Assembly: GCA_027078675.1 (NCBI GenBank)
Contig: JALWWX010000214.1
Location: 1-40,738 of the forward strand
DNA: 40,738 nucleotides
Source: Aquificales bacterium
Lineage (GTDB): Bacteria > Aquificota > Aquificia > Aquificales > Aquificaceae
Reading direction: 5' to 3'
Shown: positions 1 to 40,738 of the stretch, piece after piece
Position numbering within the stretch: the first letter of the stretch is position 1
Layout of the letters: each line of letters begins with the position of its first letter
Notes under the pieces: model-generated
What the model was told of the DNA's origin: nothing
The model's database searches: none
Seen by the model: the letters and a program-made list of their open reading frames with translations, nothing else
Position numbers and translations under genes: made by a program

Positions 1-2351
1 TCAACTACAAAAAAGCACTTGAGGAGGGTCTTCTTAAGATAATGTCCAAGATGGGTATATCAACCCTAAACTCTTATCACGGTTCCCAGCTCTTTGATAC
101 GGTTTGTCTTAATAAAGATTTTGTTGACAAATACTTTACCGGCACACCTGTTACACTTGAGGCGGACGGTATAAAGGAGATAGAAGAGGCAACCCTAATA
201 AGACACAAAAAAGCCTTTGATGAAGAAAAACCCGTCCTTGAGTACGGCGGTGATATGAAGTTCAGAAAGGGCGGGGAGTGGCACGCATGGTCACCCTTCG
301 TTGTAAGATCCCTTCATAAGTTTCTTGAAACAAAGGATTATGAAGATTATAAAAAATTCTCGGAAATAGCGGAAAATTCAAGGCCCACTTTTATAAGGGA
401 TCTTCTTGACTACAAAAGGGCAAAGAATCCCATACCAATAGATGAAGTAGAACCCGAAGAGGAGATCCTTAAGAGATTTACTACGGGAGGGATGTCCTTG
501 GGCGCCCTCTCAAAGGAAGCCCACGAAGTTATAGCAGAGGCTTGCAACAGATTGGGTATGAAAAGTAACAGCGGTGAAGGGGGTGAAGACCCAGCCAGAT
601 ACTGGACGATAAAGAACAGCGCTATAAAGCAGGTGGCGTCGGGAAGATTCGGTGTTACACCCACCTATCTCGCAACCGCCAAGGAGATAGAGATTAAGAT
701 AGCCCAAGGTGCAAAACCGGGTGAAGGTGGACAGCTTCCGGGTCACAAGGTTAACGAATACATTGCCAAATTAAGACATTCTCAGCCAGGAGTAACCCTC
801 ATATCACCGCCTCCCCATCACGACATATACTCCATAGAGGACCTTGCCCAGCTTATACACGATCTTAAACAAGCCAATCCAGAAGCACGTGTATGCGTAA
901 AGCTTGTAGCGGAAAGGGGTGTAGGAACCGTAGCTGCGGGTGTTGCAAAGGCTTATGCGGATACGGTACAGATAAGCGGAGCGGAAGGTGGAACAGGAGC
1001 GTCGCCTTACTCTTCCATAAAGAATGCGGGTAACTACTGGGAGATAGGACTTGCGGAAACGCAAAGAGTACTTATGGAGAACAATCTAAGGGATAAGATA
1101 AGGGTAAGGGTGGACGGAGGTCTTAAAACAGGCAAAGATGTAATAATAGCTGCACTCCTCGGGGCGGAGGAATTTGGCTTTGGCACCGCAGCTATGATAG
1201 CGGAAGGCTGTGTTATGGCAAGGCAGTGCCATCTCAACACATGCCCCACCGGTGTTGCAACCCAGGATCCCAAATATGTAGCAAAGTTCAAAGGAAAGGT
1301 TGAGAATGTAATGGCATACTTCAGGGCTGTAGCCCGGGAGGTGAGGGAAATCCTTGCGGAGATGGGCTTCAGAAGTATTGATGAAATTGTCGGAAGGGTT
1401 GATCTTTTAGAGGTAAAAACCTTTGATGATTATCCCGGAAGTAAAAGAATAAAACTAAATGACCTTCTGTCTTCTGTAAGCACTAAGGGTGAAAGGAAGT
1501 GTAAGGTTGAAAGGAATGACAATCCAGAGCCTTCTTTGAACGACAAAATAGTGAATGAGATATTACCCTTCATAGAAAAGGGAGAAAAGGTTGAAAGGGA
1601 GTATGAAATAAGGAATGTGGACAGGACCATACCTACAAAGCTCAATTATTACATATCGGTAAAGTATAAAGATGAAGGCTTACCCGAAGATACAATAAGG
1701 TTGCGTTTTAAGGGAACCGCAGGTCAGAGTTTCGGTGCCTTTAATCACAGGGGTGTTACCCTAATACTTGAAGGTTCCGCCAACGATTATGCGGGTAAAG
1801 GAATGTACGGTGGAAGGATCATAATAAGGGATCCGGAGATAGAAAATACAAAGGATAATGTAATAGTCGGCAACACGGTCCTTTACGGCGCTACGGGAGG
1901 TGAATTTTACGCCTCAGGAAGGGCTGGAGAAAGATTCGCCATAAGGAACAGCGGTGCGATAGCTGTAGTTGAAGGTACGGGGCATCACTGCTGTGAATAC
2001 ATGACGGGAGGAATAGTTGTAGTTCTTGGTACAACCGGTTACAATGTGGGTGCGGGTATGACAGGAGGTTACGCTTACATACTTGACCTTGACCGCACAC
2101 TTGAGGACAAACTCAATTACTCCTATGTCATTCTGCGAAAGCTTAAAGATTCGGACGAATATAATGAGTTAAAAGATCTTATATCAAGACACACCGAGTT
2201 TACAGGCAGTCCTTGGGGTGAGGAGATACTCAAAAACTTTGATACCTACACGGAAATGTTCTACAAGATCATACCCCTTGAACAGTGTAAAAGGGACGAA
2301 ATGGGCGAGAGTGACGAGTGTGAATCAGAAGAGATAAAAACAGAAAAATAG
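1..2351 (+). CDS. gltB: Glutamate synthase large subunit, C-terminal part (5' end outside window)
   Basis: This is the synthase half of GOGAT, which makes glutamate from 2-oxoglutarate and glutamine-derived ammonia. The reading frame is open from base 3, upstream of the first ATG at 42, and that upstream peptide (NYKKALEEGLLKI) fits the family, so the gene begins before the window and the N-terminal amidotransferase domain is not visible. Seen: the FMN-binding barrel (TTGGMSLGALS, SGEGGEDPARY, GAEGGTGASP), then the 3Fe-4S ligands C390, C396 and C401 (counting from the ATG at 42), then the Gly-rich GXGXG beta-helix domain (about residues 560-700). The stop shares its last base with the next gene's GTG. 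Whether the electron donor is ferredoxin or a GltD-type subunit cannot be told here; a ferredoxin-dependent GOGAT is known from Hydrogenobacter thermophilus. Confidence 0.95.
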   Translation, partial: NYKKALEEGLLKIMSKMGISTLNSYHGSQLFDTVCLNKDFVDKYFTGTPVTLEADGIKEIEEATLIRHKKAFDEEKPVLEYGGDMKFRKGGEWHAWSPFVVRSLHKFLETKDYEDYKKFSEIAENSRPTFIRDLLDYKRAKNPIPIDEVEPEEEILKRFTTGGMSLGALSKEAHEVIAEACNRLGMKSNSGEGGEDPARYWTIKNSAIKQVASGRFGVTPTYLATAKEIEIKIAQGAKPGEGGQLPGHKVNEYIAKLRHSQPGVTLISPPPHHDIYSIEDLAQLIHDLKQANPEARVCVKLVAERGVGTVAAGVAKAYADTVQISGAEGGTGASPYSSIKNAGNYWEIGLAETQRVLMENNLRDKIRVRVDGGLKTGKDVIIAALLGAEEFGFGTAAMIAEGCVMARQCHLNTCPTGVATQDPKYVAKFKGKVENVMAYFRAVAREVREILAEMGFRSIDEIVGRVDLLEVKTFDDYPGSKRIKLNDLLSSVSTKGERKCKVERNDNPEPSLNDKIVNEILPFIEKGEKVEREYEIRNVDRTIPTKLNYYISVKYKDEGLPEDTIRLRFKGTAGQSFGAFNHRGVTLILEGSANDYAGKGMYGGRIIIRDPEIENTKDNVIVGNTVLYGATGGEFYASGRAGERFAIRNSGAIAVVEGTGHHCCEYMTGGIVVVLGTTGYNVGAGMTGGYAYILDLDRTLEDKLNYSYVILRKLKDSDEYNELKDLISRHTEFTGSPWGEEILKNFDTYTEMFYKIIPLEQCKRDEMGESDECESEEIKTEK

Positions 2352-3478
2352 TGCTTAAGAAGTTAGCCTTCGGCCTCTTTGACAGCGGTGAAACCATACT
2401 CGGTGCCCTCGTATTCTCCACCTTCTTTCCCCTCTACATAACCCAGTATATAGATACAAAGGTTTACAGTACACTTTACGGCTTGTCCTTTGCTGTCTCT
2501 TTTGTCTTAGCCCTGCTCCTCGGTAAAAAGGCGGACAGGGAGGCAAAAAGAAAAACATACTTTATGTACTTCAGCGTTGGCGTATCCTTATCTTGCGGAT
2601 TGCTTTATTTTACCCATGGCACACCCATTATCTCACTTTTCATATTCATGCTTTTAGCCCTGTTTCATCAACAAGCCTTTGTCTTTTACAACTCCCTTCT
2701 CTTAGAGTTCAATGAAAGGGGAATAACATCGGGACTTGGTGTAGCCCTCGGATATGTAGCATCCGCAGTTTCCCTACTATTTTTAATAGATATCCTTGAA
2801 CCGCCTGAAGGTTACATACCCATAGGAGGCTTGTTCCTGCTTTTATCCTTGCCCGCCTTCATCCTTATAAAAAATCCACCCCAAACATATCCCGTGTCCT
2901 TAAGGGAAGTATTCAAGGATAAGAGATTTTTACTGACCATATTAGCCATACTGTCCCTCACGGAAGTGGCAAACACATTAATAGCAATGATGGGCATCTA
3001 TCTGAGAGAGGTTTACGGGCTTGAAAATGCAGAGATTTACAAGATAATAGGCCTTTCCGCCCTCGGAGGTGTAACTGGTGGCATTTTGTGGGGAAAGCTT
3101 GCGGATAGGATAAAAGATATAAAAAGGTTATTCAGTGTAGGCTTTATGCTATGGATTATATTCCTTCTGCTTCTTCCCCTAACACCCTCCTTCCTGCTCG
3201 TAGGTATAGGCTTCTGGGCTGGTATATCCCTCGCCCATCTGTGGACATGTTCAAGACTCCTCATACTTAAGGAGTTCCCGGAGGGACAAGCATCCGTAAG
3301 ACTATCCTTCCTTTCCCTCTCAGAGAGGATAGCATCAACAACAGGTTTGCTCATATGGTCCCTTTTCCTTCTTGTAACAAATGACAACTATAAACTTTCT
3401 GTTCTTCTTATGACGGTCTTTCCCTTTTTGGGTTTTATAATTTTTCAAAAGATCTCAAAGAACAGCAGTCCTTCATAG
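2351..3478 (+). CDS. MFS-type transporter (UMF1/Atg22-like)
   Basis: This is a 375-residue integral membrane protein with about 11-12 hydrophobic segments and the usual MFS layout. The first half has FGLFDSGETILGALVFSTFFPLYI and a cytoplasmic loop GKKADREAKRK between TM2 and TM3. The second half repeats this as WGKLADRIKDIKR. The length and the N-terminal segment resemble the small UMF1/Atg22-like branch rather than sugar or drug porters. The substrate cannot be inferred. GTG start overlapping the gltB stop by one base (TAGTG), so the two are probably translationally coupled. The 3' end overlaps convergent dapF by 34 bp. Confidence 0.75.
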   Translation: MLKKLAFGLFDSGETILGALVFSTFFPLYITQYIDTKVYSTLYGLSFAVSFVLALLLGKKADREAKRKTYFMYFSVGVSLSCGLLYFTHGTPIISLFIFMLLALFHQQAFVFYNSLLLEFNERGITSGLGVALGYVASAVSLLFLIDILEPPEGYIPIGGLFLLLSLPAFILIKNPPQTYPVSLREVFKDKRFLLTILAILSLTEVANTLIAMMGIYLREVYGLENAEIYKIIGLSALGGVTGGILWGKLADRIKDIKRLFSVGFMLWIIFLLLLPLTPSFLLVGIGFWAGISLAHLWTCSRLLILKEFPEGQASVRLSFLSLSERIASTTGLLIWSLFLLVTNDNYKLSVLLMTVFPFLGFIIFQKISKNSSPS

Positions 3479-4278
3479 ACCTTGTAAACGGATCCTTCAA
3501 GAAATACTTCCTCAAACTTATCATCAAAATGAATATATAAGGTCTCTCCACCCTTAGTAACCACCTCTACAGGTTTGCTTTTAACCATCCCGGAACTGTA
3601 AGCTATAATGGCGGAGGCGGTTGCACCCGTACCGCATGCAAGGGTCTCTCCTTCCACACCCCTTTCATAAGTCCTTATTCTTATCCTGCCTTCGCCTTCT
3701 CCCTCTATGAAATTTACATTTGTACCCTTAGGTTCAAATTCCTTATGGAATCTTATCTTCCTTCCCAAGGAAACAACATCAACGGAATCAAGGTCCTTTA
3801 CGGGGACCACAAAGTGAGGAACCCCCGTATTTATAAAGAAGCCCTCAAGCCTCTTACCGTTAATATCCAAAAGCTTATGCTCTGGTAAAGAGGGTTTGGT
3901 AAGCTGAACCTTTACCCTTTCACCGTTCCCTATAACTTCACCCTTTATAACCCCAGCCAAGGTTTCAAACCTCACCCTTCTTCCAGTTATACCTTTCTCA
4001 TAGCAAAACCTTATGGCACACCTTGATCCATTACCGCACATCTCCGCAACAGAGCCGTCCGCATTAAAAAATTCCCACCGAAAATCATTGGATGGATCCC
4101 TTGGCTTTTCTATCAATATAAGTCCGTCCGCCCCTACTCCCGTGCGCCTCGCACAAACTTTCCTCACAAACTCCTCAACACTTACATTAAGCTCCTTAAG
4201 TTTTCTTTCCACCTCTCCTTCCCTGTTATCTATGACGATAAAATCGTTTCCAGATCCTTGAAGTTTCAAAAACTCCAT
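3445..4278 (-). CDS. dapF: Diaminopimelate epimerase
   Basis: Converts LL- to meso-diaminopimelate for lysine and peptidoglycan synthesis. It is cofactor-independent and uses two cysteines as acid and base. Both are present in their signatures: C81 in EMCGNGSRCAIRF and C215 in ETLACGTGATASA. The N-terminus LQGSGNDFIVID is the family start, and 277 residues is full length. It is divergent from trpE across 57 bp, with its own extended -10 box close to the ATG. Its 3' end runs 34 bp into the transporter gene on the other strand. Confidence 0.97.
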   Translation of the reverse strand: MEFLKLQGSGNDFIVIDNREGEVERKLKELNVSVEEFVRKVCARRTGVGADGLILIEKPRDPSNDFRWEFFNADGSVAEMCGNGSRCAIRFCYEKGITGRRVRFETLAGVIKGEVIGNGERVKVQLTKPSLPEHKLLDINGKRLEGFFINTGVPHFVVPVKDLDSVDVVSLGRKIRFHKEFEPKGTNVNFIEGEGEGRIRIRTYERGVEGETLACGTGATASAIIAYSSGMVKSKPVEVVTKGGETLYIHFDDKFEEVFLEGSVYKVYEGLLFFEIF

Positions 4279-4288
4279 TGGAGTGGAT

Positions 4289-4297
4289 ATTATAGCA
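4289..4297 (-). promoter_or_regulatory. Extended -10 promoter of dapF
   Basis: On the minus strand the sequence reads TGCTATAAT, a perfect extended -10 box, and only 10 bases separate it from the dapF ATG at 4278. A transcript starting about 7 bases downstream would have a leader of only 3-4 nt. There is no good -35 (ATTAAC at the expected distance). It lies between the trpE -35 box and the dapF start, so the two divergent promoters are interleaved. Confidence 0.65.
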
Positions 4298-4298
4298 T

Positions 4299-4327
4299 TT
4301 GAAAAAACAAAGTTAATATAGGATAAT
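4299..4327 (+). promoter_or_regulatory. Sigma70-type promoter of trpE
   Basis: TTGAAA (4299-4304), a 17-base spacer and GATAAT (4322-4327) form a near-consensus promoter. The trpE ATG follows 8 bases after the -10, so transcription should start at or next to the start codon. No Shine-Dalgarno is present (TTCTGTAG precedes the ATG). The spacing also leaves no room for a Trp leader peptide or attenuator. Confidence 0.65.
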
Positions 4328-4335
4328 TTCTGTAG

Positions 4336-5814
4336 ATGAAATTTAACTTGACCCTTGATGAATTTAAAAAACTTATAAAGGAATATTCGGTGGTGCCTCT
4401 ATATACGGAAATCCTTGCGGATACGGAAACTCCACTTTCCATATTTCTTAAACTCAAAGACGAAGGTAGTTTCAACATACTGCTTGAGAGTGCGGAGGGA
4501 GGTGAAAAATGGGGAAGATACTCCTTCCTTATTAAAGGTGGTTCCTTTTACATAAGGAGCAGAAAGGATGTGGTTGAGGTCTATGATGCGGGAAGGATAA
4601 GCCTTAAGAATACCTCCGATCCTTTGGGTTATGTAAAGAGGGTGCTTTCAACCTTTAAGCCCATGAAGGACGGTAACTTACCGAGGTTCTGGGGAGGTCT
4701 TGTCGGATACATAGGTTATGACATCATAAAGTTCTATGAAAATGTGCCTGAAAAGGATGCGGATCCTGTAAGCACTAACGATATGTTTTTGACCCTTACA
4801 GATCTTCTTATAGTCTATGATAATTTGTCCGCCAAGATAAAGATAATTGTCCCCCTCATAGGTACGGATGATCCGGAAATTAAATACAGAAAGGCGGTTA
4901 AAAAAATAGAGGAGACTGTTAACACCCTCAAGGAGAAGGGAGATATATTCCTTATAAACCTTGAAGATAAGGAACCTTCCTTGGAGGAATGGAAGAGTAA
5001 TGTAACAAAGGAAGATTTTATGAAAAAGGTTGAAAGGGCAAAGAGATACATAGAGGAAGGTGATGTAATACAGGTGGTCCTATCTCAAAGGTTCAAAAGT
5101 AAACTGAGGGCGAAACCCGAGAATATTTACAGGGCTTTGAGAACCCTCAATCCTTCACCTTACATGTACTATCTTGAGATGGAACATTGTAAAGTAATAG
5201 GATCTTCTCCGGAGATTCTTGTAAGGCTTGAGGACGGAAAGATAGAAACGAGACCGATAGCAGGTACAAGACCGAGGGGCAAAACGGAAGAGGAAGATAA
5301 AAGGCTTGAAGAGGAGCTTATTAACGATGAAAAGGAAAGGGCGGAACACCTTATGCTTGTTGATCTTGCCAGGAACGATGTGGGAAGGGTGGCTGAAGCG
5401 GGGACGGTAAGGGTTGACAACTTCATGAGGATAGAGAGATATTCCCATGTTATGCATATAGTGAGTGATGTGTCGGGAAAGCTTAAAAAAGGGCTTGATG
5501 CCGTTGATGTTCTTAAGGCGACCTTCCCCGCGGGTACGGTATCGGGAGCGCCTAAGGTTAGGGCTATGCAGATAATAGAGGAGCTTGAGCCTGAGAGAAG
5601 AGGCATATATGCGGGAAGCGTAGGATACTTCTCCTTTGATGGAAATATGGATATGGCAATTACAATAAGAACCGCGGTGATAAGGGGAGATGAAATCTTT
5701 GTGCAGGCGGGGGCGGGTATAGTTGCAGATTCTGTACCGGAAAGGGAGTGGGAGGAAACGGTTAATAAGGCAAAGTCAATGATGAAGGCGGTCGCAATGG
5801 CTCAGGATATATAA
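4336..5814 (+). CDS. trpE: Anthranilate synthase component I
   Basis: Makes anthranilate from chorismate with ammonia from the TrpG subunit, the first committed step to tryptophan. At 492 residues it is full length. The N-terminal domain holds the LLES motif (residues 49-52) that binds feedback-inhibiting tryptophan. The C-terminal chorismate-binding domain has VVLSQRF, SPSPYMYYLEM-like NPSPYMYYLEM, GSSPEILVR, RPIAGTRPRGKT, LVDLARNDVGRV and TFPAGTVSGAPKVRAMQIIEELEP. No trpG is adjacent. The ATG is 8 bases from the predicted -10, so the mRNA is probably leaderless. The 3' end overlaps the convergent gene at 5802 by 13 bp. Confidence 0.96.
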   Translation: MKFNLTLDEFKKLIKEYSVVPLYTEILADTETPLSIFLKLKDEGSFNILLESAEGGEKWGRYSFLIKGGSFYIRSRKDVVEVYDAGRISLKNTSDPLGYVKRVLSTFKPMKDGNLPRFWGGLVGYIGYDIIKFYENVPEKDADPVSTNDMFLTLTDLLIVYDNLSAKIKIIVPLIGTDDPEIKYRKAVKKIEETVNTLKEKGDIFLINLEDKEPSLEEWKSNVTKEDFMKKVERAKRYIEEGDVIQVVLSQRFKSKLRAKPENIYRALRTLNPSPYMYYLEMEHCKVIGSSPEILVRLEDGKIETRPIAGTRPRGKTEEEDKRLEEELINDEKERAEHLMLVDLARNDVGRVAEAGTVRVDNFMRIERYSHVMHIVSDVSGKLKKGLDAVDVLKATFPAGTVSGAPKVRAMQIIEELEPERRGIYAGSVGYFSFDGNMDMAITIRTAVIRGDEIFVQAGAGIVADSVPEREWEETVNKAKSMMKAVAMAQDI

Positions 5815-6332
5815 AGGGAAAGGGGAGGTATGTTGAACATCTTGAGTAATTCCCTTCTTATCAGCATCTTATAAACCCTTTCATTGTTCTTATACTTTTC
5901 ATACTTACGCAAAATCTCCCTTCTTTTGTCCCTATCCAATTTATCCCACAATCTTCTAACAATATCATTTTCAATATTGCGCAGTATCCTTTCCGCCTCC
6001 TCCTCCGTTGAAGGTAAAGGATAATCAAGTACTCCTACGCTTTCCAGCTTCCTTTTAAAAGTTTCAAGCCAAGGCACCGTTTCCGGGGGTCTTTCTTTAC
6101 GCCTTTTTATTTCCTCTTCCACAAGCCTTTCACACATATTAACAGAAAACTTATATCTCCTTTCGGGAGGAAGGGAAACAAAACACTTTTTTATTACCCT
6201 TTTTAATAACTCAAGGGGTACACCCTTTTTTTCCAAATTTGATATATACATCCTTTCACGGGGTGATAGGAAGGGCGTTCCTCCCCTCAGATTGGCTATA
6301 AACTCCTCTATCTCCCTTATATATTCGCTCAT
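5802..6332 (-). CDS. Uncharacterised charged helical protein downstream of acpS
   Basis: This is a 176-residue protein of unknown function, very rich in Arg, Lys and Glu, with predicted helices throughout and no membrane segment or signal peptide. Distinct stretches are FLSPRERMYISNLEKKGVPLELLKRVIKKC near the N-terminus and ILRKYEKYKNNERVYKMLIRRELL near the C-terminus. Its ATG overlaps the acpS stop (6329-6332), so it is the last gene of the flgH-flgI-flgJ-acpS unit and translationally coupled to it. No catalytic motif was recognised. It may be lineage-specific. Confidence 0.7.
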   Translation of the reverse strand: MSEYIREIEEFIANLRGGTPFLSPRERMYISNLEKKGVPLELLKRVIKKCFVSLPPERRYKFSVNMCERLVEEEIKRRKERPPETVPWLETFKRKLESVGVLDYPLPSTEEEAERILRNIENDIVRRLWDKLDRDKRREILRKYEKYKNNERVYKMLIRRELLKMFNIPPLSLYIS

Positions 6333-6688
6333 TTTATAAGGGCAACCGCCACAGAATGATCCCTTTCGTGGGAAAGAGACACTATAATTGTCTTCTCCCC
6401 GAGCATTTTAATAACCTTTTCATTTTTTATTGTTACCTTGGCAGGAAATCCTGTCCTGCCATTAACTTCTATCTCTTTAAACTTTAACAACATCCCCGTT
6501 TCCTGGAACACCGCCTTTATAACCGCTTCTTTACACGCCCACCTTGCTGCAAGACAGGGTATCTTAGCCTTCTGGTTGTTACAATACTCAAGCTCCTTTT
6601 CCGTATAAATCCTTCTTAGGAACTTCTCCCCGAATCTCTCCACTGCCTCCCCTATGCGTTTATTTTGAACAAGATCAACGCCTATCAT
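6329..6688 (-). CDS. acpS: Holo-[acyl-carrier-protein] synthase
   Basis: Transfers 4'-phosphopantetheine from CoA to the serine of acyl carrier protein, activating the acpP product encoded about 3 kb away. At 119 residues it has the usual AcpS length. The Mg-binding residues are visible: D5 in MIGVDLVQ and E54 in AARWACKEAVIKA. The C-terminal SLSHERDHSVAVAL strand matches the family. The start overlaps the end of flgJ by 14 bp and the stop overlaps the next gene, so it is embedded in a flagellar operon. Confidence 0.93.
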   Translation of the reverse strand: MIGVDLVQNKRIGEAVERFGEKFLRRIYTEKELEYCNNQKAKIPCLAARWACKEAVIKAVFQETGMLLKFKEIEVNGRTGFPAKVTIKNEKVIKMLGEKTIIVSLSHERDHSVAVALIK

Positions 6689-6944
6689 TCTCCGCTTCTA
6701 TCTTTTCCATTATAAACTTTCCCAAACCTATACCGCCAGATTCTGCCATTTTTTTGCTTACAGCTTCAAGAAAGTAATCATAGTACATCCTGTAACCGAA
6801 GCTTTTATTTGAGAGGGTTGGTTTCAAGGCTTCCTTCAGCATCGCCTTTATCATGAGGGCTTCAAATTCCCTCACCGCTGTTTTTTTGTCCCTTTTTTTA
6901 AGAACATCACTGAAGTAAGACGGTGATTCAAATCTTACCTCCAT
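6675..6944 (-). CDS. flgJ: FlgJ-type rod-binding protein, lacking the muramidase domain
   Basis: This 89-residue protein matches the N-terminal rod-binding domain of FlgJ (REFEALMIKAMLKEAL, then YRMYYDYFLEAVSKKMAESGGIGLGKFIMEKI). This domain helps assemble or cap the flagellar rod in the periplasm. The C-terminal glucosaminidase domain of the enterobacterial protein is absent, as in several other phyla, so a separate lytic enzyme would be needed to open the peptidoglycan. The start codon overlaps the flgI stop (TGATG), giving translational coupling. Confidence 0.85.
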   Translation of the reverse strand: MEVRFESPSYFSDVLKKRDKKTAVREFEALMIKAMLKEALKPTLSNKSFGYRMYYDYFLEAVSKKMAESGGIGLGKFIMEKIEAENDRR

Positions 6945-8029
6945 CAGAGGACCTCCAGCTTGGCATTTAAGGCTCCAGCGGACTTTATAGCCTGAAGTAT
7001 GGATATTATCTCCCTCGGGGTTGCTCCTATTCTGTTAAGCGATTCAACAAGTTCCGATACCTTAGCACCTTTAATTTGGACAAGCCTTTTCCCTTCCTCC
7101 TCAACTTGTACTTGAGTCCTTGGTACAACCTGCGTCTGACCCCCTGCAAAGGGTTGGGGCTGAGAAACTTGAGGCGTTTCCTTAATCCTTACGGTAAGAC
7201 TGCCTACCGCAACCGCCACGGGTTTTATGGTAACATCACCACCGAAAACTATGGTTCCGGTTCTGCTATCTATGACAACCTTAGGAACGGCTGGTACTTC
7301 TATATCTATATTCTCTATCTGTGCCAAAAAGCTGACATAATTCTCCTTCTCGGGTATATTCACCCTTATGGTAGCAGAATCAAGGGCAACCGCTGTGTTT
7401 TCGCCGAATTTACTGTTAATAGCATCAACCACAGCCTTTGCGGTTGAGAAATCCGGATTATTAAGATAAATGTGAACTTCCTTCATATCGTAATTTGAAG
7501 GAATGTCCCTCTCCAGTATTGCACCGTTGGGTATCCTCCCCACGGTTGTTACATTCTTCCTCCTCAACGATGCTATACCCCTTGCCTCATAACCTCCCAC
7601 TATAACCTGACCCTGGGCAAAGGCATATATTTTCCCGTCGGGACCCTTAAGGGGAGTAAGTATTAAGGTACCTCCTTCAAGGCTCCTTGCATCTCCTATG
7701 GAGGCAACATCAACGTCTATTGTCATACCAGCCTTTGCGGATGGTGGAACCTTTGCGGTTACTATGACCGCAGCAACATTCCTGACGGTGATCCTGCGAG
7801 GGTCAACCACTATACCCATCTTCTGAAGCGCATTGGTAAGACTCTTAACGGTGAAAAAGGTACTCCTCGTATCACCCGTGCCGTTAAGACCTACCACGAG
7901 ACCGTAACCTACTATAAAGTTGCCCCTGTTACCCTCAAAACTGGCTATGTCTCTGAGCTTAACAGCGTAAGAAAGGGAGAAAAATAACATTAAAAGGGCA
8001 AGACCTTTGCAAAGAATCTTGTTAACCAT
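6944..8029 (-). CDS. flgI: Flagellar P-ring protein
   Basis: Builds the periplasmic P ring around the flagellar rod. At 361 residues it is full length, with a Sec signal peptide (MVNKILCKGLALLMLFFSLSYA) and then the family opening VKLRDIASFEGNRGNFIVGYGLVVGLNGTGD. The C-terminus IISILQAIKSAGALNAKLEVL is also typical. The start lies 40 bp inside flgH. A later ATG at 7990 forms a TAATG junction with the flgH stop but would leave too short a signal peptide, so 8029 is preferred. Confidence 0.96.
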   Translation of the reverse strand: MVNKILCKGLALLMLFFSLSYAVKLRDIASFEGNRGNFIVGYGLVVGLNGTGDTRSTFFTVKSLTNALQKMGIVVDPRRITVRNVAAVIVTAKVPPSAKAGMTIDVDVASIGDARSLEGGTLILTPLKGPDGKIYAFAQGQVIVGGYEARGIASLRRKNVTTVGRIPNGAILERDIPSNYDMKEVHIYLNNPDFSTAKAVVDAINSKFGENTAVALDSATIRVNIPEKENYVSFLAQIENIDIEVPAVPKVVIDSRTGTIVFGGDVTIKPVAVAVGSLTVRIKETPQVSQPQPFAGGQTQVVPRTQVQVEEEGKRLVQIKGAKVSELVESLNRIGATPREIISILQAIKSAGALNAKLEVL

Positions 8030-8652
8030 CCCGGCTTACCCCCGTCCACAAGGAAACCTTTTCCGTCCAATATCACCTCAAGGTTGGCTATACGATTACT
8101 TGGAACAGTATTGGTACTGTCTATATCCTCCGGTCTTACTATACCCCTTAAAACTATTAGCTTCTGAGAATCGTTAATGGATATGTACTTTTTGGCTTCA
8201 ACAAGCATAGTACCGTTAGGATACACCTTCATTACCCTGCCCGCCATCCTGGTTGTTAGCATACCCCTCTGTTGAAGTCTTCCCGTACCTAAGGAAGACA
8301 ACTCACCCTTTGCCTCAAGCATCTTAGCTAAGGAATCCTCGGTCTTTCCGAAAAGGGCGGATAGGGCTTGAGAGATCTTTGTCCTCCTTCCCGTATTGTT
8401 AGTTACAGTCTCAAGGGCATTAACACTTTCTATAACCTCAATAAATATAACATCTCCTACAGAAACCGCCCTGTTCTCCGCATAGAGGTTTGCCATATTG
8501 TCTCCCATTGCATATATGCTTCCCTTTGCGGTTATTTTTTCTTTTCCCTCCACAGCAGGATAAGGATTCTCCTTTTCATAATCAGAAAGTGTCCTTGCTT
8601 TTTGACTGCATGAGAATGTAATAAAAAGTAAAGGAATTAAAATAAATATCAT
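7990..8652 (-). CDS. flgH: Flagellar L-ring lipoprotein
   Basis: Forms the L ring in the outer membrane. The N-terminus is a lipoprotein signal with lipobox FITFSC and the lipidated C15. Family motifs follow: GSIYAMGDNMANLYAENRAVSVGDVIFIEV, GTGRLQQRG and MVEAKKYISINDSQKLIVLRGIVRPEDI. At 220 residues it is full length. It is the first gene of flgH-flgI-flgJ-acpS-unknown, and its 3' end overlaps flgI by 40 bp. Divergent from fabG across 56 bp. Confidence 0.95.
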   Translation of the reverse strand: MIFILIPLLFITFSCSQKARTLSDYEKENPYPAVEGKEKITAKGSIYAMGDNMANLYAENRAVSVGDVIFIEVIESVNALETVTNNTGRRTKISQALSALFGKTEDSLAKMLEAKGELSSLGTGRLQQRGMLTTRMAGRVMKVYPNGTMLVEAKKYISINDSQKLIVLRGIVRPEDIDSTNTVPSNRIANLEVILDGKGFLVDGGKPGWLTRFFAKVLPF

Positions 8653-8665
8653 AATCCCAATTCTA

Positions 8666-8674
8666 AATATAGCA
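8666..8674 (-). promoter_or_regulatory. Extended -10 promoter of the flgH operon
   Basis: The minus strand reads TGCTATATT, an extended -10 box, with 13 bases to the flgH ATG. The predicted leader is about 6 nt. No flagellar sigma-28 or sigma-54 consensus was recognised here, so housekeeping sigma use is likely. It shares the 56-bp gap with the fabG promoter. Confidence 0.5.
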
Positions 8675-8689
8675 CCTATATCGGAAATT

Positions 8690-8698
8690 TGCTATAAT
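8690..8698 (+). promoter_or_regulatory. Extended -10 promoter of the fabG operon
   Basis: TGCTATAAT is a perfect extended -10 box, identical to that of dapF. The fabG ATG is 10 bases downstream, predicting a 3-4 nt leader. The -35 region (TAGCAC at 17-base spacing) is poor, as expected when an extended -10 does the work. No Shine-Dalgarno precedes the ATG. Confidence 0.65.
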
Positions 8699-8708
8699 TT
8701 TACAGCCC

Positions 8709-9449
8709 ATGCTTGATCTGAAAGGGAAAAAAGCCCTCGTAACTGGTTCCACAAGAGGTATAGGTAAAGCCATAGCTCACAAATTAGCAAAGGCGGGAGC
8801 TGACGTTGTTGTAACGGGAACAACGGAGGAAAAGGCAAAGGAAGTGGCGGAATCTTTAAAATCTTATGGCGTTAATGCCATTGGTGTAAAAATGGACATA
8901 AGAGATGATAAATCTATTGAAGATGCCTTTGAAAGGATAAATAAAGAATTCGGAGAAATAGATATACTTGTGAACAATGCAGGTATAACAAGGGACACGC
9001 TTTTTATTAGAATGTCCGATAAAGATTGGGAAGATGTGATCAACGTAAATCTGAACGGCACCTTCAGGGTGACAAAAAGAGTGGTTAGAAGTATGATTAA
9101 GAAGAGGTGGGGAAGGATAATAAATATGTCTTCCGTTATAGGTTTTGCGGGAAATCAGGGACAGACTAACTATTCCGCATCCAAATCCGCCCTTTTGGGA
9201 TTTACAAAATCACTTGCAAAGGAACTTGGACCGAGAAATATAACGGTTAATGCGGTTGCCCCCGGTTTTATAGAAACCGACATGACAGCTGTGCTTCCTG
9301 AAGAGGTGAGGGAACGTTACAAATCTAACATAGCGCTCGGAAGATTCGGATCACCGGAAGAGGTTGCGGATGTTGTCCTGTTTCTCAGCTCCGATATGGC
9401 TTCTTATATAACGGGCGAGATTATTCATGTTAACGGAGGAATGCTATAA
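8709..9449 (+). CDS. fabG: 3-oxoacyl-ACP reductase
   Basis: NADPH-dependent reduction of 3-oxoacyl-ACP in the fatty-acid elongation cycle. It is a 246-residue classical short-chain dehydrogenase: TGSTRGIG nucleotide-binding loop (residues 12-19), NNAG (89-92) and the catalytic triad S142, Y155 and K159 in NYSASK. The C-terminus VNGGML is typical of FabG. It is the first gene of fabG-acpP-fabF-rnc, so fatty-acid synthesis genes and the carrier protein are co-transcribed. Confidence 0.96.
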   Translation: MLDLKGKKALVTGSTRGIGKAIAHKLAKAGADVVVTGTTEEKAKEVAESLKSYGVNAIGVKMDIRDDKSIEDAFERINKEFGEIDILVNNAGITRDTLFIRMSDKDWEDVINVNLNGTFRVTKRVVRSMIKKRWGRIINMSSVIGFAGNQGQTNYSASKSALLGFTKSLAKELGPRNITVNAVAPGFIETDMTAVLPEEVRERYKSNIALGRFGSPEEVADVVLFLSSDMASYITGEIIHVNGGML

Positions 9450-9474
9450 ATAAAAAGGTTCAGGAGGTGTTGAA

Positions 9475-9708
9475 ATGGAACTTGAACAGAAGGTAAAAGA
9501 AATCATAGCAGATCAGCTCGGAGTAGAAATAGAAAAGCTCACTGATGATGCAAAGTTTGTTGACGATCTTGGGGCGGATTCCCTTGATGTGGTAGAGCTC
9601 ATAATGGCTTTTGAAGAAGAGTTCGGGATAGAAATACCCGACGAAGATGCGGAAAAGATCCAGACTGTGGGGGATGTTATTAACTATCTTAAGGAGAAGG
9701 TAAAGTAA
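9475..9708 (+). CDS. acpP: Acyl carrier protein
   Basis: This is the 77-residue acidic carrier for growing acyl chains. The phosphopantetheine attachment serine is S36 in [18 protein letters not shown]. The gene has a strong Shine-Dalgarno (AGGAGG at 9462-9467, 7 bases before the ATG), in contrast to fabG upstream, and this fits the very high expression expected of ACP. It lies 25 bp after fabG and 12 bp before fabF. AcpS, which activates it, is encoded at 6329-6688. Confidence 0.98.
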
Positions 9709-9720
9709 TTTAAACTAATT

Positions 9721-10959
9721 ATGAGAAGGGTAGTTGTAACAGGTCTGGGAGTAGTATCCCCTATAGGTACTGGTGTTGAAAAATTCTGGAACAATCTTGT
9801 TGCTGGTGTAAGCGGTATAGACAGGATAAAAAGGTTTGATCCTGTTGAATGGGGTCTCCCTGTTCACATAGGGGGTGAGGTGAAAGACGTTGATTTCCTT
9901 CAATACTTTGATAAAAAGGAAGCCCAAAGGATCTCGGACTTTATAAAGTTTTCAATTATCGCAACGGAAGAAGCTCTTAAGGATAGCGGTCTTTTGGAAA
10001 CAAAGGTTGATCCGTACAGGGTAGGCGTAATAATAGGTTCGGGTATAGGAGGTCTGAGGGATATAGAAGAAAATACCCGTATACTTCTTGAAAAAGGAGC
10101 GAGAAGGGTTTCACCCTTTTTTGTGCCTTCTGGAATTTCAAATATGGCATCGGGCTATGTTGCCATAAGGTGGGGATTTAAAGGCGTCAACTATGCGGTT
10201 GTATCAGCTTGTGCGACGGGTAACCATGCCATAGGTGATGCATTTAGACTTATACAGACAGGAGATGCGGATATTATAATAGCAGGCGGGAGCGAAAGTG
10301 CTATAACACCCCTTGGAGTGGCGGGATTTGCAAATATGAAAGCCCTCTCAACAAGAAACGATGAACCACAAAAGGCATCAAGACCTTTTGATAAAGACAG
10401 GGATGGTTTTGTTATGGGAGAAGGTGCTGGTATACTTGTACTTGAAGAATATGAACACGCCAAGGCAAGGGGAGCAAAGATATACGCTGAAATTGTAGGT
10501 TACGGAGCCACCGACGATGCTTATCACATAACCGCTCCCTGTGTGGATGGCGAGGGTGCTTATGAATGCATGAGATTAGCCTTGGAAGATGGTAAAATAA
10601 AGCCAGAGGAAGTTGACTATATAAACGCACACGGCACATCAACACCTCTAAATGATAAAACAGAAACCATGGCTATAAAAAAATTATTCGGTGATCATGC
10701 CTATAAGCTTAAGATAAGTTCAAATAAATCAATGATCGGACACCTACTGGGTGGAGCAGCGGCGGTTGAAGCTGTAGCTACTGTAAAAACGATAGAGACA
10801 GGAATAATACCCCCTACAATAAATCTGGAAAATCCCGATCCAGATTGCGATCTTGACTATGTACCAAACAAAGCGGTAAAACAAGAGGTAAACGTAGCCC
10901 TTTCCAACGCCTTCGGATTTGGTGGTACAAATGCAAGCATCCTCTTCAGGAAAGTTTAA
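9721..10959 (+). CDS. fabF: 3-oxoacyl-ACP synthase II
   Basis: Condensing enzyme that elongates acyl-ACP with malonyl-ACP. The 412-residue product has the Cys-His-His triad: C164 in [15 protein letters not shown]304 in [11 protein letters not shown] and H341 in [18 protein letters not shown]. The C-terminus [14 protein letters not shown] is typical. It lies 12 bp after acpP. Its last 29 bp overlap the preferred rnc start. Confidence 0.97.
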
Positions 10960-11635
10960 CCCAGAAGAATTAGAACAAAAGATAGGATATACATTTAAAA
11001 ATAAAAACCTGCTTATTCAAGCACTAACACACGTATCCTACGTAAAAGAGTCCGGAGGTTCCCACTATGAAGTCCTTGAATTCCTCGGAGATGCTATAGT
11101 TAACTTCATAATAGTTGATATACTCGTTAAAAATTTTCCAAGAAAAAGGGAAGGCGCCCTTGCACCTTTAAAGGCTTTCCTTATAAGTGAAGATTTTCTT
11201 TCAGAACTTGCCAAGGAACTTGATCTACAGAATTACATAAGGCTGAGCAAAAGGGAACATTTAAAGGGTACGAGGAACAACATATCCATTATGAGCGATG
11301 TATTTGAAGCCCTATGGGCATCCATATATATTGACTGCGACAGGGACGCCAACCTTGTCAAGGATATATTCGCAAAACTTTTTGAGAAAAAAATAATACA
11401 AACAGTAAGGGAACAGAGGATAAGAAAAGACTATAAAAGCTTACTACAGGAGATAACCCAAGGCAGATGGAAGGAAAAACCTGTTTACAGGGTTATAAAA
11501 ATGGAAGGTCCGGAACACGATAAGATATTCACCGTTGAGTGTACAGTGAAGGAGTACAGGACCATAGGTACAGGTAAAAGCAAAAAGGACGCGGAGCAAA
11601 AGGCTGCGGAAAAGATGATAGAGCTTTTATCGTGA
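10931..11635 (+). CDS. rnc: Ribonuclease III
   Basis: Cleaves double-stranded RNA in rRNA and mRNA processing. It has an N-terminal nuclease domain with the signature [15 protein letters not shown] (acidic residues E50 and D54) and the second acidic pair in DVFEALWAS. The C-terminal dsRNA-binding domain ends [20 protein letters not shown] chose the ATG at 10931 (234 aa), preceded by GGTGGT, over the in-frame TTG at 10919. The sequence strongly resembles the structurally studied Aquifex RNase III as I remember it. It overlaps fabF and is last in the operon. Confidence 0.95.
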
Positions 11636-11670
11636 AGGCTAAGTAAGGAGAATGAGTTTTTTCTTTTTCT

Positions 11671-12012
11671 TCACCACGGAATGAGTTTGAACCACTCAAG
11701 TATAATTCTTTTCTCTTCATAATTTAATGCCCTTCCGAAGCGGACTTCTTTGAACAAGAATTTTAAATTCAGATGCTCGGGAAGGGATATTGTAGCTGAG
11801 TATGTTTCCTTTCCCAAAACAGCACTTATTTTCTCTCCCCCAGTTGGCTTTCCTGATATGTAATCCATAACAGACATAACAATTTCATATACAAACTTCA
11901 CAGCTTCCTTATGTTTCATATCGTAGTTTTTACAGAAATAATCTGCATAGGTTTCTATCAACATATCAACTGCACAAGACTCTGTTATCCCCCAGTCCTC
12001 CCAACCCTGCAT
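11671..12012 (-). CDS. Unknown protein paired with a Panacea antitoxin; candidate toxin
   Basis: This 113-residue soluble protein starts 3 bp after the stop of the Panacea-domain gene upstream, so the two are almost certainly co-translated. It has no membrane segment or signal peptide. The first half is a predicted helical region (ESCAVDMLIETYADYFCKNY, AVKFVYEIVMSVMDYI). The second half is mixed, ending LNYEEKRIILEWFKLIPW. I do not recognise a toxin family. In PanAT systems the gene adjacent to the Panacea protein is usually the toxin and these toxins are very varied, so by position this is the toxin candidate. That is inference only. Confidence 0.6.
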   Translation of the reverse strand: MQGWEDWGITESCAVDMLIETYADYFCKNYDMKHKEAVKFVYEIVMSVMDYISGKPTGGEKISAVLGKETYSATISLPEHLNLKFLFKEVRFGRALNYEEKRIILEWFKLIPW

Positions 12013-12015
12013 GGT

Positions 12016-12639
12016 TTAGGTTGCTGGTTCAAGCTCCTTTCTTATATGCTCCACTATTTCATCATACTTTCCTTCGTAAGCAAGCTGTGCAAATCTCTTG
12101 GCTTCTTCTACTTCCTCTTGGGTAGGTTTCCTCACGAAGTGGTGCAGTATCATCAGAGGATTCAGCTCTTCATACTCCCTTTTTGCTCTGAAGGCGGGAG
12201 TATGCGTATACCTGCTCAGTTCACTGGCTTTTTTCTTTCCAAATACATACACAAGATAGCTTATGAGTTCTATTTCTTCTTTGGATAGGTGTTCAAGTTT
12301 AGGAGGGATAGCTTCAAACATCCACCTATAGTAAACCGAATAAAATCCGAGCTCAGAGACCTTCTTGGCTTTAAGGATCCCTTCTTTTTCAAGCTCCTCA
12401 ATTAACGAGTCAAGTTCTTCAAGGGTAGGTCCAAACCTGTTTTTTACAAATCTTCCACCTATAGCTCTCTTCCCTGTGGCGAGCATCATAAACCCCTCAT
12501 AAAACCACAGTATCTTGTGAAGCTTTGTTTTCCCGAAAGCTTTCGGATTCTTTCCTGTAAGGTAGACTATATACCGAACTATCTCTTTAGCCTTCTCCCT
12601 GTTCAGTTTTGTTGCTTCTGCTTGCATATGGAACTGCAT
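12016..12639 (-). CDS. Panacea-domain (DUF4065/SocA-like) antitoxin-like protein
   Basis: This 207-residue protein has the Panacea signature: a helical start followed by KTKLHKILWFYEGFMMLATGK and then GGRFVKNRFGPTLEELD. The family is a promiscuous antitoxin domain that neutralises many unrelated toxins. The C-terminal extension (about residues 110-207, highly charged and helical) may be the toxin-binding part. The start has a good Shine-Dalgarno (GAGGTG, 8 bases upstream). A second in-frame ATG lies 12 bases further in. The partner gene follows after 3 bp. Domain call by pattern, good; antitoxin role inferred. Confidence 0.75.
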   Translation of the reverse strand: MQFHMQAEATKLNREKAKEIVRYIVYLTGKNPKAFGKTKLHKILWFYEGFMMLATGKRAIGGRFVKNRFGPTLEELDSLIEELEKEGILKAKKVSELGFYSVYYRWMFEAIPPKLEHLSKEEIELISYLVYVFGKKKASELSRYTHTPAFRAKREYEELNPLMILHHFVRKPTQEEVEEAKRFAQLAYEGKYDEIVEHIRKELEPAT

Positions 12640-12694
12640 ACCTTAACACCTCTTCGGCCATGTTTATACATTATCTCAAATCGGGAGGGATACA

Positions 12695-12937
12695 ATGATT
12701 TCTGTTCGTGGGTACAGTTTTTTTCAGAACTACATTTTAAGCCCGGACCCCAACTTTTACGTTAATTACCGAGGAAGGGCAGTAAGGCTTGATAAAGACG
12801 GGAACATCTACGATTACTCCTCTTTGGCAGAAAAAGGACTGAGCGTAAACACAGAAGGACAAGTATACGAGATCAATACGGGCAAAATTGTAAAAAACAT
12901 TGACAGAAATGAGTTTATATTAGGAAAAATAGAATAG
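12695..12937 (+). CDS. Small orphan protein between the two Panacea modules
   Basis: An 80-residue protein of unknown function. It has a good Shine-Dalgarno (GGGAGGG, about 6 bases before the ATG), which supports it as real. The sequence is rich in Tyr, Asn, Asp and Gly, with alternating strand-like repeats (RAVRLDKDGNIYDYSS, SVNTEGQVYEINTGK), so a small all-beta fold is likely. It diverges from the Panacea gene at 12639 across 55 bp and ends 1 bp before the convergent gene at 12939. There is no signal peptide and no recognised domain. Confidence 0.55.
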   Translation: MISVRGYSFFQNYILSPDPNFYVNYRGRAVRLDKDGNIYDYSSLAEKGLSVNTEGQVYEINTGKIVKNIDRNEFILGKIE

Positions 12938-12938
12938 G

Positions 12939-13325
12939 CTATCCGGAGCTATATATATCATCAAGCTTTTCATATATATTCTCCGCAAGCTCTCTAATTT
13001 CTTGCCTTCCTATATCTGCTTTTACGATAAGAGCCTTCACATTGGAATTAAGCTCCCTAAGTTCTTTAAGTATCTCAAGAAGTATCTCATCCCTGTTCTC
13101 GGGTGTTTTCATATTTCCTTCCCTCCTTTCTCCTGATCCCGCGGGGTTTTTCGCATTTTCGTTTTCCTTTACAGACGATGTATGGCTTTCACCTTTATAA
13201 GGTGCATTATAACCCGGTATTTTGATGCCTACTATGTCCAAAAACGCCATAAATTCCGGATCTCTTCTCAATTCTCCTTCCGATTCCGTCTTTTTTTCCT
13301 TGTCACCCCTGCGAAAAAACTTCAT
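12939..13325 (-). CDS. Uncharacterised protein with C-terminal coiled coil
   Basis: A 128-residue protein from the ATG at 13325, or 131 from the GTG at 13334. The ATG is preferred because GGTGAG lies just upstream. The basic N-terminus (MKFFRRGDKEKK) is followed by a short conserved-looking patch (DPEFMAFLDIVGIKIPGYNAPY), a low-complexity Ser/Asn/Glu-rich linker, and a long amphipathic helix (DEILLEILKELRELNSNVKALIVKA...) that should form a coiled coil. Convergent with the small gene at 12695. Function unknown. A structural or adaptor role is only a guess. Confidence 0.55.
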   Translation of the reverse strand: MKFFRRGDKEKKTESEGELRRDPEFMAFLDIVGIKIPGYNAPYKGESHTSSVKENENAKNPAGSGERREGNMKTPENRDEILLEILKELRELNSNVKALIVKADIGRQEIRELAENIYEKLDDIYSSG

Positions 13326-13421
13326 ACCTCTCACCCCGCTTGTTTAAATATACATCCTTTGTTGTTTTATGTAAAGCTCTTTTTTTACACGTGACTGCGG
13401 TCATATCTTCCCGTATACACC

Positions 13422-13430
13422 TGATATAAT
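13422..13430 (+). promoter_or_regulatory. Extended -10 promoter of the second Panacea gene
   Basis: TGATATAAT is a full extended -10 box, and the ATG at 13442 follows after 11 bases, predicting a leader of about 5 nt. No convincing -35 element was found. There is no Shine-Dalgarno before the ATG run (ATGATGATG). Confidence 0.6.
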
Positions 13431-13441
13431 TTGCAATGTGA

Positions 13442-14014
13442 ATGATGATGTCAAAGTTGAGGAGAAATAAACTTGAAAATGCCATAGGATATTTTGCAAG
13501 GAAACATTACGAAAAAACAAAAAAACCTTTAACCAAAACTTTGCTTTATAAGTACCTTGCGTTTCTTGATTTCGGATCCGTAAGGGAAACGGGAAGGCCT
13601 GCTATAGGATTGGAGTACAGAGCCATGGAATACGGACCGGTTCCCATTGATTTACATAGGGAGATAGAACAAGCGGAGGGTAACAAGACGGGACAATGCT
13701 ATAAATTGGTCAGAGAGAAGGATTCGGGGAATGTGGTGTATATTTATCCGCTTACGGGAACCGAACCGGATTTGAAATACTTCTCCGAGTATGAGATAAA
13801 GCTCATGGACAAGCTGATAGAAATTTTTGCGGATAAATCAATAGGAACGCGTATTGTAAGCGATGCGTCTCACGAGGATATAAAAGCTTGGAAGAAAGCT
13901 TACAATAGAAAGCCTAATTCGTTAATAAGGTATGAGGATGAACTTGAGGGAGTTGAGGATCAAAAAATAAAGGAAGAAAGATTACAAACATACAAAATGC
14001 TTATGGGAGAATAA
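13442..14014 (+). CDS. Second Panacea-domain (DUF4065-like) antitoxin-like protein
   Basis: A 190-residue protein with the Panacea layout: helical start, KTLLYKYLAFLDFGSV, then GLEYRAMEYGPVPIDLHREI, and the late SHEDIKAWKKAY motif that many family members carry. It is clearly diverged from the other Panacea protein of this window (12016-12639), so the two are not recent duplicates. The start is an ATGATGATG run just after an extended -10. Three bases after its stop, in the same frame, a 44-codon reading frame begins that looks like the remains of its partner. Confidence 0.75.
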   Translation: MMMSKLRRNKLENAIGYFARKHYEKTKKPLTKTLLYKYLAFLDFGSVRETGRPAIGLEYRAMEYGPVPIDLHREIEQAEGNKTGQCYKLVREKDSGNVVYIYPLTGTEPDLKYFSEYEIKLMDKLIEIFADKSIGTRIVSDASHEDIKAWKKAYNRKPNSLIRYEDELEGVEDQKIKEERLQTYKMLMGE

Positions 14015-14017
14015 GAA

Positions 14018-14152
14018 TTGTTCCCCGTGGGGAGTGTAATAGTCATTGATAGATTCCACGGAAGACGCGGAACTCCTAAGCGCAGATGGTTCATATACTT
14101 CGGAACAACAGTTGAGACTTGGATCAAAAACCACCTACGGAGTCTTTATTAA
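14018..14152 (+). pseudogene. Short, probably truncated partner (toxin) of the second Panacea gene
   Basis: This is a 44-codon frame from TTG 14018 (alternative GTG 14027), with GGGAGA about 7 bases upstream as a Shine-Dalgarno, ending TAA at 14150-14152. The peptide opens VGSVIVIDRFHGRRGTPKRRWFIYFG, which looks like the beta-strand opening of a small nuclease-type toxin (MazF/PemK-like in style), and then stops. The +1 frame stays open from about 14107 to a TGA at 14202 (…SKTTYGVFINPPFPSF…), so a frameshift could have broken a slightly longer gene. It could also be a genuine micro-protein. The toxin identity is inferred. Confidence 0.4.
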
Positions 14153-14164
14153 TCCCCCCTTCCC

Positions 14165-14202
14165 ATCATTCCAAAAATCTACTTTCTATCATTCCAAAAT
14201 CT
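14165..14202. repeat. Direct repeat ATCATTCCAAAA(A)TCT
   Basis: ATCATTCCAAAAATCT at 14165-14180 recurs as ATCATTCCAAAATCT at 14188-14202, differing by one A, with start-to-start spacing of 23 bases (about two helical turns). It could be an operator pair or an insertion footprint. Confidence 0.55.
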
Positions 14203-14234
14203 GAAAACAATAGACAAAATGGGATAATAGAAAG
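14182..14234. repeat. Inverted repeat, 14-base arms
   Basis: CTTTCTATCATTCC (14182-14195) and GGGATAATAGAAAG (14221-14234) are complementary at 12 of 14 positions around a 25-base loop. The left arm overlaps the second copy of the direct repeat. Confidence 0.5.
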
Positions 14235-14236
14235 AC

Positions 14237-14290
14237 AATTTGGGGTTAGATTAAGTGCAAAACCGTTTTAACCATAATCTGAGCCCAATT
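14237..14290. repeat. Inverted repeat, 16-17 base arms
   Basis: AATTTGGGGTTAGATTA (14237-14253) pairs with TAATCTGAGCCCAATT (14275-14290), allowing a bulge and two mismatches. The loop contains a further small palindrome (AAAACCGTTTT). It is not followed by a T-run, so it is not a classic intrinsic terminator. Confidence 0.5.
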
Positions 14291-14323
14291 TATCTTTTAT
14301 GTGTCCCTTTTTAACTGTTGATG

Positions 14324-14351
14324 TTGATATGTGGAATAATAGAGATATACT
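14324..14351 (+). promoter_or_regulatory. Promoter of the small reading frame at 14359
   Basis: TTGATA (14324-14329), a 16-base spacer and TATACT (14346-14351) precede ATG 14359 by 7 bases. The arrangement is the same short-leader type seen at trpE and at the gene at 29658, and it supports the small frame as a real gene. Confidence 0.5.
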
Positions 14352-14358
14352 TTAATGA

Positions 14359-14490
14359 ATGATGGAGAAGGTATATTTTGTTGAGGATGGTCTCGGTTAT
14401 GGGGAAAGGGCAGTTTTCGGTCCTTTTATAACCTTCATGGCTGAGGTAAAGGAATATAAATCACTTTCCATAGAAAAAGTAACAGCATAG
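14359..14490 (+). CDS. Small protein (43 aa) ahead of the LOG-like gene
   Basis: MMEKVYFVEDGLGYGERAVF and a further 23 residues, ending EKVTA. The codon use looks like the rest of the genome, the promoter is perfectly placed for a leaderless mRNA, and it ends 6 bases before the LOG-like gene, suggesting co-transcription. There is no Shine-Dalgarno. It could be an intact small protein or the surviving piece of a larger one. No family recognised. Confidence 0.4.
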   Translation: MMEKVYFVEDGLGYGERAVFGPFITFMAEVKEYKSLSIEKVTA

Positions 14491-14496
14491 GGAAAA

Positions 14497-14952
14497 ATGA
14501 AAATAGTATCCGTCATAGGTTCTTCTCAAGCTAATGAGGAAGAATACAAAGTTTCCTACGAGGTTGGTAAACTTTTGGCGGAAAGGGGGATAACAGTAGT
14601 ATGCGGAGGGAGGACAGGAGTAATGGAAGGTGTATGTAAGGGGGCTAAGGAAAAGGGTGGTCTTACCATAGGTATAATGCCCTCTTATACGGGGGAAGAG
14701 GCTAATCCTTGGGTTGATATAAAGATAAACACGGGTTTAAGTTGGAACAGGAACCCGATAGTCGTTGCCACGGGGGACATGGTGATAGCAATAGGGGGCA
14801 ACTGGGGAACCCTCTCTGAAATAGCCTACGCCCTTATACTCGGTAAATACATAGTAGGATACAAAACACACAATATAGAAGGGGTTGAGAAGGTGGATAG
14901 TGTGGAAGATATTATAAAGAGGGTGGAAGAGTTTTATAAAAATGCTTTTTGA
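14497..14952 (+). CDS. LOG-like Rossmann protein (TIGR00725-type)
   Basis: A 151-residue single-domain Rossmann protein. VSVIGSSQAN opens the first strand, then VVCGGRTGVMEGVCKGAKEKGG, and later GDMVIAIGGNWGTLSEIAYAL, which corresponds to the PGGxGTxxE motif of LOG/lysine-decarboxylase-like phosphoribohydrolases. Family members of the LOG type release ribose 5-phosphate from nucleotides. The short TIGR00725 branch is poorly characterised, and the usual PGG is replaced by IGG-N-WGT here. It overlaps the following phosphoribosyltransferase gene by 11 bp. Confidence 0.8.
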   Translation: MKIVSVIGSSQANEEEYKVSYEVGKLLAERGITVVCGGRTGVMEGVCKGAKEKGGLTIGIMPSYTGEEANPWVDIKINTGLSWNRNPIVVATGDMVIAIGGNWGTLSEIAYALILGKYIVGYKTHNIEGVEKVDSVEDIIKRVEEFYKNAF

Positions 14953-15610
14953 AAATAGAACCCATGCGGGTAAGCTTACGGCTGAACTGTTAAGGGATAA
15001 AATTGAAGACAGGGAAAATACTATACTTCTTGCAATACCGAGGGGAGGCGTGGAGATTGCTTACAATATGGCTAAGGTACTCAACATACCCTTCAGTCTA
15101 ATCATAGTCAGAAAGCTCGGCATACCGTGGAATGAAGAAGCTGCCTTCGGCTCAATAGATCCAGATGGTATAAGCTACATTGATGAAGCGGTTGTAAGAT
15201 ACGCAAAGATCTCAAAGGAAGAGATTGAAAGGGTTAAGGCAAAGGAACTTACCAAGATAAAAGAGAGAATCAATAAATTTTTGGGAGGGAAAGAACCGGA
15301 AGTAAGGGATAAAAGGGTAATCATTGTTGATGACGGAATAGCTACGGGATATACGGTCATAGCGGGCATAAGTTATGTAAAGAGAAAAGGTGCAAAGGAG
15401 GTTATGGTGGCATCTCCCGTATGTCCAGAAGATGCTGTTTTAAAGATAGGTAAGCTATGCGATAGGGTGTTTTGCTTTTACAAGGCGAAGGAAGGCTCCT
15501 TTGCGGTGGGTATGTTTTACAAAGATTTTAAGCAACTTGACGATGAAGAGGTACTAAAAATCATAGAGAGGGCGAAAAGGGAAGGGTTGTTTTATCAAAA
15601 CAGATCCTGA
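14942..15610 (+). CDS. Phosphoribosyltransferase-domain protein
   Basis: A 222-residue type I PRTase-fold protein. The PRPP-binding loop is RVIIVDDGIATGYT, where DD and the following Gly-Thr region bind PRPP and Mg. The N-terminus (FENRTHAGKLTAELL, AIPRGGVEIAYNMAK) matches the group of predicted phosphoribosyltransferases often found near alpha/beta hydrolases. The nucleobase substrate is unknown. It overlaps the LOG-like gene by 11 bp, so the products are probably made together. The 3' end overlaps carB2 (opposite strand) by 16 bp. Confidence 0.85.
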   Translation: MLFENRTHAGKLTAELLRDKIEDRENTILLAIPRGGVEIAYNMAKVLNIPFSLIIVRKLGIPWNEEAAFGSIDPDGISYIDEAVVRYAKISKEEIERVKAKELTKIKERINKFLGGKEPEVRDKRVIIVDDGIATGYTVIAGISYVKRKGAKEVMVASPVCPEDAVLKIGKLCDRVFCFYKAKEGSFAVGMFYKDFKQLDDEEVLKIIERAKREGLFYQNRS

Positions 15611-17190
15611 AGGGCAAACACATCAAAGTCACCCCTCTTTTTAAATGATTTCACAGCCTCAAGCATGGCATAACCTCCCCTAACGGTCGTTGTATAGGGT
15701 ATCTTATGCTGTACAGCGGACCTCCTTATAAAATAGGCATCGCTCCTCTCTCTCTTTCCCGAAGGTGTATTTATAACCATATCTATCTTTCCGTTACTTA
15801 TCATATCAACCACATGGGGTCTTCCCTCCGAAACCTTAAGCACCAACTCACACTTTATACCCTTCTCGCTTAGAAACCTATGGGTTCCTTTTGTTGAACA
15901 TACTTTAAAACCGAGATCTATAAATCCCTTAGCCAACTCAACAATTTTGGGTTTGTCTCTATCCGCAACCGATATAAAAACGGTACCCTCAAGGGGCAGG
16001 CTATTGCCCGCTGCAAGCTGAGCCTTATAAAATGCCATACCAAAATCCTTATCTATACCCATCACCTCTCCCGTACTTCTCATTTCGGGTCCGAGAACGG
16101 GGTCAACCTCAGGAAAACGGTTCCAAGGGAAGACCACTTCTTTAACGGAATAAAAGATCCTATCCTTAGGAAGGAAGTCGGAAGCGGGATGGGTTTTCCC
16201 CTTTTCCACACAATCAAACACCTCTCCCACAATGTCCCTTAGCTTTCTACCCACCGCAACCTTAGTGGCTATTCTTGCAAGGGGATAACCTACGGACTTA
16301 CTAACAAAGGGAACGGTCCTTGAAGCCCTCGGATTCAGCTCAAGTATATATACCTCGTTACCCTTTACCGCATACTGTATATTTATGAGTCCGCAAACAT
16401 TAAGCTCCTTGGCTATCTTCTTTGTATATTCCTTTATCCTCAAAAGTATTTCCTCTGGCAATGAATAGGGAGGTATGGATGCGGCGCTGTCCCCCGAATG
16501 AACACCCGCCTCCTCTATATGTTCCATAATTGCACCTATTAACACATCCTCACCGTCCGCCACCGCATCAACATCAAGCTCCACACTGTCCTCAAGGAAC
16601 TTGTCTATAAGTATAGGTCTTTCAAAGCTTACCTCAACCGCCTCACCTATATATTTAAGAAGCTCTTCCTCATCGTAGATTATCTTCATAGCCCTACCGC
16701 CGAGTACATAAGAAGGTCTTACAAGAACTGGATAACCTATCTTTTTCGCTATGGCTTTTGCCTCCTCCACACTCCTGGCTGTACCGCTTTCGGGCTGTTT
16801 TATACCCATCCTTGATATAAAAGAACGGAACAGTTCTCTGTCCTCCGCTATATCAATACTCCTCGGGGATGTACCGAGTATCCTTATACCCTGCCTTTCA
16901 AGGGCAAGGGAAAGTTTAAGGGGCGTTTGACCGCCGAACTGTATAAGTACACCTTCCGGCTTTTCCCTTTTTATTATGTCTATAACATGTTCATAAACTA
17001 TCGGCTCAAAGTACAATCTATCAGATATGTCATAGTCGGTGGATACGGTCTCTGGATTACAGTTAACCATTATGGCTTCGTAACCTTCCTCTTGAAGTGC
17101 AAAAACTGCCTGAACACATGCATAATCAAATTCAATACTCTGACCTATACGATTGGGACCGCTACCGAGGATTATTATTCGTTTCTTCAC
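15595..17190 (-). CDS. carB: Carbamoyl-phosphate synthase large subunit, C-terminal half (split gene)
   Basis: At 531 residues this is only the second half of the usual ~1070-residue CarB. It opens with RIIILGSGPNRIGQSIEFDYACV (the start of the second synthetase unit), carries an ATP-grasp domain (VLVRPSYVLGGRAM, LELNPRASRTVPFVSK) that phosphorylates carbamate, and ends with the MGS-like allosteric domain (VINTPSGKRERSDAYFIRR). The ATG and the family-typical N-terminus show that this is a true separate gene. Split carB is known in Aquifex and some methanogens. The N-terminal half is not in this window. The ATG lies 8 bp after the TPR gene, making it last in a four-gene unit. Confidence 0.95.
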   Translation of the reverse strand: MKKRIIILGSGPNRIGQSIEFDYACVQAVFALQEEGYEAIMVNCNPETVSTDYDISDRLYFEPIVYEHVIDIIKREKPEGVLIQFGGQTPLKLSLALERQGIRILGTSPRSIDIAEDRELFRSFISRMGIKQPESGTARSVEEAKAIAKKIGYPVLVRPSYVLGGRAMKIIYDEEELLKYIGEAVEVSFERPILIDKFLEDSVELDVDAVADGEDVLIGAIMEHIEEAGVHSGDSAASIPPYSLPEEILLRIKEYTKKIAKELNVCGLINIQYAVKGNEVYILELNPRASRTVPFVSKSVGYPLARIATKVAVGRKLRDIVGEVFDCVEKGKTHPASDFLPKDRIFYSVKEVVFPWNRFPEVDPVLGPEMRSTGEVMGIDKDFGMAFYKAQLAAGNSLPLEGTVFISVADRDKPKIVELAKGFIDLGFKVCSTKGTHRFLSEKGIKCELVLKVSEGRPHVVDMISNGKIDMVINTPSGKRERSDAYFIRRSAVQHKIPYTTTVRGGYAMLEAVKSFKKRGDFDVFALQDLF

Positions 17191-17198
17191 TAAAGGTA

Positions 17199-17792
17199 TT
17201 ATTTTACCATTAATCTTTTTCTTATATCCTCCGCAAAGGGTATAAACAATCCTTCGGAAAGGGCATAATCCAATACCCTTAATGCTTCCTCCCTTTTACC
17301 CTTCCTTTCAAGCATATATATGTAAACACTGAAGGAGTTAACCTGAGGTTGAGAATTTTTATATCTTCTGAACAACTCCTCTTTATATTCATCAAACAAT
17401 TCAACATCCCTTTTTGAAACTTCTTCCATCTTAGTAAAGTTTTTCAATTTCTGATAAAGCAAAAGAAGATCATTAAGAATAAGATGTTCCTCATAGGGTG
17501 TTCCTTCCATTTTAAGGGCTTCAAGATATAGCCACTCCGCACCCTCATAATCACCCTCAAGCAAAAGGGTCTGGGCAAGAGTTCCCAGAAAGGTCCTCTT
17601 TGTATAAGAGGTTACAATTTCCCCCCTCTCAAGATCTCCCGCTTTATAAGGGAAAGAAAGATCTTTCGTTACTTTAAGGGAAAAGGCGTATTTTACCTTT
17701 TTCTTTCTGTCCCTACCCAGGGAAGAAAACCAATCGGTAAGTCCGATGGCTCCGAGAATTCCTCCCTTTTTCTTAAGGAAGTTTATCATCAT
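17199..17792 (-). CDS. TPR-like protein upstream of carB
   Basis: A 197-residue protein. After a charged N-terminus (MMINFLKKKGG..., GRDRKKKVKYAF) come helical repeats with TPR spacing: LAQTLLLEGDYEGAEWLYLEALKM, then LNDLLLLYQKLKNFTKMEEV, and SVYIYMLERKGKREEALRVLDYALSEG. TPRs mediate protein contacts; the partner is unknown. Its ATG directly follows the TGA of the preceding gene (TGAATG), so the two are coupled. The link to carB may simply be shared transcription. Confidence 0.65.
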   Translation of the reverse strand: MMINFLKKKGGILGAIGLTDWFSSLGRDRKKKVKYAFSLKVTKDLSFPYKAGDLERGEIVTSYTKRTFLGTLAQTLLLEGDYEGAEWLYLEALKMEGTPYEEHLILNDLLLLYQKLKNFTKMEEVSKRDVELFDEYKEELFRRYKNSQPQVNSFSVYIYMLERKGKREEALRVLDYALSEGLFIPFAEDIRKRLMVK

Positions 17793-18083
17793 TCAAGGTA
17801 AAGACTGCAAGCTGTGAAAATCTGTTTCCTCAATCTTATAGGTAAGATTAGGATACTTTGTTTGTATGAACTTATGAAGGAATTTCAGATTGTCCTCCTC
17901 ACAGAGTATATAGATTACGGAATAATCTTTTTTTACATCCATTCTGCAAAGCTCAAAATACGCCTCCGCTCCTTCCCTCATAGCCATAAAGTTTACAGAC
18001 GACATTATATATTCAACTTCCTGTATTGTAAATGGTTTTGTAACTTCCATCTTCCATGCCTTTAATTCGGAGATCTTTTTCAT
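17793..18083 (-). CDS. Uncharacterised 96-aa protein
   Basis: Soluble, mixed alpha/beta, with no signal or membrane segment. It has a strong Shine-Dalgarno (GAGGAGGGA, 6 bases upstream). The pattern of helix (IQEVEYIMSSVNFMAMREGAEAYFELCRM), strand (YSVIYILCEEDN) and helix (LKFLHKFIQTKY) could be a small ferredoxin-like fold. It sits between two other unknown genes in the unit ending with carB. No family recognised. Confidence 0.6.
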   Translation of the reverse strand: MKKISELKAWKMEVTKPFTIQEVEYIMSSVNFMAMREGAEAYFELCRMDVKKDYSVIYILCEEDNLKFLHKFIQTKYPNLTYKIEETDFHSLQSLP

Positions 18084-18095
18084 ATTAATCCCTCC

Positions 18096-18443
18096 TCATG
18101 CAAACTTTGAAAGACAACTGACAGATCGTGAAGTTATCTCAATATACTCCGCCTCAGCCCTTGCGCTTATAGCGGTGGGGGCGGATATCTTGAATTTAAG
18201 ATGTGTTGCACCCTGCTCCAACCTTTCTCCCCCTATATAAAAATCATAGTAGCCCCCTTCTCTGACAAAAAGCACAACGGAACCATATTCGTAATTTATA
18301 CATACAAGAAGCCGTTTTATAAGAATTATATTCTTTGAAGTGTTCTGAGCATATACAAGAATATCTCCGCCGGATTTTACTATTCTTAAAACGAGGGGTG
18401 CATATCCCTTAAAGCTCTCTTCACAAAAGGAACATGTTTCCAT
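18096..18443 (-). CDS. Uncharacterised 115-aa protein with N-terminal CxxC
   Basis: First gene of the minus-strand unit that ends with carB2. METCSFCEESF places a CxxC pair at residues 4 and 7 (possible metal or redox site), with a single further CxxxxC-type spacing absent. The rest alternates beta strands (IVKSGGDILVYAQNT, GSVVLFVREGGYYDFYIGGERL). It has a very good Shine-Dalgarno (AAGGAGGG, 7 bases upstream). Its promoter shares a -10 region with the divergent beta-helix lipoprotein gene, so the two may be co-regulated. Confidence 0.6.
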   Translation of the reverse strand: METCSFCEESFKGYAPLVLRIVKSGGDILVYAQNTSKNIILIKRLLVCINYEYGSVVLFVREGGYYDFYIGGERLEQGATHLKFKISAPTAISARAEAEYIEITSRSVSCLSKFA

Positions 18444-18467
18444 AGCCTTCCCTCCTTTTTTATTGAG

Positions 18468-18487
18468 GACTATTATATAATTTAGTC
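18468..18487. promoter_or_regulatory. Symmetrical bidirectional promoter with flanking dyad
   Basis: ATTATATAAT (18472-18481) is a perfect palindrome containing TATAAT on both strands: plus 18476-18481 and minus 18477-18472. It would serve the lipoprotein gene at 18503 (ATG 21 bases downstream, with an AGGGGGG Shine-Dalgarno) and the gene at 18443 (ATG 28 bases away, with AAGGAGGG). GACTA (18468-18472) and TAGTC (18483-18487) form an outer dyad, a possible operator. No strong -35 box on either side. Confidence 0.6.
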
Positions 18488-18502
18488 TACAAGGGGGGCA
18501 TA

Positions 18503-20281
18503 ATGATTAAAAAATATTTATGGATATTACTCGTGTTCTTTTATATTTCATGTAGTGGAGGGGGGAAAACCTTCCTCACATGGTATGTTAAGCCTTTTGA
18601 TCCTACGAGAACGTCCGGAAACGGACTCTCCTATTGCGAAGCGTGGAACGGTATAAAAAACATTAATTGGCAGGAAGTTCAGCCTGGTGATACTATTTAC
18701 CTGTGCGGAACCTTTTCTCAAACCATAAATATAAAAGGCAAAGGAGATATAGCCTATCCTATCAAAATAAAGGGCAACTGTCCCAAGGAAGATTGCGGAA
18801 AGGGTGAAAGGGGTATAGACAGGGCTGTTATAATACCCTCATCCTTTATAATAGAAAATTGGAATCAAGAACTCAAAGGATATAAATATCTTGAACCTCC
18901 GCCCGATTCGGGAATACTGTACTACATGGGTGACGAGCTAAAAGGGGGAGTTGAAACCCTTATTGCAAAAGACAACTCTGCGGTGGACAACGGATACGAA
19001 GGATATATAAAGCTACAAGCCCTTTCCCTCACACCCTATGCCTGCGGTAATGTATGTCCAGACGAGAACGATACGGACTATATGAACCATCTTAATACCA
19101 TATTTACAAATCTCGGTGAAAATCAGTATTACTATGAAGCATGCTGTAACATACTCTACTGGAAGCCTTCTCCTTCTGTTGAAAAGAAAATATATGTGGC
19201 CGGTGGAGTAGGTATAAATCTTCCTGATAGTACAGGTATAAGTATAAGCGGAGTTATATTCATAGGCGGAGATACGGGCATAAATATAGGCGGTAACAAG
19301 GCGGAGTATATTGAAATATCGGACAATAAATTCAGATGGATAAAAGGTACGGGTATAAAAGCCTCGGTTAATACATCGGAAATTGATATATTCAGAAATC
19401 ATTTTGCGGAGGTAGGTACAGCCATTTCGCTTAAAGGTGATACTTGCAAAAACCTTTCCCGTATAGACATAAATAATAACAACATCCACTCATCCCTCAC
19501 CCTGTCCCTTGAAGTCAAGGGTAACATTGAAAATTTATCCTTTGAGGAAAATGTAGTATCGGATAAGGGTATAAGGATAGAAACATGTGATACAGCAAAG
19601 AATATAAATATTAATTTCAATCACCTCTACAATATAAAGGGAGAGCCTTCTCTGTATATTGACACCTCAAATGCTGTTAATCCAGATATGCTAAATATCC
19701 AATTTAACCTATTCAGAGACATAAAAGATGCCCTGGTGTTACTAACCTACGATACGGAACACCCTTATATTTACAACAATACCTTTTATAAGATAGATAC
19801 GGTCCTGAGATGGAAGTCTTCTCCCACACCCAGGCAACCTGCACTGTTCTTTGTGAACAACATCTTGTATGAGATAAGCTCTTACTATGTGTGTTTGGAA
19901 AATACAGATGATTATATGGGTTCTCCACTTCTTATAAATAACAATATGTATTACACCCAGTCCTCTGCCCTTGATCCGGGCTACTGTGTGGGAGGTAATG
20001 TGTACACAAGCTACAGACGGTGGAGGGATAATATAAGGTTCTTTACCCAAAACAATGCAAATGAAAGCTCTTCAATTGAGGGAGAACCTCCGGGATTTGT
20101 AAATGAAAGCGGTATATTCTCCGAGGTAAAGGATTTTAAACTAAGGTGTGACGCTTTTGCGGTTGATAAAGGAGCGGAACCTTTCGGTATTAAAGACAGG
20201 GACTTCTTCGGCAACCCCGTACCGAAGAGGGCTCCCGATATAGGATTCCATGAATTTCAGGGAGAACCATGCCCATCGTAA
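18503..20281 (+). CDS. Exported lipoprotein with right-handed beta-helix
   Basis: A 592-residue protein. The signal MIKKYLWILLVFFYISC ends in a lipobox with lipidated C17, followed by SGGG, so it is probably a surface or outer-membrane lipoprotein. The N-terminal region (SYCEAWNGIKNINWQEVQPGDTIYLCG) is typical of beta-helix proteins. Residues about 230-480 are repeating short strands (INIGGNKAEYIEISDNKF, IDINNNNIHS, ININFNHLYNI, PYIYNNTFYKI) as in pectate-lyase-fold proteins. It is Cys-rich for a thermophile (several GNCP/CGNVCP pairs), suggesting disulfides. The end (DFFGNPVPKRAPDIGFHEF) is a common terminal motif of such proteins. Ligand unknown; polysaccharide binding or cleavage is possible. 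3' overlap of 25 bp with aroD. Confidence 0.75.
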   Translation: MIKKYLWILLVFFYISCSGGGKTFLTWYVKPFDPTRTSGNGLSYCEAWNGIKNINWQEVQPGDTIYLCGTFSQTINIKGKGDIAYPIKIKGNCPKEDCGKGERGIDRAVIIPSSFIIENWNQELKGYKYLEPPPDSGILYYMGDELKGGVETLIAKDNSAVDNGYEGYIKLQALSLTPYACGNVCPDENDTDYMNHLNTIFTNLGENQYYYEACCNILYWKPSPSVEKKIYVAGGVGINLPDSTGISISGVIFIGGDTGINIGGNKAEYIEISDNKFRWIKGTGIKASVNTSEIDIFRNHFAEVGTAISLKGDTCKNLSRIDINNNNIHSSLTLSLEVKGNIENLSFEENVVSDKGIRIETCDTAKNININFNHLYNIKGEPSLYIDTSNAVNPDMLNIQFNLFRDIKDALVLLTYDTEHPYIYNNTFYKIDTVLRWKSSPTPRQPALFFVNNILYEISSYYVCLENTDDYMGSPLLINNNMYYTQSSALDPGYCVGGNVYTSYRRWRDNIRFFTQNNANESSSIEGEPPGFVNESGIFSEVKDFKLRCDAFAVDKGAEPFGIKDRDFFGNPVPKRAPDIGFHEFQGEPCPS

Positions 20282-20931
20282 AGTATGTCTCTTATCCGCA
20301 CCATCTCTTCAAGGGGTATCTGACCTGGGGCAACCGCTTTACCTATAAAAGAATAGGTTATTACCGAATCAAAGGGTGGACCAGCCAATCTTGTAAGCTT
20401 ACCCAGTTCCCCCATGGCTATAAGTATCTTTTTACCCTCAACCCTTCTTGAAAAACACAAAAATCTTGAAACATCTCTCCACGATTTCGGAGTTACCGCA
20501 ATCTTTGCAATATCAGCCCCCCACCTGTACATCTCCCTAAGAATTTCCACTATGATCCATCCCGGCGGTGTGCCGTCAAAATCATGATGGGATATTATGA
20601 GCTTTTTACCATGGTTTTTAACTATATTCCTAACAAAGCCTATAAGATCGGTTGAATAAAGTTCTATGTCCGTATAATCACAGAGAGGTGAGAGCCTCTC
20701 AAATAACTCAGCCCTGTTCTCCACATACCTTCCCCCCTCCTTCTCCGATCTTATCGTAAGCAATACTTCCAATCCTTCACTTTTTATTTCATCTATCCTC
20801 TCCCTTATAAACTCCGCATCCCTGTTCTTAAAAAGATCAACCCTTAACTCTATAATGTCAGCCCCCTTCTCTTTGCATATTTTGAGATTTTCATCAAAGT
20901 TTTCATCAGATAAAGGAACCGCTATCTTCAT
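20257..20931 (-). CDS. aroD: 3-Dehydroquinate dehydratase, type I
   Basis: Third step of the shikimate pathway, using a Schiff-base lysine. The 224-residue protein shows IIELRVDLF near the N-terminus, the catalytic His in LIISHHDFDGTP (H115/H116), the Schiff-base K143 in AKIAVTPKS, and the closing SVITYSFIGKAVAPGQIP. It supplies the chorismate used by trpE elsewhere in the window. The start lies 8 bases after a TATAAT on the minus strand. The 3' end overlaps the lipoprotein gene. Confidence 0.94.
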   Translation of the reverse strand: MKIAVPLSDENFDENLKICKEKGADIIELRVDLFKNRDAEFIRERIDEIKSEGLEVLLTIRSEKEGGRYVENRAELFERLSPLCDYTDIELYSTDLIGFVRNIVKNHGKKLIISHHDFDGTPPGWIIVEILREMYRWGADIAKIAVTPKSWRDVSRFLCFSRRVEGKKILIAMGELGKLTRLAGPPFDSVITYSFIGKAVAPGQIPLEEMVRIRDILYDGHGSP

Positions 20932-20939
20932 GGATTAAG

Positions 20940-20945
20940 ATTATA
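20940..20945 (-). promoter_or_regulatory. -10 box of aroD
   Basis: The minus strand reads TATAAT with 8 bases before the aroD ATG at 20931, predicting a transcript starting at or next to the ATG. The -35 (AGCCTT at 17 bases) is weak. There is no Shine-Dalgarno. Confidence 0.5.
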
Positions 20946-21025
20946 ACTTGCCAAATAATGCCAAGGCTACCCATGAAATAAAGTTAAGATAGACAAACAA
21001 TTTCACCTATGTTAATTTTTTCCTT

Positions 21026-23581
21026 ATGGCAAGCTTTTCAGAAAATGAGCTTACTCCCATGCTCTCCCAGTACCACTATTTTAAGAACCAGTACCCCGAC
21101 TGTCTTTTACTGTTCCGCCTCGGAGACTTTTATGAGCTTTTCTATGAAGATGCCTTTATTGGCGCAAGGGAGCTTAATCTTGTATTGACCTCAAGACCCG
21201 CAGGTAAAAACAGGGAAAGGATCCCTATGTGCGGTGTTCCCTACCACTCTGCAAATTCCTATATATCCCAGCTTGTGTCCAAGGGTTACAAGCTTGCCAT
21301 CTGTGAACAGATGGAGGAGGCAACGCCGGGTAAGATAGTTAAAAGGGATGTAATAAGGGTCATAACTCCTGGAACCTTCTTTGAGAAGGAAACGGGAGGG
21401 CTTCTGTGCCTCGTACCTTTAAGATCACATATATATTCCTCATACATAAACCTATCGGTGGGGGAATTTATATGCGCAAAATTGAAAAGGGAAGAGCTTG
21501 CAAACTTCATAGCAAAGTTCAGTATAAAGGAAGTGCTGTTGAAAAAAGGAGACAGTCTCTCAGAAGAAATATCAAAGTATGAAAAGGTGTTTTTCTCCTT
21601 TCTTGAAGAGGAGTACTTTGAAAGGGGTGTTGAAGAACTCATTGAATATTACAAGGTCAGCAGTTACAGGGCTTTCGGATTTGAAGAAGAGGAGATGCTC
21701 ATACCCGCTGGAGGTGCCTTTTATTATGTAAAGCATACACAGAAGGCTTTTATGCCCTTCCTTCCCAGACCCAAAGTTTACAAGGATGAAGGCTTCGTAC
21801 GTATGGATGCAAAAGCTATAAAGGGCTTGGAACTTATAGAAAGCATAGAGGGGAGAAGGGATCAATCCCTGTTTTCCGTGATTGACAGGACCCTTACTGG
21901 CATGGGAAGGAGAAGGCTGAAGTTTTACCTTATGCATCCCTTAAGGAGTAAGGAAAGGATAAAAGAGATTCAGGAAGGGGTGGAAGAACTGAAAATTAAG
22001 AGGGATATAAGAAAGAAGATAAGGGAAGCCTTGGACGGTATGGCGGATCTTGAAAGGCTTGTATCAAAAATAAGCTCAAATATGGCTTCACCGAGGGATC
22101 TTGTCCTTCTAAAAGAGGGACTTAAAAGGCTTGACACTTTAAGGGATGTTATAAAAGAATGCAACAGTAGGATAATAAGGAAACTGGAAGCATCCTTTGA
22201 AGACTACAAAGACATTAAAGAAGATATAGAAAATACACTTGTTGAAGATCCGCCCCTTCATGTAAAAGAGGGAGGTCTCATAAAAGAAGGCGTGGATGAA
22301 TATTTGGACGAACTGAGGTATTACAGGGACAATACGGAAAAGATACTTAAAGAGTATGAGGCGAGATTGAAAAGGGAAACGGGAATAGGAAGCCTGAAGA
22401 TAGGTTACAACAAGGTAATGGGTTACTACATTGAGGTTACAAAACCTAATCTAAGATATGTACCTTCACATTTCAGGAGGAGGCAAACCCTTTCAAACGC
22501 AGAGAGGTTTACGACAGATAAACTGCAGAGGCTTGAGGAGAAGATCCTATCCGCCCAAACCAAGATAAACAACCTTGAGTATGAACTCTTTGTCGCACTC
22601 AGAAACAGGGTGGTTGAAAGGATAGAGGTGGTAGGAAGGAATGCCAACATAATAGGAGACATAGACTACATCCAGTCCCTTGCGGAGATTGCGGACGAAA
22701 AGGACTGGATAAAACCAGAGATTTCTGAGGATCTCATAATTGAAATTGAGGAAGGGAGACATCCGGTTATAGAAGCCTTCAACAGATACTATGTCCCCAA
22801 CGATACGCGTATCTCGGAAAAGGAAAGGATACTAATTATAACAGGACCCAATATGGCAGGTAAATCAAGCTACATAAGACAGGTGGCACTTCTGACGCTT
22901 ATGGCACACATGGGTTCCTTTATACCGTGTAAGAGGGCAAAGATAGGTATGGTTGACGCCATATTTACACGAATAGGCTCGGGTGATGTCCTCGCCCTCG
23001 GAGTTTCCACCTTTATGAATGAAATGCTTGATGTGGCGGGTATAATTAACAATGCAACGGAAAGGAGTCTTATAGTCCTTGATGAAGTGGGAAGGGGTAC
23101 ATCAACCTACGACGGTATAGCAATAGCAAAAGCGGTGCTTGAATACATCGCCAAAAATATAGGGGCAAGGACCCTTTTTGCCACCCACTTTCTTGAGGTA
23201 ACAAAACTTGCGGAAAAGATGGAAGGTATTAAAAACTACAGGATGGCGGTAAAGAGGGAAGGAAAGAATATAAACTTCCTCTACATCCTTGAAGAGGGGG
23301 TGGCGGAAGGTAGCTTCGGAATAGATGTAGCAAGAAGTGCAGGTCTGCCAGAAGAGGTAACAGAAAAAGCCCGCTCCATATTAGAAAGCCTTTACAACAA
23401 TTCCGAAGAGAAAGATATTGAGGTGCTTGAAAAAACCTTTAATGTTTCAAAGCTTGAGGATCTTATAAAAAGGATAGCGGAAGTGGATATAGCAAACACA
23501 ACCCCCGTTAAAGCCCTTTTGATACTCAATGAATTAAAAGAGGAAGCAGTTAAATATTTAAAGGAAAAGGTCAGAGGTTAA
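21026..23581 (+). CDS. mutS: DNA mismatch repair protein MutS
   Basis: Recognises mismatches and starts repair. At 851 residues it is full length. The N-terminal mismatch-binding domain has [29 protein letters not shown], where the Phe-x-Glu mismatch wedge appears as F-Y-E. The clamp/lever domains follow, then the ATPase with Walker [10 protein letters not shown] (607-615), Walker [17 protein letters not shown] and [14 protein letters not shown]-terminal dimerisation tail is present. The ATG is about 7 bases after a possible TAATTT -10 with TAGACA 17 bases further up, so another short leader is likely. 3' overlap of 11 bp with ogt. Confidence 0.97.
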
Positions 23582-24011
23582 CCCCTTCAAAAGAAAGTAG
23601 CCTCCTCTTAATATCCTCGCCGAAGCTGAACCCTCCCAAACCTCTCTTTCCCACCACCCTGTGGCACGGTATAACTATGGGAAACCTGTTTACCTTCATA
23701 CAGTATCCGACAAATCTCGGATGGGTGCCTGTAATCTCAGCCAATAGTGAGTATGTTACAACCTTTCCGAAGGTACATACCTCCCTTAAAGCGTGGTAAA
23801 CCCTCAGCATATTTTCGGTATAGCCCTCCAGGTCAAGATCCTCCATTTTCAAGGCTGGATCCCCTTCCCCTCTTATATACGGGGAAAATTTTTCCACCAA
23901 ATGAGATGGAGCATTGCTACTTGCTGATCTTACAAATTCTATTCTTTTTATTTTGTCATCCTTCAAATAGATCCTAAGACCTACATCACCGAATAGTCTT
24001 ATATCAAACAT
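23571..24011 (-). CDS. ogt: Methylated-DNA--protein-cysteine methyltransferase
   Basis: Repairs O6-alkylguanine by irreversible transfer to its own cysteine. The acceptor is C116 in [31 protein letters not shown]. The DNA-binding helix region ([40 protein letters not shown]) departs from the usual RAVGxAxxxNP: R99 is kept as the arginine finger, but the NP before the strand is N-R-F-P. At 146 residues it is short but complete. It overlaps the CDF gene by 8 bp at its start, so it is third in the unit with the radical SAM gene. Confidence 0.92.
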
Positions 24012-25146
24012 TTTTTGTTATCTCAGAGATTGCCTCATAAATGTTCCTGCTTTCTGGTTCCCAAACAAATATACCGTTCCTATGGAGATACCACTTAGCC
24101 CTTGAATCCCTCGGATGATGACCGGATATTACTATATCTACATTAAGGTTACCGAGTATCTTCGCTATTTCAATCTCACCCCTACTATTGGGTTCCAATA
24201 CCTCAGGACCTTCCCCACCTTTGAAAATCATTATCTTTTTCGCGGATCCGAAACTCTCCGCTATACCGTCTTTATCGTCAACCAAAACCGCTATCCTCAA
24301 ACCGCCGTCATCATGAGGTTCATAATGTATAAAAACGGAGTGAACCTGAGGAATCTCTTCAACAATCTTACTTTCTATTGCATCCGCAATATTGTGACTC
24401 TTTATAAAATCCTTCGCCTTTATGGTTATGGTAGTATCTATAAATATCCTACCGCCCGCCTCCCTAACCAAAAGCCTCTTTATTTCAACCACATCGTCAA
24501 AGGAAAGTATTATGTTTCTTATCCTTTCAACCGTCTCCTTATCCGCGGAGATATCAAGTATAAAACCTATCTGCTCCCTCAACATGTTTATGGCGGTAAA
24601 ACCTATTAAGCCCGCTATGGCGAGGGCAAAGTATCTGTCATACTCATATCCGAAGTGGCTTGCGGATAAGCTTAATATAACCAGAAAGGAGCCAAAGGCA
24701 TCGGTAAGGGTATGATAGGAGTCCGCCACAAGGGTGGGTGAGTTAAGCCTTTTGCCCGCCCTCCTCTCAAAAAAGGATAAGGTAAGGGAAAGGGATAAAG
24801 ATACCACCATTATAAGGATGGCAACGGGAAGATGCTCTTTATTTATAACTATCCTCTCTTCAAAGGCTTTTTTACCTATCTCAACACCAGCTATTATCAG
24901 GAAAAATCCTATAACTATGGCTCCTATATTCTCAAGCTTATAAAGACCGTAGGGAAATCGGTGATGTTTCTTTTCGGAAAATTTTATTGATATATAAGCA
25001 ATAATAGAGGCGGTTGAGTCGGAAAGGGAGTGTATTGCCTCCCCTAGCATGGAGAGACTTCCCGTAAGAATAGCACCCACAAATTTTATTGCGGATTGGA
25101 AAAGATTTACGGTTACGGACAGTAAAGCCCAGTTCTCTTTATTCAT
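24004..25146 (-). CDS. Cation diffusion facilitator with C-terminal NifX-like domain
   Basis: Metal/proton antiporter of the CDF family with six membrane segments (residues 1-190). The metal site is H39-x3-D43 in TM2 (AIHSLSD) and H145-x3-D149 in TM5 (SYHTLTD). A cytoplasmic ferredoxin-like dimerisation domain follows (about 195-285, ending HYEPHDD). Residues 287-375 are an extra domain resembling the dinitrogenase iron-molybdenum cofactor (NifX/NifB-type) fold: RIAVLVDD, ESFGSAKKIMIF, and VDIVISGHHPRDSRAKWYLHRNGIFVW. The metal is likely Fe, Zn or Mn; not decidable. It overlaps the radical SAM gene by 4 bp (ATGA). Confidence 0.88.
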   Translation of the reverse strand: MNKENWALLSVTVNLFQSAIKFVGAILTGSLSMLGEAIHSLSDSTASIIAYISIKFSEKKHHRFPYGLYKLENIGAIVIGFFLIIAGVEIGKKAFEERIVINKEHLPVAILIMVVSLSLSLTLSFFERRAGKRLNSPTLVADSYHTLTDAFGSFLVILSLSASHFGYEYDRYFALAIAGLIGFTAINMLREQIGFILDISADKETVERIRNIILSFDDVVEIKRLLVREAGGRIFIDTTITIKAKDFIKSHNIADAIESKIVEEIPQVHSVFIHYEPHDDGGLRIAVLVDDKDGIAESFGSAKKIMIFKGGEGPEVLEPNSRGEIEIAKILGNLNVDIVISGHHPRDSRAKWYLHRNGIFVWEPESRNIYEAISEITKNV

Positions 25147-26084
25147 CTATTGAAAGCCTGTCTGCAACCCTGTCGTGATCCCCTTTTTAAGAACTCCTCT
25201 TTTATTCTATCAATAACCTTATTTTTATGAGAGGAAAGACAATACCACGGACTTATAAGCTTTTCCTCCTCAACCTCCCCCGTTAACCGGTGTATAACTA
25301 TATCCGGTCTCAGTATCTCCATAACATCCACCGCAAGCCTCACATAATCATCAAGTTCCAAAGGCTCAAACATACCCTTTTCATAAAGATCCGCAAGCCT
25401 CGTTCCCCTTATAACATGAATGGGATGTATTTTAACCCCGTGGACCGGAAGGGCGGATATAAGCTTTGCTGTTTCAATTATGTCTTCCTCGTCCTCTCCC
25501 GGAAGCCCTATAATTATGTGGACACATATTTTTAATTTTCTTCGGGCTGTTCTTAATACCGCATCAACAAAATCAGAAACACCGTGCGCCCTGTTTATGT
25601 ACTTAAGCGTTTCAAAATTTGCTGATTGAAGACCGTATTCAACCCATACCTCAAGACCTTTTTCCGCATACTCTTCCAGCAAATCAAGTACTTCCTCTGG
25701 AACACAGTCGGGTCTCGTTCCCACATTTATACCCACCACATTTTCTACCTCAAGGGCAACATCGTATATCCTCTTGAGATAGTTAACATCGCCGTAGGTA
25801 TTCGTATAGGACTGAAAGTATATAGTAAATAGGATATCCTCACCGTATTTTCTTTTAGCCCTTTCAATACCCTCACTTATCTGAATACCGAGGGGAATTT
25901 GAGGACTCAGATGACCTGGCCTCGTACCCTCACTGCAATAAATACAGCCTCCCACAGCCTTTGTACCGTCAATATTAGGACAAGTAAAGGGAAGGGCTAC
26001 GGTTATCTTCTGAACCCTCTTGCCGTATTTTTTCTTAAAGTAATCCTTAAGGGAAAAATAAAAACTTTGGCTTACCGTTTGCAT
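25143..26084 (-). CDS. Radical SAM protein, TIGR01212/YhcC-like
   Basis: A 313-residue radical SAM enzyme. The cluster cysteines are C35, C47 and C50 in PFTCPNIDGTKAVGGCIYC, the long C-x11-C-x2-C spacing of the TIGR01212 group (Elp3-like, substrate unknown). Supporting motifs: LFTIYFQSYTNTYG, VGINVGTRPDCVPEEVLDLL, WVEYGLQSAN, VHIIIGLPGEDEED, and HRLTGE near the end. First gene of the unit with the CDF transporter and ogt. Upstream on the minus strand TTGCAA is followed 17 bases later by TAAATT (or 15 by TATAAA), 9-11 bases from the ATG. Confidence 0.87.
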   Translation of the reverse strand: MQTVSQSFYFSLKDYFKKKYGKRVQKITVALPFTCPNIDGTKAVGGCIYCSEGTRPGHLSPQIPLGIQISEGIERAKRKYGEDILFTIYFQSYTNTYGDVNYLKRIYDVALEVENVVGINVGTRPDCVPEEVLDLLEEYAEKGLEVWVEYGLQSANFETLKYINRAHGVSDFVDAVLRTARRKLKICVHIIIGLPGEDEEDIIETAKLISALPVHGVKIHPIHVIRGTRLADLYEKGMFEPLELDDYVRLAVDVMEILRPDIVIHRLTGEVEEEKLISPWYCLSSHKNKVIDRIKEEFLKRGSRQGCRQAFNR

Positions 26085-26160
26085 GGGTATATTAATTTAT
26101 ACAAGGGGAATGGGTATTGCAATATTTTACAAAATGTATATCTTGCTTAAAGAAATTCCC

Positions 26161-26868
26161 TCAAAATTCATATCCTATGGATAGCCCATAAACATTGTCC
26201 TTTAGGATGTAGAACGGTTTAAGCCAGTCTGGGCCCTCATCCGTTGATGTGTAAACTTCGGGCGAAATGCTGAACCTTCCCGAAGATAGTTGAGCATATA
26301 CCCTGAAAAGTAAAATACCGCTTTTGTAAGAAAAATAATTGGTTTCAAAGCCTAAAATGTTTCTTTTACGCAAATGAAAAGATAATCCTGCACCATACTT
26401 CTGAGTATCCGCCACACCTCCATAGTTTAAATATCCCATCTGAACATAAATAGCGGTTCTGGAATAAAGCATGAGTGAGTTAATAATAGGATTAAAACCG
26501 AAATAAACCGGCTTTATTCTTCCAAGATTTATCTCCAGACTTCCCCCTGCTTCGTAGAAGTGAAAGGACTTCCCGTTTATGAATGATATACCCCTTAACC
26601 AGCCATAAAGTGATGGTTTAAGCCTTTTTCCGAACAACTGCCACTCAAGTTTTAAGCCTGCAGGTAGCAATATAGCCGTTTCCTCTCCGAGGTATATGAG
26701 ACCATCCAAGTACGGATAAACAATATTTTCCGAAAGTCTCAGGTTGATTTTAACCAAACCGTATATATTCCTTATTTCCGAAGCTCGGGAGAAATTCGGC
26801 ACGAACATCTCAATTACTATGCAGGAGACGGAAATGCACCAAATAAGGAATCTCCTTGAGCTTAACAT
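26161..26868 (-). CDS. Putative outer-membrane beta-barrel protein
   Basis: A 235-residue protein with an N-terminal signal peptide (cleavage near RASE, about residue 30). The rest alternates short amphipathic strands (GLVKINLRLSENIVYPYL, LRGISFINGKSFHFYEAGGSLEINLG, GAGLSFHLRKRNILGFETNYF) and ends GLSIGYEF, the terminal Phe typical of BAM-inserted barrels. The size suggests 8-12 strands. The Shine-Dalgarno is good (TAGGAG). A TATAAT on the minus strand about 75 bases upstream may be its promoter. Function unknown. Confidence 0.65.
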   Translation of the reverse strand: MLSSRRFLIWCISVSCIVIEMFVPNFSRASEIRNIYGLVKINLRLSENIVYPYLDGLIYLGEETAILLPAGLKLEWQLFGKRLKPSLYGWLRGISFINGKSFHFYEAGGSLEINLGRIKPVYFGFNPIINSLMLYSRTAIYVQMGYLNYGGVADTQKYGAGLSFHLRKRNILGFETNYFSYKSGILLFRVYAQLSSGRFSISPEVYTSTDEGPDWLKPFYILKDNVYGLSIGYEF

Positions 26869-26968
26869 TCTTATACTCTCCTAAGCGACAATCCCTTAAG
26901 AATTCAGCACCTTCCCTGCCTCAGGATATGACCCCCTCACGATTATTATATTTAAAAAGGGTTAAACA

Positions 26969-27430
26969 CTACAGCTTCTCCGCCTGGAGTTTGTAAAAGC
27001 CTTCTCTTAAACCCTCGGGTATGTACCAGTCCCTCAGCCCTTTGAATCCCGCCCTCATTAAAACCTTCCCCATTCTGCTCTCCTTAGGATCCCCTCCCTT
27101 AGCCAAAAAATTTAAGGTCTCCCTGTCTTCCCAGTATTCAACAAAGATCCTGCCTCTACGCGGTATATTCTCATATATTAACTTATAAATAAGTAATTCA
27201 ACGGGTGAACCAAAAAACCTTCTATCAACTTTAAAAATCTCAACCCACGGTTTATAATAAGCACCCCTCCCTTTAAATACCTTAGCACAAAAAATATGCT
27301 CTCCTCCCCACCTAACACAAACATTCTCCTCCTCAACAAATCTACCCTTACTTCTGTGATAAATCTTTAAAATATCGTTCCCAACATACACCCCCTCCTC
27401 AAGAGCCTCAACAAACCCCTCAATCGCCAT
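26969..27430 (-). CDS. Uncharacterised 153-aa protein (possibly DUF1122/GNAT-like)
   Basis: A soluble protein with no signal peptide. It has a mixed fold with VRWGGEHIFCAKVFKGRGAYYKPWVEIFKV, then SPVELLIYKLIYENIPRRGRIFVEYWEDRETL, and ends GFKGLRDWYIPEGLREGFYKLQAEK. The order of strands and helices, and the closing arrangement with a late bulge, resemble acetyltransferase-like proteins, and I suspect DUF1122, but no acetyl-CoA loop is clearly visible. The ATG is 8 bases after a TATAGT -10. Single gene, divergent from the PLD-HerA gene. Confidence 0.55.
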   Translation of the reverse strand: MAIEGFVEALEEGVYVGNDILKIYHRSKGRFVEEENVCVRWGGEHIFCAKVFKGRGAYYKPWVEIFKVDRRFFGSPVELLIYKLIYENIPRRGRIFVEYWEDRETLNFLAKGGDPKESRMGKVLMRAGFKGLRDWYIPEGLREGFYKLQAEKL

Positions 27431-27438
27431 AGATCAAA

Positions 27439-27444
27439 ACTATA
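27439..27444 (-). promoter_or_regulatory. -10 box of the gene at 27430
   Basis: TATAGT on the minus strand, 8 bases before the ATG, again predicts a leaderless transcript. The plus strand of the same site reads TATAAT (27441-27446), so weak divergent transcription towards the PLD-HerA gene is possible. No -35 box stands out. Confidence 0.4.
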
Positions 27445-27574
27445 ATTTGGGTTTTCCCTTTTTAAAATGATATGGATTTTGTTTTTATTTGTACACATAC
27501 CCGTTAAATAACCGCTATAACAGTTAAAATATTAGAAGAAACGACCAAAAACTCCATTTTAGAGGGGTAAAGGG

Positions 27575-29536
27575 ATGAAACTTCTCACAAGCGACAACAT
27601 ATTCAACCAGATTACGGAAATAGTCAGATCCGCCCAAAAAAACATGAAAATAGCATCCGCATGGATAAAAGGTAAGTACTTTGAAGATATCCTTGATATT
27701 GCAAAGGAGAAAAACATACCCGTAGAGATCATATTAAGAGCCTCCGAGTTTCAAGATTTGATCATCACGGATGACAGGGTGTTCAGAAAGATTCAGGAAG
27801 CGGGCGGTAAAGTATATCTCTGCAACAGACTGCATGCAAAATTTATAATTGTTGACAATAAAAAGGCTGTGGTAGGTTCCGCAAACTTCACCGAGGCGGG
27901 CTTATCTGATATTTCTAAGGGAAACATAGAAGCGGGCGTATTTTATGATAGCTCCGACGGAGAAGAAGAGATAGAAAAACTTATAAGCTACTTTGAAAGT
28001 ATAAAAGAAAAACATTCACATGAATTCGGAAATGATCTGCTCGGTTTTACCCTCAATCCTGTAAAATCCCATTCCTTTGAATTCATCCTTATCGATGAGG
28101 ATGTAAGCGAGCAGTCTTATGTTGAGATAAGATTGAATGAGGGTAAAGTTCTTGCAAGGGTAACAAGTATATACGCCTACGATACGGGATTTTTTGCAAA
28201 TCCTTTTACTTCCTATGAATCTCCAGTTTTTGCACCCCTTGAAGATTTCAAAAAGATATTCTCGGATGACAAGGACAAAGAATGGAAAAAATCCGCTGTT
28301 TACGCATATATAAGCGGAAACGGGAACAGAATGAAGGTGGGCACAGCGGAAGTGGTGGGCATTATAAAGGAAGGACAGCTTGATATGGTTAAAAAACCCT
28401 TTGATGTGGGCGAGGGTGTATATAAGGTCTCAGAGGAAACTCTTAATCTACTAATGAAAAAAACCTCATCGGGAAGAGATATGATCATCCCGGTTAGGGT
28501 AGGAAAGCTTGAGGATTCGGATATTGATGTTTTTGTGGATGGTAAAGAGGTAGTTAATAAACACATGCTGATAATAGGAACAACGGGTTCCGGGAAAAGC
28601 TACTTCGCAAAACTCTTCTTATGCAGACTTGTTCAGGCGAGTGAGGATGTACAGGTTTTTGTATTTGATCCTCACGGGGAGTATTACAACGATCTGGTGG
28701 ATTTCTTGGACGGTGATAGTCTTATTGAACATGTAATTTTTGAAGATACACTTTTCCCTATTTATGCGGAAGAAATAACAGGATTGATCAAAGATGCAGG
28801 CTTCGGAATCCTTGTAAGCGGGAATTCTAATCATGCAAGGGAGAACAACTCTAAAATCTCAAAGGTAGTTAAGCCATCCCTTAAATTAACCGGCTTTTCT
28901 TCTAAAAACCTTCTGTCCGTTGTCTCAAGTTTATCTACGGGTAATTCGGGAATAGAAATTAATGAACTTACGGAATATCTTAAAAACATTTGGGGAGAGT
29001 ACACCCTTTCAAGTCAACCTGCAACCATTGATAGGATTGAAAAGGGCTTAAGATCGGACAAGAGATTAATTATATTCAACTTTAAACATATAACGGATCC
29101 ACAAACAAGAGTAAACATTGCGGGCTTAATAATGCAAGAGCTTTTTAATGAAAACAAAAGGACATTAAAAAACAGGATTGTCGTTTTGGAAGAGGCACAC
29201 AACTTCGCTCCCGAAAAGGGATACGGAGATGTATCCTCCGGCAGAGACAACCTCGCCCTTAATATGGCAAAGAAAATAGCATCAGAGGGAAGAAAGTTCA
29301 ATCTCGGATTAATTACAATAACCCAAAGACCTGCCCAGGTAAGCAAATATGTTCTCTCACAAATGAACACTCAGGCAATGTTCAGAACAATGAACAGCTC
29401 TGACCTTGATACCATCTCCACCTATGTTGAATATACGGGAAATGATATAATCGGTATCCTCCCTTCACTTCCGACGGGAACCGGTATAATAAGCGGCATG
29501 GGAGTGCCATTTCCCGTGGTGGTGGGGGTGGGGTAG
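27575..29536 (+). CDS. PLD-family nuclease fused to HerA-like ATPase
   Basis: A 653-residue two-enzyme fusion. Residues 1-150 are a phospholipase-D-type nuclease half: H87-x-K89-x4-D94-x6-G101-S-x-N104 (LHAKFIIVDNKKAVVGSANFT), with E120 following; one HKD motif is present, so it should act as a dimer. Residues about 165-310 look like a HAS-barrel/beta region. Residues 320-650 are a HerA/FtsK-type ATPase with Walker A GTTGSGKS (335-342), FDPHGEY and Walker B IVVLEEAHNFAP (E539, E540). HerA forms hexamers that thread DNA for nucleases, so this should be a DNA-translocating nuclease. The Shine-Dalgarno is good (GAGGGG and AAAGGG upstream). It stands alone on its strand. A NurA protein, the classic HerA partner, is encoded at 36163. 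Role in repair or phage defence is inferred. Confidence 0.88.
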   Translation: MKLLTSDNIFNQITEIVRSAQKNMKIASAWIKGKYFEDILDIAKEKNIPVEIILRASEFQDLIITDDRVFRKIQEAGGKVYLCNRLHAKFIIVDNKKAVVGSANFTEAGLSDISKGNIEAGVFYDSSDGEEEIEKLISYFESIKEKHSHEFGNDLLGFTLNPVKSHSFEFILIDEDVSEQSYVEIRLNEGKVLARVTSIYAYDTGFFANPFTSYESPVFAPLEDFKKIFSDDKDKEWKKSAVYAYISGNGNRMKVGTAEVVGIIKEGQLDMVKKPFDVGEGVYKVSEETLNLLMKKTSSGRDMIIPVRVGKLEDSDIDVFVDGKEVVNKHMLIIGTTGSGKSYFAKLFLCRLVQASEDVQVFVFDPHGEYYNDLVDFLDGDSLIEHVIFEDTLFPIYAEEITGLIKDAGFGILVSGNSNHARENNSKISKVVKPSLKLTGFSSKNLLSVVSSLSTGNSGIEINELTEYLKNIWGEYTLSSQPATIDRIEKGLRSDKRLIIFNFKHITDPQTRVNIAGLIMQELFNENKRTLKNRIVVLEEAHNFAPEKGYGDVSSGRDNLALNMAKKIASEGRKFNLGLITITQRPAQVSKYVLSQMNTQAMFRTMNSSDLDTISTYVEYTGNDIIGILPSLPTGTGIISGMGVPFPVVVGVG

Positions 29537-29568
29537 AAAAAGTTGTCACCTTTGTTTTATAAAGAAAA

Positions 29569-29583
29569 GTTCTTATATAAAAC
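29569..29583. promoter_or_regulatory. Operator-like palindrome, copy 1
   Basis: GTTCTTATATAAAAC matches the consensus GTTCT-N5-AGAAC with one mismatch in the right arm. It is the most distal of three copies upstream of the ATPase gene, 32 bases from copy 2. Confidence 0.5.
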
Positions 29584-29600
29584 TATAACCATTGTTAACA

Positions 29601-29615
29601 GTTCTTTTATAGAAC
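29601..29615. promoter_or_regulatory. Operator-like palindrome, copy 2
   Basis: GTTCTTTTATAGAAC, both 5-base arms perfect. It lies just upstream of the -35 box of the ATPase gene and 41 bases from copy 3 (about four helical turns). A GTTAAC palindrome sits between copies 1 and 2. Confidence 0.6.
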
Positions 29616-29622
29616 AAAATAC

Positions 29623-29651
29623 TTGAAAAACCGGAAAAATAGTTCTATTAT
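29623..29651 (+). promoter_or_regulatory. Promoter of the ATPase gene at 29658
   Basis: TTGAAA (29623-29628), a 17-base spacer and TATTAT (29646-29651), ending 6 bases before the ATG. Transcription should start on the A of the ATG, giving a fully leaderless mRNA. The -10 lies inside palindrome copy 3, so a bound protein would block RNA polymerase. Confidence 0.65.
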
Positions 29652-29656
29652 AGAAC
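29642..29656. promoter_or_regulatory. Operator-like palindrome, copy 3, over the -10 box
   Basis: GTTCTAT-T-ATAGAAC is a perfect palindrome with 7-base arms. It covers the -10 element and ends 1 base before the ATG. This is the geometry of a repressor site for autoregulation. Confidence 0.65.
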
Positions 29657-29657
29657 C

Positions 29658-30818
29658 ATGAACCTGGAAGAAGTAATCACCTTAGTGGAAGAGACTCACC
29701 AGAGACTAAAACTCTCCTTGCCCGAGAGAATAAGACCTTTATACGATAGTGTTGAGATCGAGAAGATTAGAACAGCCATCGTTTATGGTCAGAGAGGAGC
29801 AGGAAAGACAACCTTTTTGCTTTATAGATCAAGGAATAAACCCTTTCTTTACCTATCCGCTGATAATCCCTTAGTAGTAGCTTATCCTCTCTACGAGGTT
29901 GTCAGAGAGGTTTTCAAAAGGGGATACGAGGGTATAATAATCGATGAAGTTCACCTCGCTAAGGACTGGAGCTTACACTTAAAAGCTCTTTACGATGATT
30001 ATCCCGATAGATACATCTGGGCAAGTGGAAGCAGCAGTCTTTTGATAAAGAAAGGCGTAGCTGACCTTTCCCGAAGATTCGTCCAGATAAGAATCCCTCT
30101 TATGTCTTTCAGGGAATTCCTCTATCTGAAAATGGGTATTCTTCCTGAGCCAGTGGATATATTCAATGTTAAAGAGGAAAATCTTAAGTTAGTAAGAAAG
30201 ATAAATGTCCTTAGGCTGTTCAGGGAATACATAAGCTCGGGAACTAGACCCATTTTCTTTGAAGGGGAGTACTGCAATAGAATCCAAGGGGTAATTGAAA
30301 AAACTATATTCTACGACATTCCTTTCTACCTTCCTTCAATCCAGGGTAACCACCTGAGGCTGATGAATGCAGTGATCGGACATATTATAAGTTCTCCTAT
30401 CCCTACAGTGAACATATCTAAGCTCTGCAGTGAATGGCACATAGGTAAAGAAAAACTTTATCAGCTCCTGAGCATAATGGAAGCGGTTGAGCTCTTGAGA
30501 ATTGTAAGAAGAAAGGGAGATAAGAACGTTTACTCAAAAGGAGCTAAGATGCTGATAAATGACCCTTCTGTTTACTACTGCCTTAACGGTAATCTCGGTA
30601 ATGCAAGAGAAGCTTTAGTAGTATTTACCCTTTCCGAAAGGTATGAAGTCTACGCAAGCCAGAGGGAAGAAGACTACGACTACCTTGTAGATGGCAAGAA
30701 GATAGAAGTAGGCGGTAAGAAAAAAGATACTAAATCCGCTGACTATGTTATAAGCGATGATTTGGAACTTCCAGTAAGAAACAGGCTCCCCATGTGGCTC
30801 CTGGGGATGGTGTGGTAG
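29658..30818 (+). CDS. AAA_14/DUF4143 ATPase with nuclease-like C-terminus
   Basis: A 386-residue protein. The N-terminal P-loop domain has Walker A GQRGAGKT (44-51), Walker B IIIDEVHLAKDW (D96, E97) and a sensor WASGSSS, the AAA_14 arrangement. A winged-helix-like middle follows (VNISKLCSEWHIGKEKLYQLLSIMEAVELLRIV). The C-terminal DUF4143 domain carries EDYDYLVDGKKIEVGGKKK, a D...E-x-G-x-K pattern like PD-(D/E)xK nucleases. Family members are common in accessory regions, and most have unknown roles. The winged helix could bind the palindromes over its own promoter. The start follows a leaderless promoter. The MQHS-type TTG start at 30898 belongs to the next gene's frame and is not used. Confidence 0.82.
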   Translation: MNLEEVITLVEETHQRLKLSLPERIRPLYDSVEIEKIRTAIVYGQRGAGKTTFLLYRSRNKPFLYLSADNPLVVAYPLYEVVREVFKRGYEGIIIDEVHLAKDWSLHLKALYDDYPDRYIWASGSSSLLIKKGVADLSRRFVQIRIPLMSFREFLYLKMGILPEPVDIFNVKEENLKLVRKINVLRLFREYISSGTRPIFFEGEYCNRIQGVIEKTIFYDIPFYLPSIQGNHLRLMNAVIGHIISSPIPTVNISKLCSEWHIGKEKLYQLLSIMEAVELLRIVRRKGDKNVYSKGAKMLINDPSVYYCLNGNLGNAREALVVFTLSERYEVYASQREEDYDYLVDGKKIEVGGKKKDTKSADYVISDDLELPVRNRLPMWLLGMVW

Positions 30819-30939
30819 GAACTTAACATTGGTGTAAGCTTGTAAGCCAATTCTTTCACCAAAAACTTCATAACTCATAATACAATACACCCACACTTTG
30901 CAACATTCTGCAGTAAGGTTTAAATTTATTTACTCAGCC

Positions 30940-31800
30940 ATGATTATAAAGGAACTTAATTCGCAGGTTAAGGAGGATCTGAAAAGGTACTTTGAGGAGA
31001 GGGATTATATTGTTGTTTCTGTACCCAAGGATGAGCCTATAAGGTTGTATGTGGTTAAGGCGAACAGAACCCTTGAAACGGTTGTGAGGCTTTTTAATCC
31101 AGAGGGTGAAGACAGGGAAAGACTTGGTAAAGTTGTTATGGGAGCGCTTCTTCTTACATCCCTCGTTAAGCATGCCACGGAGCAGAAGATATCCCTTGAA
31201 ATAAAAACGGGAGAAAAGAGGTACTATGCGGAAGCGGATGGTAAAGGAAGGGTAAGGTGTTTCATGGAATATGCACTTTCGGAAACAAAAACCCTTACGG
31301 TAGTCAGGGAGCTTGGGTTGGGCAAACCTTACACGAGTATAGTACCCCTTGTGTCAGAAGATATAAGCGAAAGTATTAATTTCTATTTTTATCAATCTGA
31401 ACAAACACCTTCGGTAGTAGGTTTTGTTTTGAAGGAAACTAACGGTAAACCGGAATATGCGGTAGGGTATCTGCTTCAGTCTATGGGCGGTGCCAAGGAA
31501 GAGGTATGGAAAAAATTAAGGGAAAGGACCCTTCAGATAGGTAACGATTCCCTTGCGGTTAAGAAGGCAAGACCGGAAGAGATAGCGGAAGATATACTTA
31601 AGGGATTCAAACCCATGCTCGTGGGTCTTAAAGAGGTTGAGTATTACTGCCCGTGCAATGAAGATATAGCAAGGCTGGGAGCCTTTTCTATACCAGAGGA
31701 AGAGAGAAAGGAAATATTTGAAACAGAAGGTATGATAGAATTAACATGCAAGTTTTGCGGTAGAGTTTACCGCTTTTCAGAAGAAGATCTTAAAAACTAA
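30940..31800 (+). CDS. hslO: Redox-regulated chaperone Hsp33
   Basis: Holdase activated by oxidation, when its zinc is lost. The four zinc ligands are C237 and C239 (CPC) and C270 and C273 (CKFC), fitting the C-x-C-x(27-32)-C-x2-C rule exactly. The body has MGALLLTSLVKHATEQKISLEIKTGE, VRCFMEY, and GYLLQSMGGAKEEVWKKL. I start it at ATG 30940 (286 aa), not at the in-frame TTG 30898: TTGCAA (30898-30903), a 17-base spacer and TAAATT form a promoter only 13 bases before this ATG. 3' overlap of 11 bp with the lipoprotein gene. Confidence 0.94.
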   Translation: MIIKELNSQVKEDLKRYFEERDYIVVSVPKDEPIRLYVVKANRTLETVVRLFNPEGEDRERLGKVVMGALLLTSLVKHATEQKISLEIKTGEKRYYAEADGKGRVRCFMEYALSETKTLTVVRELGLGKPYTSIVPLVSEDISESINFYFYQSEQTPSVVGFVLKETNGKPEYAVGYLLQSMGGAKEEVWKKLRERTLQIGNDSLAVKKARPEEIAEDILKGFKPMLVGLKEVEYYCPCNEDIARLGAFSIPEEERKEIFETEGMIELTCKFCGRVYRFSEEDLKN

Positions 31801-32803
31801 TATTCTGGGTATATCCGTCACAGTCCTGCATGTAAACAGAACCGCTACCGCATCTGGTAAAGTTTATTCTTAATAAAGAGAGCGTAACCTGACTTCCCTG
31901 AGGACAATCGCAAGTTATTTCAAAAGCCCCCGAATCCGCACCATCGCATTCTTCTGAAACATGAAGATTATCAAAGTTTACATTACATGTTCCACTTTCA
32001 CTGTTCTGGTGGTCCGTAACTGTCACACTCACACTTCCGTTCCAAGTACCGTTATCAAAGATCTCGTCATCACCGTCATCCTCTTCATCAAAAGAAAGGC
32101 CATCACCATTAACAGTAACACTAACTTTTAAATCATTATCCTGATAACCTTTCCACTGATAAAAGAAGGTGTTAAAGACATACGCAGCTTGCTTGTCCAA
32201 ATCAAAGTCAAATATTCTATCTAACCTGAAATTTCCCATGTTTGATTGAACAGTCATTACTATCGGTTCCCTACTGCATGTATCATTGTTTATAGTACCC
32301 GTACAAGAGTCCCAACCACTCTTTTTATCATTATCATCGTCATCCTTAACATTAATGGTACCTTGCCATGATGCATTCCATTGGGATGAAGCCATATTAC
32401 AATCAAATTCAAACAAGCCATCTACAGGGATATAATCACCATCTTTGTCTTCAAGATTTCCGGAAGAGTTTCCGCTACATGTCCACCTGCTACCATCCAT
32501 ACTCTTCGCAGAAAGAGTACCCATTGGACCCATAAACATGTTCATGGAAGGAAGAGGATTAGAACCCATTACAGGAGAGAAGGTCATAATTGAATAAATA
32601 TTATCCGCAGTATTCATTTTATCTGAGTTTACAAACTCCTCTGCTGTAACCTCATTCGCACCACCCACTCCAGATCCATTATCCGGCGCACCATCATCAA
32701 CACCACCCCCCGTACTTCCCTCAGGTGCTTTAGAACCAGTACCGCAAGCTATAAAGGTTAAAAGTCCCAAACTTAAACCGCTTATTAAAAGCAAAGATTT
32801 CAT
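31790..32803 (-). CDS. Asp- and Cys-rich lipoprotein, unknown
   Basis: A 337-residue protein starting at ATG 32803 (GGGGGTGG Shine-Dalgarno just upstream). A GTG at 32815 would leave no room for a ribosome site. The signal MKSLLLISGLSLGLLTFIAC gives a lipidated C20, followed by a Gly/Ser/Pro-rich tether. The rest is beta-rich and has runs of acid residues (KDDDDNDKK, SFDEEDDGDDE) like calcium-binding loops, and about ten cysteines, probably in disulfides (GWDSCTGTINNDTC, GTCNVNF, VSEECDGAD, ITCDCP). No family recognised. A cell-surface role is likely. TAAAAT about 50 bases upstream is a possible -10. Confidence 0.7.
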   Translation of the reverse strand: MKSLLLISGLSLGLLTFIACGTGSKAPEGSTGGGVDDGAPDNGSGVGGANEVTAEEFVNSDKMNTADNIYSIMTFSPVMGSNPLPSMNMFMGPMGTLSAKSMDGSRWTCSGNSSGNLEDKDGDYIPVDGLFEFDCNMASSQWNASWQGTINVKDDDDNDKKSGWDSCTGTINNDTCSREPIVMTVQSNMGNFRLDRIFDFDLDKQAAYVFNTFFYQWKGYQDNDLKVSVTVNGDGLSFDEEDDGDDEIFDNGTWNGSVSVTVTDHQNSESGTCNVNFDNLHVSEECDGADSGAFEITCDCPQGSQVTLSLLRINFTRCGSGSVYMQDCDGYTQNISF

Positions 32804-32889
32804 TTTATCAGCCACCCCCTTGCTAACATTTTAACATATTATTTTTTAATGCATAGCTACTTCACACTATAAAATATGTAAGTTAACAC

Positions 32890-33093
32890 TCAACCCTTTT
32901 TGAATTTCTCCGAAAAAGCCTTCCCTGAGAGTATGTCCTTTGCTGGGGGAGTTACCCTTAAAAGCCATTCAAGTAAAGCCTTTCTCTTTTCCGGATCCCT
33001 GGGCAGACTCCTTTTCCTTCTTAAGGGTAAACCAGAACGCAGTCTCTCAAGTTTTATCTCGTGACGCCTTTTATGTATCTCGTTAAGATTCAT
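32890..33093 (-). CDS. Small basic protein (67 aa), unknown
   Basis: MNLNEIHKRRHEIKLERLRS followed by LPLRRKRSLPRDPEKRKALLEWLLRVTPP. It is strongly basic and helical, and likely to bind nucleic acid or another protein. The ATG overlaps the TGA of an upstream frame (33090-33227 minus, TTG start, 45 aa: ...VLSPRLLNNARAEFCYVDKEILLKAG...) in an ATGA junction, which suggests a real coupled pair. That upstream frame has no good start and runs into the rseP promoter region. Could be a toxin-antitoxin-like remnant; unproven. Confidence 0.5.
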   Translation of the reverse strand: MNLNEIHKRRHEIKLERLRSGLPLRRKRSLPRDPEKRKALLEWLLRVTPPAKDILSGKAFSEKFKKG

Positions 33094-33184
33094 GACAATT
33101 TACCTTTTAAACATCTTATAAACTCCTCATCTATTGTGCCCGCTTTCAATAAAATTTCTTTATCTACATAACAAAATTCCGCTC

Positions 33185-33213
33185 TTGCATTATTCAATAA
33201 TCTCGGTGATAAT
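33185..33213 (+). promoter_or_regulatory. Promoter of the rseP operon
   Basis: TTGCAT (33185-33190), a 17-base spacer and GATAAT (33208-33213). The rseP ATG is 31 bases further, so this promoter gives a conventional leader of about 25 nt, in contrast with the others, although no strong Shine-Dalgarno is visible. Confidence 0.5.
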
Positions 33214-33244
33214 ACTATCTTCAACAAAAGAATAGAGCTTAGAA

Positions 33245-34531
33245 ATGACAGTACTGGCTTTTATAGTACTTATAGGAGTACTTATATGGATTCATGAGTT
33301 GGGACATTTTTTGATGGCAAAGTTATTCAGGGTAAGGGTTGATATATTCTCCATAGGGTTCGGTCCCCGCATAGTTTCAAAAAAGATAGGAGAGACAACT
33401 TATCAGCTCGCCGCTGTACCCCTCGGCGGATTTGTCAAGCTTTACGGAGAGGAGTCAAACGTAGATGATCCAAGGGCAATGTCATCAAAGGCTTGGTGGC
33501 AAAAGGTACTTATAGCTCTCGGAGGTCCTCTATTTAACATAATTTTCACCGTACTGCTGTTTGCGGTTGTATTCACTATAGGAAGGGATGTTCCCCTCTA
33601 TATGAAAAAGCCGGTTTTGGTGGGATATGTTGAGGAAGGAGGTTGGGCGGATAAGGTTGGCATAAAAACGGGTGATCTCATAGAGGGAATAAACGGAGAA
33701 AAGATCAAAAACTGGGAAGAGCTTTACAGGGCTTTTATAAAAAATCAGGGATCGGAAGTAATTTTAAATATAAAAAGGGATAATCAAGATATAAGATTAA
33801 GGGTAAGGTTACCGTCCATAGAAAAGGGCAGGGAAGACCTCGGGATATTTCCAGATCTAAAGCCCGTAATAGGCAGAATACTTCCTGGTTCACCTGCAAG
33901 TCAGGTAGGTATAAAGGAAGGTGATCGCATTATTGAGGTGAACGGGAAAAGGGTTGAAAATTGGTATGAGGTTACAAAGCTTATTAAGGAAAACGGTTTG
34001 AACCCTCTCCGTATAAAACTACAGAGAAACGGTGAAATATTTGAAAAAACAGTTGTACCCCAAAAAGATCCCGCAAGGGGAAGACCCATGATAGGTGTAA
34101 GCGTGAAAATAGAAACGGTTAAGGAAAAAACTCCCTTCCCGGAATCGGTTAAATTGGCATTAAGCCGTACCTATGAACTTACAGTCCTGACCTTCAAAGT
34201 GCTGGCAGGGTTGATAACGGGTGATGTTTCCTTTAAAACCCTTGGTGGACCTATTGCCATAGCCCAATTTGCGGGGCAGGCTGCGGAGTCGGGTATAATA
34301 GCCTTCCTTTCATCCATGGCATTTATATCCTTACAGCTCGGCATATTCAACCTTATACCCTTACCTGTTCTTGACGGGGGTCTCATCCTGCTATTCATAG
34401 CGGAAGCGATAAGGGGTAAACCCTTCTCTGATAAGTTCAAGGAGGTTTGGCAGAGATTGGGCTTTGCCCTTATCATTACACTCCTTACCTTCGTTATAAT
34501 CAACGATTTGCTTAAAATATTCGGGGGATGA
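33245..34531 (+). CDS. rseP: Site-2 zinc metalloprotease RseP
   Basis: Intramembrane protease that cleaves membrane-bound regulators and signal peptides. The zinc site is HELGH (H17, E18, H21) in TM1, with the third ligand Asp in the C-terminal PLPVLDGG. Two PDZ domains lie between them (about residues 117-190 and 200-275; GYVEEGGWADKVGIKTGDLIEGING and LPGSPASQVGIKEGDRIIEVNGK). At 428 residues with four membrane segments it is full length. Stop overlaps the next ATG (ATGA), so co-translation is expected. Confidence 0.95.
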   Translation: MTVLAFIVLIGVLIWIHELGHFLMAKLFRVRVDIFSIGFGPRIVSKKIGETTYQLAAVPLGGFVKLYGEESNVDDPRAMSSKAWWQKVLIALGGPLFNIIFTVLLFAVVFTIGRDVPLYMKKPVLVGYVEEGGWADKVGIKTGDLIEGINGEKIKNWEELYRAFIKNQGSEVILNIKRDNQDIRLRVRLPSIEKGREDLGIFPDLKPVIGRILPGSPASQVGIKEGDRIIEVNGKRVENWYEVTKLIKENGLNPLRIKLQRNGEIFEKTVVPQKDPARGRPMIGVSVKIETVKEKTPFPESVKLALSRTYELTVLTFKVLAGLITGDVSFKTLGGPIAIAQFAGQAAESGIIAFLSSMAFISLQLGIFNLIPLPVLDGGLILLFIAEAIRGKPFSDKFKEVWQRLGFALIITLLTFVIINDLLKIFGG

Positions 34532-35103
34532 TGAAAAACTCCAATGTATCTATTGCCCTCGTTCACTATCCAGCCATGGACAGAAAGGGAAGGATCATAG
34601 TTACATCATTTACTACCATGGACCTTCACGATATAGCAAGACCTGCAAGGGCTTATGAGATAGACAGATTTTATATAGTTCAACCCGTTGACGGGCAGAG
34701 ACTTATAATAAACAAGCAGATTGAGTATTGGCTGTCCGAAGAAGGTAAAAAGACAAACCCTACAAGGCACGAGATTGTTCAGAGGGTATCCCTCCTTTAT
34801 ACTTTGGACGAGGTAACCGATGACATTATGAAAAGAACGGGTAAAGAACCTAAAACCGTGGGCACGGATGCAAGAAAGTATCCCAACACAATAGGCTACG
34901 ATGATTTAAGAAAAGAAATAGAAAAGAGGGAAGATTACTTCCTTATAGTTTTCGGTACTGGTTACGGATTACCGCCCGATCTCATGCGAACCTTTGATTA
35001 CATACTTGAACCCATCTACGGTGCGGGAGACTGGAACCATCTATCGGTTAGGAATGCTGTGGCTATAATTCTTGACAGATTATTCAGCAGAAACAGGTGT
35101 TAA
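34528..35103 (+). CDS. SPOUT-type RNA methyltransferase (PF09936-like)
   Basis: A 191-residue trefoil-knot protein: VSIALVHYPAMDRKGRIIVTSFTTMDLHDIARPARAYEID at the start, and the knot FLIVFGTGYGLPPDLMRTFDYILEPIYGAGDWNHLSVRNAVAIILDRL at the end, with AdoMet bound by the loops GTGYG and IYG. Family members are often encoded with or fused to TrmD, but here no TrmD is adjacent. The RNA target is unknown. Sits between rseP (ATGA overlap) and mraY (3 bp gap). Start could be 34528 or the next ATG, 34531. Confidence 0.85.
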   Translation: MMKNSNVSIALVHYPAMDRKGRIIVTSFTTMDLHDIARPARAYEIDRFYIVQPVDGQRLIINKQIEYWLSEEGKKTNPTRHEIVQRVSLLYTLDEVTDDIMKRTGKEPKTVGTDARKYPNTIGYDDLRKEIEKREDYFLIVFGTGYGLPPDLMRTFDYILEPIYGAGDWNHLSVRNAVAIILDRLFSRNRC

Positions 35104-35106
35104 GCG

Positions 35107-36183
35107 ATGATATATCATTTAGCCCTTATATTGAGAGAATACTTCTTCGCCTTTAATGTCTTTAAATACATAACCTTTCGCTCCTTCACAGCGGTACTCC
35201 TTGCCTTTGCCCTGACCCTCATCTTTTCACCAATAATAATAAGAAAATTAAAAAGATGGCAAAGACTCCTAGGCGGATATATAAGAAAGTACACGCCTCA
35301 AGGTGTTTCAAAAAGATATGTACCTACCATGGGAGGGATAATAATAATATCAGTACTTTCCCTCACCGTTCTTCTTCTTATGAGATTTGATCTTATCTAC
35401 CTGTGGATACTATTACTCTCAACCATATCTTTTGCCACCATAGGTCTTATAGACGACTATTTGAAACTTAAGAATAAGGAGGGTTTGTCTTCAAAAGTAA
35501 AGCTGTTGGGACAAATTATAGCCTCCTTTATAGTTGCGGTTATGATCTACAAATTCTCGGGTACAGGAACACTTCTGTACTTTCCCCTTTTCAAAGACTT
35601 CTATATAGACCTTGGCATCTTTTATATACCCTTTGCCATGTTAGTAATAATAGCAACATCTAATGCGGTCAATTTAACCGACGGTCTTGACGGATTGGCA
35701 ATAGGTCCCACTATGACAACCGCAACTGCCTTAGGTGTTATAGCTTACGCGGTGGGTCATATAAAGATAGCGGAATACCTCGGTATTCCCTATGTTCCTT
35801 ACGCTGGTGAAATAGCTATATTCTGTATGGCTATAGTGGGTTGCGGTCTCGGTTTCCTGTGGTTTAACTCCTTCCCTGCCCAGATGTTTATGGGAGATGT
35901 GGGATCCCTCGGATTGGGGGCAGCGCTGGGAACAATAGCACTGCTTACCAAAGCGGAACTTCTACTTATAATAGCGGGTGGAATCTTCGTTTTTGAAACA
36001 TTGAGCGTTATAATTCAGGTTGCTTACTTCAAGCTTACTAAGGGAAAGAGAATATTCAAGATGGCTCCATTCCACCATCACCTTGAACTTTCTGGTATAC
36101 CCGAACCGAAGATAGTGGTGAGGATGTGGATAATCTCCATTCTGCTTGCCATAATTTCCATATCAACCCTTAAACTTAGATAA
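35107..36183 (+). CDS. mraY: Phospho-N-acetylmuramoyl-pentapeptide transferase
   Basis: Transfers the MurNAc-pentapeptide to undecaprenyl phosphate, making lipid I. The 358-residue protein has about ten membrane segments, the Asp pair D116/D117 in [20 protein letters not shown] (N186 onward), and the loop [21 protein letters not shown]. It is separated from the rest of the murein cluster here. DapF, which makes its pentapeptide residue, is at 3445-4278. 3' overlap of 21 bp with convergent nurA. Confidence 0.97.
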
Positions 36184-37116
36184 TTCAATCTCTATAGCCC
36201 TCCTCAAAAGCAAAGGATCTCCCAGTTCCCTTGACAGCGTCTTCTCTATATATCGCAACGGTGCAATATTATGCGGAGATCTCTTATCGGTAAACTCCAT
36301 TGAAGTTATCATGGGATACAACCATGCGGTTGTATTGGCTATATCTATAACCTTATCCTTATCAATATCCGCTGGGACCTCAAACCTTATGGTTGATGCA
36401 ATACCACCCTCATCTATTTTTACATACCATGTGTACCTATCAAAAGCCCTTTCTGTATCTAAGGATTTTAAAAGTATAAGGGGTGTCCTCTGCCCGACCT
36501 TCATTTCTCTAAGAATATCAGCCCTTTCCTGAGGAATAAAATATTTCATGTGTCTCTTTACTGCACCTACCGTAGGAAGGTAACTTTCCCTCAGATTGTA
36601 CTTAAGGGTTCCGTCCCATATGATAAAGTCGGGGGAGAAATCCTTATATACCCTTTTAACAACAATATATTCAAGCCTCTTTAACTCATTGAGTACATGA
36701 TTCATAGGCTCTTTTGATGAATTAACAATACTAAAGGACATCCTATAACCCGCCCACTCTACCTCAATTGAACCCTTTATATTTGCATTTGTAATAAATA
36801 ACCTTTCCTTCTCGGAAACCGCATATTGGCTTCTGAAGTAATTACCTTCCTTTATCAAAATTACAGCTCCTGCCCCAATAGATACAAAAATACCCTCTCC
36901 CCTGTCCTTATCACTGCTCAGATAAACAAATTGATGTATGCGCTGAACACCATCAACGAAGGAAACCTTTAACTGAGAAGGTTCAGAACCGTAAAGGGGG
37001 GACCAAAGATCCCCCTCAATGTCTATGTCAGCGATTTCAAGAGATTCTTCAAGAAAGTCCTCATGCCTCTGATATTCCCATCTATGGAAAGAGATATTGT
37101 AGCTTTCTAAAACCAA
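36163..37116 (-). CDS. nurA: NurA-domain nuclease
   Basis: A 317-residue protein with the NurA 5'-3' nuclease motifs: [10 protein letters not shown] (D55), [11 protein letters not shown] (D168), [11 protein letters not shown] (K188 region), and the C-terminal [33 protein letters not shown]. NurA works with HerA to resect DNA ends in archaea and some bacteria. No HerA is next to it, but a HerA-type ATPase is encoded at 27575. Start is TTG 37116, 2 bp after the ferredoxin stop, with TAAGG just upstream. The sequence is diverged, so the call is from motif order. Confidence 0.72.
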
Positions 37117-37118
37117 CC

Positions 37119-37316
37119 TTAGTCTATAGTTATAGCGTCAGCAGGGCACTCTTCCGCAACCTCCTCTATCTTATCCAAATTCTCCTGTATAATCTCTTGC
37201 CTGTAGTTTTTTACTATGGCTATACCGTCACCCCTATCCGCAAATATTTCTGGCAACACATCGTAACACAGCTCACAGGCGGTACACAAATCCTCATCAA
37301 CCTTAATGTATATCAT
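37119..37316 (-). CDS. Ferredoxin, single 4Fe-4S, second of tandem pair
   Basis: A 65-residue protein starting at ATG 37316, which overlaps the preceding ferredoxin's stop (ATGA). A longer frame from 37349 would overlap it and adds a basic non-ferredoxin tail, so it is rejected. Cluster ligands are C11, C14, C17 and C57 (CTACELC...ECPADAI), one cubane. It resembles the small thermophilic ferredoxins that donate electrons to carbon-fixing oxidoreductases of the reductive TCA cycle in Aquificales. Confidence 0.9.
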   Translation of the reverse strand: MIYIKVDEDLCTACELCYDVLPEIFADRGDGIAIVKNYRQEIIQENLDKIEEVAEECPADAITID

Positions 37317-37528
37317 TCTTCCTCTACGAGTATGGAACCGCTTGGGCATTCATCCGCAAGCTCCTTAACCTCCTCCGCGTGCTCGTCGGGTACTTCCATC
37401 CATCCTTCGTCGTCTGGGTTTACAACATCCGCTATACCGTCACCCGCATTTTTATAAACTTCGGGCAGTCTGTCATAACAAAGCTCACAAGCTGTGCAAG
37501 TGTCCTTGTCAATCTTAGTTTTTATCAT
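37313..37528 (-). CDS. Ferredoxin, single 4Fe-4S, first of tandem pair
   Basis: A 71-residue acidic protein: CTACELC with C11, C14 and C17, and C61 in ECPSGSI. An insertion of about 6 residues (NPDDEGWMEVPDE) relative to the second copy marks them as non-identical paralogues. It has an excellent Shine-Dalgarno (AAAGGAGG about 8 bases before the ATG), fitting high expression. TAGAAT about 45 bases upstream may be its -10. First gene of fdx-fdx-nurA. Tandem ferredoxin genes are known in Hydrogenobacter. Confidence 0.92.
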   Translation of the reverse strand: MIKTKIDKDTCTACELCYDRLPEVYKNAGDGIADVVNPDDEGWMEVPDEHAEEVKELADECPSGSILVEEE

Positions 37529-37648
37529 CCTGCCAACCTCCTTTAGAATTTATTAAAAATTGGTTAAGGTATTCTACCACAAGTCGGATAATAAATTGTT
37601 AGATATTAGAAAATAATAATATTTTCAAAAATGTAAATATGCTTAACA

Positions 37649-38770
37649 TCAGATGATCTTCTTCATATTTTCAATTACAAAATCAACAATATCTACACTT
37701 ATTATATAAGGCGGGAGAAATCTCAGCACACCATTGCCCGTGCAATTGGCAACTATGCCTCTCTCCAGCAGTTTAATTAAAACCTCATAACACCTTTCTC
37801 CCAATTCCAAACCCAACATAAGTCCCCTTCCCTTCACCCTTCCGAGTTCGGAAAGCCTTCTTTTAAAGTATTCCCCTGTGCGTTCCACATTTTCCATAAG
37901 CTCCTCCGTCCTTGAAACAACATAAAGTGCAACCTCACAGGCAAGAGGGTTTCCGCCGAAGGTTGAACCGTGATCACCCCTCTCTACCGCTTCCGCCACC
38001 CTTTTTGAAACTATAGTAGCACCTATGGGCACACCTCCTCCAAGACCCTTTGCAAGTGTAACTATATCTGGCTTAAGATCAAAATGCTTGTATGCAAAAA
38101 ACTTCCCTGTTCTTCCCACCCCCGTTTGCACCTCATCTATAAAAAGGAGTAAACCTTCCGAGTTGCATAGCTCCTGGATTTTAAATAGAAATTCCCTCTC
38201 CGCCTCATTTATACCTCCCTCACCTTGAATAATCTCAAGCATAATACCTCCCGTCTCCTTCTTCAATAATTTTTTTACTGACTCAAAATTGTTAAACTCC
38301 GCATAATCAAAGCCGTCCAGCAGTGGTTCAAACCCTTTGTGGAATTTTTCCTGAGCGGTTGCTGACAAACTTCCGTAGGTCCTCCCGTGGAATCCTTGGT
38401 TAAAGGTTATTATCCTGTATCTCTTTTCTCCCCTTTTATGCCAGTACTTCCTCAGAAATTTTATCCCCGCCTCATTTGCCTCCGTTCCGCTGTTGCAAAA
38501 GAACACTTTCCCCTCATCACCGAAGTGTCTGACAAGTCTTTCCGCCAATCTCTCTTGCCACGGGTTTTCAAAAAGATTGGAGATATGTAAAAGCTTCTCA
38601 GATTGTCTCTTTATAATTTCAGTAATGCCTTTATCACCGTAGCCGAGCAGATTAACCCCTATGCCAGAGATAAGATCCACATACCTCTTACCCTTATCAT
38701 CATAAAGATATATACCCTCCCCCCTCACAAAGGTTACGGGCAATCTTTTGTAGGTATCAAGCACAAACAT
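37649..38770 (-). CDS. argD: Acetylornithine aminotransferase
   Basis: PLP enzyme of arginine synthesis (and in many bacteria also lysine, where it acts as N-succinyl-DAP aminotransferase). The 373-residue protein has FFCNSGTEANEAGIKF (cofactor phosphate site), FHGRTYGSLSAT, FIDEVQTGVGRTG and the Schiff-base lysine K241 in VTLAKGLGGGVPIGA. Diverges from the PilZ gene across only 24 bp, with a GATAAT -10 nine bases before the ATG. Confidence 0.94.
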   Translation of the reverse strand: MFVLDTYKRLPVTFVRGEGIYLYDDKGKRYVDLISGIGVNLLGYGDKGITEIIKRQSEKLLHISNLFENPWQERLAERLVRHFGDEGKVFFCNSGTEANEAGIKFLRKYWHKRGEKRYRIITFNQGFHGRTYGSLSATAQEKFHKGFEPLLDGFDYAEFNNFESVKKLLKKETGGIMLEIIQGEGGINEAEREFLFKIQELCNSEGLLLFIDEVQTGVGRTGKFFAYKHFDLKPDIVTLAKGLGGGVPIGATIVSKRVAEAVERGDHGSTFGGNPLACEVALYVVSRTEELMENVERTGEYFKRRLSELGRVKGRGLMLGLELGERCYEVLIKLLERGIVANCTGNGVLRFLPPYIISVDIVDFVIENMKKII

Positions 38771-38778
38771 TTGATATA

Positions 38779-38785
38779 TATTATC
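38779..38785. promoter_or_regulatory. Overlapping -10 boxes of argD and the PilZ gene
   Basis: In the 24-bp gap between the divergent starts, the plus strand has TATTAT (38779-38784), 10 bases before ATG 38795. The minus strand has GATAAT (38785-38780), 9 bases before ATG 38770. No room remains for leaders or ribosome sites, so both mRNAs should be leaderless or nearly so. No -35 box is convincing. Confidence 0.45.
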
Positions 38786-38794
38786 ATTAAAAGC

Positions 38795-39469
38795 ATGGAA
38801 CTTAAGGAGGGTAACACTTACGAAATAATAACGAGCTACAGGGAGATCCCCATAAGGCTACGCCTCAAGTTAAAATGGCTTGAGGAAGAGGATAAACTTG
38901 TAGGATTTGATGGAAGCAATTATCCACTGATAAAGGTATTTTCTTCGGAGAACCCCGTTTATATAAAACTTGATGAAGACGTCTATTTAAAGACGAGTAT
39001 GTTCAGCAACCTTAGACACGAACTCGTTCTAAAGGTTGAAGGAGAAACACCCCCTCCTCCGTTTATAAAGAGAGAGGTTGTGAGGGTTGAACCCGATCCC
39101 TCAAAGCCAGTTTACGCGAACCTCTGTATAGGTGATGTTTGCTCCTTCAGACTTCAGGTTGCCAATATAAGCGAGAGGGGATTGTGTGTATTAGTTCACC
39201 ATCAGGACGAGGACATAATAAAAAGGCTTGAGGAGATGGTTGAAAAACACGGCAAAGACAAGCCAGAAATAAGTATAGAGATTGAATTTCCGGACGGTGA
39301 GGTGGCAAGGGGGAACGGGGAGATAAAAAGTATAACGGAGAAGGAAGATGATATATATGTAAAAATAGGATTGCTTCTGAGCGGATATCCGGATGAACTC
39401 AGGAAGATAAGCAACTATGTTTTGAACAGACAAAGGGAAATCCTCACCTCCCTTAGAATGTTGAAATGA
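38795..39469 (+). CDS. PilZ-domain protein (c-di-GMP receptor type)
   Basis: A 224-residue protein from ATG 38795; upstream codons in the same frame run antisense through argD and are not used. The N-terminal ~95 residues are a beta barrel of YcgR type. The PilZ domain then shows the c-di-GMP signature RxxxR (REVVR) and N-x-S-x-x-G (NISERG). C-terminal strands follow, then a helix. Effector of c-di-GMP, perhaps for motility or envelope. Its last 4 bases overlap lolC/E (ATGA), so the three genes form one unit. Confidence 0.8.
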   Translation: MELKEGNTYEIITSYREIPIRLRLKLKWLEEEDKLVGFDGSNYPLIKVFSSENPVYIKLDEDVYLKTSMFSNLRHELVLKVEGETPPPPFIKREVVRVEPDPSKPVYANLCIGDVCSFRLQVANISERGLCVLVHHQDEDIIKRLEEMVEKHGKDKPEISIEIEFPDGEVARGNGEIKSITEKEDDIYVKIGLLLSGYPDELRKISNYVLNRQREILTSLRMLK

Positions 39470-40659
39470 ACAAAAGACTCATAATCCTTATATCCCTCCG
39501 CTTTCTTATATCATCCAAAGGTACTACCCTTTTGCTGTCTGCCATCTCCCTACTCGGAATATTTTTAAGCACAACCGCCCTCCTTCTTACTACCGGTCTA
39601 TTTCACGGTTTTGAAGTTTCTCTTAAAGATAAAATCCTTTCAACAACTTCCCATATCGTTATAACCTCCGTAGGCGGTGATATAGATGACGTTTACGGAA
39701 AGATTAAAAAAATACCTTCGGTAAAGGAAGCTATACCCTTTACCCTTTATACGGGGGCGGTATCGTCGGAAGGAATAATGCAGGTTGTGAATGTAAAGGC
39801 GGTTGACTACAAAAATGAAGACTTCAGAAAAAGGATAGAGAGATTTCTGGTTGACGGAAATATAGATGAAAGTGGAATACTTATAGGGGACGGACTTGCC
39901 ACCACCCTCGGTATACTGTCTGGTGATAAGATCCTTGTCATATCACCCTTAGCAAGGAGGGGTGTGGTGGGTTTTATACCAAAGACGAAGGAGTTCAGGG
40001 TCTCGGGCTTGTTCAGTTTCGGATCCTTTGAACATGACTTTGGCTTGATAATAATGGAGAAGGAAAGGGCTAAAAGGTTGTTCGGTAAGAAGTTCAGCCT
40101 TGAGGGTATTGAGATCTTCATAGAGGATCCTTACAAAGCGGATCCTTTAAAGATAATATTGCAATCGGAGATAGGCGAAGGCTTTATAGTAAGATCGTGG
40201 ATAGACCTTCATAAAACACTATTTAGCGCCCTCCAGATGGAAAAGATAGGCCTTTTTACGGTCCTACTTCTTATGGTTGCGGTATCATCCTTCAATATTA
40301 TGAGCCTTCTTTTTATAAAGATGAGGGAAAAGATAAAGGATATTGCCATTCTAAAAACATACGGAATGACATCAAAGGACATACTCAGTATATTCTTACT
40401 GCAGGGAATAATAATCTGTGTAATGGGGCTTATAGCTGGCACGCTCGCTTCATATATTCTTGGTTTCTTTATAAACAAGTACAAACTTATAAGCGTTCCC
40501 TCTGAAATATACCTTGTTGATCATATTCCCGTTGTTATAGAGCCTCCCTCTGTAATCCTTACCATCATGGGAGCGGTGGGGATAAGCTTTCTTATATCCC
40601 TTATCCCTGCGAGGAAGGCATCAAAGGAAAGGATAGGAAGGATACTAAGAAATGAATGA
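39466..40659 (+). CDS. Lipoprotein-releasing system permease (LolC/LolE type)
   Basis: Inner-membrane part of the ABC machine that hands outer-membrane lipoproteins to LolA. The 397-residue protein has one N-terminal membrane segment, a large periplasmic domain (residues 50-250) and three C-terminal segments (FTVLLLMVAVSSFNIMSLLF, IFLLQGIIICVMGLIAG, LTIMGAVGISFLISLIPARKAS). One protein instead of separate LolC and LolE suggests a LolF-type homodimer, as in non-proteobacterial groups; inference. Its clients here would include FlgH and the lipoproteins at 18503 and 31790. Confidence 0.9.
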   Translation: MNKRLIILISLRFLISSKGTTLLLSAISLLGIFLSTTALLLTTGLFHGFEVSLKDKILSTTSHIVITSVGGDIDDVYGKIKKIPSVKEAIPFTLYTGAVSSEGIMQVVNVKAVDYKNEDFRKRIERFLVDGNIDESGILIGDGLATTLGILSGDKILVISPLARRGVVGFIPKTKEFRVSGLFSFGSFEHDFGLIIMEKERAKRLFGKKFSLEGIEIFIEDPYKADPLKIILQSEIGEGFIVRSWIDLHKTLFSALQMEKIGLFTVLLLMVAVSSFNIMSLLFIKMREKIKDIAILKTYGMTSKDILSIFLLQGIIICVMGLIAGTLASYILGFFINKYKLISVPSEIYLVDHIPVVIEPPSVILTIMGAVGISFLISLIPARKASKERIGRILRNE

Positions 40660-40738
40660 GATAATAAGATTTGAAAGGGTAAGAAAGGTTTTTGAAGGAA
40701 GGGTTGAAGCACTAAAAGGTGTTGACCTTTCCATAAAA
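40652..40738 (+). CDS. lolD: Lipoprotein-releasing ABC ATPase (5' end only)
   Basis: Starts at ATG 40652, overlapping the permease stop by 8 bp, and runs out of the window after 29 codons. The peptide IIRFERVRKVFEGRVEALKGVDLSI is the opening of an ABC ATPase of the MacB/LolD group (short first strand, then ALKGVDLSI). Walker motifs lie outside the window. Name assigned from its neighbour. Confidence 0.8.
   Translation, partial: MNEIIRFERVRKVFEGRVEALKGVDLSIK

Follow-up and report, generated by a model that had tools for sequence, protein, structure and literature searches.

The PLD-HerA gene and its surroundings

The window, meaning the whole stretch of 40,738 nucleotides of Aquificales DNA analyzed here, contains a gene whose product combines a PLD-like nuclease domain, a HAS barrel, and a HerA-type ATPase (Table 1) and is called PLD-HerA in the following. 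The initial annotation had placed an HKD motif and the HerA Walker A and Walker B motifs in one chain of 653 residues at this position, which is borne out by the open reading frame, its frame, and the Pfam matches. The matches to PLDc_2, the PLDc active-site motif (E = 1.5e-6), the HAS barrel, and DUF87 all exceed their gathering cut-offs, with the PLD domain (PF13091) scoring 58 bits against a cut-off of 27. Each chain carries a single HKD motif. The HAS barrel falls under the Pfam cut-off in one homologue of family f4.

The HerA ATPase region spans approximately residues 307 to 650, as HerA profiles of non-Pfam libraries reach about residue 650. R573 and Q584 are predicted from their positions to be the arginine finger and the sensor glutamine, respectively. 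The features of the HerA branch of HerA/FtsK translocases, namely the DUF87 core, Walker A and B, R573, Q584, and the HAS barrel, are present, and the protein is the sole HerA-like protein found in its own genome. Its C terminus lies directly after the last core strands, whereas solved HerAs run 20 to 50 residues longer; because of this shorter end, the C-terminal hook by which DUF4297-HerA subunits are connected may be absent from PLD-HerA. A promoter and terminator scan performed no better than on shuffled sequences.

Table 1. Coordinates of the PLD-HerA gene, its domains and motifs, and other features of the window.
Feature	Position	Strand	Evidence or remark
DUF1122 family protein	26969-27430	-	
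Intergenic site, 105 bp	27467-27571	.	replaced in congener G001 by ~10 kb with BREX type 4 (DNA alignment, PADLOC)
PLD-HAS-HerA fusion protein, 653 aa, clade A	27575-29536	+	ORF, translation, Pfam, purifying selection
PLD-like nuclease domain PLDc_2, residues 15-143	27617-28003	+	Pfam E = 1.2e-15
HKD motif H87-x-K89-x4-D94-x6-G101-S102-x-N104	27833-27886	+	H87, K89, D94, S102, N104 invariant (62/62)
HAS barrel, residues 164-264	28064-28366	+	Pfam PF09378 E = 6e-7
DUF87 (HerA central domain, PF01935) with helical insertion, residues 307-522	28493-29140	+	Pfam E = 1.7e-24; genome search E = 5.8e-25
Walker A GTTGSGKS (K341)	28577-28600	+	K341 invariant (62/62)
Walker B IVVLEE (E539, E540)	29177-29194	+	both invariant (62/62)
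R573	29291-29293	+	3′ of Walker B; invariant (62/62)
Q584	29324-29326	+	3′ of Walker B; invariant (62/62)
Palindromic repeats	29555-29660		putative operator sites
AAA_14 ATPase, 386 aa	29658-30818	+	Pfam E = 1.3e-21; PADLOC PDC-S01 E = 1.5e-17
NurA nuclease gene, 317 aa	36163-37116	-	Pfam NurA E = 4e-6, above cut-off

The gene of an AAA_14 ATPase follows after a gap of 121 bp, in the same orientation. PLD-HerA had been described as a single gene beside an accessory ATPase, which corresponds to AAA_14. The two genes are neighbors only in G000 and the congener G002, and the AAA_14 protein shows 47% identity over its whole length to the product of a Parabacteroides plasmid gene, far from Aquificota, which suggests lateral transfer. 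Since it is conserved only in this congener and looks separately mobile, AAA_14 is probably not a fixed or obligate partner of PLD-HerA. Immediately 5′ of the AAA_14 gene, palindromic repeats (GTTCTATTATAGAAC and similar) with a spacing of 41 bp resemble operator sites. On the other side of PLD-HerA, a DUF1122 family protein is encoded beside the variable intergenic site.

Conservation, selection, and structural model

The residues listed as invariant in Table 1 are identical in every one of the 62 near-full-length homologues of the conservation alignment, in which identity goes down to ~35%. The initial annotation had named a lack of conservation of the HKD residues as an observation that would speak against it; the outcome is the opposite, and the arrangement of PLD and HerA in cis is both real and conserved. 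Identity to the counterpart in G002 amounts to 89% for the DNA and 93% for the protein, and a dN of 0.035 against a dS of 0.52 (dN/dS ~0.07) excludes a chance open reading frame. The PLD part is under the strongest purifying selection (dN 0.011, dN/dS ~0.04).

Structure models were calculated for the monomer. The first, built on 8 sequences, had an insufficient pLDDT of 60.7; the second, built on 31, reached 77.8 but is weak at residues 103 to 148 and 203 to 251. Herein, the ATPase is modeled confidently, with a pLDDT of mostly 80 to 96, and the PLD domain moderately to poorly (28 to 85). The best matches of this model in the PDB are chains of HerA-NurA and SIR2-HerA.

A profile of residues 1 to 300 matches PLD enzymes in the PDB, including the nuclease NucT (6ehi). 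Phospholipases D and mitochondrial cardiolipin hydrolase are among its matches as well, and phospholipases are part of the PLD superfamily, which would be compatible with a PLD domain that acts on lipid or RNA, or merely oligomerizes, so that PLD-HerA would not be a DNA nuclease at all. This we consider highly improbable: the single-motif PLD domain can be aligned with NucT over its own length and, weakly, with the NgoFVII restriction-enzyme family, the motor fused to it is a member of a DNA-translocase family, and the complete conservation of HKD and GSxN speaks against a purely structural role.

Comparison with known systems

As in HerA-NurA of archaea and Deinococcus, a HAS barrel and an FtsK/HerA ATPase core are coupled to a nuclease, and the closest structural match of the PLD-HerA model is the HerA chain of T. 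kodakarensis HerA-NurA. Unlike in HerA-NurA, the nuclease is of the PLD/HKD type and lies N-terminally in cis, and the ATPase forms a separate monophyletic branch. The NurA-linked HerA equivalogs NF040819 and NF040937 reach only 102 and 80 bits (cut-offs 970 and 800).

Sir2-HerA (Nezha) and DUF4297-HerA, likewise among the top structural matches, resemble PLD-HerA in joining a HerA motor to an effector, and in a HerA ring and an anti-phage role if the structure and function proposed below are correct. They differ in requiring two genes instead of one and in the type of effector, which is PLD here. The corresponding anti-phage equivalogs NF042943 and NF042944 are likewise not reached, with 102 and 77 bits (cut-offs 800 and 850).

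DndH and other HerA/FtsK capture systems also combine a nuclease and a motor in a protein directed against invaders, and are proposed to carry invader DNA to the nuclease (PMC10853773); the text of that article contains neither “PLD” nor “Aquif.” DndH, however, is far larger, with an REase nuclease and DNA-recognition domains, whereas PLD-HerA consists of PLD, HAS, and ATPase only. An HKD nuclease domain is shared with DrmC of DISARM, restriction enzymes of the NgoFVII type, and NucT, all of which lack the HerA motor that PLD-HerA possesses. The window protein matches DrmC in PADLOC (E = 4e-14) and in NCBIfam (E = 7.9e-12, 45 bits vs a cut-off of 133).

PLD nucleases and HerA motors are each well known in defense; what appears to be new is their occurrence in one chain. 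No publication describing a PLD-HerA fusion was found in the literature searched, outside of which lies the founding HerA/FtsK survey (Iyer et al. 2004) that could mention one.

Distribution and phylogeny

A combined PLD and HAS profile matches 78 of 136 Aquificota genomes, several assemblies being fragmented. The tree of homologues has two main groups. Clade A, to which the window gene belongs, comprises sequences of Aquificaceae (f1) and of the Desulfurobacteriaceae type (f4) with 49 to 93% identity to the window protein; clade B comprises f1 and f3 sequences with 35 to 41% identity. One divergent f2 sequence on a long branch joins clade A, its placement being unsure. A tree built from the ATPase region unites every PLD-HerA in one group (100/100), separate from the canonical HerAs that f3 and f4 possess. 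Owing to this monophyly, the simplest reading is one single fusion event with both halves joined since then, the deeper placement being unsure with such long branches. Viral, archaeal, and other distant HerA matches were rejected as relatives of the fusion, as all of them are without the PLD part. A scan of 84,980 species relied on exact peptide patterns, which reach close relatives only, and restriction to Aquificota is thus not proven.

On plasmids, the fusion was found only on ece1 of Aquifex aeolicus, where it is split into two genes that are annotated merely as DUF87 and ATP-binding protein. Further broken clade A copies are those of G113 and G084; some of the breaks could be sequencing errors. 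A candidate two-gene PLD and HerA system on a Treponema plasmid was rejected, the neighboring “ATP-binding protein” being a HATPase (GHKL) and not a HerA.

Genomic neighborhoods of clades A and B

Clade A occurs patchily, and its neighbors differ at nearly every site. The neighbors of the window gene itself are mostly housekeeping genes; the BREX type 4 system sits at the corresponding site of the congener G001, where its genes are divergent from PLD-HerA and are recognized by PADLOC as BrxP (E = 1e-216), BrxC (1e-93), PglZ (1e-39), and BrxL (3e-186). This BREX locus (L219:315-10143) contains an extra fragment of 198 residues between brxP and brxC that resembles the C-terminal part of BrxP. 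G001 was rejected as an example of a congener without PLD-HerA: its contig ends inside the gene, of which the first 130 bp are present with 98% identity, meaning an assembly gap.

Type III restriction-modification (R-M) and CRISPR genes are found beside other clade A copies; that thermophiles often carry both counts against reading such neighbors as a sign of a defense role. In G117, PLD-HerA begins with an ATG that overlaps the cas6 end, within a type III-A CRISPR run of Cas10, Csm3, Csm4, Csm5, and Cas6. Type III Mod and Res genes as well as rmuC lie near the gene in G115, a type III Mod gene follows 12 bp downstream in G015, and a decayed copy stands after a decayed type III R-M pair in G084. 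Genes of the McrB and McrC types lie directly downstream in G021, and the neighbors in G034, named by eye, are presumably integrase, AbiEii-like, and PIN/CopG-type genes. A conserved separate partner gene was not found in clade A, the effector being fused, and because the neighbors change from site to site, neither a partner nor a mark of self or non-self can be named.

Clade B, by contrast, is near-core in several genera and occupies stable sites within them. Its neighbors include genes that we take from their sequences to be obg, coaE, and dtd, which we regard as housekeeping. With PADLOC at a threshold of 1e-10, applied to three genes on each side for clade A and mostly two for clade B, 0 of 90 clade B neighbors were matched versus 58 families among 71 clade A neighbors. 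Definite defense systems adjoin ~5 of 17 sites in clade A versus 0 of 35 in clade B (Fisher p ~0.002, the sites not being fully independent), which amounts to an over-representation of clade A relative to clade B beside known defense systems. Clade B keeps the same catalytic residues, yet the defense context is absent.

The reading as a defense module put forward in the initial annotation is hence supported for clade A, with its BREX, CRISPR, R-M, and McrBC neighbors, plasmid and broken copies, and variable sites, but not for the family as a whole. The opposite expectation, a core gene with repair genes as neighbors, applies in part to clade B, which is near-core and stably placed but has housekeeping neighbors.

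As islands collect mobile DNA, they would also accommodate a clade A gene that belongs to mobile elements, for example as a pump for plasmid segregation or transfer, with the defense genes as fellow passengers. One copy lies on the plasmid ece1, an integrase-like gene is found near the copy of G034, and HerA/FtsK pumps act in segregation and conjugation (PMC10853773). Such a role is nevertheless very unlikely: ece1 is the only plasmid match and the gene is broken there, no relaxase or T4SS genes were recognized beside the clade A copies inspected by eye, and the invariant HKD residues favor use as a nuclease.

NurA and the absence of canonical HerA

The NurA gene of the window, which the initial annotation of PLD-HerA leaves unmentioned, lies 6.6 kb from PLD-HerA, and its presence bears on a further reading, by which PLD-HerA would be the motor of housekeeping HerA-NurA end processing, replacing a canonical HerA lost in Aquificaceae, with PLD as an extra or regulatory nuclease. 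Canonical HerA, defined as a long DUF87 match in a frame of 500 to 590 residues, was found in 0 of 64 Aquificaceae genomes versus 38 of 40 in f3 and 9 of 9 in f4, where it is almost always present together with NurA. NurA was found in 50 of the 64 Aquificaceae genomes and looks catalytically intact, retaining D55, E149, D168, and R305, which are invariant across 21 NurA sequences of Aquificota. Among Aquificaceae genomes with a completeness of 90% or more, NurA accompanies PLD-HerA in all 33 that carry the latter and is missing from 5 of the 9 that do not (Fisher p 1.5e-4, with no correction for ancestry); the 4 other near-complete genomes, however, encode NurA but no PLD-HerA. Genus g13 of f3 has PLD-HerA, obg, and nurA close together on one strand, only a few genes apart. 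This linkage was rejected as proof of a partnership and may be incidental, since obg and nurA are also adjacent where no PLD-HerA stands beside them.

Several points weigh against a NurA motor. The f3 and f4 genomes hold PLD-HerA on top of canonical HerA, the PLD domain in cis would occupy the face on which NurA docks, and the patchiness, plasmid location, and defense neighbors of clade A fit such a motor poorly. As an account of PLD-HerA it is therefore rather unlikely. It is a reading mainly for clade B and is not favored for clade A, given the mobility and defense context of the latter and the f4 clade A copies that occur besides canonical HerA and NurA. A division of labor, in which clade A is a single-gene translocating restriction nuclease joining BREX, type III CRISPR, type III R-M, and McrBC, and clade B a NurA motor that replaces canonical HerA in Aquificaceae with nucleases in cis and in trans, is distinctly unlikely in this complete form.

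Proposed function and mechanism

With moderate confidence, the window gene is predicted to encode a self-contained DNA-translocating nuclease for defense against phages or plasmids. The two halves kept as a unit, the purifying selection, the invariant residues, and the defense neighbors of clade A all count for a defense nuclease; as its close relatives adjoin known anti-phage systems, PLD-HerA is probably a one-piece machine that destroys phage or plasmid DNA. An activity has not been reported for any PLD-HerA member in the literature searched.

By homology, six chains would assemble into a HerA ring encircling double-stranded DNA, and ATP hydrolysis in the FtsK/HerA core would drive the DNA along the pore to the HAS face. 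The nuclease of DUF4297-HerA is docked on the HAS ring, opposite to the side on which the DNA enters (PMC11291478). Because the PLD domain is fused directly before the HAS barrel, the N-terminal PLD domains would sit on this face of the ring, replacing the separate NurA, Sir2, or DUF4297. With one HKD motif per chain, they would have to pair to form active sites, giving three per hexamer. The cycle would begin with DNA loading, continue with feeding powered by ATP, and end with cleavage at the exit. Candidate cues to foreign DNA are free ends, a modification status set by the neighboring system, and regulated expression. The gene appears to move as a single cassette among defense loci and may act with whatever system adjoins it.

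Two-gene defense HerAs require a second gene for the effector; with motor and nuclease in one polypeptide, PLD-HerA would be the simplest member of this group. Its origin from thermophiles should make purification and testing practical. The contrast between clade A, in defense surroundings, and clade B, at stable housekeeping sites, offers a natural comparison for a DNA motor moving between repair and defense. Moreover, the retention of NurA in Aquificaceae without canonical HerA poses the testable question of what drives NurA there. In addition, long NurA-domain proteins, mostly in frames of 548 to 607 residues, occur sporadically beside HerA-like proteins of 596 to 664 residues (G120:C47, G117:C2, G082:C34, G104:C233, G087:C43, G078:C1:32 kb, G110:C144, and G028:C1:367 kb); these pairs are possibly a second, patchy NurA-HerA module, which may also serve defense.
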